Origin: Ferribacterium limneticum
Lineage (GTDB): Bacteria > Pseudomonadota > Gammaproteobacteria > Burkholderiales > Rhodocyclaceae
DNA length: 64,000 bases
Assembly: GCF_020510585.1 (NCBI RefSeq)
Contig: NZ_CP075190.1
Span: 685,001 to 749,000 of the forward strand
Reading direction: 5' to 3'
This document shows, one piece after another, positions 1 to 64,000 of this stretch (position 1 is its first letter; each line of letters starts with the position of its first letter). Made by a program: the position numbers and the translations under genes. The notes beneath the pieces were generated by a model that saw only the letters and a list, made by a program, of their open reading frames with translations, did no database searches and was not told where the DNA came from.

Positions 1-586
1 ATTTCTTTTTTGTATCGCGAGGAAAGCCGTGCTCACGGCGCAGAATCGCCCGTACCTTGGCAAGTAGGGGGTCTTGCACGGTCTGGCTTAGATCGGCAAT
101 CCGAACTTGGGTTGGGTCCATTTGTCCGCCAGCTGCTCCGGCAACGATGATTGGCTTCTTTATCCTGCGACAGAAGGCGATCATTGCTGCTTTGGCGCGG
201 ACCTGATCAATTGCATCTATAACAACTGAATGGTTGCGGTCAAGTATACTTTCTACGTTTTCCGGACTGACAAAATCCTCTATGCACGAGACTTCGCAAT
301 CGGGATTGATGGCTAGTATGCGGTCGGAGATGGCGTCTACCTTGGCTTTGCCATAGATGTCACCTAATGCATGAATTTGCCTATTGGTATTTGACTCTGC
401 CACCATGTCGAGGTCCACAACGGAAATTCGGCCTACCCCAGTACGAGCGAGAGCTTCAGCGCACCAGGAGCCGACGCCACCGATGCCAACAACGCATACA
501 TTTGCTTGTCGTATACGTTCGGCGCCAACGGTGCCATACAGGCGGCTGACACCTCCGAAACGACGCTCGTGATCACTGACTGGCAT
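1..586 (-). CDS. tcdA: TcdA, tRNA threonylcarbamoyladenosine dehydratase (partial, C-terminus outside window)
   Basis: ThiF/E1-like enzyme that cyclises t6A37 to ct6A37 on ANN-decoding tRNAs in an ATP-dependent reaction. The visible 195 residues begin MPVSDHERRFGGVSRLYG, followed by the nucleotide-binding loop GIGGVGSW and the segment EALARTGVGRISVVDLD, then NTNRQIHALGDIYGKAKVD; all are hallmarks of the YgdL/CsdL branch of the ThiF family. The E. coli protein is about 268 residues, so roughly 70 C-terminal residues lie beyond base 1. The ATG at 586 overlaps the stop of the upstream HPt/HD-GYP gene by one base (TGATG), so the two are probably translationally coupled. The reading frame stays open to the window edge. 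Confidence 0.9.
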   Translation of the reverse strand, partial: MPVSDHERRFGGVSRLYGTVGAERIRQANVCVVGIGGVGSWCAEALARTGVGRISVVDLDMVAESNTNRQIHALGDIYGKAKVDAISDRILAINPDCEVSCIEDFVSPENVESILDRNHSVVIDAIDQVRAKAAMIAFCRRIKKPIIVAGAAGGQMDPTQVRIADLSQTVQDPLLAKVRAILRREHGFPRDTKKK

Positions 587-1689
587 CAGCTTTCAACAGT
601 CTTGCGGATGACCGCATTGAACGGTGAAATCCAATCAGGGGAAAACTGGTTATCACAAGCATTAATTTCGGCAATGGCGCGCAATACCGAGCGATTTTTC
701 CCGCGATGAATGTGCTTAAGCATGACGGCCTCAAATGCATCGACAATGGCGATGATCTTGGCGCCAGTGCAGATATCCGCATGGTGTAGTCCGTTTGGAT
801 AGCCTCCGCCATCCGGCATTTCATGGTGTTGGGCCACCATTTTTGTGGCGGCTTCCCAACCCGGGATTCTCTGTAAAAGACCGGCCGCGAAACTCGGATG
901 ATTTCTTAATATGAGTTTGTCTTCGGGGCTCATCTTGCCAACTTTTAGCCAGATTGACTCTGGCAGGAGCATCATTCCAAGATCGTGCAGATAGATGGCT
1001 GCTTCCAGTTGAACGGGATCTACGGCATTATTGCCAGCCTTATTGGTTTCCAGTGCCAGGCGAAGTATGCGCATGGTGCGTCCCTTGAACAGAGGAGAGC
1101 GGCTTTCGAACTGGAGTGCAAGTGAGCGGAAAAACAGCAGATCTGTGCTGGCATTCTTTTGCTCAGGATTCGGAGCGGGGGATCGCGGTGCGCGACTAGA
1201 AATATCGGGAATGACAGGCGGAAAGCCGGTAACAGCCTCAATCAGGTCTGCGCAAGCGGTATCAATTTGTTCCGTTGATTCCAGTGCGAGGGCATCAAGA
1301 CCCTGTACGAGGATGGCGAGCTGAAGGTTGTCTAGGGGTTTGTTTGTTAGCAAGGCAGCGGTCGCCAACTCAAGTCGGTCAACGGCAAGCAAGATCATTT
1401 CAGCAAGTAATTCCGAGAATGGGATTTCTCCTTCTCGAAATCGCGCCATCATGGTCTCAATCGGGTGAGCAATGGCGACGCCTAGATCGAATTTGCACAG
1501 AGAGGCATCGCCCTTGATGTTGTGAACGGCACGAAAAAGGCTGGCAATAATGTCCCGGTCGACCGGGCTTTTCCTAAGAAGGGCTACCTCACGTTCGATT
1601 TCTGGTGCACGGTCAGTCAGAACCTCGGCGAACTCTTCCAGCGCGACACGATCTTGAATCGCTGGTGCGATGATCGAACGAATGTCCAT
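586..1689 (-). CDS. HPt domain fused to HD-GYP c-di-GMP phosphodiesterase domain
   Basis: 367-residue putative signalling protein. N-terminal histidine phosphotransfer domain: FRAVHNIKGDASL around residues 52-64 puts the phospho-accepting His near residue 56. The C-terminal half is an HD-GYP domain with YLHDLG (HD pair) and HHEMPDGGGYP (the HHExxDGxGYP signature). HD-GYP enzymes hydrolyse c-di-GMP; here activity may be set by phosphotransfer from a hybrid kinase encoded elsewhere (inference). No membrane segment. The start at 1689 is chosen because GGAG precedes it and because the frame upstream is the antisense of ispB. Shares TGATG with tcdA downstream and is divergent from ispB. Confidence 0.85.
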   Translation of the reverse strand: MDIRSIIAPAIQDRVALEEFAEVLTDRAPEIEREVALLRKSPVDRDIIASLFRAVHNIKGDASLCKFDLGVAIAHPIETMMARFREGEIPFSELLAEMILLAVDRLELATAALLTNKPLDNLQLAILVQGLDALALESTEQIDTACADLIEAVTGFPPVIPDISSRAPRSPAPNPEQKNASTDLLFFRSLALQFESRSPLFKGRTMRILRLALETNKAGNNAVDPVQLEAAIYLHDLGMMLLPESIWLKVGKMSPEDKLILRNHPSFAAGLLQRIPGWEAATKMVAQHHEMPDGGGYPNGLHHADICTGAKIIAIVDAFEAVMLKHIHRGKNRSVLRAIAEINACDNQFSPDWISPFNAVIRKTVES

Positions 1690-1731
1690 GCCGTCTCCAA
1701 TTAACTCTATAAATCGTAGGAGTTTAACAAA

Positions 1732-2796
1732 GTGTCGAGTAAAACAGAGTGCATCCTTGATCGCTTGGCCTTGACTGTGCAACTTTCGCCACCTAAGATT
1801 CCGCGCTTCATTAAGGAATTGCCTGACGTGACTCTGGAACAGCTCTACGCCCTGATCGGGCCCGACATGAAGGCCGTTGACGCGGTCATTCGCGACCGCC
1901 TGCATTCCGACGTAGTCCTGGTCAGGCAGGTGGCCGAATACATCATTGGTGGTGGCGGCAAGCGTATGCGGCCGGCACTTGTATTGCTGGCGGCCGGGGC
2001 GCTCGGCTACCAGGGGGGGCGCCATCAGGAGATGGCGGCGGTCGTCGAGTTTATCCACACAGCGACCTTGCTGCACGACGATGTGGTTGATGAGTCCGCC
2101 TTGCGGCGTGGTCACGATACGGCGAATGCGATGTTCGGTAATGCAGCCAGTGTTCTGGTGGGCGATTTCCTCTATTCGCGGGCCTTCCAGATGATGGTTA
2201 TGGTCGAAAACATGCGCGTGATGCAGGTTCTTTCCAATGCGACGAATATCATCGCTGAGGGTGAGGTTTTGCAGTTGATGAACTGCCATGACGCAGATGT
2301 CGACGAGGCGCGTTATATGCAGGTTATTCACTACAAGACGGCCAAGCTTTTCGAGGCGGCAGCCCAACTGGGGGCGATTCTCGGTCAGGCCTCGCCCGAA
2401 ATCGAAACAGCTTTAGCTGCGTATGGCATGCATCTTGGTACTGCCTTCCAGCTAATCGATGACGTTCTTGATTATTCGGGCCAAGAGGCAGATACCGGCA
2501 AGCATATCGGCGATGATCTCGCAGAGGGAAAGCCGACGCTGCCGCTTATATACGTCATGCAGCATGGCACTGCTGAGCAGGCGGCTTGCGTGCGCAAGGC
2601 AATCGAGGAGGGCGGGCGCGATGATTTCCCAGCCGTGCTCGATGCCATCAGAAGCAGTGGTGCTCTGGATCATGCGCGGGAGCGTGCCGCGCGTGAGGCA
2701 GATCTGGCAAGAGCATCAATTCAGTGCTTGGGGGATTCAAATTATAAAAAAGCTCTGCTACAATTGACGCTCTTTGCAGTTGAGAGAAATCACTAG
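1732..2796 (+). CDS. ispB: Octaprenyl diphosphate synthase (trans-polyprenyl diphosphate synthase)
   Basis: Makes the long isoprenoid chain of ubiquinone/menaquinone from FPP and IPP in the cytosol. Both aspartate-rich motifs are present: DDVVD near residues 116-120 followed by RRG, and DDVLDY near 243-248 followed by GDDLAEGKPTLP; GGGGKRMRP binds IPP. The GTG at 1732 has AGGAG about ten bases upstream and gives 354 residues, some 30 longer than E. coli IspB. An in-frame GTG at 1828 (VTLEQLYALIGPDMKAVD), with AAGGA upstream, matches the usual N-terminus better and may be the true start. Core gene directly before tRNA-Pro. Confidence 0.93.
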   Translation: MSSKTECILDRLALTVQLSPPKIPRFIKELPDVTLEQLYALIGPDMKAVDAVIRDRLHSDVVLVRQVAEYIIGGGGKRMRPALVLLAAGALGYQGGRHQEMAAVVEFIHTATLLHDDVVDESALRRGHDTANAMFGNAASVLVGDFLYSRAFQMMVMVENMRVMQVLSNATNIIAEGEVLQLMNCHDADVDEARYMQVIHYKTAKLFEAAAQLGAILGQASPEIETALAAYGMHLGTAFQLIDDVLDYSGQEADTGKHIGDDLAEGKPTLPLIYVMQHGTAEQAACVRKAIEEGGRDDFPAVLDAIRSSGALDHARERAAREADLARASIQCLGDSNYKKALLQLTLFAVERNH

Positions 2797-2811
2797 GTTT
2801 CTTTCTCATGT

Positions 2812-2888
2812 CGGAGTGTAGCTCAGCCTGGTAGAGCACTGCGTTCGGGACGCAGGGGTCGCAAGTTCGAATCCTGTCACTCCGACCA
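2812..2888 (+). tRNA. tRNA-Pro (anticodon CGG)
   Basis: Complete cloverleaf: acceptor arm CGGAGTG (2812-2818) pairs with CACTCCG (2878-2884), discriminator A, encoded CCA (2886-2888). The anticodon stem CTGCG/CGCAG encloses the loop TTCGGGA, giving anticodon CGG. T-arm GTTCGAATC is present. The integrase gene 200 bases downstream suggests this tRNA 3' end is the attachment site of the following element. Confidence 0.96.
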
Positions 2889-2903
2889 AGTAAAGACGGA
2901 ATT

Positions 2904-2928
2904 AGCCCTGATTATTCAGGGCTTTTTT
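2904..2928 (+). terminator. Rho-independent terminator after tRNA-Pro
   Basis: GCCCTGA / TCAGGGC stem followed by six T residues, 16 bases after the tRNA CCA end. Confidence 0.85.
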
Positions 2929-3062
2929 CGTTTACTGCGTCCCATTGGAGCATAAGTTTTTGTCTATGCTCCAATCGTGTGCCAACGAATCCGGGTAGTT
3001 CTGAGCTGACGATCCGAAATCTTTCGGCTCGGCGCCTCGGAAAAGCCGCTAGATCGCTATAC

Positions 3063-3087
3063 GGTAACTCTTACGAAAGGAGTTACC
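3063..3087 (+). promoter_or_regulatory. Hairpin covering the integrase ribosome binding site
   Basis: GGTAACTC (3063-3070) and GAGTTACC (3080-3087) form an 8-bp perfect stem ending immediately before the integrase ATG at 3088. The AAAGGAG Shine-Dalgarno sits in the loop and 3' arm, so the hairpin could limit translation or, as DNA, be a protein binding site. Function is inferred. Confidence 0.5.
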
Positions 3088-4422
3088 ATGGCTCATCAGC
3101 CATCTCGCTGCAGCAATGTTCAGAACCGTTCGCCTTGGCAAGTCGTAGCGCGTAACAAGCCGCAATGCAATCAACGCTTCCCCTTCAATCGCAAGGCGGA
3201 TGCGCAGGCCTACCGTGAGTTGCTCACCGCGCAAGGCATCAAAGCCCAGCTGGTCCAGCTCGCGACGTCGTTCCAGTTGCGGGTCCGTCGCAAAGGGGCC
3301 CGCGTCCAGGTCATCACGTTTGATACGGGGGAACAGGCCGAACAGGCTCGCCTGAAAATCGAATCGGAGCTGTCGGTCAGCATTATTCGGGATTACGCGA
3401 GCGCCGCCCAAACGACGCTGCGCGACCTCATGGAGCGCTATCGTGACGAAGTTGTCCCCGGCCACAAGGGCGCTGATGTCGAGAGGACCCGCATCAACCG
3501 CATTCTGCGTACCGAGGCTTTCGTCGACAAGAAATTGGCGGCGCTTTGCACCGAAGACCTGCAGGATTTCATTACGGACCGACTGACCGAAGTGGCGCCG
3601 GCGACCGTTGACCGCGACCTGGACGTGATTTCCCAGGTGATCCGCTATGCGGCGGATGTCTGGAAAATCGCTGCCGCCGAAAGCCCCTTTGTCGGCTTGC
3701 GGCGGCCAAAGTATTTCAATGAGCGTGACCGGCGCCTACTGCCGGACGAAGAACGGCGATTGCTCGAGGCCGCCCGGGCCGATGAAAATCCCTACGTCGA
3801 GCCGGCTATCATTCTGGCGCTGGAAACGGCCGCCCGACGGGGGGAGTTGCTGTCCATCCGGAAATGCGATGTTTTTCTTGAAGAGCGCTATGCTTACCTT
3901 CGCGATACCAAGAACGGTCGCCCGCGGAAGGTGCCATTGACCACCCGTGCGCTGCAGGTCTGCCAAGCCTTGATGGCGGATTGCAGTGCCGATGATGAAC
4001 CGCTTCTCAAACTGACGGCCAATGCCTTGAAGATCGCCTTTTTTCGGCGGGTGGTTCCGGCTTCCGGCGTTGAAGACATTCATTTCCATGACTTGCGTCA
4101 CGAGGCCATCAGTCGTCTGGCTGAGTCGGGGCAGTTCCAGCTTATTGAACTGCAGGCCATCTCGGGCCATCGGGATACTCGCATGCTGCTGCGCTACGCA
4201 CATCTTTGCTGTGGCAATCTGGCCGAGAAAATGGACAGCGTTGCTATGGAGCGTACCAGTAAGGAGTATTTCCACCACGGACGTCGTCGTCGGGTGGATA
4301 CCGTGACGTCGGTGGTTCACGTTCAACCGAAGACACCACCGCTGGTAGCACCTGTGTCGCAGCCCCAATCCAGCAACGTTATATCGTTGTTTGGTGGTGC
4401 ATTATCCCGGCGCTGCAACTGA
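3088..4422 (+). CDS. Tyrosine recombinase / phage-type integrase
   Basis: 444-residue site-specific recombinase expected to integrate and excise the accessory element at the neighbouring tRNA-Pro. The catalytic set is complete: Arg250 in TAARRGELLSI, Lys275 in TKNGRPR, His334 and Arg337 in HFHDLRH, His361 in SGHRDTRM and nucleophile Tyr370 in LLRYAH. The N-terminal 200 residues hold the arm- and core-binding region. Start ATG has AAAGGAG five bases upstream. Position and orientation next to a tRNA 3' end are typical of genomic-island integrases. No second att copy was recognised in the window, so the far end of the element is not fixed. Confidence 0.92.
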   Translation: MAHQPSRCSNVQNRSPWQVVARNKPQCNQRFPFNRKADAQAYRELLTAQGIKAQLVQLATSFQLRVRRKGARVQVITFDTGEQAEQARLKIESELSVSIIRDYASAAQTTLRDLMERYRDEVVPGHKGADVERTRINRILRTEAFVDKKLAALCTEDLQDFITDRLTEVAPATVDRDLDVISQVIRYAADVWKIAAAESPFVGLRRPKYFNERDRRLLPDEERRLLEAARADENPYVEPAIILALETAARRGELLSIRKCDVFLEERYAYLRDTKNGRPRKVPLTTRALQVCQALMADCSADDEPLLKLTANALKIAFFRRVVPASGVEDIHFHDLRHEAISRLAESGQFQLIELQAISGHRDTRMLLRYAHLCCGNLAEKMDSVAMERTSKEYFHHGRRRRVDTVTSVVHVQPKTPPLVAPVSQPQSSNVISLFGGALSRRCN

Positions 4423-4488
4423 TTGGCTTGGCCCCCGGTGACAAGGCCGGGGGCTCAATTGATATCCGCGGGTATTACTACGCAAATG

Positions 4489-4530
4489 ACCCAAACAGGG
4501 GTTCAGCTTAGGCTGAATCCCTGTTTGGGT
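4489..4530. repeat. Near-perfect inverted repeat between convergent int and fic genes
   Basis: ACCCAAACAGGG-GTTCAGC and GCTGAAT-CCCTGTTTGGGT pair over 19 positions with one mismatch around a TTAG loop. It lies between the 3' ends of two convergent genes, so a bidirectional terminator is the simplest reading; there is no clear T-run on either side. Confidence 0.6.
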
Positions 4531-4564
4531 TATTTGAAACAGTCGTCTTATAGGGGATGCAACA

Positions 4565-5926
4565 TCACAGCCCAGGTCGGCCGGCGGCAATCCAGTTGTC
4601 CGTGAGCGCGAAACCCAGCCGATACCGTGCGCAGTTATAGGTCTCCAGATGCTGCAGCTCATCGCGCAGCAGTTGCGCAAACTTCTCTTGATCCGCGGGG
4701 TCGATGCCCAAGGTGGGCACCAGATTGGCGACCGCAGCAGCGCTGGCCACGACCTGCCGCACGGCGTCTCCCAGCAACTCCCGGTATTTACGCCGGAAGG
4801 GGTCGGGGGCGCTCGTCGCCTCGAGGACGGCCGCGTACTTGTCGATGGAGCGGCGATAGGTCCAATCGAATAACTCCACGGCAAGCGAGACGTCCTGCTG
4901 CTCATAGACGGCCAGCACCGCAAGCGCGTAGTCGGCCTGCTCAACATCCATGAAGGATAGCGGAGCACAGTTTTGTAGCAGCAAAGGCAGGTTCGCGCAC
5001 AGGCGACTGGTACGCTTGTTACCGTCTTCAAAAGGCTGCAAGTAGGCAATATTCACCCAGAGGAAGAATGCCGCCTCGATAGGGTTTTTGATATGGCAGC
5101 CCTTATCGACGACGGTGGCCAGAATCTCGTCCAAAAGTTGTGGTACCTGCAAGGGCACGTAGACGGAGTTCGTAATGTTGACCACCGTGTTCCGCGCTTT
5201 GCCCAAGGCGTCCGAATTGCGCAGGAGCCCGTTCATCAACAAGCTCTGGATGTTTCGCACGACGACGTCAAGGATGCCGTAATGGGGCACTTCGTCGACC
5301 ACAAACTCGATGGCATCTTTGTGATTCAGTAGCATCAACGCGTCTTCGTCATCACTAGGCGACCGCCCCCGCTCGAACAGCGCCTTCGTGTCGAGCAAGC
5401 TTTTCCGGTTACCTTCCAAACGAGAGGAATGCCACGCCAGGTCAATCAGTAGTTGCTCGAGTACCTTTCGGGCATAGGTGCCCGCGGGTTGCTGCCCTCG
5501 TGCGCGCCCCTTCTCGAAAAGCTCCTGCGCCATCGCCGGCGGGATGAGCGTGGATTGATTAGGGACGTAGTCCTCAACGAACGAGCGTTGATAGGCCACC
5601 GGCTTTCGAGTGCCGATGGGGGCGTTGAGCTTCTCAACGAGCGACTGCCTGCCGGCCGAAAACTGGAACCCGTTGCTGACCAAGCCTGCCGGCCAGGAGG
5701 CCGCCCCCGCCTGCGCCAGGAGCGCATACCGGGTGGCCGGCCCGCCATATCGCTTCTGGATGTTACCCTCCGCAACCATCTGGGCCAGGTGATAATTGAC
5801 CGTCGAGCGCGGGGCGCCGAGCGCCGTTGTAATAGCGTCTGGGGCGCACGCTGCCTGGCCGCCGGCTAGCTGTTGGCCTAGGTACTTGAGGATTTCGGCT
5901 TGGAGGTCGCGGCGGGGAGTGGCCAT
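4565..5926 (-). CDS. Fic-family protein with N-terminal winged-helix domain and altered catalytic motif
   Basis: 453 residues. Residues 5-60 look like a winged-helix DNA-binding domain (ALGAPRSTVNYHLAQMVAEG); the Fic core follows. The Fic loop reads QPFEDGNKRTSR at about 297-308, so the catalytic His of HPFxxGNxR is a Gln. An inhibitory helix motif S-x-x-x-E-G-N (SSRLEGN, 167-173) is intact. Fic proteins usually AMPylate target hydroxyls; with Gln at the base position this one may be inactive, use another chemistry, or act mainly as a regulator. Immediately upstream lies a long dyad that could be its own operator. Convergent with the integrase gene; accessory-element cargo. Start ATG 5926 is the only good N-terminus ahead of the wHTH. 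Confidence 0.85.
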   Translation of the reverse strand: MATPRRDLQAEILKYLGQQLAGGQAACAPDAITTALGAPRSTVNYHLAQMVAEGNIQKRYGGPATRYALLAQAGAASWPAGLVSNGFQFSAGRQSLVEKLNAPIGTRKPVAYQRSFVEDYVPNQSTLIPPAMAQELFEKGRARGQQPAGTYARKVLEQLLIDLAWHSSRLEGNRKSLLDTKALFERGRSPSDDEDALMLLNHKDAIEFVVDEVPHYGILDVVVRNIQSLLMNGLLRNSDALGKARNTVVNITNSVYVPLQVPQLLDEILATVVDKGCHIKNPIEAAFFLWVNIAYLQPFEDGNKRTSRLCANLPLLLQNCAPLSFMDVEQADYALAVLAVYEQQDVSLAVELFDWTYRRSIDKYAAVLEATSAPDPFRRKYRELLGDAVRQVVASAAAVANLVPTLGIDPADQEKFAQLLRDELQHLETYNCARYRLGFALTDNWIAAGRPGL

Positions 5927-5945
5927 CTTCTCACTACCTTCTCAA

Positions 5946-5977
5946 AATATTGTAAGATAAGGCTATTTTACAATATT
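5946..5977. promoter_or_regulatory. 32-bp dyad, probable operator of the fic gene
   Basis: Arms AATATTGTAA (5946-5955) and TTACAATATT (5968-5977) are perfect 10-bp complements; inner ATA/TAT extends the symmetry. It sits 20 bases upstream of the fic start codon, where a repressor would block transcription, and the encoded protein carries a wHTH domain. Autoregulation is an inference. Confidence 0.6.
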
Positions 5978-6228
5978 CTTCCAGGTTAAAGTGATGCGTT
6001 GCTCTATCTTCCGGTATGTATTCTATTTTACAAGAAACTTACAAGTTATTAGAAGAAAGACCGGGAGACGCATTGCATCCCCCAGTCGCCCACTCAGTAT
6101 GGGTGATGTGCCCTACGGAGCCTACTGCGTGCAAGACTGCGGCTGACTCATTTTTTGCTGAGAACATCTTCCAGCTTAATGATTCAATTGGGAGTTGGTC
6201 AGCTGCGTAGTAACACCCATATCCGCCG

Positions 6229-6246
6229 GTATTAGGTAGCACTTGC
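6229..6246 (-). repeat. Left copy of 18-bp inverted repeat flanking hipBA
   Basis: Minus strand reads GCAAGTGCTACCTAATAC, an exact match to 8032-8049 on the plus strand. The copies point outward from the hipBA module. Confidence 0.6.
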
Positions 6247-6406
6247 ACCTAGTCGCGGTTCCGTCCGGAACCACGCCATTGACTTTGTCTTTTTCAGATT
6301 ATCGGTTACTCGGATATTTGGCGATATCTCCATTAAGGATACTTGACTATTATCGGCGTTGCGGATATTTTATATTTATCTGAAATACAGCTACAAGGAA
6401 CCTTTG

Positions 6407-6676
6407 ATGCGTAGGCCTTTTCCCGATACGGTGATTCATACTCCTCAGCAAGCTGGCGCCTATTTGCGTGATCGTCGCAAGGCATTAAAGCTGTCGCAGA
6501 CGCAAGTGGCAACTCGGCTTGGCGTCAGCCAGAACCGATTTTCTGTACTGGAAGCCGTTCCCGGTGACCTGACGCTTGAACGGCTCCTGGTGCTTGCCAA
6601 AACGCTGGGCCTGGAACTTGTACTGCGCTCGCCCGAGCCGCCCGCCAACACAAGCAACACTACAGAGAACTGGTGA
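6407..6676 (+). CDS. hipB: HipB-like antitoxin, XRE-family repressor
   Basis: 89-residue helix-turn-helix protein that would neutralise HipA and repress the hipBA promoter. The helix-turn-helix LSQTQVATRLGVSQNRFSVL lies at about residues 31-50. The ATG at 6407 has AAGGAA upstream; longer in-frame starts lack a binding site. The stop (6674-6676) is one base from the hipA ATG, as usual for this toxin-antitoxin pair. Confidence 0.88.
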   Translation: MRRPFPDTVIHTPQQAGAYLRDRRKALKLSQTQVATRLGVSQNRFSVLEAVPGDLTLERLLVLAKTLGLELVLRSPEPPANTSNTTENW

Positions 6677-6677
6677 A

Positions 6678-8024
6678 ATGGGTCGTCGCTCACATAGCCG
6701 TAAGCTGGCGATCTGGATGAATGGCGTTCGGGTCGGCGAGTGGACAATTTCACCGCAAGGCTATGACCAGCTCAACTATGATGCTGATTGGCTTCAATCA
6801 CCTCGCGCCCGTCCCCTTTCCTTATCACTCCCGCTGCAGTCCGCGCCAATTCGCGCTCCCGCGGTGGGCGCGTACTTTGACAACCTGCTGCCGGATAGTG
6901 ACCCCATTCGCAAACGCCTGCAGGCCCGCTTTGCCACCCAGGGCCGGTCAGCTTTTGACCTGTTGGAATCCATTGGCCGGGATTGTGTCGGTGCCGTACA
7001 ACTTTTACCGCCAGACGCTCTGCCAGCAGACCACCGCCACGTAGACGTCACCCCGCTCACAGAAGCACAGGTTGCCCAGATACTGCGCGACACCACACTG
7101 CCCAGCGGCGGAATTTTTCGGGAGACCCCTGCGGACTTTCGCATATCGATTGCCGGCGCCCAGGAAAAGACGGCACTGACCTGGGGCGACGGGGAATGGT
7201 GCCTGCCCCGGGGAATGACGCCGACAACCCACATTTTCAAATTACCACTGGGACTTGTCGGCGCCCGCAAAGCAGACATGCGAACGTCGGTCGAAAATGA
7301 ATGGCTCTGTGCCCAATTGTTGCGGGCCTATGGACTCCCCATCGCTGAAACCGCAATGGGGCTATTCGAGGACCAAAAGGCACTGATTGTGACGCGCTTC
7401 GACCGCCAGCGTGTCGCAGAGGGCTACTGGTTACGGCTTCCGCAGGAAGATTTCTGCCAGGCCCTGGGGCGCCCCTCCGAAGCGAAGTATGAAAGCGATG
7501 GCGGGCCAGGGCACGCGGAGGTCATCGAGAAACTGGTCTTGTCTCACAACGCGGCGACTGACCTCATCACCTTTTTTCGCTCACAACTTCTTTTCTGGAT
7601 GTTGGCAGCAACAGATGGCCATGCCAAAAACTTCAGCCTGTACTTGCTGCCCGGGGCACGTTACGAGCTTACACCCCTCTATGACGTACTTTCTGCTTGG
7701 CCTGTTACGGGCCAAGGCGCCAACCTTCTTAACTACAAAGAGTTAAAGCTCGCGATGGCGTTGCACAGCACCAACAGGCACTACTTGCTGGAGAAAGTCC
7801 AAGACCGGCATTTTTTGGCGCTTGCCGCGAGATGTCGCTTCGGTCAAGCCGAGGGCCGGCTCCTGATAGACGAACTGCTGGAGAAAACGGCATCGGTAAT
7901 CGACCAGGTGGGCAACCTGCTCCCGACAAGTTTCCCCCTGGATGTTTTTGATGCAATCACGGAAGGATTAACTTGGTCAGCAAACCGCCTTGCCCTGAGC
8001 GCCAAGCAGGCCACGAAAAATTAG
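6678..8024 (+). CDS. hipA: HipA-like serine/threonine kinase toxin
   Basis: 448 residues, family-typical length. HipA kinases phosphorylate glutamyl-tRNA synthetase (or related targets) and induce persistence. Visible motifs: N-terminal subdomain with AVGAYFDNLLPD, the Ser-containing loop SIAGAQEKTAL (P-loop-like, autophosphorylation site in E. coli HipA), ATDGHAKNFSL holding the catalytic Asp and Asn, and LTPLYDVLSAWP with the Mg-binding Asp. Start ATG 6678 follows hipB by one base, so translation is coupled. Part of the integrated element, where it may stabilise the island. Confidence 0.9.
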   Translation: MGRRSHSRKLAIWMNGVRVGEWTISPQGYDQLNYDADWLQSPRARPLSLSLPLQSAPIRAPAVGAYFDNLLPDSDPIRKRLQARFATQGRSAFDLLESIGRDCVGAVQLLPPDALPADHRHVDVTPLTEAQVAQILRDTTLPSGGIFRETPADFRISIAGAQEKTALTWGDGEWCLPRGMTPTTHIFKLPLGLVGARKADMRTSVENEWLCAQLLRAYGLPIAETAMGLFEDQKALIVTRFDRQRVAEGYWLRLPQEDFCQALGRPSEAKYESDGGPGHAEVIEKLVLSHNAATDLITFFRSQLLFWMLAATDGHAKNFSLYLLPGARYELTPLYDVLSAWPVTGQGANLLNYKELKLAMALHSTNRHYLLEKVQDRHFLALAARCRFGQAEGRLLIDELLEKTASVIDQVGNLLPTSFPLDVFDAITEGLTWSANRLALSAKQATKN

Positions 8025-8031
8025 TGAAGGG

Positions 8032-8049
8032 GCAAGTGCTACCTAATAC
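8032..8049 (+). repeat. Right copy of 18-bp inverted repeat flanking hipBA
   Basis: GCAAGTGCTACCTAATAC, identical to the minus strand at 6229-6246. It lies 8 bases after the hipA stop and contains the stop codon of the convergent minus-strand gene. Confidence 0.6.
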
Positions 8050-8843
8050 AGATGTCCGCCTGATATTGGCAATCCGGGAGCCACCAACTCGCTCTCCTCA
8101 TCCAGAACAGAAGGACGTAGCGCGCTCCATCCGGCAGGGCGCCGAAATTGTGCCCGACTCCCGAGGCGGGCAATAACATCGGATGTCCTGAACCACAGGC
8201 GTTTTACCAGCGCGACGGTTTCGCGCTCAAAAAGGTGGCCGCGCTTGAAGACCTGCGCGGACTCCGGCAACAATGCGCCGATCTCGACGCAGGTGTTCTC
8301 CAGATTTGTCATGAGTGCCTGGAGGCGTTCCTCCGGCAATGGATTGGGTTCGGAGGATGGCGTCGGCGTATCCGCCGGCATGGCCGGCTGCATGCTGGAT
8401 AGCAGAGGTAAGGAGGCATCCAGGAGGTCGGCGAGGAGTTGCTGCAGTTCCGGGCGGTCGATGAGTTCGTTGTACGCCGGCAGGCTGGGGATGGCCTCGA
8501 TATTCTGGGCGGCCCAGCGTAGGGCGTTCTCGATGTTCTGCTGATTTCGACGGGCGGTCTCTTCGGCTTCACGCTGGCGCGCGGGAATCAGAACCTCAGT
8601 CTCGATGCGCTGCATGAGTACTTGGTACCGCTCAGGACGTCCTGTGGTCGCGGCTCTGAGCAATGATTCGAAGCCCGCAGGTATCTCGGTGGCGGTGATT
8701 GGAAACGAGGCGAGATACGACTGAGACGATGCACCACTGCCATCGGGCAGGTGGACATACTTATTCGAATAGAGCATCACGCTCGTCCGGTTGAGTTTGA
8801 GTGAGATGGACGTCGGCTGCATCAAGGGTGGGTTGTCTGGCAT
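8043..8843 (-). CDS. Hypothetical protein of the accessory element
   Basis: 266 residues, not recognised. Soluble: no signal peptide or membrane segment. A central stretch (about 90-190) is rich in Glu, Gln, Arg and Leu (RQREAEETARRNQQNIEN) and probably helical or coiled-coil; it is followed by a Pro/Ser-rich linker (PADTPTPSSEPNPLPEE). The start at 8843 is chosen because GAGGA precedes it by eight bases; a longer frame to 8981 lacks such a site. Convergent with hipA, its stop lying inside the right hip-flanking repeat. Function unknown. Confidence 0.65.
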   Translation of the reverse strand: MPDNPPLMQPTSISLKLNRTSVMLYSNKYVHLPDGSGASSQSYLASFPITATEIPAGFESLLRAATTGRPERYQVLMQRIETEVLIPARQREAEETARRNQQNIENALRWAAQNIEAIPSLPAYNELIDRPELQQLLADLLDASLPLLSSMQPAMPADTPTPSSEPNPLPEERLQALMTNLENTCVEIGALLPESAQVFKRGHLFERETVALVKRLWFRTSDVIARLGSRAQFRRPAGWSALRPSVLDEESELVAPGLPISGGHLY

Positions 8844-9330
8844 CAGTGATTCCTCGCTTGGTTGATGCCCTGTATAGCGATTCGCCTCAACGTTTTCGTT
8901 CAGCCAGGTGGTGGAGGCCTGGTGGCACAGTTCTGCTTGGGTGATCCTGCGAGTGAGATGGCCCTTGCGAGGAGGACTCACCGTGTCGATGAGTGGGTGA
9001 GAGAGTGTGCACCCGGCATGTCAACAGGGGTGAAAACCGCGCTTGCTTTGGTCAAACTCTGGGGCAAGCTGAGAGTCAGCCCGGTAGTCTTGCCGGCGGT
9101 AGTATCTACTGGCCGGGGTTCCCGGCAACCGGCCTTTGAGGGCAGTCCGGTTGCTCCTGATGGGAGCCCTGTGCAATCCATTCGGCAAACTCGCACTGCA
9201 CGACGAGCCTGAGAACCCAAGGCTCCAGATAGAGCTGAGAGGCTTGCCTAATTGTGAGGGCTCCCGGACCCCATGGTACGACAGAGGGCTACTCCGATGA
9301 ATGGGCTGGGCTATTCGCTGTTCCCACTAG
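8844..9330. other. Intergenic region without recognisable gene
   Basis: Roughly 490 bases. GC-rich and rich in short inverted repeats, e.g. CCGGCGGTAG...CTGGCCGG near 9096-9120. Frames on both strands lack binding sites and domain resemblance. Confidence 0.5.
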
Positions 9331-9966
9331 CTAACGTGCTGTGAGTTGCATTGGTTCTCCGTGACTCATCTTTTGCACGTGGAAAATCACCGGAAGCTCT
9401 CCCGCATTTCCTCGGCGTCTGGCTTCCTGATACAAGCTCCAGGTTTGTTGCCGTACCCCATGGAAGCCTGGTTGACGCGAAAGTCGCTCCAGCCACCCCT
9501 GTAGGGCTTTTTCATTGCGCAGGCCCGAGAGGGAGGCCAGTAATACATAGTGTTCGGCCATTTCGACTTTCGGACGGCGCCAAGTCCAACTTGTACGCCC
9601 ACGGGTTGGGTAGCGCACCAGTTCGTAGCCCAGCCAGTTGAGGCGAGATTTGCTGGTGACCGATAGCCAGTCTTCTTGCTCCAGGCCGTTGCCCTCCGTG
9701 GCGAGCAATAGCCAATGCACAATCTCGGCGTTTTCCGGCCAGTACAGGACCAGAAGGGCATTGGCGTCCCCCCGCCGTTTTCTGACCAAGCGCTGCGCTG
9801 GCGTGGCGCCGATAGCGTAGCGGGCGTGGAACTTGTGGGCGAGGCGCTCAGCCTTGGCGGCCCGGATGGTGCCCGAGGTGTACCGTTGGTAGCCGCGTGG
9901 GACCAAATCCAGAATACGACTCAGGGCGGCGGTTTTGCTACGCGAGACAGGTGTGGTGGTAGGCAT
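9331..9966 (-). CDS. Hypothetical protein of the accessory element
   Basis: 211 residues, basic, no recognised domain. N-terminus MPTTTPVSRSKTAALSRILD, then an Arg/Lys-rich segment (AKAERLAHKFHARYAIG) and a Trp-rich middle (RTSWTWRRPKVEMAEHY), suggesting nucleic-acid contact, but this is only composition. Its start codon lies inside one arm of the 19-bp inverted repeat at 9965-10020, which could regulate it. Neighbours on both sides are noncoding. Confidence 0.6.
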   Translation of the reverse strand: MPTTTPVSRSKTAALSRILDLVPRGYQRYTSGTIRAAKAERLAHKFHARYAIGATPAQRLVRKRRGDANALLVLYWPENAEIVHWLLLATEGNGLEQEDWLSVTSKSRLNWLGYELVRYPTRGRTSWTWRRPKVEMAEHYVLLASLSGLRNEKALQGWLERLSRQPGFHGVRQQTWSLYQEARRRGNAGELPVIFHVQKMSHGEPMQLTAR

Positions 9967-10020
9967 TGGTGCGGGATTCCTATTTGGGATTGATACCCCG
10001 TATAGGAATCCCGCACCAAT
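9965..10020. repeat. 19-bp perfect inverted repeat with 18-bp spacer
   Basis: ATTGGTGCGGGATTCCTAT (9965-9983) and its exact complement (10002-10020). The left arm covers the start codon of the minus-strand gene ending at 9966. As DNA it could be an operator or recombination site; as RNA a strong hairpin at the extreme 5' end of that mRNA. Confidence 0.7.
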
Positions 10021-10134
10021 GCAGTGTGATTTGTTGTGGCGTAGTCACACATATTGATGTTCCACGCAAAAATGGCGGCAATCGCTATACCAACCTGGAC
10101 ACAAGCGTGCTGACGATGAAGATCGTCTGCGTGC

Positions 10135-11190
10135 GCATGCTGCGGCGTTCTGCCCAAAGCAACTGCCCGGCAGGGCGGGTGTTTCGGGCAGAACGCCAAC
10201 TGCAAACACACTGGCCGCAAGGCCACGTCGGGTCGCCAACCCGACAGGCAGAGGATCGCCATTCCTTTGTCAAGCAAACGCTGAAGCGCAGTGCCTCTAA
10301 TCAGGCTCGCTGCGCTACGCTGGGCGCTCGGGGGTGTAACTCCCCCGTTCGACCCAATCGCACGTCCCGACTGACTGCCAGGCAACGACCGGTCAGACCC
10401 GGGCAAGAGGACACGAGGTTGGGCGACCGTGAAACGGCACTCGAGAGGAAATGCTCGAGCGACCTGGTTGCACGCGAAAGTCGGTGAAGTCCGACTCGGG
10501 GGGCATATCGGAAGAGTGCAACCCGTGCCGCACAGGATGGCTTTTGAGCGCGTCGCAAGGCGTGAGGGTATCAAGGCGAAAGCTGGCGATACCGGCACCT
10601 GGAGAAATCCGGGGTCAATGGATAGCTCAAACCTGTAACGGCACCCAGAAGGGTGCTGTGCGGAGAAATACAAAGCCATAAGCATTGAGCTGTGGTTCGT
10701 CGTCGATGACGTACGTAACGAGTACCTGAGCCGCTATGGAACATCGGGCCGGGGAAATCTACGGAAAGCCGGAAGGCTAGTTACGTTACTGAGACAGTGG
10801 CGTTGTATTTCGCAGTAGCTGCAATCTAAATGGGGAGCCTCCCTGACGACACCAACGGGTGGCACCGTGGTGGGTGAAGCAGGGAGGGGGAGACTCGGTG
10901 AATAGGGTTTGACCGACAGGACGATACGACCGAAGTCCGTCGGGAACTGTGCAAGCAGTGGCGAGGGTGGCACCTTGTCCCGAAAGCCGGGAGCGTTTGC
11001 GAAAGTGTGCTCCCCGAGAGGGGAGATATTGGGCTTGGCAGCCCGTTGCAGTATGGCCTCCTGAGCCGCTTGGCGGCGGTTCAGGGGACAACATCGTTTG
11101 GCGACGATGTGAGCGTAAAAGGGGTTTGGCATTATGCCGAACGTTATTCAATATCACTTCGGGCACCCCGCGATTGCGGGGTGCCTGTCT
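10135..11190 (+). ncRNA. Candidate large structured RNA (group II intron-like or unknown family)
   Basis: About 1.05 kb without a credible gene but packed with consecutive hairpins: 10144-10155/10186-10197 (12 bp perfect), 10227-10233/10239-10245, 10440-10445/10454-10459, 10567-10572/10588-10593, 10640-10646/10651-10657 (AGAA loop), 10838-10845/10880-10887, 10913-10922/10935-10943, 10989-10994/11009-11014 (enclosing GCGAAAGT), 11060-11069/11074-11085 (GAGCCGC-TTGG-CGGCGGTTC), 11091-11097/11104-11110, and a terminator-like GGCACCCCGC-GATT-GCGGGGTGCC at 11162-11185. GNRA-type GAAA loops recur. The element GGGGGTGTAACTCCCCC near 10339 and the GAGCCG...CGGTTC ends recall group II intron domains, but there is no reverse transcriptase and no canonical 34-nt domain V. 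Strand inferred from loop sequences and the terminal hairpin. Exact ends unknown. Confidence 0.45.
11162..11185 (+). terminator. Strong hairpin closing the structured region
   Basis: Ten-pair stem GGCACCCCGC/GCGGGGTGCC with loop GATT, followed by TGTCTTTG. T-run is poor, so a terminator call is tentative. Confidence 0.45.
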
Positions 11191-11455
11191 TTGATCGCGA
11201 GTTCTCGTCTTGACAGTCGGGGGCGCAGCAACCGACACTTGCCGAACTGCTGAAACAACAGCAGCCGGGGGTGAGAGCCCGATATTGGAGTTCGACCAGA
11301 GGCAGCGTCTTGCCTGTCCTCTGTCGTCTGGTGCGCCTATGGGCGGCCGGGCGAGGGGAGCCTTGTGCTCGCCGGTGCTCCATCGGTCTCTCAACCTTCG
11401 TTTCGGTCGCCCACCCCGATTGAGAGCGGGAGGGAATCAACTACAGGAGCGCATC

Positions 11456-11761
11456 ATGACCCAAGCCCAATTGCCGGCAGTGCCCGGTTTTACCACGGCG
11501 AATACAGAAACTGAACTAATTCGAAGTGGAAATAAATTCAAGGTGCATATCAACGATAAGGTCCCGATTGGGGACGCGTTAAGCGAGGTGCAGTCGCTTT
11601 GCGGCTGTATCGCCGAGATTGATGCCGCTGTCCGTGCGGGTCAGCTTTCCCCCACGAGCGCAAAGGTGAGCATGATCTACATGCTGGGTATGGCTCAGTC
11701 GATTTTGACGGCGGTCACGAATGGCGTCTGGCAGTACAAAGTCGATGGGAAATCTTGGTAG
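11456..11761 (+). CDS. Small hypothetical protein, DUF3077-like
   Basis: 101 residues. The layout, a short polar N-terminus, a segment around PIGDALSEVQSLCGCIAEID and a hydrophobic helix region SMIYMLGMAQSILTAV, resembles DUF3077-type proteins found beside accessory elements in Pseudomonas and related bacteria; function unknown. The ATG at 11456 is preceded by AGGAG six bases upstream, which decides the start over the longer open frame. First of three short plus-strand genes following the structured region, and preceded by about 270 bases of further GC-rich, hairpin-prone leader (11190-11455). Confidence 0.65.
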   Translation: MTQAQLPAVPGFTTANTETELIRSGNKFKVHINDKVPIGDALSEVQSLCGCIAEIDAAVRAGQLSPTSAKVSMIYMLGMAQSILTAVTNGVWQYKVDGKSW

Positions 11762-11868
11762 AGGCGCTCGGCGTATTCGCGCACCTTGCGCCAAGTGTCG
11801 GTTGATGGCGTGAGTCCTGTTTCGTGTGCTGAATACACAGGGCTATCCAACTGAACCTCCAATAAACG

Positions 11869-11900
11869 GATCGCCACGGGCGTAGCTTCCCGTGGCGATC
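11869..11900. repeat. 12-bp inverted repeat between two small genes
   Basis: GATCGCCACGGG (11869-11880) and CCCGTGGCGATC (11889-11900), loop of eight. A terminator or attenuator ahead of the gene at 11922 is possible; no T-run. Confidence 0.55.
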
Positions 11901-11921
11901 TATCGGCTGAAGGGATTGATC

Positions 11922-12269
11922 ATGTCTGATGTCACAACGTCCGTTCCGAACGACTTTCCGCGCCCCGTGATTTCTGCCGTCGCTGGGGTTCAGCCAAAAT
12001 TGGCTGTCCGCCTTGTCGATGGGCAATACGTCGCAGGTATGACTGACGCGGAACTGTATGAGCGTTATGCCGGGTGTGAAGACCTGGCCCAGCAACTTGC
12101 GGATTATTGTCGTCGGAAGGAGCGGGAACATCCCGAGTGGTCCAGGACCTTCAACCTGGAGCGCGCAAGGCGTGGTGTCGCAACGAAAGTTGACTCCGGG
12201 CGATGGGAGTTTTCCAGTGCTGAGCTGGAATGGCTTATGCGACGCTGTGCGGTATTGCTTGGCGGGTGA
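11922..12269 (+). CDS. Hypothetical protein of the accessory element
   Basis: 115 residues, soluble, charged, no recognised domain. Features: VAGMTDAELYERYAGCEDLAQQLADYCRRKEREHPEW is helix-prone only in part; the C-terminus AELEWLMRRCAVLLGG is amphipathic. The ATG at 11922 follows AAGGGA. Lies between the DUF3077-like gene and the HTH gene, same strand, separated from the former by a strong inverted repeat. Function unknown. Confidence 0.6.
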   Translation: MSDVTTSVPNDFPRPVISAVAGVQPKLAVRLVDGQYVAGMTDAELYERYAGCEDLAQQLADYCRRKEREHPEWSRTFNLERARRGVATKVDSGRWEFSSAELEWLMRRCAVLLGG

Positions 12270-12462
12270 GGAGGGGAGCATTTTGCTTTCCCAGTGATGA
12301 CCTGACGTAGTAGCCATGTGCTGTAGTTTCCCGTTGGTTCAAACGGGTTAGAGTGAAGCCGCCAAAACTCCAAAAAAATGCCTCAATGGCTATACAGGGT
12401 GAGTTTCAGTTGGTTTTTACCAAATGAGGGCTCGACCAAGGACATTTTTTAGGAGTTTAGTG

Positions 12463-12945
12463 ATGAATGTAATTCTCTTCCCCGCTCCTGCATCGCCTGC
12501 CATTACTCTGTCCGAATCTCTGGATGCTGTTGTGGTAAAGCGAGGCCGGAGACCCGGTGTCAAGACTGTCTCCCCGGAGACGAATCAGCGTCGCCGCCAG
12601 TGGCTGCTAGCGGTTATGGAGTCGCCTTGTGCAAATGCGGAACTCTGCCGGCAGCTGGAGGCGCCAGACTCATTCGTTTCTCATCTGCTGTCGGGGCGTA
12701 GGACGTTTACCAACGCCTTGGCGAGGCGGATTGAGGCGGTGCTCGGCCTCACGAGTGGTGCGATTGATGCAGCTATGTTCCCGCGGCCTATTGCCCACCG
12801 ATGTGATGATGATCCCAAGCCTGAACGGGTTTTGGATGATTCAATCGAGAAGGCACTATTGGGAATGCTCAATACGGCAATCCATCAGGGCCGGGTAGGC
12901 AATCTGGAAGCGCTGCAATTGCTGACGTTAATCATAGCGATGTAA
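12463..12945 (+). CDS. Putative small DNA-binding (HTH) protein
   Basis: 160 residues. Residues about 60-100 (AELCRQLEAPDSFVSHLLSG, then RRTFTNALARRIEAVLGL) have the spacing of an XRE/lambda-repressor-like helix-turn-helix; the first 45 residues and the C-terminus show nothing known. AGGAG lies seven bases before ATG 12463. Possible regulator of the accessory element. Followed by a good terminator. Upstream dyads CCCGTT/AACGGG (12330-12347) and TTGGT/ACCAA (12410-12423) may be regulatory. Confidence 0.6.
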   Translation: MNVILFPAPASPAITLSESLDAVVVKRGRRPGVKTVSPETNQRRRQWLLAVMESPCANAELCRQLEAPDSFVSHLLSGRRTFTNALARRIEAVLGLTSGAIDAAMFPRPIAHRCDDDPKPERVLDDSIEKALLGMLNTAIHQGRVGNLEALQLLTLIIAM

Positions 12946-12950
12946 ATTTT

Positions 12951-12975
12951 GGCCCGACACTGTCGGGCCATTTTT
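12951..12975 (+). terminator. Rho-independent terminator
   Basis: GGCCCGAC-ACT-GTCGGGCC stem followed by ATTTTT, six bases after the HTH gene stop. Confidence 0.85.
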
Positions 12976-13049
12976 CTGATCTGCATTTTGGGTTTTTGCC
13001 ATGCATCGATAGATTCCAGATAGCTTGGCCCGATACCTTCACCGGGGGC

Positions 13050-13495
13050 GTAGCGGATGTGATCGAACGTTTGCATTGGTGCACGTGGACCATTGAAGTC
13101 TGGCTCCGCGTGCAGAAGACAGTGTGTCGGATTGAATCATGTCAGCTGGAAACGGCAGACCGACTGGCGGTAGCGCTGACGCTGTATTCGATCATCGCGT
13201 GGCGCATCTTGTACGCCACCATGCTGGCGAGGGTAGCCCCTGATTTACCATGCACGGTCGTCCTCAGGAAAGAGGAATGACAAGCGCAGTACCGTAACGT
13301 CAACCGAGTATCCGAGCCAACTGCCACCCCAACTTCACTGCGGGGAAGCCGTTCTATAGATTGCCAAGCTTGGCGGATTCCTGGCGCAAAAAGTGATGGT
13401 GGCCCGGAACTGCAAGTCTCTGGCGAGGATTTCTATGCTTGCCCTACATCACCGATATGTTTCTGATCATGCGACGGACCGAATAAGTTGTGGGT
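13050..13495 (+). pseudogene. Decayed IS4-family (Tn5-type) transposase, C-terminal remnant
   Basis: The frame VIERLHWCTWTIEVWLRVQK, TVCRIESCQLETADRLAVAL and AWRILYATMLARVAPDLPCT matches the C-terminal end of Tn5-like IS4 transposases (around the YREK-type region and the RIExxxLExxxRL block). It hits a TGA directly after VLRKEE (13277-13279). The continuation RVSEPTATPTSLR and then IAKLGGFLAQK appears in different frames, so at least one stop and one or two frameshifts separate it from a functional gene. No N-terminal part and no terminal repeats were found. Homologous to the remnant at 32.0-32.24 kb in opposite orientation. Confidence 0.8.
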
Positions 13496-13562
13496 AAATA
13501 TCAGGGCTTTGCCGGGAGGTACTTACCCAGCCGAGGGCAAGTATTTCTTCATACACTGCCTC

Positions 13563-14027
13563 TCAATCAGATGCTTCGTTGGCAACATCACTGCGCATCG
13601 AAAGCAGATTGGTTTTTACATGGGATAGTAAATTTGTAAGTGTCAATCGATCTTGTTCAGACAACCCTTTTAGGATCAATTCGCTCATCTCGTGACTTTT
13701 GACCCTTAGCTCTTTAATGAGCTGCTGGCCATCCTTTGATAGGTATATCCGTTTGACCCTACGATCAACAGGGTCGGCACGCCGCTCTAGCAGTCGAGAT
13801 GCCTCCAAGCGGTCGATCAGGCCCCCCAACGAAGCCTTGCCAAGTTCAAGAACTGCCGCCAAGTCAGTTTGAATCATGCCATCGTGTCGAGACAGATAGG
13901 CCAAAATCCACCACTGAGAACGCGTGACACCAAGAGGTTTCACAAAGTCATCAAAGACAATTCGTCGAAGTCTTGAGACATCATGCATCAAAAATCCCAA
14001 ACGAATATCCCAGTTTTCTTCAACCAT
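13563..14027 (-). CDS. MarR-family transcriptional regulator
   Basis: 154-residue winged-helix repressor. Core helix-turn-helix QTDLAAVLELGKASLGGLID near residues 53-72, wing RRADPVDRRVKRIYLSKDG; these are the MarR hallmarks, including the DxRxxR wing motif (DRRVKR). ATG 14027 has GGAG upstream. A 26-bp perfect dyad at 14122-14147 lies 95 bases upstream and is the likely operator. About 70% identical by eye to the second MarR at 19.3-19.9 kb. Aromatic or CoA-ester ligands are common in this family; the ligand here is unknown. Confidence 0.9.
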   Translation of the reverse strand: MVEENWDIRLGFLMHDVSRLRRIVFDDFVKPLGVTRSQWWILAYLSRHDGMIQTDLAAVLELGKASLGGLIDRLEASRLLERRADPVDRRVKRIYLSKDGQQLIKELRVKSHEMSELILKGLSEQDRLTLTNLLSHVKTNLLSMRSDVANEASD

Positions 14028-14121
14028 GAGTTCTCCAAAACCTTTGGTGTTCGACGGATTTCTTAAGCGTAGAAGATGTCAAGTGCAATCAATCATCTAA
14101 TGGCATCGGGAAATCTTCGAT

Positions 14122-14147
14122 GTAATCGTATTGACACATACGATTAC
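14122..14147. promoter_or_regulatory. Perfect palindrome, probable MarR operator
   Basis: GTAATCGTAT (14122-14131) and ATACGATTAC (14138-14147) separated by TGACAC. It stands between the minus-strand marR and the plus-strand genes, so it could control both directions. Confidence 0.65.
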
Positions 14148-14294
14148 TTGATCTAATCTGACTTTGTTGGTAACAAAAAATAATAGAGGACGACTGTAGG
14201 TTATGTCAAAACTCTAGTAATGCCTGAAGGATTTCCTTGGTAAGCCGTGGAAACCCATATTTTGAGCATGTTATCGCATCAGGAGGAGATTGAG

Positions 14295-14483
14295 ATGAAG
14301 CTATTGCAGGAAATATTGGTTATCGCCATTTGTGGATTTGCGGTGCTGATGCTGCTTTACGGATCTTTCAGCAAACAAGACTCCTTGCTTTGGGAAATGG
14401 GTGTTTGTATTTCTGATCAAGTTGGTTGCGTATCGCAGCACCAATTACAAATGTTGATAACAACTAGGGGGTTAATATTTTGA
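14295..14483 (+). CDS. Possible small single-span membrane protein
   Basis: 62 codons starting MKLLQEILVIAICGFAVLML, a good single transmembrane helix, followed by a short polar tail. The ATG at 14295 has a very strong AGGAGGAG seven bases upstream, which is the main support. No homologue recognised. It lies downstream of the MarR palindrome and upstream of an IS5-type scar, so the C-terminus could be rearranged. Confidence 0.4.
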   Translation: MKLLQEILVIAICGFAVLMLLYGSFSKQDSLLWEMGVCISDQVGCVSQHQLQMLITTRGLIF

Positions 14484-14689
14484 TATGTAAGACCCTGTGG
14501 AAAACGAGATGTCTCATCACTTTCAGTGAACACGAAAACTAGAGTTCTCGGGGATGCGCCGATCTATTCCAAGAGCATATGCGTTATTACTCTAATTTGA
14601 GAAAATATGGTTTGTCAGGTGCTTGATTGACCCTGACCTAAAGTGAGTGTGCAAACGAGCTTTTATGAATTGGAATACGCGTCGAAGAA

Positions 14690-14985
14690 GAAGTCGGCGC
14701 TCCGAGATCGTTTTCTGGTGCGTAAAACCGTGAGCGATTCTGGATAGGATGAGTGCACCGTTCTATCCGAGCAGCGGAGGCCGGGGATGACTAATGATTT
14801 GTCAGGCCAGCATGCTGCGCATATACGTTGTTTTGCTATGTTTTGGTCTCTCTCTGGTGAAGAGATTGAGGACGCGCTCTGCAACAGCTAGGCCGTTCGC
14901 CGCTTCGTCGGTATTGATCTGAGCCGTGAGTCGGCGCCTGACGCGATGACGCTCTTGAACATCGGTCACCTAGGCGGAAACGCCA
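14690..14985 (+). pseudogene. Decayed IS5-family transposase N-terminal remnant
   Basis: Frames across this stretch read YPSSGGRG, then SMLRIYVVLLC, then FWSLSGEEIEDALCNS, stop, AVRRFVGIDLSRESAPDA, MTLLNIGHL. These match, in order, the N-terminal domain of IS5-type transposases (typical text: GRPPxxLETMLRIYFLQ, LSDEALEDALYDS, RRFxGIDL, APDATTLLxFRHL). They are broken by frameshifts and an in-frame TAG at about 14889. No catalytic domain follows. An IS scar, not a gene. Confidence 0.7.
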
Positions 14986-15384
14986 GCGACATTCGCAGGC
15001 ATAAGAGTTGTTCCATGGTGAAAAGCAGCCCACCTTTGGTGAGACTATTTTCCGGGGGCTCGGTTTGAGCAAGGCGTTCTCGCCTCTCAGGTCTTCTGCA
15101 ACTTGTGATACGCCAATGGGGCATCTAGCAACTCCTTAAGTGCTGTTGCATCTCGATGGTCATTACCGTATCAAGCGATGTGCATTGGTAGTTGATTGAA
15201 ACTGTATTGTAGCATAATATATTACGAGCGCGTGTGAATGGGCTCGTCCCCATTGTGGCTTCTTAGTGATCTCGGAAAGATTGTGCCGTGGATATGGTGT
15301 TCTCCTTGCCAACATCGCCACCGCCTGAAATTTTTAGAAACTAAAAAAGTGGCGCTACGGATTTTTTCGGAAAGGAAGTTTGCA
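14986..15384. other. Intergenic region upstream of the FAD oxidoreductase
   Basis: Nothing coding recognised. Contains one copy of the GCATACC-type motif at 15202-15223 and presumably the promoter of the gene at 15385. Confidence 0.5.
15202..15223 (+). promoter_or_regulatory. Shared promoter motif 1, copy A
   Basis: Reads TGTATTGTAGCATAATATAT; aligns with four other copies (21671, 40301, 45794, 46111) on a GCATA core. About 160-180 bases upstream of the FAD oxidoreductase start. Confidence 0.4.
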
Positions 15385-16977
15385 ATGAGAGATAGTACTT
15401 ATGATGTGGTAGTTGTCGGCGGGGGAAGTAATACCCTGACTGCTGCGGGCTACTTGGCAAAAGTTGGCAAAAGCGTACTTGTGCTCGAGAAAAACGAGGT
15501 GTGTGGCGGCGGGGTCGTTTCAATGTCGCCAGCCCCCGGGTTTATCTGTGATCCTCATGCGATGGGAATGGTGACGTGTATGCCAAACCCTGTAATTGCC
15601 AACGATGAACTGGGGTTGCTGAGTCGATTCGGCTTGGAGTTTGTTCGTCCGGACGCCAGTTTTTCAACGGTTTTTGACGACAATGCCGGGTTGGTTACCT
15701 ATGTTGATCTCGACAAGGCGTGTGAGGAAATCGCCAAGTTCTCGACGCGTGACGCCGAGGTATATCGGCAGTTTGTTCTCGATTGTCGAGAATATCTGCC
15801 GCTGATTCTCAAGGGGCTTTATACGCCCCCATTGCCGTTCGGCGGCTTTGTCTCCCTGCTTGAGCAGAGTTCAAAGGGGCGCCGGCTAGTTACCGCCATG
15901 ATGGAAAGCGCGTTTGATGTTGTCGATGACTTGTTCGAGTCACCGGAACTGAAGATGCACATCCTGAAGTGGGTCGCTGAATTAATGGTCGGGCCAGAAG
16001 TAAGAGGGACGGGCATCATCCCATTCCTTCTTATGGGGATCGCCCATACTTTCAAGGCGGGCATGGTTATCGGCGGTAGCCAAAATATGACGCGGGCGTT
16101 GGTTCGTTGTGTCGAAGCTTACGGCGGTATCATCCGGACCAACGCTCAAGTTGTCAAAATGAACGTCTCTGGTGGCCGAGTTACCGGGGTCACCTTGAAG
16201 GATGGTGAAATTATCAAGGCGCGGGATGCGGTTATTGGATGCATCCACCCGTGGGATCTTGATAAGTTCATTGAAGGGATTGATCCTTCCGTCACCGAGG
16301 CGGCGAGCAAGGTTAAACTCAGTTCCCATGGGGCTATCAATCAACAATATGCCCTATCTGAAGCGCCGATCTGGAAGGCGGGGTCGCAATTCGAACCGGC
16401 CATGCTGGTTGAGTGTCTGCGCCGCGACCGAACTATGGAGTCGATGCGCGTAGCGTTCGACGAATATCGGTATGGCCGTATGCCGCTCGATCATCTTAGC
16501 CCGTTGGTTGGCATCCAAAGCCGACTCGATCCGACGCGTGCTCCCGCAGGCAAAGCGACCATGTACTTATATCATTTTGCCCCTCTGGAGTTGCAAAAGG
16601 GCGGGCTTGAGGGCTGGGACGATATCAAAGAGGAAACAGCGGACGCCATTTACGACGAGATGTGCAAATATACGACGAACATGGATCGTTCAAAGATCAT
16701 TGCCCGCCATGTCGAAACGCCGCTGGATCACCATCGCCATTCCGCAAGCATGCGCAATGGCGATATCTTTGGGATCGGGACGTTTACCTCACAATTTTTC
16801 GGCCGTCGCCCGACCCCCGAACTGGCGCAATATCGCATTCCCGGCATCGAGGGCTTTTATTTGTGCGGGCCGTTCATGCACCCTGGCGGTAGTGTGACGC
16901 TTGGTGGTCGCGCCACGGCAATGAAAATGCTGATGGACTGGAAAATCGATCTCAAGAAGGCATTTATCTCTCTTTGA
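15385..16977 (+). CDS. FAD-dependent oxidoreductase, phytoene-desaturase-like
   Basis: 530 residues. The N-terminal Rossmann motif reads VVVVGGGSNTLTAAGYLAKV, followed by LEKNEVCGGGVVS; the C-terminus has IEGFYLCGPFMHPGGSVTLG with the FAD-closing motif of the phytoene dehydrogenase/amine oxidase superfamily (COG1233-like). Such enzymes desaturate or isomerise isoprenoid or alicyclic substrates; in Castellaniella a limonene dehydrogenase (CtmAB) belongs to a similar broad class, so an alicyclic/terpenoid substrate is possible but unproven. Start ATG 15385 preceded by AAAGGAAG; the longer frame to 15238 has none. A small protein gene follows after 36 bases. Confidence 0.85.
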   Translation: MRDSTYDVVVVGGGSNTLTAAGYLAKVGKSVLVLEKNEVCGGGVVSMSPAPGFICDPHAMGMVTCMPNPVIANDELGLLSRFGLEFVRPDASFSTVFDDNAGLVTYVDLDKACEEIAKFSTRDAEVYRQFVLDCREYLPLILKGLYTPPLPFGGFVSLLEQSSKGRRLVTAMMESAFDVVDDLFESPELKMHILKWVAELMVGPEVRGTGIIPFLLMGIAHTFKAGMVIGGSQNMTRALVRCVEAYGGIIRTNAQVVKMNVSGGRVTGVTLKDGEIIKARDAVIGCIHPWDLDKFIEGIDPSVTEAASKVKLSSHGAINQQYALSEAPIWKAGSQFEPAMLVECLRRDRTMESMRVAFDEYRYGRMPLDHLSPLVGIQSRLDPTRAPAGKATMYLYHFAPLELQKGGLEGWDDIKEETADAIYDEMCKYTTNMDRSKIIARHVETPLDHHRHSASMRNGDIFGIGTFTSQFFGRRPTPELAQYRIPGIEGFYLCGPFMHPGGSVTLGGRATAMKMLMDWKIDLKKAFISL

Positions 16978-17013
16978 GAAAAAAGCCCGAATCCAACGTA
17001 AAGGAGATATACA

Positions 17014-17217
17014 GTGAAACTTTTTACCTCGGTAAATGCAGAGTTAATGGAAGTGACGAGTATTCGTAGTGAAGATGGGACACTCGTGATCAGTGGAACA
17101 ATCATGGGTGCCATGCCGGTCGAGGCGGTTTTGCGTGGTGCCGAAATGCGCAAGGCGGTTTCCATGATGGGGATAGGAACCATTCTGTCTGCGATCAGAA
17201 TCTTTCTTTTTAAATAG
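17014..17217 (+). CDS. Small conserved-looking protein downstream of FAD oxidoreductase
   Basis: 67 residues with start GTG at 17014 and a strong AAGGAGATATAC binding site. Sequence MKLFTSVNAELMEVTSIRSE then a Gly/Met-rich segment (ISGTIMGAMPVEAVLRGAEM) ending in a hydrophobic helix (MMGIGTILSAIRIFLF). Not recognised as a named family. The tight spacing (36 bases) behind the FAD oxidoreductase suggests an accessory or subunit role. Confidence 0.65.
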   Translation: MKLFTSVNAELMEVTSIRSEDGTLVISGTIMGAMPVEAVLRGAEMRKAVSMMGIGTILSAIRIFLFK

Positions 17218-17227
17218 GAAGGGCCGT

Positions 17228-17752
17228 TATGTTTCCTGATTTCTCGGAAAAAGCGAGCACAGACATTTTCCGAAAGCGTTGCGTTCGTGGCTGGTGGTAA
17301 GGGACGTGTCGGCAGGGCGGCTTATCTTGCGTTGGCTTTTCCCGGGGCTAATATCGTCTTGACCTGCTGGTAGAAACGGCTATTTTCATCAAGAGGACCA
17401 AACCACGCCGGCCTCGTTTAGGCAAGGGGCTGGCTGCTTTGGTCATCAAACTGGATAGTCAACGTGACGAGGCTGGTGATCTGGCCGCCAGTTTTCGGAA
17501 GCGCGAACACGCGCTGACTGAGGCGCCCAAGTGTCACTCAAGGATCACACGGCACTTACCGGATAGCAGTAGAGCCCGCAATGGAGGTCGAGTTGACTGC
17601 TGCACAAGTCGAGGCGATCCGAAAGACAACACAGTTAAGGCATATCGGTCTTCTCGAACAGGTGCCTGACACGGCGTTGTTTCTGCTTTCCTCCAAAGCA
17701 GCTTATATGACCGGGTAGACACTCGCGGTAGAAGGAGGCATGCAGTTTTGAG
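17228..17752 (+). pseudogene. Decayed short-chain dehydrogenase
   Basis: The start reads VAFVAGGKGRVGRAAYLALA, then FPGANIVLTC, clearly the SDR nucleotide-binding half (TGxxxGIG degenerate). The end reads VPDTALFLLSSKAAYMTG, stop, TLAVEGGMQF, the typical SDR C-terminus. In between there are several stops and frameshifts, and the NNAG and YxxxK parts cannot be found. A dead remnant of an enzyme once encoded after the FAD oxidoreductase. Confidence 0.75.
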
Positions 17753-17761
17753 TTTTTCTGT

Positions 17762-19354
17762 TCAGACTATCTGCGAGTCACGTCCATCCCAGTAGATTTT
17801 TTTCAACTCATGCTTGAGCAGTTTTCCCATATCGCTACGGGGAAGGTTGCTGACGAAAGCGACAGAACGCGGACATTTGATTGAACTAAGCCGTGAGCGG
17901 CAGTATTCAATGATTTCACGCTCCAGGCCGGTGTGGACAAATTCGGCGCTGCTGAGTTGGACAATGGCTTTGACTTCTTCCCCAAAGTCCGGGTTGGGAA
18001 CACCGATTACCGCTACATCGGCAATCGCCGGATGGGTGCGGAGAATGTTCTCAGCTTCTTGGGGGTAAATATTGACTCCTCCGGAAATAATCATGAACGA
18101 CTCGCGGTCCGTCAAATACAGATAGCCATCTTCGTCCAAGTAGCCGATGTCGCCCATGCTTGCCCAAGAGGGGTCGTTTTCTAGGTGGGCGCTTGTCGTA
18201 TGGCCGGGGGCGTTGTGGTATTCGAACCGATTTCCATTGGCCATGTAAATTTTGCCGGGAATGCCGGGAGGCATGTCAGTACCTTGCTCATTGAGGATTC
18301 TGATTGAACACCCTGCAGCCGCACGACCAACGGAGCCTTTATGGGAATGCCATTCTTCCGGAGTGATGAAGGTGTGGCCAATACTCTCTGTCCCTCCGTA
18401 CAATTCGTAGATAACCGGCCCCCACCAGTCGAAGATCAACTCCTTGACAGGGACCGGGCAAGGGGCTGCCGCATGAATGGCGAAACGGATGGAGCCAAGC
18501 TGTGCGTGGTCTCTAACGTCGTCTGGGAGAGCAAGCATCCGTGAGAACATGGTGGGGACGAAAAGGCCGTGGGTGACTCGGTATTTCCCAATAGTGTCGA
18601 GCGTAGAGGCTGGGTCGAATTTTCTGAATCCGATCACTGTTCCACCGGTGCGTTGCACAGTCATCATAAAGCGCAAGGGGCCGGCATGATAGAACGGACC
18701 GGGGTTAATGAAAACGCTTTCTGGGGAGAAGTCGTATTGCTGCCGCAGTAAATGGAATCGGGACGGCGGAGTCTCGGGCGGAACATCCGGCCATTGTGTC
18801 CGAATGCCTTTGGGGCGGCCTGTGGTTCCTGATGAATAGAGCATCGACGGGCCGCGATGCCTATTCTGTAAAGGAATGGGGGACTCCTGATTTAGTAAGG
18901 CCTCATATGCTAGGAAGCGTCCTTGTGTTCCATCAAGCATGATCAGAAGAAGTTCCGGCATGTTATCCGCGATGCGAACGGCGATGTCGCTTTGGGCGAT
19001 CGAGGAAACCAGAAGCTTCGCGCCACTGTCCAGGACGACGTGGGCAGCATCTTCAAAATTGAGTTGTGTGCTGATGCAAACGTAGGCTATTCCAGAGTTT
19101 TTGGCGGCCCAACAAACTTCAGAATAGTGCAGATGATTCTCGAGGAAAATGGCGATTGTGTCCCCCGCTTGCAAGCCTAATCGGTAAAGGGCTTGAGCGG
19201 CACGATCAGATCGGTCAACTAGCTCTCGATAGGTCTGAGAAATACCGCTATCCGACATGACAACTGCAGGCTTGTCAGGCGAAATCCTAGCGTGATATCG
19301 CGGATGAAAAATACCTTCGGCGTTGCAACTAGTCCTCGTGGCGCTCGATCCCAT
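17762..19354 (-). CDS. Acyl-CoA synthetase (AMP-dependent ligase family)
   Basis: 530 residues; activates a carboxylic acid to its CoA thioester via an acyl-adenylate. ANL-family motifs in order: P-loop YSSGTTGRPKGI (about 170-181), YELYGGTES (A5), MGDIGYLDEDGYLYLTDR (A7/A8 with the Arg), SGGVNIYPQEAE and the C-terminal MGKLLKHELKK with the catalytic Lys. The acid substrate cannot be read from sequence. The ATG at 19354 overlaps the end of the upstream marR by 26 bases, so the repressor and ligase are co-transcribed. Confidence 0.92.
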   Translation of the reverse strand: MGSSATRTSCNAEGIFHPRYHARISPDKPAVVMSDSGISQTYRELVDRSDRAAQALYRLGLQAGDTIAIFLENHLHYSEVCWAAKNSGIAYVCISTQLNFEDAAHVVLDSGAKLLVSSIAQSDIAVRIADNMPELLLIMLDGTQGRFLAYEALLNQESPIPLQNRHRGPSMLYSSGTTGRPKGIRTQWPDVPPETPPSRFHLLRQQYDFSPESVFINPGPFYHAGPLRFMMTVQRTGGTVIGFRKFDPASTLDTIGKYRVTHGLFVPTMFSRMLALPDDVRDHAQLGSIRFAIHAAAPCPVPVKELIFDWWGPVIYELYGGTESIGHTFITPEEWHSHKGSVGRAAAGCSIRILNEQGTDMPPGIPGKIYMANGNRFEYHNAPGHTTSAHLENDPSWASMGDIGYLDEDGYLYLTDRESFMIISGGVNIYPQEAENILRTHPAIADVAVIGVPNPDFGEEVKAIVQLSSAEFVHTGLEREIIEYCRSRLSSIKCPRSVAFVSNLPRSDMGKLLKHELKKIYWDGRDSQIV

Positions 19355-19886
19355 TTTCCATTTTGATCGTAAGAAGATTTGTTTTTACCAGCTGCAGCAA
19401 TCCTGCGAGCAAATGGCGTTGATTGTTGTCCATGTCCGCTAGTACACGCTCGCTCATTTCATGGCTTTGAGTCCGCATTTCCTTGACGATGTGGTTGCCT
19501 TTGCTGGATAAGTGTACTCGTTTGACACGCCGATCTTTTTCATCTGGGCGACGTTCTAAAAATCCAGATGCTTCCAGTCTGTCGATAAGCCCACCAAGCG
19601 CGGCCTTACCTAAGTCCAGAACATTTGCCAAGTCACTCTGGATCATTCCATCATGACGGGATAGGTAGGCAAGCACCCACCATTGGGAGCGAGTGACCCC
19701 TAAAGGTTTCATAAATTCGTCGAAGACAATACGACGTAACCTTGAAACATCGTGCATTAGAAAGCCAAGTTTCTGATCCCAATTTTCTTCAACAGAAAAT
19801 TTCGGAGGGGATTTTTGTTTCTCACTGTTATTGTTGTTTGTGATGATCGTCCCCTTGTCCCTGACAAGTGCTGTTTTCAAGTGCAT
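19329..19886 (-). CDS. MarR-family transcriptional regulator, paralogue
   Basis: 185 residues. From residue about 30 the sequence runs parallel to the MarR at 13.6-14.0 kb (same blocks NWDxxLGFLMHDVSRLRRIVF, TRSQWW, YLSRHDGMIQ), so the two are clear paralogues. This one has an additional polar N-terminus (TNNNNSEKQKSPPKFS). Helix-turn-helix SDLANVLDLGKAALGGLIDR, wing DEKDRRVKRVHLSS. Start ATG 19886 is uncertain: the binding site is poor. Overlaps the acyl-CoA synthetase by 26 bases; probably the local regulator of CoA activation. Confidence 0.88.
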   Translation of the reverse strand: MHLKTALVRDKGTIITNNNNSEKQKSPPKFSVEENWDQKLGFLMHDVSRLRRIVFDEFMKPLGVTRSQWWVLAYLSRHDGMIQSDLANVLDLGKAALGGLIDRLEASGFLERRPDEKDRRVKRVHLSSKGNHIVKEMRTQSHEMSERVLADMDNNQRHLLAGLLQLVKTNLLTIKMENGIERHED

Positions 19887-20010
19887 CTTCCTATTTCTGT
19901 TAGGAGGCAAAAGGAAAGGCGCTTGGACGGTGCAGTGTCAATCGATGGATGGAAAGTGAGTCCTCGAAGACAAAATGACACCATTAAGAGCCCGCTTGCA
20001 TATAATACGC

Positions 20011-21609
20011 TTACATTCGACTTGTGGCCAGAATCATCGCTTTGATGTTAAGGCGTACTTCTCCTCGCTGCAATTTACCTGTCGAAGTCCGTGGTAATAC
20101 TGCGATGGATTGCAGAATTTTGGGTAATTTATATCTAGCAATCCGACTTCCTGCATGGTCGCGTAGTTCTTCCAATGTTGCCGACTGCCCAGGATGCCAT
20201 TCAACAACAGCTACTACGTTTTCCCCCCAAACTGGGTCAGGGATGCCGACGACAACTACGTCGCGGACAGCCGGGTGTTCCCGTAAAGCTTGTTCGACCT
20301 CCACGGGGTAGATATTCTCGCCGCCGGAAATGATCATGTCTTTGATGCGGTCAGTTAGATATAGATAGCCGTTTTCGTCCAGATAGCCACCGTCTCCGGT
20401 GCGATACCAGCCGTCAACGAGTGCCGTTTTGGTGTCTTCAGGGCGATTCCAATAACCACTCATCAATGTCGGAGATTGAACCCAAATTTCTCCAGCCTGG
20501 CCCTCTGGAAGGGATGTGCCATTCGGGCTCCGTATCTCGATAGTCATGCCAGGAAGCGCTTTTCCAACAGAACGTAATAAGGCTGGGCGGGTGATGTCGT
20601 GGGCACTGGGCGGCAGGAAGGTTACAGAGCCGCAGTTTTCTGTCATGCCAAAGTACTGTGCAAACTTGCAATCAAATACTTCAATGCAATTTTTTAGCAG
20701 GGCGACATTCATTGTCGATGCGCCGTAGAAAATTGTTTTCAGGCGCGGTGCAGATGTGGCGGTGAGAGTAATCTGTTCGAGTAAGGCCTTTATCACGGTC
20801 GGTACCATGAATGTCCGGGTGATTTCATAGGTTTGCGCCAGGCGCAAGAGGTTCGCTGGAGACGGGTCAGCGGTCAGGACACAAGTCAGTGATCGCAGAA
20901 GGCCGATCAGCATCCATGACATGCCGCCGACATGAAAATTGGGCATGGCAGATAGGATTACATCATCGCTTGTCCAATCGGTCCAATCCGGTGAGTCGAG
21001 TTCGAGATGACGCGAAATGGACAGCGCTTTGTGAGAAAGCATTACTCCTTTCGGGCGGCCAGTCGTTCCACTCGTGTACATCAGAAGAGCCCAAGAATCC
21101 GAGTATTGCCGAGGCGCAGACATGGGGAAGGGGGCTGTCTCGTTGAGAACCTGACAAAGTGAATCAGCTGCGTTGGTGTGGGTGATCAAGGTTCGTGGCG
21201 GGGTCGTCGCCATCGTCGCCATTGACTGGGTCAGGATTTCTCCGAATTCGTCGTCGAAAATCACTAGTTGGCTGGCAGAGTCCTCCAGCACGAAGGCGAT
21301 TTCCCCTGGGGCGCTACGCCAGTTGATCGGGACGAGTACAACGTTATGGCGAAGACACCCAAAAAGAACGGGGAAAAAGAGTTCGCTATTCTTGCCAAGA
21401 TAGGCAATACGGGAACCCGGTCCGATTGCATTTCTGTCAAGGAATGCGACAAATTGATCTGTTTTTCTATCCAGTTCGGCATAAGTCAAACTGCCGTGGT
21501 CAGCAATGATGGCCTGCCGGTTGGGGAATTTGGTGGCGCCTTGGGAGGGGTAGTCTGCCATCCAAACCATGCGGTCGAGATAAGGTATGGGCTGCGCTAC
21601 GTTGCTCAT
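20011..21609 (-). CDS. Acyl-CoA synthetase (long/medium-chain fatty-acid-CoA ligase-like)
   Basis: 532 residues, second ANL ligase of the region, distant from the one at 17.8 kb. Motifs: MYTSGTTGRPKGVMLSH, YFGMTENCG, GWYRTGDGGYLDENGYLYL with TDRIKDMIISGGENIYP, and STGKLQRGEVR with the C-terminal Lys. Start ATG 21609 (MSNVAQPIPYLDRMVW) is preceded by GGAG at eleven bases; the frame runs further but has no site. Promoter motif 1 copy E lies 62-83 bases upstream. Substrate unknown. Confidence 0.9.
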   Translation of the reverse strand: MSNVAQPIPYLDRMVWMADYPSQGATKFPNRQAIIADHGSLTYAELDRKTDQFVAFLDRNAIGPGSRIAYLGKNSELFFPVLFGCLRHNVVLVPINWRSAPGEIAFVLEDSASQLVIFDDEFGEILTQSMATMATTPPRTLITHTNAADSLCQVLNETAPFPMSAPRQYSDSWALLMYTSGTTGRPKGVMLSHKALSISRHLELDSPDWTDWTSDDVILSAMPNFHVGGMSWMLIGLLRSLTCVLTADPSPANLLRLAQTYEITRTFMVPTVIKALLEQITLTATSAPRLKTIFYGASTMNVALLKNCIEVFDCKFAQYFGMTENCGSVTFLPPSAHDITRPALLRSVGKALPGMTIEIRSPNGTSLPEGQAGEIWVQSPTLMSGYWNRPEDTKTALVDGWYRTGDGGYLDENGYLYLTDRIKDMIISGGENIYPVEVEQALREHPAVRDVVVVGIPDPVWGENVVAVVEWHPGQSATLEELRDHAGSRIARYKLPKILQSIAVLPRTSTGKLQRGEVRLNIKAMILATSRM

Positions 21610-21670
21610 TTTGGGTTTGTCTCCAGGAAAGGCTGTATTACATGGATGGTGGGTTGCAGGTCCATGATAT

Positions 21671-21692
21671 ATAGTAACTAAGCATACCAACT
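21671..21692 (+). promoter_or_regulatory. Shared promoter motif 1, copy E
   Basis: Reads ATAGTAACTAAGCATACCAA on the plus strand; core AGCATACCA identical to copies at 40.3 and 45.8 kb. In the leader of the minus-strand acyl-CoA synthetase; the divergent SDR at 21944 could share it. Confidence 0.45.
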
Positions 21693-21943
21693 ATGCGGTG
21701 TGGCGCCCTATGTGTCAAGTGGGCAGAGATGTCTCGGAGGCGATAATGTGTCGCCATTAGAAGTTTACGTTCTCTTTTGATTGGGATAAAGTGTTCGGTA
21801 AAATATCATATACAAGCATAAAGATTTTTTTTCTGAAGTTGCAATGTTCAGTTTGTTGGGTAAGCCAAAGTCAGAAATGATACTTCCCTGAATCTCAATT
21901 CAAGGCGGGATACAGGGTCTCGTCTACTTGCAAGGAGAAAGTA

Positions 21944-22774
21944 ATGATTCGTACAGCATTGGTGGTTGGAGCTGCGGGCGGAATTGGAGTCGAGATTGTC
22001 AAGCAACTGCTTGGCGAGGGGTATCAGGTCACTGCCACCGTCCTTAATGACAAGGAAGCGGCACATTTACAGGCCTGGGCACCAGGTGTTGGCACAACCC
22101 TGAAACTGGATTTGAGCAATGCGGATGGCGTTCTGGAGGAACTGAAGCGTCTGGCTATTCCGTCTCTCGATGCCGTCGTGGTTTGCGCTGCAATCGGACC
22201 GACTGGTCCCGTGGAAATTTCGCCGCTTGCGGTCTTGCGCCTGGCATTCGAAATCAACACAGTGGCTGCCGCCGCTATCTACCAGGCCTGTATGCCGTCG
22301 CTCCGCGATGCCAAGGGAAAATTGGTATTGATCAGTTCTTTTGCGGGCAAGGTTGGCCTACCTTTCCTTGGCCACTACGTTGCTTCCAAGCATGCGCTTG
22401 AAGGTTTGGCAGATGTGATGCGGCGCGAAGCAAAGGCTGATGGAGTCGAGGTGATCGTAATCGAGCCAGGCGGCGTCAAGACGCCGATGGTGACTGGTCA
22501 ATTGGAGAGCGTTGCGCGTGATCGCGCAGCTCTCTCACCGGAAGAAGCACTACGCTTCGGTCAATTTTATGATGGTTTCCTGTCCGTGGCCAAGAAATCC
22601 TGGGACACCATGCTCGATCCGTCCGTAGTTGCAAATACTGTAATCGAGGCGTTGAAGAGCAGTACGCCGCAGATTCGTTACCCGGTAGGTGATGACGCCA
22701 AGTTCCTGTGCGAAGTTGCCCGCAAAACCGATCCTGAAATCGACGCCATCGTGGCTAGCTTCATGGGTGCCTGA
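21944..22774 (+). CDS. SDR-family oxidoreductase
   Basis: 276 residues, classical short-chain dehydrogenase. Nucleotide loop VVGAAGGIGVEIVKQL (variant GAAGGIG), catalytic Ser in VLISSFAGKVG and Tyr/Lys in YVASKHALEG, then IEPGGVKTPM. AAGGAGAAAGTA before ATG 21944 fixes the start. Divergent from the acyl-CoA synthetase; the 334-base interval between holds motif 1 copy E and an AT-rich stretch with ATATCATATACAAGCATAAA, a weak further match to the same motif. Likely alcohol/ketone interconversion. Confidence 0.88.
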   Translation: MIRTALVVGAAGGIGVEIVKQLLGEGYQVTATVLNDKEAAHLQAWAPGVGTTLKLDLSNADGVLEELKRLAIPSLDAVVVCAAIGPTGPVEISPLAVLRLAFEINTVAAAAIYQACMPSLRDAKGKLVLISSFAGKVGLPFLGHYVASKHALEGLADVMRREAKADGVEVIVIEPGGVKTPMVTGQLESVARDRAALSPEEALRFGQFYDGFLSVAKKSWDTMLDPSVVANTVIEALKSSTPQIRYPVGDDAKFLCEVARKTDPEIDAIVASFMGA

Positions 22775-23557
22775 TTCTCAAGGGCTACCTGTATGAAAAC
22801 CGTCAGCGTCCTGTGTTTTGTTGTGATTGCCATCACGGCTTGGATGCTGACACATTTATGCAGGTCATGCCGCCAATCCTTGGCAAGCTGGCAACCGACC
22901 TCCTTGTCGGGTTGCTGCTGATTGCCAGTTGGATATAACGGTCTGGTTCGGAGACGAGTGCAGTTTTGTGCTCGCCTAGCTTGATACCGGGCTGCCGGAA
23001 GGCGATGAATTCGGGGCGGGATGGGATGCGATGGTTGACGAGCGGAATGCCAATAGTAGGAATCGGGTGGCTAAACCCCTTAGCTTGAATCTGCGAAGCG
23101 GCTCGTTTGCGGTCGATGGTCAGGCGTCCGGTGGTGAGACTGAATGTCAGAACTTTGCTTACCGATAACTGCGTCCCGGTTAAGAGCATCTAATTGGAAA
23201 TCGAGGGATTCCGAAATGTACCGACAAAACATGCTGGCCTACATGTATTGCATGTGCTTGAGCTATGGCATGTGCATTGATCAGGGCGGCCTAATGGACG
23301 CCTATTCGAGATGTCTTCCACACTAATGAAAAGGCGTGATTGGGCGTACGCCTCTCTCTTTCCTTCATTGCAACCGGTAAAACCAACAGCAAATTAATAT
23401 AGATAGCGAGCCATTCTTTGCTTTACCCGGATAGCAGTTACTAGGAAAAGTGCACTGTCTGCGAATGTGCAGCAAATGGACTAAAACTGGGTCCAGTGTC
23501 TTATCCATGCGTGGCATGAATGCCAAATGTGTTTGCAAACTCACCAAAGGAACCTTA
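22775..23557. other. 783-base gap, possible CoA-transferase remnant
   Basis: No intact gene. On the minus strand around 22930-23115 the frame reads RAASQIQAKGF, PTIGIPLVNHRIPSRPEFI and RQPGIKLGEHKTALVSEPD, which resembles the C-terminus of CaiB/BaiF CoA-transferases (DPQxxARGF ... PTxGxP ... GEHTxEVL). Weak; could be chance. Otherwise nothing seen. Confidence 0.3.
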
Positions 23558-24715
23558 ATGACTCATCTGATTCCAGAAATCCAGGCAGCGTACGAGCGCG
23601 ACCAACGTCTAAAGACGGAGGCGATTACGGCTGACGATCTGCCGCTGTCGTTCGAATCGATTACCGATCGCTGGCTGACGGCGGTGCTTTGCCATAGCGT
23701 GCCCGGTGCCAAGGTCATCGGACATCAGTTAGGACCAGTCGATACCGGATCATCGAACCGGCGCCGCATCGAGGTCGAATACAACGATGCCGGGGTTGGC
23801 GCCGGCCTGCCGTGGGCGCTGTTCTGCAAGGCTAGTCACGAGTTAGCCAATCGTATTGTCCTGGGGGTCTCCGGAGGGGCATTCACCGAAGGACATTTCT
23901 ATAATCAGATTCGGCCGCACCTGGAAATCGAGGCTCCTCGCAGCTTTTTTGCCCATTTTGATCCGGTCAGTTTCAATTCCATGATCATGCTTGGCGATTT
24001 GACCAGCAGCGTAACCGAATTCTGCAATCATAAGACGGTCATGACGTTGGAGCGGGCGCGCAGCCAGATGCGTCTCCTCGGCAAGTTGCACGGGATCAGT
24101 CATTCGCATCCAGATATCCGGGCTCAACTTGAGCACCTTCCGACTTGGCCGGACTATTTCAAAAATACCGAAGCTTTCGGCATGGAAGCAGGATCTAGCA
24201 ACGGTTTTCTGGCCGGCGAAGAGGTAATCCCGCCGCGCTTGTACCAGCGCTACGAGGAGATCTGGCCGGCAACTATGCGCAGCATGGAATTGCACTCAAG
24301 TTGGCCTAACTGCCTCTCTCACGGCGATGTGCATCTGAAGAACTGGTACGTGGCGGGCAGCGGCGAAATGGGTTTGAGCGATTGGCAATGCGCGACACGA
24401 GGCCACTGGGCGCGAGATGTCGCCTATACCATGTCGACCGCTTTGACAGTTGAGGATCGACGCCGCTGGGAAAAGGAACTGATCAAGTATTATCTTGAGG
24501 AGATGCATGTCGCCGGAGGGCCGAAGGTCAGCTTCAACGAAGGCTGGAATGCCTATCGCCAGCAATTGATCACCGCCCTGACTTGGTGGACCATCACTTT
24601 GTCGCCGACCAAAGATATGCCTGACATGCAGCCGAGGGACATCACCCTTGAGTTTATCCGTCGCATTTCGACGGCGATGGACGATCTGGATACCCTAGAT
24701 GCGATGGATCGCTAG
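23558..24715 (+). CDS. Aminoglycoside-phosphotransferase-family kinase-like protein
   Basis: 385 residues with the APH/choline-kinase fold. The Brenner motif is LSHGDVHLKNWY (catalytic Asp and downstream Asn), followed by MGLSDWQ carrying the Mg-binding Asp; N-terminal lobe GAKVIGHQLGPVDTGSSNRR. Members next to acyl-CoA catabolic genes are often annotated as phosphotransferases acting on small alcohols; the substrate here is unknown and antibiotic resistance is not implied. ATG 23558 with AAAGG eight bases upstream; upstream frame to 23450 lacks a site. It stands alone between two decayed regions. Confidence 0.83.
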   Translation: MTHLIPEIQAAYERDQRLKTEAITADDLPLSFESITDRWLTAVLCHSVPGAKVIGHQLGPVDTGSSNRRRIEVEYNDAGVGAGLPWALFCKASHELANRIVLGVSGGAFTEGHFYNQIRPHLEIEAPRSFFAHFDPVSFNSMIMLGDLTSSVTEFCNHKTVMTLERARSQMRLLGKLHGISHSHPDIRAQLEHLPTWPDYFKNTEAFGMEAGSSNGFLAGEEVIPPRLYQRYEEIWPATMRSMELHSSWPNCLSHGDVHLKNWYVAGSGEMGLSDWQCATRGHWARDVAYTMSTALTVEDRRRWEKELIKYYLEEMHVAGGPKVSFNEGWNAYRQQLITALTWWTITLSPTKDMPDMQPRDITLEFIRRISTAMDDLDTLDAMDR

Positions 24716-25094
24716 CTGCCAGATCGCTTCGACGGTGAACTGTAAATTTGGTATGCAGTCTTGACGACTGAGGTCTGAATTAACTTGCGCGAATGCGACG
24801 AGCCTGCTTCGGTGTTGTCGATGCAAATCAATAATTCTGCATAAGGATAAACATCGTATACGCTGTTGTGAATACTTGCGTCCAGATCCCGGAGGCTCTG
24901 GACGAAGTTGCGCCTGCCTGGCAGACCAAAGTCCTTGCCCGCCAACATCCCGGCATTGAGGTCGTCTCGGCGCGGGTCAGCGACTCTCCGGCGGTGCGAC
25001 AAAGGCTGCCTCCATCTGTTTGTCAAGAGAGCCTTCCCGCGATCAGTTTGTTCGGCGGAAGGTTTGCCAAGCATGATTGCCTGCCGACTCGGCA
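24716..25094. other. 379-base gap without recognisable gene
   Basis: Frames of 76-127 codons exist on both strands but have no binding site or family resemblance. Probably eroded DNA between two convergent genes. Confidence 0.5.
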
Positions 25095-25880
25095 CTAAAC
25101 GCCGGGATGGGAAGCCAGTGTCCCGCCATCAATCAGATATTCGGCGCCGGTGATGAAACTGGCTTCGTCAGAAGCGAGGAATGCAACCAGAGCCGCCACT
25201 TCTTCGCTCGTACCCATGCGACTGAGTGGCGACATGCTGTTGAGTACTTGAAGCATTACTTCCGGATCAGGGAGTGCGGCCAGTGTCTGGTCGTGGATCG
25301 CCGTCCGGATGGCGCCGGGGTGGACCGAGTTGCAGCGGATATTGAGTTTCTGGCGGGCACACCATATGGCGACCGATTTGCTCAGGATGCGCACAGCGCT
25401 TTTGCTGGTGCAATAGGCGAGATCGTCGGCAATCGCCGCATAGGAAGAGGTTGATGCGGTGTTGATGATGGAGCCGTTGGCGCCGCCGGGATTGTTGCGC
25501 ATCAGTCCAATTGCTGCTTGGCAGCCGAGCATGACCCCAGTCTGATTTACGCCGAGGACGCGGTTCCAGGTTGCCAGATCCATATTGCCGATGGATTTGC
25601 CGCCGCCTAGTATGCCAGCGTTGTTGAAGAGGATGTCTAGACGACCGAAGCGGCGCTTGGTCTCGGCCATCAGATTACGCCAACCTATCTCGTCGACCAC
25701 ATCAAGGTTCATGAAAAACGCCCCGGACTCGTCGGCAACCCGCTGGCCGAGTTCATCCTGCACATCAGTCAGGATCACTTGGGCGTCTTCAGCACGGAAG
25801 CGCCGAACAGTCGCTGCCCCAATACCAGAAGCACCACCGGTGACTATTGCTACTTTGCCTTGTAGGCGATTTGAAACCAT
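25095..25880 (-). CDS. SDR-family oxidoreductase (3-hydroxy-steroid/alcohol dehydrogenase-like)
   Basis: 261 residues, classical SDR. VTGGASGIGAATVRRF nucleotide loop, LFNNAGILGGG, Ser in IINTASTSSYAA, catalytic YCTSK, VHPGAIRTAIH and C-terminal ASFITGAEYLIDGGTLASH. The ILTDV stretch after beta-2 carries Asp, indicating NAD rather than NADP. ATG 25880 preceded by GAGGAG. Promoter motif 2 (25945-25966) lies 65-86 bases upstream. A catabolic alcohol dehydrogenase is the likely role. Confidence 0.92.
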   Translation of the reverse strand: MVSNRLQGKVAIVTGGASGIGAATVRRFRAEDAQVILTDVQDELGQRVADESGAFFMNLDVVDEIGWRNLMAETKRRFGRLDILFNNAGILGGGKSIGNMDLATWNRVLGVNQTGVMLGCQAAIGLMRNNPGGANGSIINTASTSSYAAIADDLAYCTSKSAVRILSKSVAIWCARQKLNIRCNSVHPGAIRTAIHDQTLAALPDPEVMLQVLNSMSPLSRMGTSEEVAALVAFLASDEASFITGAEYLIDGGTLASHPGV

Positions 25881-25944
25881 AAAGACTCCTCTAAGGAATG
25901 ATGTTTAACTTAAAACAAAAAGCTTGGGAATTGAGATTCAAGAA

Positions 25945-25966
25945 TATTGTATCGTGACATATGTTG
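25945..25966 (+). promoter_or_regulatory. Shared promoter motif 2, copy A
   Basis: TATTGTATCGTGACATATGT; aligns with copies at 29697, 31065 and (reverse) 29526 on GTRTCGT. Confidence 0.4.
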
Positions 25967-26119
25967 TGTCGTGCGTGCATCAAGTTCGCACGAAGTTCTG
26001 CTGAGGTGCCAGCGATAAACCCGACGCAGCCCTGCATGTATGGGTGACGGTTGCTGTTATTCAAAGTGATAGTCGCCTAAGAAGCTTTGTAAGCAACTCA
26101 GAACAAATCAAACAAAGGA

Positions 26120-26290
26120 GATTCAACCGATGAATGATTTAACGATACGGTTGTCTTCGTCTCGCACGACAAGCTGAATCTGGAACTGTCCGAACAGCTA
26201 GGTGGGAGCGGCATTCCGACGCAGAGCATCGGCGACGCGAATTCCACGCGTTTCATCCGCATGGGGATCGGTGATAGAAGTCTGGCTGGC
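26120..26290 (+). pseudogene. C-terminal remnant of an Old-Yellow-Enzyme-type FAD/FMN reductase
   Basis: Frame reads DTVVFVSHDKLNLELSEQL, then SGIPTQSIGDANSTRFIRMG and LAGAS. This corresponds to the C-terminal Rossmann segment of 2,4-dienoyl-CoA reductase/trimethylamine-dehydrogenase-like flavoproteins (typically xDTVVxxxxxxPNxELxxxL ... GDAxxPRxLxxAIxEGHxAGA). Residues typical of the family are degraded and there is no upstream part. The remainder of 25881-26654 holds nothing I recognise. Confidence 0.6.
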
Positions 26291-26654
26291 GCCAGTGACG
26301 GAGTTCCGGCCGGGCAAGCGTGGGGAAAGATTTGATACTCTGAATATCCGCGTTCGCTTATCCCTTTCCGGCAGATCGAGGCGCTGTCGGGTGGTGCTTG
26401 CCCCTCGTGTGGCAAGGTGCGAATCATCGCCCTCAATCAAGGCCCGGTGATTCGTGAGACTGATGGCAGGCTGGGCGAGTTGACTTCGGTGCCGAGCCTG
26501 GCATCAAAGCGGTGTACGGCTATGGGAATTGCTGACGGCCGAACAATTGAGCGGCGATCCGCAGGCCCAGCCTACCTCGGATTAGCGTTCGACCTGCGCA
26601 CGCCAGGTTGTGGGTGCATCTCCGAATGGACTGGAGACCTTGCCGAGGGACGAG

Positions 26655-27959
26655 TCAAGTCCTCATCAGGCGTTCGGCAGCGCGTTCCCCGGAGGCGACT
26701 GCTGCCTCCATTCCTCCGAACATGAAGATGTCACCGCCCAGATGGACTCGCGGCTCGAGGCCAACCGCATCCCATAGTTTCTTGGTGCGGTGGAAGAAAT
26801 CTGAATCAGGGACGTAGCTGGTACGTTTTTGGCGGGCAACGTAGCTGAACAGGAAGTGGCCCTTCACTTCCGGATACAAGCCTTCGATTTGTTCGCGTAC
26901 CATGGCGATCACGGCTTCGTCGCTCATGGCGGCCATGTTTTCGTATTCGTTGTGCTCGGTGAAAATTGAGAACAGGCCATGACCGGCGGGGGCGCGATCC
27001 GGCGCCTTGTTGTGCGACAGCGAGATCACATTGATCTTCGGGCTTTCCTTTTGCGACAGCATCACCATCGCAGCCTTGCTTGTTGGTGCCTTGCTGTAGG
27101 CGAGCTTGACGTCGAGCATACGCATGAACGTCATTGTCTGTCGGTAGCCGCCGCTGATTTCGGCGAAACGCCGATACATCTCTTCTGCCTGGTCATAGGG
27201 CACGGTGATCAGGCATTTGTCCGCAACGAGGGGGCTGGCAGTGCCATTGGCGTCGACGATGTCGAGGGTGACGTTGTCGGTGTTGGAATGCACCTGATGC
27301 ACGGTGGTCTGGTAGCGGACGTCAAGCATGGAGGCCACTTTCTTCGGCAGGCTGTCGAGCCCGCCGCGCAGGCTGACCATTGCCGTCCAGTCGGACAGGG
27401 TGTAGGGCAACAGCAGCGAGGACATCATGTCCAGCGTAACGCCACCGATCGGGCGCAACAGCGGCTCGATCAGGTTTTCCGTGACTTCGCGGCCGAAGGC
27501 TTGCAGCGATATGGCTTCGGCGTTGTTGTTCGGGTCTTCGAGCGAGATGTCGTCAAGCAGATATTGCGGCACCGAACGCAGTTTGTCGCGCATGCAAAAG
27601 GCGCCGCGCAGGAAGCGGAATTTTGCACCCCAGGAAAGGGCGGGGGTGAAGGCAATGGACATCAGGTTGCCCATATCGATGTCAATCAGGCGTCCATTCT
27701 GCAGGATGCTCAACACGGAGGGACATTTCACCACGTCACCGCCGAGGCCCACTTCGTCGATCAAGGCCAGCCAACGACGGTAACTGGTGGCCGCCAGTTC
27801 CGGGCAGGTATCGATAAGGAAGCCATCCCGGCGCAACGCCTTGCAGCGGCCGCCAGCGTGGCTGTTGGATTCGATGACCACCACTTCATGGCCTGCCTGT
27901 TGCAGGCGAAGTGCAGCGCTAAGGCCAGACAATCCGGCGCCGATCACAGTGATTTTCAT
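26655..27959 (-). CDS. FAD-dependent oxidoreductase, phytoene-desaturase/protoporphyrinogen-oxidase-like
   Basis: 434 residues. N-terminal ADP-binding loop MKITVIGAGLSGLSAALRLQ then VVIESNSHAGGRCKA (GG-R motif typical of flavin amine oxidases and carotenoid desaturases); C-terminal VHLGGDIFMFGGMEAAVASG closes the FAD site. A second, distant relative of the oxidoreductase at 15.4 kb. Third gene of a minus-strand operon behind the NTF2-like and epimerase-like genes; spacing 128 bases. Likely desaturates or oxidises an alicyclic intermediate; substrate unknown. Confidence 0.86.
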   Translation of the reverse strand: MKITVIGAGLSGLSAALRLQQAGHEVVVIESNSHAGGRCKALRRDGFLIDTCPELAATSYRRWLALIDEVGLGGDVVKCPSVLSILQNGRLIDIDMGNLMSIAFTPALSWGAKFRFLRGAFCMRDKLRSVPQYLLDDISLEDPNNNAEAISLQAFGREVTENLIEPLLRPIGGVTLDMMSSLLLPYTLSDWTAMVSLRGGLDSLPKKVASMLDVRYQTTVHQVHSNTDNVTLDIVDANGTASPLVADKCLITVPYDQAEEMYRRFAEISGGYRQTMTFMRMLDVKLAYSKAPTSKAAMVMLSQKESPKINVISLSHNKAPDRAPAGHGLFSIFTEHNEYENMAAMSDEAVIAMVREQIEGLYPEVKGHFLFSYVARQKRTSYVPDSDFFHRTKKLWDAVGLEPRVHLGGDIFMFGGMEAAVASGERAAERLMRT

Positions 27960-28087
27960 TGGTGTTTTCCAGAGTTTTTTCCCTTGGGCGAAGGGGGGGC
28001 ATCCGTCGCGGGCCGGCTTCCGAGCGGTGATAGGTTGGTGTAAGTGTGCTGCCGGGCATGCAGCCTTGTCTTCGGTTACGCAAGCCG

Positions 28088-29029
28088 TTACTGTGGGGCG
28101 CGAACCCAGGCAGGCAGGGGCCGCTCGCCCATGGTCCGTCGGTAGTCTGGATGGGTGCAGTCTTCGAGGATGTCGAGATGCTCCGTGCTCGGTTTCCAGC
28201 CGAGTTCGGCGCGGGCACGCGGGGAGCGGGTACGGCTGCAGGCCGAGAAGACGATGGGGCCCATGAATTTGTCCCAGATCTCAGCCGCTTCTCCTACCGT
28301 GACGCTGCGCGTCGGCACGCCCAGATGGCGGGCGATGCATTCGGCGATGGTGCGGAAGCACGTTTCTCCGCTTACAGCATGGTACAGTGCTCCGGGAACA
28401 CCCTTTTCCAGTACCAGCCGGTAGAGTTCCGCGAGATCGTCGACATGGACGTTCGTATAGACGTTGAGCCCGCGGCCGACGTAACACACGGCGCCAGTTT
28501 TGTGTGCGGAATGGTAGAGGTCGGCGATCAGCTTGCTGCCACCGTTGCCCCAAATAAACGGCGGGCGGACGCAAATAGCCCTGATGTTTTGTTGGGCAGC
28601 GGAGCGCACCATGTTTTCGATCTCGAGGCGGGGGGCAATTTGCTTGCGCGGCGGAAAGACTTCATCCTCAGTATAGGTATTCTCGCTCCAGTTACCGTCG
28701 GTGCGTTGCGACAGCAAACTGGTGCCGCTGGTGAACACGAAAACCTTGTTGGTGCCGACGAGATTGTCGAGCAGCGCGCCGACGACACGCAGTTCGTCCT
28801 CAAGCATTAACTGTGCGACCCATATGATGGCGTCGTGATCAGTGCCGAATCCGGCCAGCTGCTGCGCATCATTGAGGTCTCCCACCTGAACTTGGGCTCC
28901 CATGCTTTCCAGCGCCGAAGCGCTGTTAGCGTTTCTGACTATGCCAGTGACAACGTGCCCGTTCGCAAGCAAGCAGCGGGTAATGTGCTTGCCGATATAC
29001 CCGGTGGCTCCGAATACCAGTACTTTCAT
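28088..29029 (-). CDS. NAD-dependent epimerase/dehydratase-family (extended SDR) protein
   Basis: 313 residues. Nucleotide loop VFGATGYIGKHITRCL (GATGYIG, extended SDR), central region FTSGTSLLS and the substrate half ending LGWKPSTEHLDILED. In place of YxxxK the region PPRKQIAPRLEIE has no clear Tyr-x-x-x-Lys, so it may be an atypical SDR acting as NAD(P)-binding reductase or binding protein. ATG 29029 has AAGGA upstream. Middle gene of the operon 29503 to 26655. Confidence 0.85.
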   Translation of the reverse strand: MKVLVFGATGYIGKHITRCLLANGHVVTGIVRNANSASALESMGAQVQVGDLNDAQQLAGFGTDHDAIIWVAQLMLEDELRVVGALLDNLVGTNKVFVFTSGTSLLSQRTDGNWSENTYTEDEVFPPRKQIAPRLEIENMVRSAAQQNIRAICVRPPFIWGNGGSKLIADLYHSAHKTGAVCYVGRGLNVYTNVHVDDLAELYRLVLEKGVPGALYHAVSGETCFRTIAECIARHLGVPTRSVTVGEAAEIWDKFMGPIVFSACSRTRSPRARAELGWKPSTEHLDILEDCTHPDYRRTMGERPLPAWVRAPQ

Positions 29030-29092
29030 GTTGTTTTTTCCTTTAGTGATTGACCTGCTCGCTGGTGCGGAGCCGGCGGTAATTGCGCCCGG

Positions 29093-29503
29093 TCAGGCTG
29101 CAGCCGACGCAAAGAGCGGTGCCAGGACTGCGTCGGCGAGCTTTGTGTCGATGTACTCCTTCATCTTGAATACTCGGCCATCGCGAATGAAAAAAAGAAA
29201 GTGATACTGGTTGTCGTAGCGCGCACCGCTGACCAACTCGGCATGGCCCTGAGCCTCCACCGAGACGCGATCATCCTCTGCTGTCATTGATAAGATCTCG
29301 AAGCGCAGGCCGGATTTCGTGATTTTCTTGAAAATGTCACCGGCGCCGACGATCTCGGCATGACCGCGGGTACCGGATAGCAGGCTGGTGCCAGTGCACA
29401 CCGCGACGATGTCGTCGGCGATCAGTCCCTTAACGGTTTCGATCTCGCTCGCGCCGAGCGCGTCGAGAAATTTCTTTGCTGTGTCCTTGTTCGCTTGGTT
29501 CAT
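29093..29503 (-). CDS. NTF2-like / SnoaL-type protein
   Basis: 136 residues with the cone-shaped NTF2 fold pattern: N-terminal helices NQANKDTAKKFLDALGASEI, strand DDIVAVCTGTS, and C-terminal strands YDNQYHFLFFIRDGRVFKMK-EYID typical of ketosteroid isomerase, limonene-epoxide hydrolase and polyketide cyclase relatives. Catalytic residues cannot be assigned reliably. CAGGAGATAAAC precedes ATG 29503. First gene of the minus operon; motif 2 copy D is just upstream. Confidence 0.8.
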   Translation of the reverse strand: MNQANKDTAKKFLDALGASEIETVKGLIADDIVAVCTGTSLLSGTRGHAEIVGAGDIFKKITKSGLRFEILSMTAEDDRVSVEAQGHAELVSGARYDNQYHFLFFIRDGRVFKMKEYIDTKLADAVLAPLFASAAA

Positions 29504-29525
29504 GTTTATCTCCTGTTTGCGCGTT

Positions 29526-29550
29526 TTAAATGTACGATATAGTATCCATC
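29526..29550 (-). promoter_or_regulatory. Shared promoter motif 2, copy D
   Basis: Minus strand reads GATACTATATCGTACATTTA, 23-47 bases upstream of the NTF2-like gene start; weaker match than the other copies. Confidence 0.3.
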
Positions 29551-29696
29551 ATTATCAATAGGAGTGGTGAGGGAAATGCCTGACGCTTCCGCCCCAATAC
29601 GTGTGCATAACCGATGCTGCAGAACGTTGTCTGCTCATGGTAACCAACGACGAACATGGGCCAAGACCTACCAAGGCCGCGTGATTGCTGATAATT

Positions 29697-29719
29697 TTAG
29701 TGTCGTAACATATAGTATT
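29697..29719 (+). promoter_or_regulatory. Shared promoter motif 2, copy B
   Basis: TTAGTGTCGTAACATATAGT, 110-133 bases upstream of the flavoprotein gene at 29830 and in the divergent interval with the NTF2-like operon. Confidence 0.4.
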
Positions 29720-29829
29720 AATTAATGGTTTTGTGTCCCCGAGTGAGTCATGTCGCCCGGCGACGGGCCATTGGGTTGATCCACGCTCTCTATGCGTGCC
29801 CGTTGGGGCCATTCGTTGACAGGAAAACC

Positions 29830-30981
29830 ATGAGCAATCCCATCGTTATTGTAGGCAGCGGGCTTGCTGCCTACACGCTGGCCCGTGAGTTTCGCAAGCT
29901 CGATCAAGCCACGCCGCTGACTCTCATTACGCGCGACCAAGGCGCTTTCTATTCCAAACCGATGCTCTCCAATGCCCTTTCGGCCAATAAATTGCCAGCG
30001 GCGCTAATTTTGAAAAATGCCGCTCAGATGGCCTGCGAACTAGGGGCTGAGATTATTGCTGGCCAATCGGTTGCGTCGATCGGCGTGGCGGAAAGACGTA
30101 TTCAACTCGCCGATGGTCGGTGCATTGCCTACCGCGATCTTGTGTTGGCGCAAGGGGCTGATTCGGTCAGTCTGCCTTTGCAGGGAAATGCCGTCGACTG
30201 CGTCATTTCGGTCAATGACCTTGATGATTTCACACTTTTCAGCGAGCGGATGGCGACAGCGAAAACAGTCGCCATCCTCGGAGCTGGTCTGATTGGCTGC
30301 GAATTCGCCAATGATCTCCTTTCCCGCCAGATTCGGCCGGTGCTGATCGATTCCGCCGAATGGCCGCTGTCACGTCTGCTCCCCCAGCGTGCCGGAGCAT
30401 ACTTGGATGCCCGTCTACGCCAGGCAGGCGTCGAATTTCGAGGGCAGGTCACGGCGTGCTCCGCGGACCGTGAGGGTGATGTATTGCGACTTGCGCTGAG
30501 TGACGGGAGCTATATTGACGCTGACATTGTCCTCTCTGCCGTCGGTTTGCAGCCGCGTACCGCATTGGCTGCTGCGGCTGGTGCAGCTTGTGGCCGCGGC
30601 ATAATCGTTAACCGGCGGCTGGCTAGCACGTTGTCCAACGTTTATGCGCTGGGTGATTGTGCCGAGGTGATGGGTTATTACCTACCGTTTGTCATGCCCA
30701 TCATGCATCAGGCCAAGGCGCTTGCACGCACGCTGAACGGCGATCCGACCGATCTGAACTACCCGGCGATGCCCGTAGTAGTCAAGACGCCAGCATGCCC
30801 GACTATTGTTTGTCCGCCGCCGGCTGGGGGCGACGGCGAGTGGCTGGTGGACGAGCAGGAAGGCGGTTTGGAAGCTGGCTTCTACGACGCGGCGGGGAGC
30901 CTGCTTGGGTTCGCGCTGCTTGGTGCCGCGACTATCCGGCGACAGGCTTTGCTTGGCCTAGTTCCGGCAATGCTGGCCTGA
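29830..30981 (+). CDS. Rubredoxin/ferredoxin-reductase-like FAD flavoprotein
   Basis: 383 residues; transfers electrons from NAD(P)H via FAD to a small iron-sulfur protein. Two dinucleotide folds: VGSGLAAYTLAREF (FAD, residues 8-21) and ILGAGLIGCEFANDL (NAD, about 150), closing motif VYALGDCAEV. Length and the short C-terminal domain match rubredoxin reductases (AlkT/RubB-type). No rubredoxin or ferredoxin gene is in the window, so the partner, possibly the Rieske oxygenase at 33.6 kb, is inferred. ATG 29830 has AGGAAA upstream; the frame to 29725 is an unsupported extension. Confidence 0.88.
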   Translation: MSNPIVIVGSGLAAYTLAREFRKLDQATPLTLITRDQGAFYSKPMLSNALSANKLPAALILKNAAQMACELGAEIIAGQSVASIGVAERRIQLADGRCIAYRDLVLAQGADSVSLPLQGNAVDCVISVNDLDDFTLFSERMATAKTVAILGAGLIGCEFANDLLSRQIRPVLIDSAEWPLSRLLPQRAGAYLDARLRQAGVEFRGQVTACSADREGDVLRLALSDGSYIDADIVLSAVGLQPRTALAAAAGAACGRGIIVNRRLASTLSNVYALGDCAEVMGYYLPFVMPIMHQAKALARTLNGDPTDLNYPAMPVVVKTPACPTIVCPPPAGGDGEWLVDEQEGGLEAGFYDAAGSLLGFALLGAATIRRQALLGLVPAMLA

Positions 30982-31064
30982 GGTCTGGTTTCCGGTGTCG
31001 GTGGCAGGGTGTTAGCGCGCTTCGTCGTTTTTTCCTAATATGCCAAATGCGGTTTCGACCAGAA

Positions 31065-31087
31065 ATATAGTGTCGTTGTATCTTGAC
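31065..31087 (+). promoter_or_regulatory. Shared promoter motif 2, copy C
   Basis: ATATAGTGTCGTTGTATCTT, about 150-170 bases upstream of the enoyl-CoA hydratase. Confidence 0.35.
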
Positions 31088-31235
31088 GGGTCTTTGGCCA
31101 GAAGCGAAGGGCGTCATCAAATGCGCTAATGATCGAGGAAGTCTGGACCAAGTTCGCTACGAATGTATTCACATTGGTTGTCCAACCATTGAACAAGCCG
31201 AAATTTTTTAATGCATGTCGGAAGCTGTCAATAAT

Positions 31236-32018
31236 ATGACTGGAAACTACCATCACATTGAGTATTCCATGGACAATGGCATTGTCGTCATCACGCTGGT
31301 GCGGCCGGAAGTACTCAACGCCTTGCATCCCGAAGCCTGTGCCGAGATTGGTCTGGCGCTGGATCGCTATGAGGCTGACGATACTGCACGCGTTGCGATC
31401 ATAACTGGCGCCGGCAATCGGGCCTTTTGCGCCGGTTTCGATTTACAGTACGCGGAGCAGCATCCGGAACTGTATCGCGATCCACTGTTTGCTTCGGAGG
31501 TGGTGCGCCGGGCCAATAACCGTAAGCCGCTGATTGCTGCGGTTAATGGTGTCGCGCTGGGCTTGGGCTTCGAATTGGCGCTGGCCTGCGACTTGATCTT
31601 GGCTTCGACGAAAGCTCGCTTCGGTTTGCCGGAAGTCAAGGTCGGCCTTGCCGCGATGGCCGGAGGGGTGGTGCGCCTGACCCGGGAAATCGGACCCAAG
31701 CGAACGCTCGCACTGGTTCTCCGGGGGGAGATCCTTTCGGCTTTAGAGGGGAAACAACTCGGGTTCGTCAATGAGGTCATCGACGGCGACGTAATGGATG
31801 TCGCCAGGCAATGGGCAGCCACCCTGGCATGTAATGCACCCTTGTCACTGATCGCCTCGAAACAAATGGTTTATCACAGTCTGGACTTGCCGAATCTGCA
31901 ATCCGCGCTTGACCCCCGCCAGTATCCGGAGGTGATGGCCGTGCTCGACAGTGCAGACGCGCATGAAGGCAGGCATGCCTTCCTTGAGCACCGGCAGCCT
32001 GAATGGGTAGGACGATGA
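31236..32018 (+). CDS. Enoyl-CoA hydratase/isomerase (crotonase family)
   Basis: 260 residues from ATG 31236 (267 if ATG 31215 is used; the latter has no binding site, while GGAAG precedes the former). Oxyanion-hole segments NRAFCAGFDLQ (about residue 68) and NGVALGLGFELALACDLI (about 104-121). The hydratase catalytic Glu position in the second helix is not clearly seen (GLPEVKVGL supplies the Glu144-type residue of PEVxxG). Acts on CoA esters in beta-oxidation-like or ring-opening steps. Last intact gene before the second IS4 scar. Confidence 0.9.
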   Translation: MTGNYHHIEYSMDNGIVVITLVRPEVLNALHPEACAEIGLALDRYEADDTARVAIITGAGNRAFCAGFDLQYAEQHPELYRDPLFASEVVRRANNRKPLIAAVNGVALGLGFELALACDLILASTKARFGLPEVKVGLAAMAGGVVRLTREIGPKRTLALVLRGEILSALEGKQLGFVNEVIDGDVMDVARQWAATLACNAPLSLIASKQMVYHSLDLPNLQSALDPRQYPEVMAVLDSADAHEGRHAFLEHRQPEWVGR

Positions 32019-32035
32019 TCGCACTAAATGATTGA

Positions 32036-32240
32036 GGTAGTCCCCAAGCTCTGCATCGCTTTTTCGTGCACGGACTCCGCCAAGCTTGGCAATCCGTAGT
32101 ACGGCTTCCACCAACGACGGTGGAGTCGCAGTTGGCGGATACTCAGTTAGTGTTGCAGTACAGCACTTGCCATTCCTCTTTCCAGAGGACGACCGTGCAC
32201 GGTAAATTTGGGGCTGTCCTCGCCTGTTGCAGTTTAAGCG
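32036..32240 (-). pseudogene. Decayed IS4-family (Tn5-type) transposase, C-terminal remnant
   Basis: On the minus strand: ARTAPNLPCTVVLWKEEWQV, LYCNTN, stop, then after a frameshift EYPPTATPPSLVEAVLRIAK, LGGVRARKSDAELG. This is the extreme C-terminus of a Tn5-like transposase and aligns over about 160 bases with 13225-13375 in inverted orientation, including the shared stretch GCCAAGCTTGGCGGA. The remainder of 32019-32377 is noncoding. Confidence 0.78.
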
Positions 32241-32377
32241 CTGCCGACGGGTCAGGTTCCACGTTCTTGCCGCCGGGAGCCTATTGCTGGAACTGCCGCT
32301 CGAAATCCAGCGATGAATTATCACCAAGCGTTGTTGTAATCGAGGCTCAGTTGAAAAATTGGGAATTCGCCGTAGGC

Positions 32378-33493
32378 TTATTGAGCCGTCCCTATAAAAC
32401 GTTGCTTAAGGCCCGTGCTGGCGGCGCTCTCGATAGCCTGCAGCAGGCGATGGCGATTCACAGCGTCATCGAAGGTGGGGCAGAGGTGGGTGCCTTCGTG
32501 CCAATCCCTGGCCAGGCGTCCGTAGGCCTGGGCGACATTAAAGGCAAAGCCAGGGGCAGGTTGAGGCGGTGACCAGCGATAGTTGGCAGGCACGGGTAGT
32601 GCTTGAAGGCCTGTATCGCTCCCGCGTCCACCCGCAACGGTCAGCTCGAACATCTGGGCATGACCTCCTGCGGCGGTGATCTGGAGATCGCCTTCGGTAC
32701 CGTTGATCTCCCAGAGCAGATTGGTCCCGCGCGATACGCCGCCGCGATAATGCACGGATACGGCAGCACCGCAGCTTAGCAGACCATCAATGCAGATCTG
32801 GTCGGGCGTTGTCATCGGCTGCTGGACGCCGGTTTCGGAGATGCTGAAGGTCTTGCGGCGGATTGCGGTGGTTGCTGACAACTGGTCGAACTCGCCGAGG
32901 CAGTAGCACAGAGCATCGATGGTGTGGCCGAGGGGTATGGAGAGCAGCGTCGCGCCGTTGCGAGCATCGGCGGTGTAGGCATTGGCTTCCTCGATCACCG
33001 GCCCCCAGTTCATACCCGAGCCGACGAGCGTCGTGGAGAGGACTTCGCCGATGTAGCCTTCGGCGATCACATCACGTACATAATTGATTGCTGGTGCCGA
33101 CCTGGCTTGCAGCCCGACGACCCCAAGCACGTTTTTTTCCCGAGCCAGTCGGGCCATTTCGATTGTCTCTTCAATACCATTGCCGAGGGGCCATTCGCAA
33201 TACACAGCCTTGCCTGCAGTGAGCGCAGCGGTGACCAGTTCGAGGTGGTGGGGTACCTTGACGGTAATGACGACGAGATCCACCTCGGGATGGTGGACCA
33301 GTTCAGCGTGATTGTCGAAACACAGCGGTACTCCGAAGAGTTTCCCGGCTGCTTGTGCCGAGTCGCGGCGACTGGTAGATAGTGCGCGGATTTCGAAATC
33401 TGGCAGGGACTTTAGGGCGGGAATGTGAGCCCATGCAGCCCAACCGCGATCTGGATTAGCCCCGATGATGCCGACACCAATTTTACTGGTCAT
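32378..33493 (-). CDS. Gfo/Idh/MocA-family oxidoreductase
   Basis: 371 residues, NAD(P)-dependent. N-terminal fold IGVGIIGANPDRGWAAWAHI, strand IRALSTSRRDSAQA, the family motif AVYCEWPLGNGIEETIEM (equivalent of EKP), and GLQARSAPAINYVRDVI. The EKP motif is EWP here, losing the usual Lys, so hydride transfer may be altered. ATG 33493 has AGGA eight bases upstream. Last gene of the six-gene minus operon; 64 bases after the Rieske gene. Confidence 0.87.
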   Translation of the reverse strand: MTSKIGVGIIGANPDRGWAAWAHIPALKSLPDFEIRALSTSRRDSAQAAGKLFGVPLCFDNHAELVHHPEVDLVVITVKVPHHLELVTAALTAGKAVYCEWPLGNGIEETIEMARLAREKNVLGVVGLQARSAPAINYVRDVIAEGYIGEVLSTTLVGSGMNWGPVIEEANAYTADARNGATLLSIPLGHTIDALCYCLGEFDQLSATTAIRRKTFSISETGVQQPMTTPDQICIDGLLSCGAAVSVHYRGGVSRGTNLLWEINGTEGDLQITAAGGHAQMFELTVAGGRGSDTGLQALPVPANYRWSPPQPAPGFAFNVAQAYGRLARDWHEGTHLCPTFDDAVNRHRLLQAIESAASTGLKQRFIGTAQ

Positions 33494-33557
33494 GAAATGT
33501 GTCCTTGAGTTTTCTGATGCCAAGTCCAGTCACTTTTTTTCTCTTTTGAACGTGGTA

Positions 33558-34958
33558 TTACGGCCGTTTCAACGCTAGGGCCAGCAACTGATGCAGATGA
33601 CGAATGCGACTTTCCTGGTAGCGCCCCCACGTCGGTCCGACGGGATCGCCAGGCCAGGTTTTCATGCCCATCTGTACGAAGGGCATGTTCATGTCATCTT
33701 GGTCGAAAATCAGACCCATGGCGCCGATGATCGGTTCGAAATGGTCATCCGGGCCGATCTTCATGGTCTTTGCGGCCAGTGGCGGCGTTCCGTTGTCAGG
33801 AGAGCGGATCAGCATCCAGACATCGAAATAGCTGGTTTCTGGCGAGTCGGCATTGGGCCGGAAGACATAGGTCAAGGGTAGGCCTTCGCCATACCAGGGA
33901 CAGAAGTTGGGGAACAAGAAATATTGCACCGAATCCAACATTTCTGCATCGGACAGGGTCGAGTAATCGGCGCCGGTCATTTCCTTCATGACATTGCGAC
34001 GCCACTCGGAAATCGAGGCCCGGTCAGTTATTTCCGGGGGCAATTCGACAGCCTGATCAGCACGTAGCGCATTCAGCAAGGCCCAGACATCTGCGATGGC
34101 GCCGATTTGACTGCCGTTCTTGGCGTGTTTGCTGGGGATGCCGGTGGGAGTGATGGAGCGGCTGAAGTGCGCTTCGCCTTCATCGTAAATATCGTATTGC
34201 GTGCCATGCTCGGCGACCGAGCTTAGCGCCTGGGGATGGGTTTGCAGCAGGTGATAGGATTCGAGAAAAGCCTCCAGCGCCACTTTCCAGTTGGCATTGA
34301 TGGTCTTCTGGACGTGCCAAAGGGTAAAGCGCTTGTCGAGGGGCCAGTTTTCGAAGTGCTTGGTCAGCGATCCCAGGTGATTGGCCAGCGGCCCTGCCTT
34401 GATGTCGGGATTGATGAAGATGAAGCCGCCCCAGGTATCGATCAGCACTTCGCGCAGGTTGTACTTTTCCGGTTCGACGTCGGGGAAATCCCACTCGCCC
34501 GGGTAATAGGAGAGCTTGCCGTCGATGTTCCAAGTCCAAGCATGGTAGCCGCAGCGGAAAGACTTGGCGTCGCAACCGCTCTTGTCGACCAGGCGGCGAC
34601 CGCGGTGGAGACAGACGTTCCAGTAAGCCTTGAACTGCTTCTCGGCGCTACGGACGACCAAGAAGGAGAGGCCGGCGACTTCATAAACGAAATGATCGCC
34701 GACGTTGGGAATTTCTTCCTCGCGGCAGGCGACTTGCCAAGTCCGTTTCCAGACTTTTTCGACTTCCTGGCGATGGTACTGGTACGAGGTGTAATTCTGC
34801 GGTGGGATCTTACCGGTGCCAAGGTTGGGCGAGCTTTCGCGGGTTAGGACTTCCGGCACCAGCTTGCTGTCGGCCTTGGCCAGATCGCGCCAGTTTGGCG
34901 ACAACTCTGTACCGATGCCCCGTTGATAGTCATTGAATTTTTCGTGTGCTTTTGACAT
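33558..34958 (-). CDS. Rieske non-heme iron oxygenase, alpha subunit
   Basis: 466 residues; activates O2 for hydroxylation, using a Rieske [2Fe-2S] cluster. Ligands Cys116-x-His118 (CLHRG) and Cys136-x-x-His139 (CGYHAW). Mononuclear Fe site in EAFLESYHLLQTHPQ: Glu229 (the bridging position, usually Asp), His236 and His241; the third ligand should lie near 370 (SPDNGT-FDVWML region not certain). No beta subunit or ferredoxin is adjacent. ATG 34958 preceded by GAGGAA. In the catabolic operon between an SDR and a Gfo/Idh/MocA enzyme, suggesting oxidation of an alicyclic or steroid-like ring. Confidence 0.92.
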   Translation of the reverse strand: MSKAHEKFNDYQRGIGTELSPNWRDLAKADSKLVPEVLTRESSPNLGTGKIPPQNYTSYQYHRQEVEKVWKRTWQVACREEEIPNVGDHFVYEVAGLSFLVVRSAEKQFKAYWNVCLHRGRRLVDKSGCDAKSFRCGYHAWTWNIDGKLSYYPGEWDFPDVEPEKYNLREVLIDTWGGFIFINPDIKAGPLANHLGSLTKHFENWPLDKRFTLWHVQKTINANWKVALEAFLESYHLLQTHPQALSSVAEHGTQYDIYDEGEAHFSRSITPTGIPSKHAKNGSQIGAIADVWALLNALRADQAVELPPEITDRASISEWRRNVMKEMTGADYSTLSDAEMLDSVQYFLFPNFCPWYGEGLPLTYVFRPNADSPETSYFDVWMLIRSPDNGTPPLAAKTMKIGPDDHFEPIIGAMGLIFDQDDMNMPFVQMGMKTWPGDPVGPTWGRYQESRIRHLHQLLALALKRP

Positions 34959-35017
34959 GTTTTTTCCTCTGGTCGGGTGAGGCGAGGGTAATGATTGTCG
35001 TATCCGGAATCGATTGC

Positions 35018-35797
35018 TCAGCAGCGGGTATCGATCGGAGGGCGGATGACCAGTTTTTCGATGTTGATATTGATCGGCTGTTCGAGGATATACAGAACGG
35101 CGTGGGCGATATAATTTGGATCCCCCATCAGGCGCTTGTCAGTCGCGGAGGGTTCGATGCCCTTGCTCCGGATGCTGGCGGAAATTTTGCGGATTGTCTC
35201 GGTTTCCAGATGGCGGCCAAGTTGCGTGGTGAATCCGCCTGGGGCGATAGTGGCGACGCGGATGTCGTCATGCTCCAGCTCAAGGCGAAGCGTGCCACTG
35301 ATGGTTTCTAGGGCGCGTTTGCTGGCGCCGTAGACGCCACCGTCTTCCCATTGTGCCGCGATCGAACTGATATTGATCAGGTGAGCTGGCTGGCCATGCC
35401 GGCGCATGGCTTCGATCGCGGTGCGGCAGGCTTCCAGCGGGGCAAGTACATTTATTTCGAACATGGCCCGCCAGCGCGCAGGCGTCCCCGACAGAATAGA
35501 TTCCGGGTGCATGACACCGGCGTTGTTGACGAGTGCGAAAAGGTAAGGGTGTGTCTGCCCGATCTTTTCGACTAGGCCAGCCAGTCGGCCTGCTTCCTGA
35601 ATGTCGATAATCTCGCAGTGGGGAGCAAGACCTCCGGCTGCTTTGATCGAATCGGCGGTTGCTGCCAGGCCTTCGGCAGAGCGTCCGAGCAGCCAAAGGC
35701 GAAACCCGGCCTTGCCAAGTTGTTCGGCAATCGCCCGGCCTATTCCGCTGGAAGCTCCGGTAACGATGACCGCTCGTTCAATGTTCGGAGTTGTCAT
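35018..35797 (-). CDS. SDR-family oxidoreductase
   Basis: 259 residues. VTGASSGIGRAIAEQL, LVNNAGVMHPES, Ser in INISSIAAQ, YGASKRALE, then IAPGGFTTQL. Start ATG 35797 shares a base with the thiolase stop (TGATG), which decides against the longer frame to 35845. 59 bases upstream of the Rieske gene. Probably oxidises a hydroxyl of the same pathway intermediate. Confidence 0.9.
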   Translation of the reverse strand: MTTPNIERAVIVTGASSGIGRAIAEQLGKAGFRLWLLGRSAEGLAATADSIKAAGGLAPHCEIIDIQEAGRLAGLVEKIGQTHPYLFALVNNAGVMHPESILSGTPARWRAMFEINVLAPLEACRTAIEAMRRHGQPAHLINISSIAAQWEDGGVYGASKRALETISGTLRLELEHDDIRVATIAPGGFTTQLGRHLETETIRKISASIRSKGIEPSATDKRLMGDPNYIAHAVLYILEQPININIEKLVIRPPIDTRC

Positions 35798-36984
35798 CAA
35801 AGGCGCTCGAAAATCGCTGCGATCCCTTGGCCTCCGCCGATGCATAGTGTGACGAGGGCATAACGGCCGCCAATGCGATGCAGTTCGTGGATAGCTTTGA
35901 CAGTAATGATTGCGCCTGTTGCGCCGACCGGGTGACCCAGCGAAATACCGGAGCCGTTCGGGTTGACTTTTGTCGGGTCGAGGCCGAGCTCGCGAATGAC
36001 TGCGCAGGCTTGGGCGGCGAAAGCTTCGTTGGCCTCGATAACATCTAGGTCTTCGATTCTTAGGCCTGTGCGCTGGAGTACCTGGCGTGTCGCAGGAATC
36101 GGGCCGATGCCCATGTAGAGCGGATCCACGCCGGCGTGGGCGTAACCGACCAAGCGGGCCAGCGGCTTCAGGCCGAGCGCTGCGGCACGTCCGGCCTCGG
36201 CCAGCACGACTGCTCCGGCACCGTCATTGAGGCCGGAGGAATTGCCTGCTGTAACGGTTCCCCCATCTTTCTTGAACACCGTCTTCATCTTGGCCATGGC
36301 ATCGGGGGTAACGTCTGCACGTACATGCTCATCCGTGTCGAATAGCTCCGAACCCTTTCTCGTCTTGATCTCGACCGGAACGATCTGTTCCTTGAAATGG
36401 CCGTTGGCGATCGCGTTGACGGCGCGCCGCTGGCTTTCCAGGGCCAGTTCGTCCTGCATCGCCCGGCTGATGCCATAGCACTCGGCGACGTGCTCTGCCG
36501 TGATACCCATATGAATCTGTTGCCAAGGGTCGTGCAGGATGCCGTTCATGTAATCGATCAGTTGGCTGTCTTGCATCCTGGCGCCCCAGCGCATTGCCGG
36601 CACGATGTAGGGGCCGCGGCTCATCGATTCTGCGCCGCCACCGATGGCGATATCCGTATCGCCGAGCAGGATGGCCTGGGCTGCGGAAATGATGGCCTGG
36701 AGCCCCGAACCGCACAGGCGATTCACGTTGAAGGCTGGCGTTTCAATCGGGATGCCGGCATCGATGGCGGCGACCCGGCTCAGATAGGCGTCTTTCGGTT
36801 CGGTGGGTACCACATTGCCCATGACCACATGTCCAACCTCGGCCGGATCTAGGCCAGAGCGGTTTAAGGCTGCATTGACGGCGATGGTGCCCAGCCGGGT
36901 CAGCGGGACATCCTTTAGCGAGCCGCCAAAAGTGCCGATGGGGGTACGAGCGCTTCCTACAACCACGATTTCACGTTGAGACAT
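35797..36984 (-). CDS. Acetyl-CoA acetyltransferase / 3-ketoacyl-CoA thiolase
   Basis: 395 residues, typical thiolase II length. Catalytic Cys in NRLCGSGLQAI (about 89), His in NGSGISLGHPVGATG (about 350) and Cys in LCIGGGQG (about 380). Cleaves beta-ketoacyl-CoA with free CoA. Lies 35 bases after the acetoacetyl-CoA-synthetase-like gene and overlaps the SDR by one base. Together with the neighbouring dehydrogenase and ligase it forms a beta-oxidation/acetoacetate module. Confidence 0.94.
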   Translation of the reverse strand: MSQREIVVVGSARTPIGTFGGSLKDVPLTRLGTIAVNAALNRSGLDPAEVGHVVMGNVVPTEPKDAYLSRVAAIDAGIPIETPAFNVNRLCGSGLQAIISAAQAILLGDTDIAIGGGAESMSRGPYIVPAMRWGARMQDSQLIDYMNGILHDPWQQIHMGITAEHVAECYGISRAMQDELALESQRRAVNAIANGHFKEQIVPVEIKTRKGSELFDTDEHVRADVTPDAMAKMKTVFKKDGGTVTAGNSSGLNDGAGAVVLAEAGRAAALGLKPLARLVGYAHAGVDPLYMGIGPIPATRQVLQRTGLRIEDLDVIEANEAFAAQACAVIRELGLDPTKVNPNGSGISLGHPVGATGAIITVKAIHELHRIGGRYALVTLCIGGGQGIAAIFERL

Positions 36985-37019
36985 GACTAGTTCTGCCTTA
37001 TTGAAGAGAGGGTTTCAAA

Positions 37020-39017
37020 TCAGCTACGGCGCGTCGCAAAATCGACAAACCATGCCAAGCTGCCAGGGTTGGCCATCGAGTCGCGATTGACCACCCTGTC
37101 CAACGGTTGGCCCAGCAGTAGCTTCTTAATTGGCAACTCGAGCTTCTTTCCGGAAAGCGTGCGTGGTACTTCGGGTACCGTAAATATTTCATTGGGCACA
37201 TGACGCGCCGACAAAGCGGTGCGGATTCGGCCATTGATCTGCTCCTTCAATTCGTCATTGAGTTCGATGGACGGCCTGAGTACGACAAACAATGGCATAT
37301 AGGATGGCCGGCCCAGATATTCGAGATCGACGACTAGGCAGTCGAGAATTTCAGGTAATGCCTCGACAGCACGATACAGTTCGCTCGTCCCCATCCGGAT
37401 GCCGTGGCGGTTGATGGTCGCGTCCGAGCGCCCGTAGATGACTGATCCTCCACGCGGGGTGATACGAATCCAGTCCCCGTGACGCCAGACTCCCGGATAG
37501 GTGTCGTAGTAACTATCGAGATAACGCTGGTTGCCAGGATCATTCCAGAAATAGATGGGCATTGATGGCATCGGTTTGCTGCACACAAGTTCGCCAACCT
37601 CGTCGATCACAGCCTTGCCGCCATCGTCATAGGCGTAGACTGCCGCGCCAAGTACTCGGCACTGCATCTCACCTAAATAGACGGGCATGGTGGGATTGCC
37701 GGCGATAAAGGGGCCAGCTAGATCGGTGCCGCCGGACATCGGAGACAGCCAAATGTCTCCGCTTCCGACATGTCGATAAATCCACTCATAGCAATCCTCG
37801 GAGAGCGGTGACCCGGTCGATCCGACGGAGCGCAAATTGGAGAAATCGGCCACCTCGTTCGGCTCGATTCCCGCTTTCAGGCATGAAGCGTAGAAGGCTG
37901 CACCAGCCCCGAAGAATGTTGCCTGGGTTGCCCCGGCAAAGCGCCACAGCGCATTTAGGTCGGGGTAGCCGGGATTGCCGTCGTAAATGCATACTGTGCT
38001 ACCGACCAGTAGCCCGCCCAACTGGCAGTTCCACATGATCCAGCCGGTACTCGAATACCAGTGATAGCGGTCCTCGGGCCAAAGGTCGTTGTGCAAGGCC
38101 AGGGTCACAGACATTGCCAGCATGATACCGCCGTGGCCATGCACAATCGGTTTCGGCGTTCCTGTTGTTCCGGATGAATAGACGATCCACAGGGGGTGGT
38201 CGAAGGGAACCCATTCAAAGGCGAACTCTGCAGGGCCTGCGACCAGGTCGGGCCAGAAGTAGCCGTTACGCTGGGCCTCGCTAACATCTGTGAGATTGGA
38301 TTCACCCGTTAGGACAGGTACGATTACGAAGGTTTCGAGGCTCGGAAGTTCGCGTCGCAATTCGGCAATTGTCTCTCGGCGGTCGAAGGTTTTGCCACCA
38401 TATCGGTAGCCGTTACCGGCGATCAGCACCTTAGGAGCAATCTGGCGAAAGCGGTCAAGTACACTGACCGGCCCCATGTCAGGCGAGCACATCGACCAGA
38501 TGGCCCCGATGCTCGCACTGGCCAGAAAGGCAATGATCGCTTCGGGACGATTTGGTAGGTAGGCGGCGACACGATCCCCCGGTGCCACGCCCCGGATACG
38601 CAAGAACGACGCCAGCGCCATGACCCTATTTTGCAGTTCTGCCCAGGAGATCTCTTCAACGATTCCCGATTCGTCGGCAAAAAGGATTGCCGGCCGGCTG
38701 GCATCGGCGTGGCGGAAAACCTGGTCAACGAAATTGACGCGGGTTCCCGGAAACCATTCTGCACCCGGCATCGCCCGGCTGCCTAGGACGTTGTCAGGAG
38801 GCTCTGGCGAACGAATATCGAAATAATCCCAAATGCTTCGCCAGAAACCGTCGAGATCGCTAACCGACCATTGCCAGAGGGCATCGTAGTTATCGAATCG
38901 ATGCCCGCTTGTTTTCTCCAGCCAATTGGTATAGTCGGTGATGCGAGCCGCTTTCTGGCGGGCTGCCGAGGGGCGCCAGACGGGTTCGCTTTGATCCGGG
39001 GTTCGCTCGGGGTTCAT
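37020..39017 (-). CDS. Acetoacetate--CoA ligase-like acyl-CoA synthetase
   Basis: 665 residues, close to the length and block order of acetoacetyl-CoA synthetases: N-terminal WRPSAARQKAARITDYTNWL, YDALWQWSVSDLDGFWRSIW, P-loop VYSSGTTGTPKPIVHGHGG, MSGGTDLAGPF, and C-terminal TLSGKKLELPIKKLL with catalytic Lys. Substrate may be acetoacetate or a branched/cyclic keto acid. ATG 39017 lies five bases after the acyl-CoA dehydrogenase stop and has no strong binding site, so coupled translation is likely; the frame to 39068 is ruled out by overlap. Confidence 0.9.
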   Translation of the reverse strand: MNPERTPDQSEPVWRPSAARQKAARITDYTNWLEKTSGHRFDNYDALWQWSVSDLDGFWRSIWDYFDIRSPEPPDNVLGSRAMPGAEWFPGTRVNFVDQVFRHADASRPAILFADESGIVEEISWAELQNRVMALASFLRIRGVAPGDRVAAYLPNRPEAIIAFLASASIGAIWSMCSPDMGPVSVLDRFRQIAPKVLIAGNGYRYGGKTFDRRETIAELRRELPSLETFVIVPVLTGESNLTDVSEAQRNGYFWPDLVAGPAEFAFEWVPFDHPLWIVYSSGTTGTPKPIVHGHGGIMLAMSVTLALHNDLWPEDRYHWYSSTGWIMWNCQLGGLLVGSTVCIYDGNPGYPDLNALWRFAGATQATFFGAGAAFYASCLKAGIEPNEVADFSNLRSVGSTGSPLSEDCYEWIYRHVGSGDIWLSPMSGGTDLAGPFIAGNPTMPVYLGEMQCRVLGAAVYAYDDGGKAVIDEVGELVCSKPMPSMPIYFWNDPGNQRYLDSYYDTYPGVWRHGDWIRITPRGGSVIYGRSDATINRHGIRMGTSELYRAVEALPEILDCLVVDLEYLGRPSYMPLFVVLRPSIELNDELKEQINGRIRTALSARHVPNEIFTVPEVPRTLSGKKLELPIKKLLLGQPLDRVVNRDSMANPGSLAWFVDFATRRS

Positions 39018-39022
39018 ATCGT

Positions 39023-40189
39023 TCAATAAGACTTCGGTAAGCCGAGTACTTTTTCGGCGATGAAGCAAAGGATCAATTGGGGCGAGATGGGAGCGATTCG
39101 CGGTAGCATTGACTCACGGAAATAACGCTCGACGTGATATTCCTTGGCGTAACCGAAACCACCGTGGGTCAATACTGCCGTCTCGCAAGCACGGAAACCA
39201 GCTTCCGCACAGAAGAATTTCGCGGCATTCGCCTCTGCGCCACAGGGTTTTCCTTGGTCATAGAGCCATCCAGCGCGCTGGTAAAGCAAGGTTGCCGCTT
39301 CCAGCTCAACCCAGCGTTCGGCGAGGGGGTGCTGAATTCCCTGGTTTTTGCCAATCGGGCGATCAAACACGATGCGTTCGCCGGCGTAGTTTGCCGCCTT
39401 GCGAAGTGCTGCTCGGCCTAAGCCAGTTGCTTCAGCGGCGAGTAGCACCCTCTCTGGATTTAGGCCGTGCAGGATGTATTCGAAGCCGCGGCCTTCCTCG
39501 CCGATCAGATCTTCGACAGGAACATGAAGATCATCAATGAAGAGCTGATTCGAATCGACTGCCTTGCGGCCGAGCTTTTCGATTTCGCGCACTTCGATCT
39601 TGCTTCGATCCAGATCCGTGTAGAACAGGCTGAGTCCGTGTGTTGGCGACTTTACCTGGTCGATCGGGGTGGTTCGGGTCAGCAGCATAATCTTGTTGGC
39701 GACTTGGGCTGTCGAGATCCAAACTTTCTGACCATTGACAACGTAGTGGTCGCCCTTGCGGACCGCCGTGGTCTTGAGCTTGAGTGTATTCAATCCGGTA
39801 TTTGGCTCGGTGACGCCGAAACACGCCTTGGCGTCGCCGTTGATGATCGGCGGCAACCACCGCGCCTTTTGTTCGGCGCTACCATTGACTACGACTGGGT
39901 GAAGGCCGAACACGTTCATGTGGATCGCCGAAGCGCCAGTCATGCCAGCCCCCGAAGCGGACACTGCCTCCATCATCATTGCCGCCTCGGTAATTCCGAG
40001 GCCGGCGCCGCCATACTCTGGTGGCATGGCGATGCCAAGCCAGCCAGCATTGGCCATCGCCCGGTAAAAGTCCTCGGGAAAGCCGCCTTCACGGTCCTTC
40101 TTGAGCCAGTATTCGTCGCCAAAGTCGGCGCAAATCTCTTCAACGGCGGTGCGGATCGCGGTTTGATCGTCGGTGAGTGCGAAGTTCAT
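39023..40189 (-). CDS. Acyl-CoA dehydrogenase
   Basis: 388 residues, FAD-dependent. PPEYGGAGLGITEAAMMMEA, CFGVTEPNTGLNTLK (FAD signature, with FGVTEP), GQKVWISTAQ (WIS for the flavin), GRKAVDSNQLFIDDLHVP, and a C-terminal THGGFGYAKEYHVERYFRE containing the usual region near the catalytic Glu. Start ATG 40189 with GGAA upstream; a TTG at 40204 is less likely. First gene of the minus operon that runs to 32378; promoter motif 1 copy B lies 112 bases upstream. Confidence 0.93.
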   Translation of the reverse strand: MNFALTDDQTAIRTAVEEICADFGDEYWLKKDREGGFPEDFYRAMANAGWLGIAMPPEYGGAGLGITEAAMMMEAVSASGAGMTGASAIHMNVFGLHPVVVNGSAEQKARWLPPIINGDAKACFGVTEPNTGLNTLKLKTTAVRKGDHYVVNGQKVWISTAQVANKIMLLTRTTPIDQVKSPTHGLSLFYTDLDRSKIEVREIEKLGRKAVDSNQLFIDDLHVPVEDLIGEEGRGFEYILHGLNPERVLLAAEATGLGRAALRKAANYAGERIVFDRPIGKNQGIQHPLAERWVELEAATLLYQRAGWLYDQGKPCGAEANAAKFFCAEAGFRACETAVLTHGGFGYAKEYHVERYFRESMLPRIAPISPQLILCFIAEKVLGLPKSY

Positions 40190-40865
40190 AGTATTCCAAT
40201 CCAAGTTTCAAATATTGCCGGGGCTATTGATGGCTGCTGGAGTTCGTTATTACCGGACAAGGTATTCAATCAAGCACCTGTTCGATGAGATTGAATCGCT
40301 ATAGTACGGTATGCTAGCACACAAAAAATCTACAGAAAAGGGGCTGTTGTCATCAAATGGCTGACGTTTTTCGGGGATAAACTTGGTTTGCGTGACCAAC
40401 TAAGGGCCTCCCTGCCAGAGCCGTTGCGCGATCCTGTCCTGGTTGGGTAAGCATGGTTGTTGGTTCGGTTTTCGCCTCGTTGGGGATGAGGACAAAGTCC
40501 GGGTGCGAACTTTGGCTAGTCATGGTGTCGGAGATATCAGTTTGGTACAAAATTTTGAAGCCAAGCCTGATGTGGCGTGCTTGGTAATTCGCAGCCTAGA
40601 TAGGATTCGTTGGAGTCTTTTGCCGCGTTATGGTGGTTGGCGATTGGCCTCGTGCTGTCAATGGCGGGGTCGTGTAGGTTCTTGTGTTCGCCCAATAAGA
40701 TTGCTAGGAGATGATATCCTATGATATTAATTATGGTTTGTGCTTGAAGCAGGAGCCGGTCAGTAATTCCCGCGTGCTTCGGTTTGAGCTGGCGAGGATT
40801 GGGCGAAGGACTGGTGCATTGCCCTCGCTGTAATGAGAAATACAAATGATTGAAAAAGGGGAATT
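40190..40865. other. Divergent intergenic region, 676 bases
   Basis: Holds the promoters of the acyl-CoA dehydrogenase operon and the pnt operon and motif 1 copy B. A 93-codon plus frame at 40443-40724 has no binding site or family resemblance. No gene supported. Confidence 0.5.
40301..40323 (-). promoter_or_regulatory. Shared promoter motif 1, copy B
   Basis: Minus strand reads TGTGCTAGCATACCGTACTA; core AGCATACC. About 110 bases upstream of the acyl-CoA dehydrogenase start. Confidence 0.45.
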
Positions 40866-41993
40866 ATGCCCATCTATATTGGTGTGGCGCGCGAAAGCGC
40901 GCCGGGGGAACATCGTGTTGCCCTTTCGCCGGAAACGAGTGAGAAGTTTCAGGCGCTGGGGGTAAAAGTCGTACTCGAAACGAATGTCGGACTGGACAGC
41001 CACTTCATGGATGCCGGGTTCGAGGAGGTGGCGTTCAGCCAGGATTTGCCCGGGGTTTATAGCAAGGCCCAGCTAATCCTCCGGGTCACCCCGCCGACGC
41101 CGGAAGAAATCGCCGCTTTGCCCGAAGGTTCGGTCCTCATCGGCCTGCTCAAACCCTTCGAAGACAAAGCCCGCCTTGCCGCCTTGAACGCCCGCAAGAT
41201 CACCGCTTTTGCCCTCGAACTGCTGCCGCGCATCTCGCGTGCCCAGAGCATGGATGCGCTCTCGTCGCAAGGCGCCTGCGCCGGCTACCAGTGCGGCCTG
41301 ATCGCTGCCGCCCGCTGCACCAAGTTCTTCCCGATGCTCACCACCGCTGCCGGCACCATCCGCCCGGCCCGCGTGCTGGTCATTGGGGCCGGCGTCGCCG
41401 GCCTGCAAGCCATCGCCACCTGCAAGCGCCTCGGCGCCATGGTTGAAGCCTACGACGTCCGCGCCGCTGCCCGTGAGCAGATCGAATCGCTTGGCGCCAA
41501 GTTCGTCGACACCGGCGTCTCGGCCGACGGCACCGGCGGCTACGCCCGTGACCTCACCGACGACGAGAAAGCCCAGCAGACCGAGAAACTGGCCAAGGCC
41601 GTCGCCTTGTCGGACGTCGTCATCACCACCGCCGCCATTCCCGGCAAGAAGGCGCCGATCATCATCACCACCGACATGATCGCCCGCATGAAATACGGCG
41701 CCATCATCGTCGACATGGCCGCCGAATCCGGCGGCAACTGCGCCCTGACCCAACCGGGCGAACACGTCGTCGCCAACGACGTGAACATCCACGGCCCCCT
41801 CAATCTTCCTTCCCGCATGCCGACCCACGCCTCCGAGCTTTACGCCAAGAACCTCTACAACTTCCTCTCGCCATGGATCAAGGATGGCGAACTCAATTTC
41901 GACTGGAGCGACGACGTCGTCGCCGGCACCCTGCTCTGCAAGGACGGTGTCACCGTTCACAGCGTGGTCAAACAAGTCATGGGAGAAGCATGA
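40866..41993 (+). CDS. pntAA: Proton-translocating NAD(P) transhydrogenase subunit alpha, part 1
   Basis: 375 residues, NAD(H)-binding dI domain of the transhydrogenase. MPIYIGVARESAPGEHRVAL, RISRAQSMDALSSQGACAGY (RQD-loop equivalent), and the Rossmann motif VLVIGAGVAGLQAIATCKRL. The complex couples hydride transfer from NADH to NADP+ with the proton gradient, supplying NADPH. GGGGAATT precedes ATG 40866. Its stop overlaps the pntAB start. GC-rich, strongly C/G-ending codons, unlike the catabolic genes on either side. Confidence 0.96.
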   Translation: MPIYIGVARESAPGEHRVALSPETSEKFQALGVKVVLETNVGLDSHFMDAGFEEVAFSQDLPGVYSKAQLILRVTPPTPEEIAALPEGSVLIGLLKPFEDKARLAALNARKITAFALELLPRISRAQSMDALSSQGACAGYQCGLIAAARCTKFFPMLTTAAGTIRPARVLVIGAGVAGLQAIATCKRLGAMVEAYDVRAAAREQIESLGAKFVDTGVSADGTGGYARDLTDDEKAQQTEKLAKAVALSDVVITTAAIPGKKAPIIITTDMIARMKYGAIIVDMAAESGGNCALTQPGEHVVANDVNIHGPLNLPSRMPTHASELYAKNLYNFLSPWIKDGELNFDWSDDVVAGTLLCKDGVTVHSVVKQVMGEA

Positions 41994-42274
41994 TGGACGG
42001 TTTGCTCGCGCTCTACATCTTCATGCTCGCCGCCTTCACCGGCTACGAGATCATCGCCAAGGTGCCGGTCATCCTGCACACGCCGCTGATGTCCGGTTCC
42101 AACTTCATCCACGGCGTCGTGGTGGTCGGTGCCATGCTCATGCTCGGCCAAGCCGATACGCCCGTCCAGCAAGCCATCGGCTTCTTCGCCGTCGCCCTCG
42201 GCGCGGCCAATGCCGCCGGCGGTTACGTCGTGACCGAACGCATGCTCGCCATGTTCAAGAAGAAGGAAGCCTGA
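41990..42274 (+). CDS. pntAB: Proton-translocating NAD(P) transhydrogenase subunit alpha, part 2 (membrane)
   Basis: 94 residues with three hydrophobic helices: LLALYIFMLAAFTGYEII, SNFIHGVVVVGAMLML and AIGFFAVALGAANAAGGYVV. It is the small dII membrane fragment of split-alpha transhydrogenases. ATG 41990 overlaps the pntAA stop by four bases (ATGA). Another ATG follows at 41993. Confidence 0.94.
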   Translation: MMDGLLALYIFMLAAFTGYEIIAKVPVILHTPLMSGSNFIHGVVVVGAMLMLGQADTPVQQAIGFFAVALGAANAAGGYVVTERMLAMFKKKEA

Positions 42275-42276
42275 CC

Positions 42277-43647
42277 ATGACGCTCCCCATCTATGTTCAG
42301 GGCGCCTGGTTCCTCGGCGCCGCCCTCTTCATCTTCGGCCTCAAGGGCATGAGCTCGCCGGCCAGTGCGAGAAGAGGCATCATCATCGCCGGCTACGGCA
42401 TGCTGCTGGCCATCGCCGCCACCTTCCTCATTCCCGGCCTGCAGAATCTCGGCCTCATGGCCCTCGCCCTGGCCATTGGTGGCTCGGCCGCCTGGATTTC
42501 CGGCCAGAAGGTCAAGATGACCGACATGCCGCAGATGGTCGCCATCTACAACGGCATGGGCGGCGGTGCGGCAGCGGCGATTGCCGCCATCGAGTTTGCC
42601 AAGGGCGATGCCCACAGCCTGGCGACGACGGTGCTCGCTGTCATCGGGGCGCTGATCGGTGCTGTGTCCTTCACCGGCTCCTGCGTCGCCTGGGCCAAGC
42701 TGCAGGGCGTGCTCAAGAAAGCCCATCGCCTGCCGGCACAGAATGCGGTCAATATCGTTCTCGCCCTGATCGCCATCGCTCTCGGTGCTGCGATGGTGGC
42801 CATGGCTCCGGCAAAGCCGGAACTGATCTTCGGTTTCTTCGCCGTGGCGCTGATCCTTGGCCTGATCGTCACCCTGCCCATCGGCGGCGCCGACATGCCG
42901 GTGGTCATTTCGCTGTTCAATGCCTTCACGGGTCTCGCTGTTGGCTTTGAAGGCTATGTGCTGGGTAACCCGGCACTGATCATCGCCGGCATCGTCGTCG
43001 GTGCGGCCGGTACCCTGCTCACCCAACTGATGGCCAAGGCGATGAATCGCCCAATCTCCAACATCCTGTTCACGCCCATGGCGGCCAGCGGCCCGGGTGA
43101 AGCAATCAGTGGCTCGATGAAGGAGCTGTCCGGGCTCGATGCGGCAGCGATGATGCGCTACGCCTCCAAGGTCATCATCGTGCCGGGTTACGGCATGGCC
43201 GTGGCGCATGCCCAGCACAAGGTGTGGGAAATGACCTCGATCCTCGAGGAAGCCGGGGTCGAGGTGAAGTTCGCCATCCACCCGGTGGCTGGCCGCATGC
43301 CGGGGCACATGAATGTGCTGCTGGCCGAGGCCGGGGTGCCTTACGACAAGATCATGGATCTGGAAGAGATCAATGGTGAATTCGCCCAGACGGACGTCGC
43401 CTTGATCATCGGCGCGAACGACGTGGTCAATCCGAGTGCACGCACCGACAAGGCCAGCCCGATCTACGGCATGCCGATCCTCAATGCCGACATGGCTCAG
43501 AACGTCATCGTCATCAAGCGCGGCAAGGGTACCGGTTACTCGGGCGTCGAGAATGCGCTGTTCTATACCGATAACTGCCGGATGCTTTATGGCGATGCCC
43601 AGCCGATGGCCGGCGAGATCATTCAGCATCTCAAGGCGATGGGGTAG
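42277..43647 (+). CDS. pntB: Proton-translocating NAD(P) transhydrogenase subunit beta
   Basis: 456 residues: about nine membrane helices in the first 260 residues, then the NADP-binding dIII domain with VIIVPGYGMAVAHAQHKV (GYGxA motif), HPVAGRMPGHMNVLLAEA, and DVALIIGANDVVNP. ATG 42277 begins two bases after the pntAB stop with AAGGAAG upstream. Completes the three-gene operon; balances NADH and NADPH for the surrounding oxidative pathway (inference). Confidence 0.96.
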   Translation: MTLPIYVQGAWFLGAALFIFGLKGMSSPASARRGIIIAGYGMLLAIAATFLIPGLQNLGLMALALAIGGSAAWISGQKVKMTDMPQMVAIYNGMGGGAAAAIAAIEFAKGDAHSLATTVLAVIGALIGAVSFTGSCVAWAKLQGVLKKAHRLPAQNAVNIVLALIAIALGAAMVAMAPAKPELIFGFFAVALILGLIVTLPIGGADMPVVISLFNAFTGLAVGFEGYVLGNPALIIAGIVVGAAGTLLTQLMAKAMNRPISNILFTPMAASGPGEAISGSMKELSGLDAAAMMRYASKVIIVPGYGMAVAHAQHKVWEMTSILEEAGVEVKFAIHPVAGRMPGHMNVLLAEAGVPYDKIMDLEEINGEFAQTDVALIIGANDVVNPSARTDKASPIYGMPILNADMAQNVIVIKRGKGTGYSGVENALFYTDNCRMLYGDAQPMAGEIIQHLKAMG

Positions 43648-43772
43648 TTCGTAGGTCTACATTCCGTGCCATTCTTGTGTGCCAGTCGCTTTTGCGCCAG
43701 ACAGTCCGCTATCACCTATTCATATAAAGTAACCATATATCCGCTTTATGTTTGCCCTGCTGAGATGGGCGC

Positions 43773-44048
43773 ATGCGAGGTGTTCAACTGTTTCTCATCA
43801 AGCCCGGCAAGCCAAATCAGAATGCTTACATCGAGTCGTTCAACGGACGTTTCCGTGATGAGTGCCTGAACGAACACTGGTTCACCAGCATTCGGCACGC
43901 ACAGGTCGTCATTGAAGCCTGGCGCCGTGAATACAACGAGGAGCGACCGAAGAAATCATTGGGCGGTTTGACGCCTGCCGCCTATGCCAAAATACTCATC
44001 CAGAAATCGGTAAAATCAACCCCGGACTCTAAAGCATACTGCTACTGA
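43773..44048 (+). mobile_element. IS3-family transposase (OrfB) C-terminal fragment
   Basis: 91-codon frame with [30 protein letters not shown] and [20 protein letters not shown]. This is the C-terminal part of the DDE integrase core of IS3/IS407-type transposases, including the final catalytic Glu (in AYIESFNG). The upstream D-D part and OrfA are absent, so it is a dead fragment. It overlaps the convergent STAS-like gene by about 20 bases. Confidence 0.82.
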
Positions 44049-44427
44049 AAATGGGGGGACGTCGATGCCTCGCCCAAATCATTGCGCTCTCAATTTTAGA
44101 GAAAATCTGTGTCGGATAGCCAACCGTGCCCGATTGAATGCATTTTTCAGCCATTGATGCCAAGCCAGAATCATACGTCACCACTGCGATACGGATGTTA
44201 GCGTTACTATGAGAAGCACCAATGCTACTTGATGCTACTTCCTCAAGCCGATCTTGCATCAATTCATAGTGTTCGACTTTTGTTAGATCGAAAACTAGGT
44301 ACCTTAACTCATCGAAATTAGGCAACGAGAATATTCGCTGCATTGCATTCGAAATATCATTGATCGTAATTGTTCCCGAAAATAGCTCTAGCAGGCCATT
44401 TTTTTGAATGGTCGTCTCAACTGGCAT
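44029..44427 (-). CDS. Hypothetical protein, possibly STAS/SpoIIAA-like
   Basis: 132 residues. The pattern of [40 protein letters not shown] and [20 protein letters not shown] resembles the SpoIIAA/STAS-like beta-alpha fold, but no phospho-acceptor Ser is identified. Start ATG 44427 has AAGG upstream; a longer frame to 44454 exists. The end overlaps an IS3 fragment, so the C-terminal residues may be of insertion origin. Confidence 0.55.
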
Positions 44428-44454
44428 CTTTGCTCGCCTTAGGCTCATATGCAT

Positions 44455-44698
44455 ATGAACTATTTTCAGTGGATAATTATCTTCACGCTCTAAGCCTTCA
44501 ATTCACAAAGATGACTTCGCTGGGCGCTTATAAATGTTCGAAAAATCCGGGGCATTTTCGCTTTGTCGGAAGGGCTGAGGGTCGTCATCTACGCAATGAT
44601 GTGGGCCAAATTGTTTCTCCAAATCGTTGTTTGATGGTTGGGGCGCAAGCAGTATTCTGGTAGCCCCAAGCGTAAAGCTCCGCGAGGCTGGCTCACCT
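44455..44698. other. Short gap, nothing recognised
   Basis: No binding site or domain-bearing frame; separates the STAS-like gene and the UspA-hemerythrin gene, both on the minus strand. Confidence 0.4.
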
Positions 44699-45718
44699 TT
44701 ATGGTTCGATGGAATTTACAATCTGTTTGAACGTTGAGCGCAGCAATTTTTCAGTTGCTTCCCCGAACTGCTTTCCCGCATTGGCTGAAAATGCCGCATC
44801 GATTTCAGCCCAGTCCGCCTGCGTAAAATATTTTCGAGCACTTGGTAGGATTAAGTTTTCTTCCATGCTCATGTGTTTCCATGTCGCTTCAGCAAAGGCC
44901 TCTGCGGCAGTAGCGAAGCGGGCGACACCGACGGCGGGGGTGGATTCAAGTTCTTTGATCGCTTCTTCCAGCTCACGGATGAGAACTTCATCGTGTTCGT
45001 GCTGCCGCCTGAGTTCAGCGATTTCAGCATCGAGTTCGTTGGTCCGGGAGCTTAATTTGCTGAACAGGTAGGTTTCCTCTTTCGGGTGGTGCAGTTTTCC
45101 TGGGAAATCGCGCAGGTATGCAATCACTTCGCGTGTTGCCGCAAAGTTTGGCAACGCTGCATTTTGTTGGGCATTGGTCGCGAGAAGTTGCAGGCGATGC
45201 ACAACCGCCCCCAGAGCGTGGTGTTCATCCTGGATAATGGTATTGGCACTGCTCAAAGCGGGGCTGTTGGTCGCGATACTGGAGATGAGAACCGGCACTT
45301 TTGCGTTGATCAAAGTCTTCAGTGTTTCAGATCCAATCATCATGCCAATGGCGCTACGTCGGCCGTGTGATGCCATGAATATTAGGTCACACCCTTGATC
45401 CTCGGCTGCCTGGACGATTACCTCGTGTGCGGATTTTCCCGTAAGGCTGATTCCCTCGCAGGGGACTTTGGCAAGATGGCAGGCGGACTCGGCCTTGGCG
45501 AGGATTTCCCGGGTTCTCTGCTTGAATTTTTCCGAAAACTGTACGGGTGACATCGAACGCAGCAATGCCGCGTCGCCATAAAGATCAGACCCCTGGTCAG
45601 TTTCGACGTGGAGGAATGTGATGCGCGCACCAACGGAATGGGCTAGTTGGACGGCATTTTCTATTGTCTGAACGGACAACATGCTCCCGTCCGTAGGTAC
45701 CAGAATGTGGTGGTACAT
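44699..45718 (-). CDS. Universal stress protein fused to hemerythrin-like domain
   Basis: 339 residues. The N-terminal 150 residues form a UspA domain (YHHILVPTDGSMLSVQTIEN, and SHGRRSAIGMMIGSETLKTL with the GxxG-x9-GS/T ATP-binding pattern). From about 165 follows a hemerythrin-like helical bundle with His/Glu ligands in QDEHHALGAVVHRL, LHHPKEETYLF, RRQHEHDEVL and KHMSMEENLILP, suited to a di-iron or O2/NO-sensing site. AAGGTG upstream of ATG 45718; motif 1 copy C lies about 80 bases upstream. Likely role: stress or oxygen/redox sensing during catabolism. Confidence 0.86.
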   Translation of the reverse strand: MYHHILVPTDGSMLSVQTIENAVQLAHSVGARITFLHVETDQGSDLYGDAALLRSMSPVQFSEKFKQRTREILAKAESACHLAKVPCEGISLTGKSAHEVIVQAAEDQGCDLIFMASHGRRSAIGMMIGSETLKTLINAKVPVLISSIATNSPALSSANTIIQDEHHALGAVVHRLQLLATNAQQNAALPNFAATREVIAYLRDFPGKLHHPKEETYLFSKLSSRTNELDAEIAELRRQHEHDEVLIRELEEAIKELESTPAVGVARFATAAEAFAEATWKHMSMEENLILPSARKYFTQADWAEIDAAFSANAGKQFGEATEKLLRSTFKQIVNSIEP

Positions 45719-45793
45719 GGAACACCTTTCGTTTCATATGCCCGTTTGACCAATTGAATGGCTTTTGGGCTGTCCAAGTATGTTAGTAGTGGT

Positions 45794-45816
45794 AATGTAC
45801 TGTAGCATACCATCAG
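45794..45816 (+). promoter_or_regulatory. Shared promoter motif 1, copy C
   Basis: ATGTACTGTAGCATACCATC; 76-98 bases before the minus-strand UspA-hemerythrin start. Confidence 0.45.
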
Positions 45817-46110
45817 TTTTTTTGAGCAAGTTGTGGAGTCATGGTTACGTCGAATTTGATCTATGAGCGACACCGAATCGTTGCGTTCTAGCTGGCAGCG
45901 TGTTTGTCGGAGGTGGGGCGAAACCATCGATTGGCAAAGCGTTATTTGCCACAGCCTGTTTTTGAGCGGTGAGCCTTACAACTTCCCGGCGATGTTGCTC
46001 CTGTTCTTGTTTGAGGTCACGAGCGGGGTTAATGCTTGCTTGCACAAATCACAGCGACTCTCAGGCAGTTGGGGGGAGCTGATATTGCTCGCAAAATATA
46101 TTGACTGCAA

Positions 46111-46136
46111 AAATATGGTATGGCAGCATACATAAA
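46111..46136 (-). promoter_or_regulatory. Shared promoter motif 1, copy D
   Basis: Minus strand reads ATGTATGCTGCCATACCATA, with GGTATG-GC-AGCATAC being a near palindrome on the plus strand. 80-105 bases before the DUF1302 gene. Confidence 0.45.
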
Positions 46137-46215
46137 CATCAGTGGTTGCCGCATGAAGCTGCCTGATGCTGCGGAGGGGTGCAGTACTTCACTATACCAA
46201 GTAAGGAGACGATTT

Positions 46216-47925
46216 ATGATTTACGAAACGGTTGCGCAATCACGTAGTTCGTACCTGAGGGCTGTACTGTCTATTTCGCTAGCTTCGGCATTTGCTATTT
46301 CAGGAAGTGCATTTGCGGTCGAGTTTGAAACCGGCAATCCCGATGTGAAAATACGTTGGGACAACACCGTACGCTACAACGTTGGTGTGCGTGTCAATGA
46401 TTGCGACGAGAATATCTGTGGCAACGGTGCGGGGGCTGGTGATGTTACGGCCCATCAGTCTGACCGGCGATTTGATAAATCGGGGGATATTGTTACAAAT
46501 CGCCTTGATCTGCTATCCGAGTTCGATGTCATTTACAGGGACAATTTCGGTTTTCGTCTGAGTGGTGCTGGTTGGTATGACGATGCCTATAGTGATACCC
46601 AGGTTAAGGGCGATCCGGCGCTTCTGGCGGCTGGGATGCAATCCTTTCCTACAGGGCACTACACTGGCTATATCAATCGCTTCAATCGCTCGGGTGGAGA
46701 ACTGCTCGATGCCTTCGTGTTTGCGAAATTCGACGCGGCTGCTATTCCGGTCAATGTAAAGCTTGGTCAGCATAATATTTATTGGGGCGAGTCCTTGTTC
46801 TCCTTTGTGGGGGGCGTTTCATATGGTCAGGGACCAGTCGATATCCGTAAGGCGCTGGCCAACCCAGGTAGTGAGGCCAAGGAACTGTTCAAGCCGCTCA
46901 ATCAAATTTCGTTCTCAGCCGCAGTGACTGACCGACTTTCCATTGCCGGGCAGTATTTCCTTGATTGGAAACCGTCAACCTTGCCTGATGGCGGAACCTA
47001 TTTTGGTCCGGCTGACTTTTTCACTGCGGGGGGGGGGACTCAGGTTTTTGGTGGTGCCATGGCTTTTAATGGAACAAAAGCTCCCAAGGATAAGTCCGGC
47101 GATTGGGGTGTGGCTGTGAAATGGCGGCCCGAGTGGCTGGATGGTACGGCAGGTTTCTATTATCGCGAATACACCGACAAGCTGCCGCAAATGGTGATTG
47201 GTAGCCTGTCTAGTGCCTTTGTGCCAATTGTCGATCTGGATTACCAGACGCCGCGACAAAAAATGGTTGCTTTCAGTCTTTCCAAGCAGTTGGGTAGCGT
47301 TTCCTTTGGTAGTGATATTACCTACCGACATGGCGCGCAGATTGGTGCGAAGCCGTTCTCCAACGTAATAGCCTTTAACGCCGCGGGCGACGACTGGCGG
47401 CCGCGCGGCGATGTTTGGACAGCGTTGGTCAACGCGATTGCCTATTTCGGCAAGAATCCAGTGTTTGATTCGGCGGCACTGACGGCTGAAGTAAATTACC
47501 AGTATCTGCAAAAAGTGACTCATGATCCGCACGGCCTCTACTACGGCTTGCAGTCAAATTGTGGTTCGGATGGCATCGCCACCAATCACGGCTGTCCGAC
47601 CAAGGATGCGTGGGGTGCGGCAGTGCTCTTTGAGCCTAAGTGGTTCCAGGTGTTTGCCGGTACCGACATTAGTATGCCAATGTTCTATGGCGTCGGGTTG
47701 AAAGGTAATTCGCCAGTGCCCTTCGGCGACAACGAGGGGCAAGGTAGCTGGAGTCTTGGTGTGGCTGCCGACATTCAAGCCAAATATAACATCGCGCTGA
47801 AGTACAACGGCTTTATCGCCAAGCACAGTAACGATGCTTTGGGTATGAGTTCCAATAGCAATTCAAGCCTCGGAAAATACTGGGATCGTGACTGGGTATC
47901 TTTGACCTTCAAGACAACCTTCTAA
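46216..47925 (+). CDS. DUF1302 outer-membrane beta-barrel-like protein
   Basis: 569 residues with a signal peptide (hydrophobic SYLRAVLSISLASAFAISGS, cleavage after AFA). The mature part is rich in Gly, Asn, Tyr and alternating beta strands and ends in TFKTTF, the aromatic C-terminus of outer-membrane proteins. Typical DUF1302 pattern WDNTVRYNVGVRV near the start. In other bacteria this gene travels with DUF1329, YCF48/BNR and an RND permease in clusters for hydrophobic substrates such as steroids and terpenes; transport role inferred. AAGGAG before ATG 46216. First gene of a long plus operon. Confidence 0.9.
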   Translation: MIYETVAQSRSSYLRAVLSISLASAFAISGSAFAVEFETGNPDVKIRWDNTVRYNVGVRVNDCDENICGNGAGAGDVTAHQSDRRFDKSGDIVTNRLDLLSEFDVIYRDNFGFRLSGAGWYDDAYSDTQVKGDPALLAAGMQSFPTGHYTGYINRFNRSGGELLDAFVFAKFDAAAIPVNVKLGQHNIYWGESLFSFVGGVSYGQGPVDIRKALANPGSEAKELFKPLNQISFSAAVTDRLSIAGQYFLDWKPSTLPDGGTYFGPADFFTAGGGTQVFGGAMAFNGTKAPKDKSGDWGVAVKWRPEWLDGTAGFYYREYTDKLPQMVIGSLSSAFVPIVDLDYQTPRQKMVAFSLSKQLGSVSFGSDITYRHGAQIGAKPFSNVIAFNAAGDDWRPRGDVWTALVNAIAYFGKNPVFDSAALTAEVNYQYLQKVTHDPHGLYYGLQSNCGSDGIATNHGCPTKDAWGAAVLFEPKWFQVFAGTDISMPMFYGVGLKGNSPVPFGDNEGQGSWSLGVAADIQAKYNIALKYNGFIAKHSNDALGMSSNSNSSLGKYWDRDWVSLTFKTTF

Positions 47926-47948
47926 AAATATAAACCGGAGACATAACA

Positions 47949-49328
47949 ATGAAACGAGAGATTCAGTTTGCTGCCATTGCTTTGGCTACCGTGTTGACAA
48001 ACTCAGTTCAGGCCGCGGTGAACGCAGATGAGGCCAAGCATTTGGGTGGTCCAGTTTTGACAGCGTTCGGTGCTGAGAAGGCCGGGAACAAGGATGGTTC
48101 GATCCCTGCGTACGACGGCAAAGGTATTCCGCCGCCTGCAGATTGGGACCCGAAGGAGCCAGGACGTCGTCCTGATCCTTTCAAGGAAAAGCCGCTGTAT
48201 ACCATCACGGCTCAGAACATGGCCCAGTATGCGGACAAGTTAGCCGAATTTCAGAAAGAGTTGTTCAAGCGCTATCCGAATTACCGGATGGATATCTATC
48301 CGTCGCACCGCACGATGGTTTTTCCGAAGTACGTGCTCGACAACACTCTGAAAAATGCGACCTCCTGCAAAGGGGCTGACAAAGAGCTGCGCATTGAAGG
48401 TTGCTACGGTGGTATCCCGTTCCCAATTCCCAAGACCGGCAATCAGGTTATGTGGAATCACCTGATGTTCTACGGTACGCCCACCATTTATGAAAATCAG
48501 CGCGCCTGGAATGTGCCGGCGAATGGCAGTGCGTTTCTGGCCAGTGCCTCCAAGGGCAACGAGGACTTCCCTGCTTTCTATCCAGATAAGGCCGGCAAGG
48601 TGCTGGACGGCAAAGAAATCTTCTGGCGGGTACGACTCGATGACTATGCGCCAGCCCGTCAGGTTGGTCAGAAACTGATTCTCATTGATGCCCTTGATCA
48701 GCTTAACATCGGTCGTCGTGCCTATCAGTATTTACCTGGTCAGCGCCGCGTCAAGTTGGCGCCCGACCTCGCCTACGATACGCCGGCGCCAACCAACGGT
48801 GGAGTGGGAACCGTCGATGATGCCAAATTGTTCCTCGGCGCTCTCGATCGGTTTGACTTCAAGTTGATTGGTAAAGCAGAAAAATTCCTTGCTTATAATA
48901 CCTATGGCATGACGGACTACAAGGCCTGTCCGGAGGAAAAGTTTACCAGCACGAAACATGTTCCCAATCCAGACTGTTCGCGTTGGGAATTACATCGGGT
49001 TTGGATCGTTGAGTCTACGTTGAAACCCGAATTCCGCCATATTTATAAGAAGCGCGTCTTCTACTTTGACGAGGATGGCTACGGGGCCGGAATGCAGGAA
49101 AGTTACGACGGTTCTGGCAAACTTTATCGCGCTGTATACAACCACTTCTATACCTATTGGGAAAAAGATGGCGGTAATAGTGGGTCTGCGGTGAACCTCG
49201 ACTTTGTTACCGGCGGTTATGTGATGCAAGGAACCGCTGGCGCACCGGGAGCTGGATTTTTTCCGGTGGATATCAAGCCCTCTACTTTTTTTAGTCCAGA
49301 AGCGCTGGCAGGCGAAGGTGTTCGCTGA
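47949..49328 (+). CDS. DUF1329 periplasmic protein (LolA/LolB-fold-like)
   Basis: 459 residues with a signal peptide (KREIQFAAIALATVLTNSVQAA). Begins mature NADEAKHLGGPVLTAFGAEK, and runs through the DUF1329 blocks GKGIPPPADWDPKEPGRRPD and QRRVKLAPDLAYDTPAPTNG, ending VKPSTFFSPEALAGEGVR-like. Family members are predicted to bind lipids or hydrophobic compounds in the periplasm and act with a DUF1302 protein. 23 bases behind the DUF1302 gene. Confidence 0.9.
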   Translation: MKREIQFAAIALATVLTNSVQAAVNADEAKHLGGPVLTAFGAEKAGNKDGSIPAYDGKGIPPPADWDPKEPGRRPDPFKEKPLYTITAQNMAQYADKLAEFQKELFKRYPNYRMDIYPSHRTMVFPKYVLDNTLKNATSCKGADKELRIEGCYGGIPFPIPKTGNQVMWNHLMFYGTPTIYENQRAWNVPANGSAFLASASKGNEDFPAFYPDKAGKVLDGKEIFWRVRLDDYAPARQVGQKLILIDALDQLNIGRRAYQYLPGQRRVKLAPDLAYDTPAPTNGGVGTVDDAKLFLGALDRFDFKLIGKAEKFLAYNTYGMTDYKACPEEKFTSTKHVPNPDCSRWELHRVWIVESTLKPEFRHIYKKRVFYFDEDGYGAGMQESYDGSGKLYRAVYNHFYTYWEKDGGNSGSAVNLDFVTGGYVMQGTAGAPGAGFFPVDIKPSTFFSPEALAGEGVR

Positions 49329-49350
49329 TCCTGCATTTTGATGTGTTGGT

Positions 49351-49371
49351 CCCCCGGCGTTGAGCCGGGGG
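49351..49371 (+). terminator. Intra-operon hairpin after the DUF1329 gene
   Basis: CCCCCGGC/GCCGGGGG stem with loop GTTGA. No T-run, so more likely an mRNA-stabilising or attenuating element than a full terminator. Confidence 0.45.
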
Positions 49372-49488
49372 AGACTCGGTCATGAATGCGGGAGATATAT
49401 GACCCTCGCGCCGTTTCGCGTCTTGGGCAGCCATTGAAACAGCCGAAGGCAGGCGATTTGTTGCGAGTTAAATCGAAGAGGTAGCTTA

Positions 49489-50625
49489 GTGTCAGTTTCC
49501 AGTTTTCTGCGCCATTTTCCATGCATTGGCTTAGTGAGGCGCTCGGGAGGGGTGGGCTTCTGCGCCATTTTTCTTTTGTTTGGGTCTCCTACGGCGGCGA
49601 ATGCATTTCAAAGTCCGGCGGACCTGCCTGCCATCACTAGCGCACTATCGGCTAAGGTGCCGCTGCTTGGCGTGGCGCGAGCCGGTGAGCGTGTTATTGC
49701 TGTGGGCATTCGTGGACACATCGTGTATTCGGATGATGAGGGTAAGAACTGGAAGCAGGCTAGCGTGCCGGTGAGTACCGATCTAGTCGCGGTTTCCTTT
49801 CCCGATGCCAAGCATGGCTGGGCGGTCGGTCATGGTGGCGTGGTGATTCACACTAGCGATGGTGGAGTCAACTGGGTCAAGCAAGTCGATGGAAAGCAAC
49901 TAGCGGCGCTGGCGGTGAGCTATTACGAAAAGAAGGTGGTAGATCAGCCTTCCGCCGAAATGACGCGCGTTTTCGAGCAGGCCAAGGCCTTGGCGACCGA
50001 CGGCAGTACGCAAGCATTTCTTGATGTCAATTTTGAAAGTGAGACGAGCGGCTTTGTCGTCGGTGCGTTCAACCGGATTTTTCGTACCGAAGACGGTGGC
50101 AAAACCTGGATGCCGTGGATGGATCGGACTGGGAACGTTCGCGAATTGCACTTTTATTCCATCCGAAATTCTGGCGGGCGTATTTTGCTGACCGGCGAAC
50201 AGGGGATGGTGTGGGAACTAGATGCGACAAATAAGGGCTTTGAGGCAAAGCCAACACCCTACAAGGGCACGCTGTTCGGGTCTGTGGTCGCAGGACGTAA
50301 TATTTTGGTCTTCGGGATGCGAGGTAGCCTCTTTCGTAGCAGTGATGGCGGCAACACCTGGGGCAAGGTGACTGTACCTAGCCAAGCGGGAATTACCGGC
50401 GGGATTGTCCTCGACGCCCAACGCGTGTTGCTGGTCAGTCAGGCCGGAGTCGCCCTCTTCAGCCGCGATGGTGGTCTTAGCTTTGAGGTGGTGAAATTTT
50501 CGCAGCCGATGTCCTACTTCGGCATCGCAGGTTCTCACAGCGGGATGATGACGCTGGTGGGTTCTGACGGGGTCAAGGTGGAAGGCCTGCCCCAGTCTTC
50601 CAACGCCGGTCGCGGTGTCAACTGA
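49489..50625 (+). CDS. YCF48/BNR beta-propeller protein, exported
   Basis: 378 residues, GTG start at 49489 with AGGTAG upstream, signal peptide around 20-40 (VGFCAIFLLFGSPTAANAF). Repeated Asp-box-like segments SDDEGKNWK, TSDGGVNWV, TEDGGKTWM, SSDGGNTWGK and SRDGGLSFE show a beta-propeller related to YCF48/photosystem stability factor HCF136. Regular partner of DUF1302, DUF1329 and RND in this cassette; perhaps a periplasmic assembly or adaptor protein. Confidence 0.88.
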   Translation: MSVSSFLRHFPCIGLVRRSGGVGFCAIFLLFGSPTAANAFQSPADLPAITSALSAKVPLLGVARAGERVIAVGIRGHIVYSDDEGKNWKQASVPVSTDLVAVSFPDAKHGWAVGHGGVVIHTSDGGVNWVKQVDGKQLAALAVSYYEKKVVDQPSAEMTRVFEQAKALATDGSTQAFLDVNFESETSGFVVGAFNRIFRTEDGGKTWMPWMDRTGNVRELHFYSIRNSGGRILLTGEQGMVWELDATNKGFEAKPTPYKGTLFGSVVAGRNILVFGMRGSLFRSSDGGNTWGKVTVPSQAGITGGIVLDAQRVLLVSQAGVALFSRDGGLSFEVVKFSQPMSYFGIAGSHSGMMTLVGSDGVKVEGLPQSSNAGRGVN

Positions 50626-50655
50626 TCGAATGCTACAAGGAAGGATTTAGATAGC

Positions 50656-53079
50656 ATGGTAGCCACACATAACTCGGAAGTGATGGCAGTCGTTTCCGAC
50701 CCGAACGACTTTGATGAGCAATCAGGAAATTTTCTGGAGCGCTTGATCTTCAATCACCGAATCTGGGTGATTGTGGGATGCATATTGTTGACCGGGCTTT
50801 TCGCAATTCAAATGCGCGGATTGGTCGTCAGCGCGAGCTACGACAAAATGCTGCCTTACACGCATCCCTATATCCAAAACTTTCTGGAGAATCGAGGTGA
50901 TTTGCGTGGTCTTGGGGACTCGATTCGAGTCGTCGTGGAGAATACGGATGGCGACATTTTCGATCCGGTTTATCTTGATGCCCTAGCCAAGATCAATGAT
51001 GAGATTTTTTTGCTGCCGGGGGTTGATCGTGCATGGATGAAGTCGATCTTCACACCGGTCGTGCGCTGGACGGAGGTGACCGAGGAAGGCTTTGTCGGTG
51101 GACCGGTACTGCCCAATACGTTTAATGGCTCCCCAAAATCGATTGAGGAACTGCGCATCAATATCGAGCGCGCCGGCGTTGTCGGCAGCTTGGTGGCCAA
51201 TGACTACAAGTCGAGCATGATCGCCATTCCTCTCCTGGCGACGGATGCGGAAGGCAAGGCGATCGATTACTCGACCTTGTCCTCGTCATTGGAAGCGATT
51301 CGCGACAAGTACGGAAAGGCTGGGCCGGACGGCAAGTCGAAGATCAGGCTCCACATCATCGGCTTTGCCAAACTTGTTGGTGATCTCATCGACGGTCTTG
51401 TTAAGGTCATGTATTTCTTCCTTGCGGCTGCTGTAGTAGCTTGTTTCATCATTTTTCTATTCACCCGTTGTGTTCGCAGTACGTTTCTTGTGGTCGCCTG
51501 TTCATTGATTGCAGTTGTCTGGCAACTCGGCATGGTGGTGCTGTTGGGGCGCGGTATTGACCCGTTCTCAATTCTCGTTCCTTTCTTGGTCTTCGCTATC
51601 GGTGTCTCTCACGGAGCGCAGAAAATGAACGGCATCATGCTAGATGTCGGGCGTGGAACGCATAAATGGGTCGCCGCGCGCTACACTTATCGCCGACTTT
51701 TTCTTGCCGGTATGACGGCTTTGCTCGCCGATGCAGTTGGCTTTGGCGTATTGATGATTATTGATATTCCGGTAATCCGTGAATTGGCGATGACGGCCAG
51801 TTTAGGTGTTGGTGTTCTCATCTTTACCAACCTGATTTTGCTGCCGGTGTTGCTATCCTACGTTGGGGTCAGCGAATCGGCGGCGAAGCGCTCGCTGATG
51901 GAGGACCAAGAGGAGGCACGCGGCAAGGGATTCGGACAAATCTGGAGCCTGCTGGACCGCTTTACCGAGCCGCGCTGGGCTACAGGGACCGTGCTTCTGG
52001 CTGCCGTTCTCGCCGTCCTCGGTTATGTCGTAAGCCAGGGCTTGAAAGTCGGCGACCTGGATGCCGGAGCGCCAGAACTGCGAGCCGATTCCCGCTATAA
52101 CCTCGACAATGCCTTCGTCACCGGACACTACGGTATTTCGAGCGATGTTTTCGTGGTGATGGTCAAGACCCCAGCCGACCAGTGTCGTTCCTATGACACC
52201 TTGGTTGAGGCGGACCGACTGAGTTGGGCGCTGGCGCAAGTGCCCGGCGTTCAGCGAACCGCTTCGCTGGCCGATACCGTTCGTTCGTACACGATGGGCG
52301 GTTTCGAAGGAAACCCGAAATGGCTGACTCTCAGCGAGAGTCAGAGCATCATCGACAACCCGATCAACAACGCCGTCGCCTGGAATTCCGAGTACCTGAA
52401 CGGGGATTGCTCTCTGCTACCAGTCATTGCCTTCCTGTCGGATCACAAGGCAGAAACCTTGGATCGTGTGACTAAAGTGGCCAGTGATTTTGCCGCTGAA
52501 CATGATACCGATGAGCGGAAATTTCTGCTTGCCGCAGGCAACTCGGGTGTTGATGCAGCCACCAACATCGTCGTGAAAGAAGCCAATCGCACCATGCTGT
52601 TCTATGTATATGGCGCGGTGATCTTGCTTTGCCTAATCACTTTCCGCAGTTGGCGGGCCGTGGTGGTGGCAGTGTTACCCCTGGCCTTAACTTCACTACT
52701 GGCTGAGGCGGTAATGGTGGCGCTCGGGATTGGCGTCAAGGTGGCGACATTGCCCGTCGTGGCGCTCGGTGTCGGCATCGGGGTCGATTACGCCCTGTAC
52801 CTATTGAGCGTGCAACTTGCGCAGCAACGCGAGGGGCTGAGTTTGTCCGATGCATACAAGAAAGCGGTCGCCTTTACCGGCAAGGTCGTCGGTCTTGTTG
52901 GCGTGACCTTGGCTGCCGGGGTTATTACTTGGGCGTGGTCTCCCATCAAGTTCCAGGCTGATATGGGGATCATGCTGACTTTTATGTTCCTTTGGAACAT
53001 GGTTGGTGCGCTTGTCCTTATTCCAGCTCTATCCCATTTTCTGCTGCGAGATGTCGGCCGAAACAAAGTTTCTATCTGA
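50656..53079 (+). CDS. MMPL/RND-superfamily transporter
   Basis: 807 residues. Two halves, each with one helix (HRIWVIVGCILLTGLFAI; WATGTVLLAAVLAVLGYVV), a large periplasmic loop and a block of five helices (from about 250 and about 640). The second block carries VVALGVGIGVDYALYLL, the MMPL/HpnN-type transmembrane motif with conserved Asp. AAGGAAGG upstream. This hydrophobe-exporter-like class (related to MmpL, HpnN) usually shuttles lipids; here the cassette context suggests import or export of a hydrophobic catabolic substrate. Confidence 0.9.
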   Translation: MVATHNSEVMAVVSDPNDFDEQSGNFLERLIFNHRIWVIVGCILLTGLFAIQMRGLVVSASYDKMLPYTHPYIQNFLENRGDLRGLGDSIRVVVENTDGDIFDPVYLDALAKINDEIFLLPGVDRAWMKSIFTPVVRWTEVTEEGFVGGPVLPNTFNGSPKSIEELRINIERAGVVGSLVANDYKSSMIAIPLLATDAEGKAIDYSTLSSSLEAIRDKYGKAGPDGKSKIRLHIIGFAKLVGDLIDGLVKVMYFFLAAAVVACFIIFLFTRCVRSTFLVVACSLIAVVWQLGMVVLLGRGIDPFSILVPFLVFAIGVSHGAQKMNGIMLDVGRGTHKWVAARYTYRRLFLAGMTALLADAVGFGVLMIIDIPVIRELAMTASLGVGVLIFTNLILLPVLLSYVGVSESAAKRSLMEDQEEARGKGFGQIWSLLDRFTEPRWATGTVLLAAVLAVLGYVVSQGLKVGDLDAGAPELRADSRYNLDNAFVTGHYGISSDVFVVMVKTPADQCRSYDTLVEADRLSWALAQVPGVQRTASLADTVRSYTMGGFEGNPKWLTLSESQSIIDNPINNAVAWNSEYLNGDCSLLPVIAFLSDHKAETLDRVTKVASDFAAEHDTDERKFLLAAGNSGVDAATNIVVKEANRTMLFYVYGAVILLCLITFRSWRAVVVAVLPLALTSLLAEAVMVALGIGVKVATLPVVALGVGIGVDYALYLLSVQLAQQREGLSLSDAYKKAVAFTGKVVGLVGVTLAAGVITWAWSPIKFQADMGIMLTFMFLWNMVGALVLIPALSHFLLRDVGRNKVSI

Positions 53080-53103
53080 AATTCAACAAATCGTGAGGAC
53101 AGG

Positions 53104-54096
53104 ATGATGAATAAACAAATACTCCGACCGGATCGGGGCACCCTAGTGGATATGTACCGCCGGATGACTCTGATCAAGCAAAACGATGACCGTTTCCGTG
53201 CGGTCATCAAGTCTGGAAAGCTTGTCATGCCCTACTACTCGCCGCGGGGTCAGGAAGTGATTCCATCGGCGCTTTCGGTTCATTTGACCGACCAAGATTA
53301 CATCTGCACAATCTACCGCGGTATCCACGACATGCTGGCCAAGGGAGTCCCCAGTAAATTGTTGTGGGCCGAACTCGCCGGTCGCGCTACCGGTACCTGC
53401 AAAGGCAAGGGTGGCCCGATGCACGTAACGCATCCGGATAGCGGTGTCATGGTAACAACCGGCGTTGTCGGCAGTAGCATGCCGATTGCCAACGGCTTGG
53501 CGCTCGCTGCCCAGATTCGCGGTGAAAAGCGCGTTGCAGTCGCCTCCTTTGGCGATGGCGCGAGCAATATTGGCGCCTTCCACGAGTCGCTAAACCTCGC
53601 CTCGGTTTGGAAGCTGCCGGTGATCTTCCTTTGTCAAAACAATCGTTTTGCCGAGCATACCACCTACGCTGCGGGCACTTCTGCAGCTCGAATTGCCGAC
53701 CGTGGTATCGGCTATTCGATGCCAGCAATCCATGTAGATGGCAATGACCCGATTGCCATGTGGCAGGCAGCCGGTGAGGCTGTCACCCGTGCCCGCAATG
53801 GCGAGGGGCCGACTCTGATTGAGGCAATGACTTTTCGTTTCCACGGGCATGTTTTTGGCGATGCCGATGCCTATATGGATCCGGCCGAAAAAGCTGCTGC
53901 CATCGAGCGCGACCCGGTACCAATATATCGCGCCTGGCTGATTGCCGAAGGGCATGCTGACGAGTCGAAGTTGGCTTTCCTCGAAGCGGAGATTGAGAAG
54001 GAAATCGACGAAGCTGTTCAATTCGCGATGGATAGCCCCTATCCCGATGCCAGCGAACTGCTTCTGGATGTTTACGCACAGGAGATTGAGGTATGA
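53104..54096 (+). CDS. 2-oxoacid dehydrogenase complex E1 alpha subunit (AcoA/PdhA-like)
   Basis: 330 residues, TPP-dependent. The TPP motif is GDGASNIGAFHESLNLASVW with the closing QNN (CQNNRFAEHT); N-terminal RMTLIKQNDDRFRAVI and HFHG-type FRFHGHVFGDADAYMD for the phosphorylation-loop region. Closest in layout to acetoin or pyruvate dehydrogenase E1 alpha; the actual substrate could be another 2-oxo acid or diketone. ATG 53104, with GTGAGGACAGG upstream (AGGACAGG); another in-frame ATG at 53107. Directly behind the RND gene (24 bases). Confidence 0.92.
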   Translation: MMNKQILRPDRGTLVDMYRRMTLIKQNDDRFRAVIKSGKLVMPYYSPRGQEVIPSALSVHLTDQDYICTIYRGIHDMLAKGVPSKLLWAELAGRATGTCKGKGGPMHVTHPDSGVMVTTGVVGSSMPIANGLALAAQIRGEKRVAVASFGDGASNIGAFHESLNLASVWKLPVIFLCQNNRFAEHTTYAAGTSAARIADRGIGYSMPAIHVDGNDPIAMWQAAGEAVTRARNGEGPTLIEAMTFRFHGHVFGDADAYMDPAEKAAAIERDPVPIYRAWLIAEGHADESKLAFLEAEIEKEIDEAVQFAMDSPYPDASELLLDVYAQEIEV

Positions 54097-55079
54097 CTGC
54101 ACCCATGATCAACACGATCCAGGCCGTAAATCTGGCGCTCGACGATGCGCTGGCGGCCGACCCTAATGTCATTGTCTTCGGAGAAGACGTTGCCGACCAA
54201 GAAGAGGGGGGGGTTGTCGGTGTCACCAAAGGCTTGTCGACGAAGCATGGCGATTTACGGGTTCGGTCAACGCCGATTTCCGAACAGGCAATCATTGGCG
54301 CTGCGATCGGCGCGTCATTGGTTGGCATGCGCCCTGTCGCCGAAATTATGCTGATGAACTTCACAACGGTGGCGATGGACATGATCGTCAATCATGCGGC
54401 CAAACTGCGCTACATGTCGGGTGGCCAGACGCACGTGCCGCTCGTCATTCGCACGATGACCGGCGCAGGCTTCGGCACCGGTGGTCAGCATTCCGATTTC
54501 CTTGAAGCATGGTTTGCCCATACGGCAGGTCTGAAAGTAGTTGTTCCGTCGACACCGGCTGATGCCTACGGGCTATTGCTATCGTGTATCGACGACGAAG
54601 ATCCCTGCATATTCGTCGAGAACATGGTCAGTTACTGGAATCCGGGTCCTGCTCCGGAACGGGGTGTGCGCATTCCGCTCGGCAAGGCCAATGTAGTCCG
54701 TACAGGCAGTGACGTCACTGTCATCACTTATAGCCGCCAAGTTCATGATGCCTGCGCCGTGGCGGACAAACTAGCAAAAGATGGTGTTTCCGTCGAAGTT
54801 ATCGACCTGCGTACGATTTCGCCGCTGGATACGGAAACGTTGTTGAATTCTGTTGCCAAGACCGGGCGAGCGGTGATTGTTCACGAGGCCGTCAAGCCGT
54901 TTGGTGTCGGCGCCGAGATTTCGGCACGCCTTCACGAAGAACTGCATGGACAACTCAAGGCCCCGGTCCAACGCGTGGCATCCGCATTTTGCCCGGTTCC
55001 GTTCTCCAAGCCGCTGGAAACCGCTTTTGTGCCAAGCCTTGATCAAATCGAAGCGGCAATCCGCAAAACGCTCGGCTGA
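54093..55079 (+). CDS. 2-oxoacid dehydrogenase complex E1 beta subunit (AcoB/PdhB-like)
   Basis: 328 residues, transketolase-like. VFGEDVADQEEGGVVGVTKG, EQAIIGAAIGASLVGMRPVA, TMTGAGFGTGGQHSDFLEAW and the C-terminal VDLRTISPLD-like VIDLRTISPLDTETLLNSV. Forms the alpha2beta2 E1 with the preceding gene; the ATG at 54093 overlaps the alpha stop by four bases. Confidence 0.93.
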   Translation: MTAPMINTIQAVNLALDDALAADPNVIVFGEDVADQEEGGVVGVTKGLSTKHGDLRVRSTPISEQAIIGAAIGASLVGMRPVAEIMLMNFTTVAMDMIVNHAAKLRYMSGGQTHVPLVIRTMTGAGFGTGGQHSDFLEAWFAHTAGLKVVVPSTPADAYGLLLSCIDDEDPCIFVENMVSYWNPGPAPERGVRIPLGKANVVRTGSDVTVITYSRQVHDACAVADKLAKDGVSVEVIDLRTISPLDTETLLNSVAKTGRAVIVHEAVKPFGVGAEISARLHEELHGQLKAPVQRVASAFCPVPFSKPLETAFVPSLDQIEAAIRKTLG

Positions 55080-55115
55080 GTATTTTATTAAATTGTTCAG
55101 AAAGGCAGCTTTATC

Positions 55116-55346
55116 ATGACCACAGAGATTCTTCTCCCAAAAATCGGTTTTTCCATGAATGAAGGCACCCTCACTGAGTGGCTGGTTGCCGACGGTGCTA
55201 GTGTCACGGAAGGACAGCCGCTTTACGCGCTGGAAAGTGACAAGTCGGTCCAGGAAGTTGAATCACCGGCCACCGGGACGCTCAAAATTGTTGCCGAGAT
55301 CGGCAAGATGTACCAAGTGGGCGACCTGCTTGCTGAAATCGGTTAA
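55116..55346 (+). CDS. Stand-alone lipoyl-domain protein (E2 lipoyl domain)
   Basis: 76 residues comprising one complete lipoyl/biotinyl domain and nothing else: MTTEILLPKIGFSMNEGTLT, LYALESDKSVQEVESPATG with the lipoylated Lys in ESDKSV, and YQVGDLLAEIG. In typical complexes this domain is the N-terminus of E2; here it is a separate protein. AAAGGCAGC upstream of ATG 55116. 36 bases after E1 beta. Confidence 0.9.
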   Translation: MTTEILLPKIGFSMNEGTLTEWLVADGASVTEGQPLYALESDKSVQEVESPATGTLKIVAEIGKMYQVGDLLAEIG

Positions 55347-55366
55347 TTCGAGCGGGACGAAAATAA

Positions 55367-56116
55367 ATGACTTCGTCTTCCTGTTTTTCACTTGACTTGC
55401 CGTCTTGGCCGGAAGTGGATTTTTCCGCTTTCGGTGAGACAGAAGTCCAGCCTCTTTCCCGAATCCAGAAGCTGACGGCTGGCTATCTGGCTCGTAACTG
55501 GGTGGCGATCCCGCAAGTCACGCATCACGATGAGGCCGACATTACCGATATGGAAACGTATCGTAAGCGTTTGGCGGAGGAGACTGGTGTCCGGGTGACC
55601 TCTTTGGCATTCGTCGTTAAGGCGGTGGTCAGCGGATTGCAGCAGTTTCCACGCTTCAATGCTTCATTGGACGCTAGTGGCGAGAATATGGTCCTGAAGA
55701 AGTATTTCCATATCGGAATTGCTGTTGATACACCAGCTGGTCTCCTTGTCGCTGTGATCAGGGATTGCGATAAGAAAAGTGTGCAACAACTCGCTGCGGA
55801 AATCGCCGCCGTCTCGACCAGAGCACGCGAGAAGGGCCTACCGATGAGCGACATGGTCGGTGGGTGCATGACCATCAGTTCTCTCGGGGGAATTGGCGGG
55901 ACCGCCTTTTCTCCGATCATCAATGCGCCAGAAGTGGCCATCCTTGGTGTGACCAAGTCCGAATGGAAACCGCGCCGGGATGGCGAAGGGATCGATTGGC
56001 GCTTGATGTTGCCGCTGTCTCTCACTTATGACCATAGAGTAATCAATGGTGCCGACGCGGCGCGGTTCACAGTGCACGTGGCAAGTGCGTTGCGTCAGCC
56101 CGAACTGCTGCTGTAA
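55367..56116 (+). CDS. 2-oxoacid dehydrogenase E2 catalytic core (acyltransferase) without lipoyl domain
   Basis: 249 residues, the trimeric catalytic domain only. RIQKLTAGYLARNWVAIPQV, THHDEADITDMETYRKRL, FHIGIAVDTPAGLLVAVIRD, FSPIINAPEVAILGVTKSEW and the active-site motif SLTYDHRVINGADAARF (His, with Asn at the position that is Asp in E. coli; the Asn form is known from Azotobacter-type E2). No lipoyl domain and no obvious E1/E3-binding domain. Start ATG 55367 is 20 bases after the lipoyl gene. E3 is not encoded nearby. Confidence 0.9.
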   Translation: MTSSSCFSLDLPSWPEVDFSAFGETEVQPLSRIQKLTAGYLARNWVAIPQVTHHDEADITDMETYRKRLAEETGVRVTSLAFVVKAVVSGLQQFPRFNASLDASGENMVLKKYFHIGIAVDTPAGLLVAVIRDCDKKSVQQLAAEIAAVSTRAREKGLPMSDMVGGCMTISSLGGIGGTAFSPIINAPEVAILGVTKSEWKPRRDGEGIDWRLMLPLSLTYDHRVINGADAARFTVHVASALRQPELLL

Positions 56117-56130
56117 TCAAGCAATCAGTG

Positions 56131-56165
56131 CCTTCGTTCCGATCCATTGGGTATCGGAACGAAGG
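56131..56165 (+). terminator. Hairpin after E2, probable operon end
   Basis: 13-bp perfect stem CCTTCGTTCCGAT/ATCGGAACGAAGG with a nine-base loop, 15 bases behind the E2 stop. Followed by GAGTGCC, no T-run. Confidence 0.55.
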
Positions 56166-56232
56166 GAGTGCCAGCCGGAATAATAGTTGGATGCCGTCTT
56201 GGTGGCATATCTCGATATGTGGATGATTAGCG

Positions 56233-57009
56233 ATGGTCAATGCAGATATTTGTCTCGAGGGTGCCCCCAATTTTCGTGACTTCGGTGGCTACCAGTCGGC
56301 CGATGGGAGATATCTCAAACGGGGAAAGCTATTTCGCTCTGATACTTTCAGTCTGTTGACGGCTTCGGATTTCGAGCAACTCGCATCCTTGGGGCTACGC
56401 TTGGTGTGTGATCTGCGTAGTCTGATAGAGGTAAATCACCGACCGACGCGATGGCCGGAGGTATGGCGTCCTGAGGTCTTGCATATGGATATCACAGCGG
56501 ATTTGCGTTCAGGGGACCGGTCCGTTATCGACGTTCTGCGCGATGACCCGACTGAGCGAGGCGCCGAGGCGATGATGCTGGAGACATATCGTATGATTCC
56601 CGAGGTGGCTGGGTTGCATCTGCGTGAATTATTTTGTCGTCTGGCTGACGGTGACGCACTTCCATTGGTGATTCATTGTACCGCCGGCAAAGATCGGACT
56701 GGAGTCTTCGTGGCTTTGATCCAGCAAGCGCTTGGTGTTTCGCGGAAAGATGTGTTCGCCAATTATTTGCTCACACATCGTTATCGCGATGAAAAGTTCG
56801 AGGCAAGTGTTGCTGATGCCATCACCCTTGCTCTGGGAAGCAAGCCCTTGCCAGAGGTTGTGAAGGCTGTTGCTGACGTACGTGAATCCTATCTTGATGC
56901 TGCCTTGCGCACTATCGATAAGGACTTTGGCTCGCTGGACAACTATCTGGCAAGCAAAGGCATTGATTCAGGTATGCTCAATAGAGTACGAGGGCACCTG
57001 TTGGAGTGA
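56233..57009 (+). CDS. Tyrosine/dual-specificity phosphatase-like protein
   Basis: 258 residues with the protein-tyrosine-phosphatase loop HCTAGKDRTG: Cys149 and Arg155 (CX5R). N-terminal block APNFRDFGGYQSADGRYLKR and LRLVCDLRS are typical of the bacterial DSP13/45-type (Tyr_phosphatase3) family, whose members act on phosphotyrosine or phosphoinositides. ATG 56233; binding site weak. Not obviously part of the catabolic operon. Confidence 0.87.
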   Translation: MVNADICLEGAPNFRDFGGYQSADGRYLKRGKLFRSDTFSLLTASDFEQLASLGLRLVCDLRSLIEVNHRPTRWPEVWRPEVLHMDITADLRSGDRSVIDVLRDDPTERGAEAMMLETYRMIPEVAGLHLRELFCRLADGDALPLVIHCTAGKDRTGVFVALIQQALGVSRKDVFANYLLTHRYRDEKFEASVADAITLALGSKPLPEVVKAVADVRESYLDAALRTIDKDFGSLDNYLASKGIDSGMLNRVRGHLLE

Positions 57010-57079
57010 ATGGCTGGTCAATAGCCGGCCGATGCTTTGCTGCGAACAGCGAATTAACCAATCAAGGCGATGCGCTACT

Positions 57080-57301
57080 CTAACCTCCTCCGCAACCGCA
57101 ACCGCAACCGCAACCGCATCCGCGCCATTGCGCCAAGTCCGCTAGGCAGTTTATCTCCTCGTTGGGACTGAGTCCTTGCTCGTAGGCCTCGCGATGGGTA
57201 ATTGGCACCACAGATACCAGCCAGAGCAGATCGCGTTCTCCAGCCAAGTGCTGTAGTCGCAACAACCAGTCTTGAAACGTCAGCTTAGGCTTCGCATCCA
57301 T
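57080..57301 (-). CDS. Small protein with Cys-Gly repeat C-terminal tail
   Basis: 73 residues. The C-terminus WRGCGCGCGCGCGGG is encoded by about five copies of a GGTTGC hexamer (plus strand CCGCAA repeats, about 57090-57121). The first 55 residues (FQDWLLRLQHLAGERDLLWL, EQGLSPNEEINCLAD) are amphipathic helical. The Cys-Gly array could bind metal or, being a slippage-prone repeat, vary in length. AGGGA precedes ATG 57301. Not recognised as a named family. Confidence 0.6.
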   Translation of the reverse strand: MDAKPKLTFQDWLLRLQHLAGERDLLWLVSVVPITHREAYEQGLSPNEEINCLADLAQWRGCGCGCGCGCGGG

Positions 57302-57325
57302 GGCCAGTCCCTGGGGGGCGCGCAG

Positions 57326-58171
57326 TCAATTTTCGTAATAACCGACACCAATAAGATAGCTGCCGACCTTGCGCAAATAGGTATGCTTGATTAAGACCTT
57401 GCCGGTCACGGTGTTCTTCCAAGGGTAGATGATCTGCGCCTTGTCGGTCTTTCGAAGTTTATCCCGCATGGTCGGGATGAATTCCTTGCCCTGGGCATCA
57501 CGCAACAAATCCGCTGAGGTGCCGACCAGGCGCGGTAGGGCGCCATGGGCGCGGAACCGGGCATCGTCAAGGCCGATCACGAATACATAGAGGTCGTCTT
57601 CGATATAGGAGCCATTGAGGTCGTTAAAATCGCGAAAGGCTTTGGCGGGATCCGCCTGCACTGCAAGTGCGGCGCGCTCAACCAGTGCTTCTGCTTGGGC
57701 AGAAGTGCCATGCGGCAGGTAATAGCCGACTGCAAGGATTTTCTCGCCAACTCTTTCAAAGTAGGCAATCTTGCGTTCGATCTTGCCGTTCTGCCTGTTG
57801 ACCCAGCGGTATTCGATTTGACCACGACCCTGTGCCTTGGCTGTATCGAGCATTTCTCGGAAAAATGATTTACCGCTGGCATCCTTCATGTCTGCGACGC
57901 TGCGATCGATCAGCACAGATGATGAACCGCCGCTTGCCAGCATCAGGCCATCTGCGCTTAGTACATACACGTAAAGATCTTTGGTGATGAACTCGCTTTG
58001 GCGGCTGAAGGTGGCTAGGGCTATATCGCCTTTTTCCTTGTAGTAGGCGATGGCTCGTGCCAACAGTTCCTGTGCGTGTACTGAGTCCTGTTCCTCAGCG
58101 CCAACCGAGGCAGAAAACGAGACCAAGGTCGATAGCATCAGGACCAAAGCGAGTATATGGCGAAACATCAT
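57326..58171 (-). CDS. Periplasmic tandem Cache-domain protein
   Basis: 281 residues: signal peptide (FRHILALVLMLSTLVSFSAS then VGA cleavage), then two single-Cache (sCache_2-like) repeats, each with an FxTKDLYVYVLSADG-type strand: EFITKDLYVYVLSADGLMLA and SYIEDDLYVFVIGLDDARFR, each followed by GKxF-type and YWVNRQNGKIERK/YPWKNTVTGKVLIKH blocks. Senses a small ligand in the periplasm; no transmembrane or output domain, so it is a soluble binding protein or partner. Start 58171 preferred because GGAG precedes it; a longer frame to 58183 exists. Confidence 0.83.
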   Translation of the reverse strand: MMFRHILALVLMLSTLVSFSASVGAEEQDSVHAQELLARAIAYYKEKGDIALATFSRQSEFITKDLYVYVLSADGLMLASGGSSSVLIDRSVADMKDASGKSFFREMLDTAKAQGRGQIEYRWVNRQNGKIERKIAYFERVGEKILAVGYYLPHGTSAQAEALVERAALAVQADPAKAFRDFNDLNGSYIEDDLYVFVIGLDDARFRAHGALPRLVGTSADLLRDAQGKEFIPTMRDKLRKTDKAQIIYPWKNTVTGKVLIKHTYLRKVGSYLIGVGYYEN

Positions 58172-58320
58172 TGGCCACTCCATATGGGTTTAAGGCGGAT
58201 CGAACGCCATTTTCAAATTATATGTAAGCAATAATACCGTATTCGAGCGGTCGTATTTCGACTGATCTCATTTTTCATTTTGGTGAAAACAGCGGTTGCT
58301 AACGGACGAAATATTTGTTT

Positions 58321-58340
58321 AACTGAACGTTCGTTAAGTT
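58321..58340. promoter_or_regulatory. Imperfect palindrome, probable TetR operator
   Basis: AACTGAACGTTCGTTAAGTT matches its reverse complement at 16 of 20 positions; it lies 15 bases before the tetR start. Autoregulation inferred. Confidence 0.45.
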
Positions 58341-58354
58341 ATTGTGAGTGTGCC

Positions 58355-58969
58355 GTGACTAATCCAATCTTCAAGAGTATTGCAAAGAAGAAGACGCGGG
58401 AAGGAATTCTCGAACTGTCGGTTCCTCTATTTGCCCGGTATGGCTATGACGGCGTTTCGATGCGCGACGTGGCTACTGTGGTCGGATTGACCCCAGCGGC
58501 GCTTTATCATCATTTTCCAGACAAGGAGCATCTTTATCTGGATGCGGTAGTGCATGAGTTTCAGGAAAAAGGCGCGGCGTTGAAAGCCATCCTTGTCGAC
58601 AAGGGGCCTGCGTGGACGCGACTTAGCAACTTCGTTGCCGGCTTCGCCCGATTGATGGTGGCCGATAAGGACTTTCTCCGCCTGATGCAATGGGTTCTAT
58701 TAGACAGCGATGAAGGGCGGCAGCACATCCTGGCGGAACATATCTTCAAGGATTTGTTTGTTGCAATCCATGATTTGGCGGAAGAACTTGATCCTGGACG
58801 GGACGCGCATCTACTAGCGATATCGATAGTCGGTCTGGTTATCGTTCCTTTCCAGACCGGCACGACCCGCAAGTTCATGCCGGGTTATCGGCCGCAACAG
58901 GACAACCCCGAAGTTCTGGCGGAGCATATTTGCGACCTTCTGCGCCTGAGGCTGGGCGCGTCAGGCTGA
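58355..58969 (+). CDS. TetR-family transcriptional regulator
   Basis: 204 residues from GTG 58355 (longer frame from 58280 lacks a site). Helix-turn-helix REGILELSVPLFARYGYDGV, MRDVATVVGLTPAALYHHFP at about 15-55, standard TetR_N. The C-terminal ligand-binding part is uncharacterised. It precedes the MFP-RND-TolC genes by 120 bases and presumably represses the efflux operon. Confidence 0.87.
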   Translation: MTNPIFKSIAKKKTREGILELSVPLFARYGYDGVSMRDVATVVGLTPAALYHHFPDKEHLYLDAVVHEFQEKGAALKAILVDKGPAWTRLSNFVAGFARLMVADKDFLRLMQWVLLDSDEGRQHILAEHIFKDLFVAIHDLAEELDPGRDAHLLAISIVGLVIVPFQTGTTRKFMPGYRPQQDNPEVLAEHICDLLRLRLGASG

Positions 58970-59088
58970 AGGATCATGGGGAGATGTTCATGGTGGTAGC
59001 CAGAACGGAGCACCGGATTATTCAAGGAAATTCTAATTGTGGCTTAACTCCACTAAATGAAGACACTGTTGAAAATGTCTTTCGAATA

Positions 59089-60165
59089 ATGAAAAATATG
59101 CGTCTTACAAGCTTGGCACTGTTGCTCTCCGCCCTTACCGTTGCCTGTAGTAAATACACGGAGGAGCAGCCGCCAGCCGCCCCGAAAAACTGGAACTTGC
59201 CGGTCGTGACACTCGATGCTGGTGGGGAGGACGAGTATGCTCTTGTCGGTTCGGTGGTGTCCGATCAGCGAGTTGATGTTGCCTCGCGGCTGAGCAGCTA
59301 TATCCGCGAAATCCGGGTGCAGGAGGGCGACCGTGTGCGGCGCGGTCAGGTTCTTGTGCGCCTTGATGCTTCGGATGTGGAAGGTGGTATTCGCCAGGGG
59401 CGGGCAGCTTTTGGCGCGGCCGAAGCGGCTTTCCTCGATGCGCACACCGATCTCGAGCGGTTCCAGCGTCTATTCGACCGCGGCAGCGTGTCGGACAACG
59501 AAATGCGTAAGGTGCGTTTGAAGTTCGAGACCGCTCGAGCAGCCTTGAATCAGGCGCGCGCCGGTCTCGATACGACGCTTGCCCAACGTGCTTATGCCGA
59601 TATTACCAGCCCGGTAGATGGCGTCGTGGTGGCCCGCCTTAAAAGGGCCGGCGATCTTGCTGCACCCGGGATTCCACTGCTGATCGTGGAGTCTGGGCGA
59701 CGACTGCTATTTGAAACGTTTGTTGCGGAAAGCCGGGTGGCCGGCCTTGCAGAGGGAAAGCTGGCGGCGGTCAGCATTGACGGTTTACCGACGACGCTCA
59801 AAGGTACGGTAAGTCGGGTCGTTCCGTCCGGCGACCCGGTCACCCGCAGCTATCTGGTCAAGATCGCCCTGCCCGAGAAAGAAGGACTGATGCCGGGGAT
59901 GTTTGGACGCGCCAGCTTTGCCATTGGGACTAGCCATGTCCCGGTGGTGCCCCGGCGGGCACTGGTCGAACGCGGTGGATTGAACGGCGTTTTCGTGGTC
60001 GACGAGGAAGGTCGGGCCCACTTTCGCTGGCTGCGCACCGGGCGTGAATGGACGGATCAAGTGGAGGTGAGCGCCGGTCTGGATGCCAATGAGCGCATCG
60101 TGGCGGTGGCCGAACCCGCCCTGCGTGACGGTGATCGGATTACCCAGGTGCGGAAGATGCAATGA
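59089..60165 (+). CDS. RND efflux periplasmic adaptor (membrane fusion lipoprotein)
   Basis: 358 residues from ATG 59089; in-frame ATG 59098 also possible, and the frame back to 58930 overlaps tetR. Lipoprotein-type signal (LTSLALLLSALTVACSKY, Cys at about 19 as lipid anchor). HlyD/AcrA-like layout: GSVVSDQRVDVASRLSSYIR, hairpin AAEAAFLDAHTDLERFQRLF, lipoyl half YADITSPVDGVVVARLKRAG and barrel GTVSRVVPSGDPVTRSYLVK. Couples the pump to TolC. Stop overlaps the RND start (ATGA). Confidence 0.88.
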   Translation: MKNMRLTSLALLLSALTVACSKYTEEQPPAAPKNWNLPVVTLDAGGEDEYALVGSVVSDQRVDVASRLSSYIREIRVQEGDRVRRGQVLVRLDASDVEGGIRQGRAAFGAAEAAFLDAHTDLERFQRLFDRGSVSDNEMRKVRLKFETARAALNQARAGLDTTLAQRAYADITSPVDGVVVARLKRAGDLAAPGIPLLIVESGRRLLFETFVAESRVAGLAEGKLAAVSIDGLPTTLKGTVSRVVPSGDPVTRSYLVKIALPEKEGLMPGMFGRASFAIGTSHVPVVPRRALVERGGLNGVFVVDEEGRAHFRWLRTGREWTDQVEVSAGLDANERIVAVAEPALRDGDRITQVRKMQ

Positions 60166-63100
60166 TCGATCGTCGGCTTAATATCAGCGGGCGGCTGGCG
60201 GAAATGTTCGTCACCTCGAAACTGACTGTGCTGTTCATGCTGGCCTGCGCACTTTTTGGTTCGCTCGCCATTCTGCTTACTCCCCGCGAGGAGAATCCGC
60301 AGATCGTGGTGCCCGGAGCCGAGGTTCGTGTCGTCATGCCCGGTGCATCCGCCAATGAGGTCGAAGAACTGGTGATTCGTCCTCTCGAAGGCATGGTGAA
60401 GCAAATCAGTGGGGTCGACCACGTCTACGCTACGGCCTTGAACTCGATGGGCATCCTTACTGTACAGTTCAAGGTGGGGGAGAACAAGGAGAAATCCCTA
60501 GTCAAACTCTACGACCGGGTGCTTGGACAACGCCATCGCCTGCCCCCCGAGGCGGGGGAGCCGGTGATCCGAACGGTGGATGTGGACGACGTGCCGATCC
60601 TTACTGTCACCTTGGCTTCGGATACCTATGGCGACTATGCCCTGAAGCGGCTGGCTGATCGACTCATGGAGGGACTGCGCAGCCTGGATGCAGTCTCCGC
60701 CATCGAGGTGCAGGGCGGTCGTGACCGCGAGATGCGTATCGAGTTGGACCCGGAGCGCCTGCAGGTGTTTGGCGTGACGCTCGACCAGATACGTGACCGT
60801 CTGAGCGCGGGCAATGTCGCAATGCCTTTGGGTTCTGTCGTACAACAAGGACAAAACCATCAGGTGTTTCTCGATGGTTTCCTTGCCTCGGCCGAGGATA
60901 TCAAGCGCCTGATCGTTGGCAGCCATGCTGGTCGACCAATCTATTTGGGAGATGTGGCCCAAGTTGTCGACCGTCCGCCGGATGAGCGTACCAAACTGAC
61001 CCGTTTTGCCTACGGACCGGCCAACGTGCGTTTCGGTAAGACGTTAGAGGCCGAGATGCCGGCGGTGACGTTGATGGTGGCCAAGAAGCCCGGTACGAAC
61101 GCGGTTGAAGTTGCGACCGCGGCGCTCGAACGCATCGAGCGGATGCGGGCGCAGTTTGTACCACCTGAGGTCGAACTCATCGTCACCCGCAACGATGGGC
61201 AAAAAGCGAATGCCGCGGTCCATGTCCTGGTCGAGCATCTGGGCGTCGCCGTGCTCGCTGTCTTCTTGGTAACCACTTTCTTCCTGGGGCTGAAGGAGGC
61301 GCTGATCGTCGGATTGACGGTGCCGCTGATCCTGGCGCTGACCTTGGGTACCGCCTATCTTGGCGGATTGACCATCAACCGCATTAGTTTGCTCGCCTTG
61401 ATCCTTTCCTTGGGATTGTTGGTCGACGCCGCCATCGTCGTCATCGAAAACATCCATCGCTGCTACGCCCGTCTCGGCGAAGGCGACAAACTGCGGACAA
61501 CGGTGCAGGCAGTCAACGAAATCGGTAGTCCGACCAATCTGGCGACCCTTGCCATCATTCTGGTGTTTGGCTCGCTGCTCGTGGTCGGCGGCATGTCCGG
61601 GCAATACTTCTACCCGATTGCCTTCAATGTTCCTGTCGCCATGGCGGCATCCTTGCTGGCTGCCTATGCTGTTGTCCCTTGGGCGGCGCACCGCTGGCTC
61701 AAACCAGGCGAAGGGCACGACCTGGAGGCGCACAATTCGCAAGGTCGACTGCACCGTCTTTACCACTGGGGCATGGCCCCCATCATGGACAATCCGCGCC
61801 ACCGGCGGCGGGCCTTCATGTTAGTTATTCTGGCGATCATCCTGTCGCTAATGCAACTGGCCTGGCAATTCGTGCGTCCGGGTGGGGTGGGGGGGGGCGT
61901 GGCTTGGTTGGGCGTCGAAATGTCGATGATGCCGAAGGACGATAAAAACACTTTCAACATTACCATGGACTTGCCCGAAACCGTGCCGCTTGAAACGACG
62001 GACCGTTTGGCCCGGGAGATTGGCACCTTGTTGCGGCAAAATCCCTATGTACGCGACTATCAGAGTTGGATAGGCGGGGCCGGGGTGATCGATTTCAACG
62101 GTTTGCTGCGCGGTGCGGGGAACAAGGCGGGGCCTTATGTTGCGGAAATTCGCGTCAACCTTCTCGACAAGATGGCACGCAGCAAGACTTCGATCGATAT
62201 GGTGCGCGAACTGCGCCCTGCTGCACAGGCCATCGCGAAGCGCTTCCCCGGAAGCACCGTGCAATTCGTTGAGGACCCGCCGGGGCCACCGGTGCGCGCC
62301 ACGGTTATGGCTGAAATCTACGGCAAGGATCTGCAGCAGTTGCGCATCCTTTCTGACAAAGTGAAGGGCGAGTTCGCGAATACCTACGATATGGTCGAGG
62401 TCACTGATTCGCAAATGGAAGATGTGCCCCAATATCGCCTGACGGTCGACCGGGAAAAAGCTGCGCTTTCCGGTCTGAGCGTCGCTGAGGTTGCCATTGC
62501 GCTACGTCGGCTGATTGACGGCGAGGAGTTGGGGCATGCTCATGTCCTTGGTGAGAAAAATATCATACCCATCCGCTTGCAGATTCCGCGCCGTTATCAG
62601 ATTGATCCCACCATGCTGTCGCAGATCTCTTTGAGCAACCGGCAGGGACAGCGTGTGCCGTTGTCAGAAGTGGTGCGCGTGATACCGGCCAGTGCCGATC
62701 GCCCGATCCTGCACAAGGACGGTGAACGGGTCACCTTTGTCGGCGGGGAACTGGAAACGACCGCCCCGGTCTATGCCGTGCTCGACCTCGACCGGCGGCT
62801 GGACGGACTGGTGCTGAGCGACGGCAGTCGTCTCGCTACCGGCAATCTGCGCTTCAATCCGGTGCTAGCGGACACCATCGACAATTACCGGCTGTTGTGG
62901 GATGGCGAACTGCGCCAGACGCTCGATACTTTCCGCGATATGCTCGGTGCCCTCTTACTGGCGCTCACCTTTGTTTTCCTAGTACTGGTGGCCTACTACC
63001 AGTCGTTTAGCCTGCCCCTAGTAGCGATGGCGGCGATCCCGCTCGGGCTGGCCGGTGTATTCCCTGGTCATTGGCTGATGGGCCAGCCGTTTACCGCGAC

Positions 63101-63452
63101 TTCCATGGTCGGCCTTATTGCGCTGGCGGGCGTCGTGGTACGCAATTCGCTGCTCATCATCGATTTCGTGCTCGATTACCAACGCCAGGGCATGCCGCTG
63201 CGCGAGGCCATTCTCGAAGCCGGTGCCGTACGCTTGCGGCCCATCTTGTTGACTGCGCTGGCGATCGTTCTCGGCAGCGCGGTAATGCTCAGCGACCCGG
63301 TGTTCGGCGGACTGGCCATTTCGCTGATTTTCGGCACGCTGGCTTCCACCGTGCTCGCCATGGTCGCTGTGCCGCTGCTGCTTTATCAGGTGCTTCGCCC
63401 TAGGCCGCAGCCTGATCACACCATCAACCAAGAATTGTGTGAGCGAAAATAA
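60162..63452 (+). CDS. RND efflux pump inner-membrane permease (AcrB/MexF-like)
   Basis: 1096 residues, 12-TM RND proton antiporter. N-terminal SKLTVLFMLACALFGSLAIL, periplasmic loops with VVMPGASANEVEELVIRPLE, TM4 segment GLLVDAAIVVIENIHR. Asp422 corresponds to AcrB Asp407, while the second Asp of the pair (AcrB 408) is Ala423. C-terminal block LVAYYQSFSLPLVAMAAIPL and VGLIALAGVVVRNSLLIIDF. Exports drugs/solvents; probably protective against the catabolised hydrophobe (inference). Overlaps the adaptor stop by four bases. Confidence 0.93.
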   Translation: MIDRRLNISGRLAEMFVTSKLTVLFMLACALFGSLAILLTPREENPQIVVPGAEVRVVMPGASANEVEELVIRPLEGMVKQISGVDHVYATALNSMGILTVQFKVGENKEKSLVKLYDRVLGQRHRLPPEAGEPVIRTVDVDDVPILTVTLASDTYGDYALKRLADRLMEGLRSLDAVSAIEVQGGRDREMRIELDPERLQVFGVTLDQIRDRLSAGNVAMPLGSVVQQGQNHQVFLDGFLASAEDIKRLIVGSHAGRPIYLGDVAQVVDRPPDERTKLTRFAYGPANVRFGKTLEAEMPAVTLMVAKKPGTNAVEVATAALERIERMRAQFVPPEVELIVTRNDGQKANAAVHVLVEHLGVAVLAVFLVTTFFLGLKEALIVGLTVPLILALTLGTAYLGGLTINRISLLALILSLGLLVDAAIVVIENIHRCYARLGEGDKLRTTVQAVNEIGSPTNLATLAIILVFGSLLVVGGMSGQYFYPIAFNVPVAMAASLLAAYAVVPWAAHRWLKPGEGHDLEAHNSQGRLHRLYHWGMAPIMDNPRHRRRAFMLVILAIILSLMQLAWQFVRPGGVGGGVAWLGVEMSMMPKDDKNTFNITMDLPETVPLETTDRLAREIGTLLRQNPYVRDYQSWIGGAGVIDFNGLLRGAGNKAGPYVAEIRVNLLDKMARSKTSIDMVRELRPAAQAIAKRFPGSTVQFVEDPPGPPVRATVMAEIYGKDLQQLRILSDKVKGEFANTYDMVEVTDSQMEDVPQYRLTVDREKAALSGLSVAEVAIALRRLIDGEELGHAHVLGEKNIIPIRLQIPRRYQIDPTMLSQISLSNRQGQRVPLSEVVRVIPASADRPILHKDGERVTFVGGELETTAPVYAVLDLDRRLDGLVLSDGSRLATGNLRFNPVLADTIDNYRLLWDGELRQTLDTFRDMLGALLLALTFVFLVLVAYYQSFSLPLVAMAAIPLGLAGVFPGHWLMGQPFTATSMVGLIALAGVVVRNSLLIIDFVLDYQRQGMPLREAILEAGAVRLRPILLTALAIVLGSAVMLSDPVFGGLAISLIFGTLASTVLAMVAVPLLLYQVLRPRPQPDHTINQELCERK

Positions 63453-63477
63453 TCATCGCAATGGAAGAAAGGACACC

Positions 63478-64000
63478 ATGATAGGGCATATTCGGTTAGG
63501 GAAACCTTCGGCAGCACTCGCTGGTCTGAGCCTCATTATCGCGCTGACCGCGAGCGGTGCTTGTGCCGAGTCCCTGCAACAGGCGTGGGATGCCGCATTG
63601 GCCGCGGATCGAGGGGTTAAAGCGTCACAGCAGAACACGGCCGCCACCGAGAGTATGCTCGAAGCAGCGAAATCTGCCCGGCTGCCAAATGTGGCGCTGG
63701 AGGCCGGATATACTGCTCTCGACAATACGCCAGCGGCCAAGGCCGAATTTTTCGGTCAGTCATTACAAATGCCACTCGCACAACGAGAAAGCATGGCTTA
63801 TAAGGCCATGGTGACGCTGCCGCTCTATACTGGCGGCCGCATTGAGCGCGGTATCGATGCGGCCGTCGCATCCCGTGATGCGGCGAAGTTGGCCGAACCA
63901 GTTAACGTCCAGAATCTCAAGTTGCGGGTGGCAGAAGCCTACGTCGGCGTATTGAGGGCAAGGCAGCTGCTCAGCGTCGCGAAGAGTCACCTGGCCACAC
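63478..64000 (+). CDS. TolC-family outer-membrane efflux protein (partial)
   Basis: 174 codons visible, runs off the window. Signal peptide (AALAGLSLIIALTASGACA), then ESLQQAWDAALAADRGVKAS and AAKSARLPNVALEAGYTALD, the first outer-membrane-efflux-protein repeat, with LPLYTGGRIERGIDAAVASR. GAAAGGACACC precedes ATG 63478. Completes the TetR-MFP-RND-OMF efflux locus. C-terminal repeat not seen. Confidence 0.9.
   Translation, partial: MIGHIRLGKPSAALAGLSLIIALTASGACAESLQQAWDAALAADRGVKASQQNTAATESMLEAAKSARLPNVALEAGYTALDNTPAAKAEFFGQSLQMPLAQRESMAYKAMVTLPLYTGGRIERGIDAAVASRDAAKLAEPVNVQNLKLRVAEAYVGVLRARQLLSVAKSHLAT

Follow-up and report, generated by a model that had tools for sequence, protein, structure and literature searches.

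A gene-less stretch of the window (the whole 64,000-nt stretch of DNA analyzed here) encodes a real large structured RNA that is a circularly permuted (CP) group II ribozyme, and the divergent open reading frame (ORF) upstream of it is acpG, a gene of the same module. Few large catalytic RNAs are known, and CP group II ribozymes are one class of them. We are highly confident in the overall explanation, in which AcpG, the protein that accompanies the ribozyme, would be a strongly reduced relation of the group II intron-encoded proteins (IEPs) and would act as a maturase in trans; this reading of AcpG is more tentative than the identity of the RNA. The RNA is a further copy of the class described by Roth et al. 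(2021), whose members are about 900 nt long, have the domain order D5-D6-D1-D2-D3-D4 with reversed and internal splice sites, often occur on plasmids, and are accompanied by a divergently oriented ORF, AcpG (PMC8637638, in excerpt). The initial annotation had proposed either an ORF-less or degenerate group II intron or an unclassified large RNA. The RNA is indeed a group II ribozyme derivative with no internal ORF, but it is neither degenerate nor unclassified. The same annotation did not recognize the divergent ORF as part of this module.

The dense folding that had been pointed out at the start was borne out, with 10270-11190 folding at -413.8 kcal/mol compared with -359.3 kcal/mol (sd 8.4) for shuffled sequences (z = -6.5; 0 of 20 shuffles as good). 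Alignment and covariation place the core of the conserved RNA at 10276-10998; a 12-bp hairpin at 10144-10197 lies outside it. Because the homologous loci are partly non-independent (L033/L037 and L034/L086, for example, look alike), the 91 extracted sequences, 84 of them full-length, were reduced to a non-redundant set of 72 sharing less than 90% identity. The identity within this set averages 53%. Double changes were seen at 81 of the 88 base pairs tested in it, and these are the compensatory changes in relatives that had been set beforehand as the test of a functional RNA. The 88 nested pairs were canonical in 84.5% of cells, a value lowered by two helices (h-g and h-i) entered off register, and contained 1923 double-change cells. 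Control pairings slid along the alignment were 39-44% canonical and 200 shuffles had a mean of 55.2% and a maximum of 56.6%. Using a G-test with average-product correction on 928 columns, we found that 76 of the top 110 covarying column pairs were at least 80% canonical, whereas among 1000 pairs sampled as background the share was 3.9%. The covarying pairs make up a nested set of long-range helices closing 10276-10998, with the D1, D2, and D3 stems inside, and all four pairs of the closing helix (10276-10279/10995-10998) had double changes. The pattern used to search for homologues fixes the TAAT, GCTSG, GRGCGYT, and YCGAYYCAA blocks so that invariance within these blocks is by construction, whereas that in the rest is not.

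We give practically no credence to the idea that this is a coding region or that its folding is a functionless product of base composition. ORFs do cross the stretch, and in one related locus (L016) a 'hypothetical protein' is annotated over the RNA, but the ORFs in the window are mechanical, overlapping, and on both strands with nothing in their favor seen. The covariation, with compensatory changes joining helices that are far apart, refutes this reading.

Table 1. Coordinates of the CP group II ribozyme and acpG features in the window.
Feature	Position	Strand	Basis and remarks
acpG	9331-9966	-	about 211-aa basic protein; upstream of the RNA, in divergent orientation; dead-RT/maturase fold predicted
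Hairpin at acpG start	9963-10022		sequence comparison; 21-bp perfect arms, 3' arm holds the acpG start codon
P1-like hairpin	10227-10245	+	read from sequence; CGCCA loop; putative P1 in the terms of PMC8637638 (in excerpt)
P2-like hairpin	10250-10268	+	conservation; conserved GCCA in loop; P2 term from PMC8637638 (in excerpt)
Conserved CP group II core	10276-10998	+	covariation
D5	10285-10316	+	AGC triad 10285-10287; two-nt bulge UC 10307-10308
D6	10322-10358	+	placed at 10322-10355 by covariation; bulged branch-point A10352; 3' splice site after AAU (10358/10359)
Linker between reversed splice sites	10359-10420	+	predicted 62-nt RNA circle; IBS1 = GUU 10418-10420
D1	10421-10832	+	covariation; 5' splice site 10420/10421; base 10428-10430/10830-10832
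D2	10838-10887	+	covariation
D3	10894-10991	+	covariation
3' region, D4 by position and beyond	10999-11161	+	poorly conserved
Terminator-like hairpin and T-run	11162-11192	+	10 bp (11162-11171/11176-11185), loop GATT, then TGTCTTT

The covariation puts D5 and D6 upstream of D1-D4 inside one closed structure, giving the order D5-D6-linker-D1-D2-D3-D4. This permuted order means that the splice sites are internal and in reverse order. It also accounts for a D5-like hairpin near the 5' end; a standard domain V had been taken to be missing. This hairpin has the AGC triad, five base pairs, and then a UN bulge (U10307, C/G10308) that belonged to the search pattern. The triad is conserved at A10285 in 62, at G10286 in all, and at C10287 in 69 of the 72 sequences, and the lower stem is 98% canonical with double changes in six of seven pairs. 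Two sub-motifs that had been noted as resembling group II parts were placed elsewhere in the map: GTGTAACTCCCCC near 10343 is the tip of D6 (10329-10347), and GAGCCG...CGGTTC at 11062-11082 is in the 3' region and is not domain V. In D6, A10352 and the AAU at 10356-10358 are also present in relatives found by blastn. U10358, which is outside the search pattern, is kept in 71 of 72 sequences; A10352 and the AA were within the pattern.

The 5' splice site is downstream of the 3' site, with GGGCGAC beginning at 10421 and the GC at 10423-10424 being a candidate side of the epsilon-epsilon' interaction. EBS1 is the AAC at 10740-10742 in the loop of a hairpin at 10725-10753, and its pairing with IBS1 was 90% canonical with double changes in all three pairs (28 double-change cells). 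The GCCA in the P2-like loop (10258-10261) is complementary to a UGGC in D2 (10860-10863), and both are conserved, suggesting that they could form a P2-D2 loop-loop pseudoknot. The closing ten-pair hairpin described in the initial annotation is present and, with the TGTCTTT that follows it, looks like an intrinsic terminator.

We compared this splice map with that of a tested ribozyme. The copy on plasmid pPNAP05 of Polaromonas naphthalenivorans (L008), which is related to the window RNA by blastn, was tested by Roth et al. and has a published circle of 32 nt (PMC8637638, in excerpt). When its splice sites are set after CAAU (3') and before GGGCGAC (5'), the linker of this copy is 32 nt and equals the published circle. 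Application of the same rule to the window thus gives a circle of 62 nt comprised of 10359-10420. For A. radioresistens, where the identity of the tested copy is uncertain, the rule gives 62 and about 26 nt for two copies, not the published 50 (PMC8637638, in excerpt). The linker script took the first fuzzy match and therefore miscalled some loci (for example, L027 = 2 nt), and its figures were used only for the window, L008, and L002/L092.

Based on this map, we propose that rightward transcription of 10276-10998, along with the 5' hairpins and the 3' terminator, would yield a CP group II ribozyme. Since D5 and D6 come first in the RNA, A10352 would attack the downstream 5' splice site at 10420/10421. 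The freed 3' end would then attack the upstream 3' splice site at 10358/10359, releasing the 62-nt circle and leaving a branched RNA. Back-splicing by this copy at these three positions is predicted by analogy with the in vitro chemistry of other members of the class, for which the formation of a circle and a branched RNA has been seen with RNAs from five species (PMC8637638, in excerpt). This activity in five other members also bears on the idea that the window RNA is an ordinary group II intron that decayed, was accidentally permuted, and has no present function. Such decay could explain why there is no internal ORF and no match to a group II reverse transcriptase (RT) in the window genome, but it is hardly credible given that the shuffled order, the pairing, and the splice-site sequences are kept across alpha-, beta-, and gammaproteobacteria.

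The features that the window copy has in common with the published CP group II RNAs (T-large RNA) are the order of the domains, the triad and UN bulge of D5, the bulged A of D6, splice sites that are reversed and separated by a short linker, pairing of IBS with EBS, a divergent acpG, and location on plasmids or chromosomes (PMC8637638, in excerpt). It differs in that its linker is 62 nt long and in that it lies on a chromosome, where a tRNA-Pro and an integrase gene precede it; its activity is predicted. It shares the D1-D6 parts and the splice-site logic with canonical bacterial group II introns; unlike them, it is permuted and has no ORF in D4. It is also, like GOLLD, ROOL, OLE, and HEARO, a large ornate bacterial noncoding RNA. 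A search of the window with Rfam 15 gave no group II match at the gathering threshold and no group II, GOLLD, ROOL, OLE, or HEARO match in the searched region when E values as high as 10 were allowed. The Rfam search that had been recommended as a check could not settle the identity of the RNA because Rfam 15 also gave no group II match with the published locus, L008. The class appears to be without an Rfam 15 model, and annotation pipelines would therefore miss these RNAs. Among the matches listed in our literature search, PMC8637638 was the only report on CP group II RNA.

To find related RNAs, we used blastn with the window stretch and obtained partial, unannotated matches on 12 plasmid records. 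Seven of 5426 E. coli genomes matched, every one on a plasmid, and 4 of 60 genomes had a match, namely the genome that contains the window and three others from its genus; there was no match in 50,697 phage records. The loci L012, L010, L007, and L013 used as queries matched 10, 38, 14, and 52 plasmid records, respectively, with part of the L013 set being outside the RNA. Searching 84,980 species genomes with the core pattern yielded 73 loci, mostly from alpha-, beta-, and gammaproteobacteria. A few loci labeled Verrucomicrobiaceae, Brocadia, Oscillospiraceae, and Mycobacterium may be binning or labeling errors, and the Brocadia locus (L054) was dropped as a chance match because it has no 5' splice site. 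In viral contigs, the strict core pattern had 0 matches and a looser pattern had 4 that are due to chance. Plasmid pTunz1 of Thiothrix unzii (L018) has two CP group II cores (33124 and 17733, the latter on the minus strand), one beside acpG at the end of the record and the other with no acpG match. A 3,064-bp E. coli plasmid (L010) consists mostly of repL and a CP group II RNA with no acpG detected and is a minimal natural carrier.

Many copies are on small plasmids near rep genes and the pPNAP05 copy is near the origin (PMC8637638, in excerpt), as could be expected were the RNA a plasmid replication or copy-control element. We consider this quite improbable. The minimal origin of pMtBL is at 1918-2759 (PMC10033558, in excerpt) and the RNA match on that plasmid is at 3120-3462, pTT8 replicates without its copy (PMC8637638, in excerpt), and the window copy is on the chromosome of a one-contig genome of 4.4 Mb. 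The idea that the RNA is a replication origin was rejected on the first two of these grounds.

Plasmids and integrated elements carry the ribozyme and its protein as a pair. The gene at 9331-9966 forms one sequence family with genes beside other CP RNAs, and the AcpG HMM matches an ORF at 6125-6940 of pTT8 (E 4e-19) that, judging from its place and length, is probably TTHC007, the type AcpG. The T. thermophilus protein is of the same family and in the same divergent position, but is about 260 aa long compared with about 211 aa here. We found acpG upstream of and divergent from the RNA in 56 of the 73 RNA-defined loci (55 by script and L042 by hand, several being cut at contig ends and L073 being in pieces), elsewhere in one, and not in 16, of which seven have less than 1,500 nt of upstream sequence. 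The median distance from the acpG start to the RNA core is 391 nt. Distances between RNAs and between AcpGs correlate, a result that co-inheritance is expected to give and that leaves contact unproven. On Acinetobacter plasmids, the divergent protein encoded upstream of the RNA is larger (L013 3344-4357; L100 4020-5435; L101 900-2018), and the one from L013 has weak homology to AcpG (E 3e-17). The hairpin at the acpG start recurs in Dechloromonas denitrificans (L051), where it has 19 bp, and in L002/L092, where it has 14 bp and a changed arm sequence; it is possibly a translational switch of acpG. Rfam matches to mir-276 and similar families at about 9952-10059 are chance matches to this hairpin.

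AcpG, the sole protein associated with CP group II ribozymes, was left in 2021 without a known relative; that report states that no homology was detected for AcpG and that IEPs were never seen near these RNAs (PMC8637638, in excerpt). In our searches, no Pfam or NCBIfam family matched AcpG above its cut-off, and the weak matches obtained (E 0.0056-0.19, all below cut-off and to differing families) were rejected. A BFVD search gave no match with E <= 0.001, and comparison with a group II maturase profile using hhalign was null (probability 0.4%). By structure, models of two AcpGs that are only 22% identical each independently placed group II proteins on top in VIA-align. AcpG may thus have a palm-like sheet and a three-helix thumb, as a reduced relative of the group II IEPs would. 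There is no conserved pair of aspartates of the YADD type; [YFMV].DD occurs in 6 of 63 AcpGs at no conserved place. Compared with canonical group II RT/maturases, whose fold was the closest in VIA-align, AcpG is half the length, is encoded outside the RNA and divergently, and has neither a conserved YADD nor detectable sequence similarity. The RT-like domain of Prp8, which is part of a huge eukaryotic protein, was a weaker match and was absent from the list for the first model.

We weighed two readings of AcpG. The one we lean toward is that AcpG is the missing IEP, a miniature dead RT relative that moved from domain 4 to its own divergent gene and acts only as a maturase in trans. It would then be a separately evolved bacterial counterpart of Prp8 in an RNA-protein module that became independent and is now carried as a passenger by plasmids and integrated elements. 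A less probable but serious alternative is that AcpG is an unrelated protein with a similar alpha/beta and three-helix arrangement that just co-travels with a correctly identified ribozyme. This fits with the null profile-profile comparison with maturases, with the Foldseek result for the second model, in which group II proteins are not ranked first, with E98, which is invariant in 46 of 46 AcpGs and could be catalytic for something else, and with CP RNAs that have no AcpG alongside, both in our locus count and in PMC8637638 (in excerpt). Against it, two such divergent AcpGs independently gave group II proteins as top structural matches, and this for a protein adjoining a group II-derived ribozyme. 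If AcpG is a maturase, it would bind the RNA in trans and help it fold, like the dead RT domain of Prp8 in the spliceosome; its pI of 10.8 is consistent with RNA binding. Our best guess is that the particle of branched RNA and AcpG would cut or join matching RNA or DNA through its EBS loops.

Were AcpG a dead-RT maturase, the RNA would be the core of a ribonucleoprotein and not a stranded intron, and the absence of an IEP would be explained. A spliceosome-like pairing of a group II RNA with a catalytically dead RT protein would then have arisen at least two times. The window locus is one of the cognate RNA-AcpG pairs on which the maturase idea is directly testable.

Upstream of the ribozyme, the interval 2812-8024 begins with a tRNA-Pro, after which come genes for a tyrosine-type integrase (3088-4422), a Fic-domain protein (4565-5926, minus strand), and HipA (6576-8024). 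These genes are part of an integrated element that carries the ribozyme. The other end of the element should be marked by a repeated part of the tRNA-Pro region, but a simple search found no such repeat. Just after the ribozyme there is a C4 antisense RNA (RF01695) at 11335-11418 with a score of 46.4 bits (cut-off 45), and a match resembling its c4-a1b1 target at 11233-11285 is below threshold. C4 is known from P1/P4-type elements.
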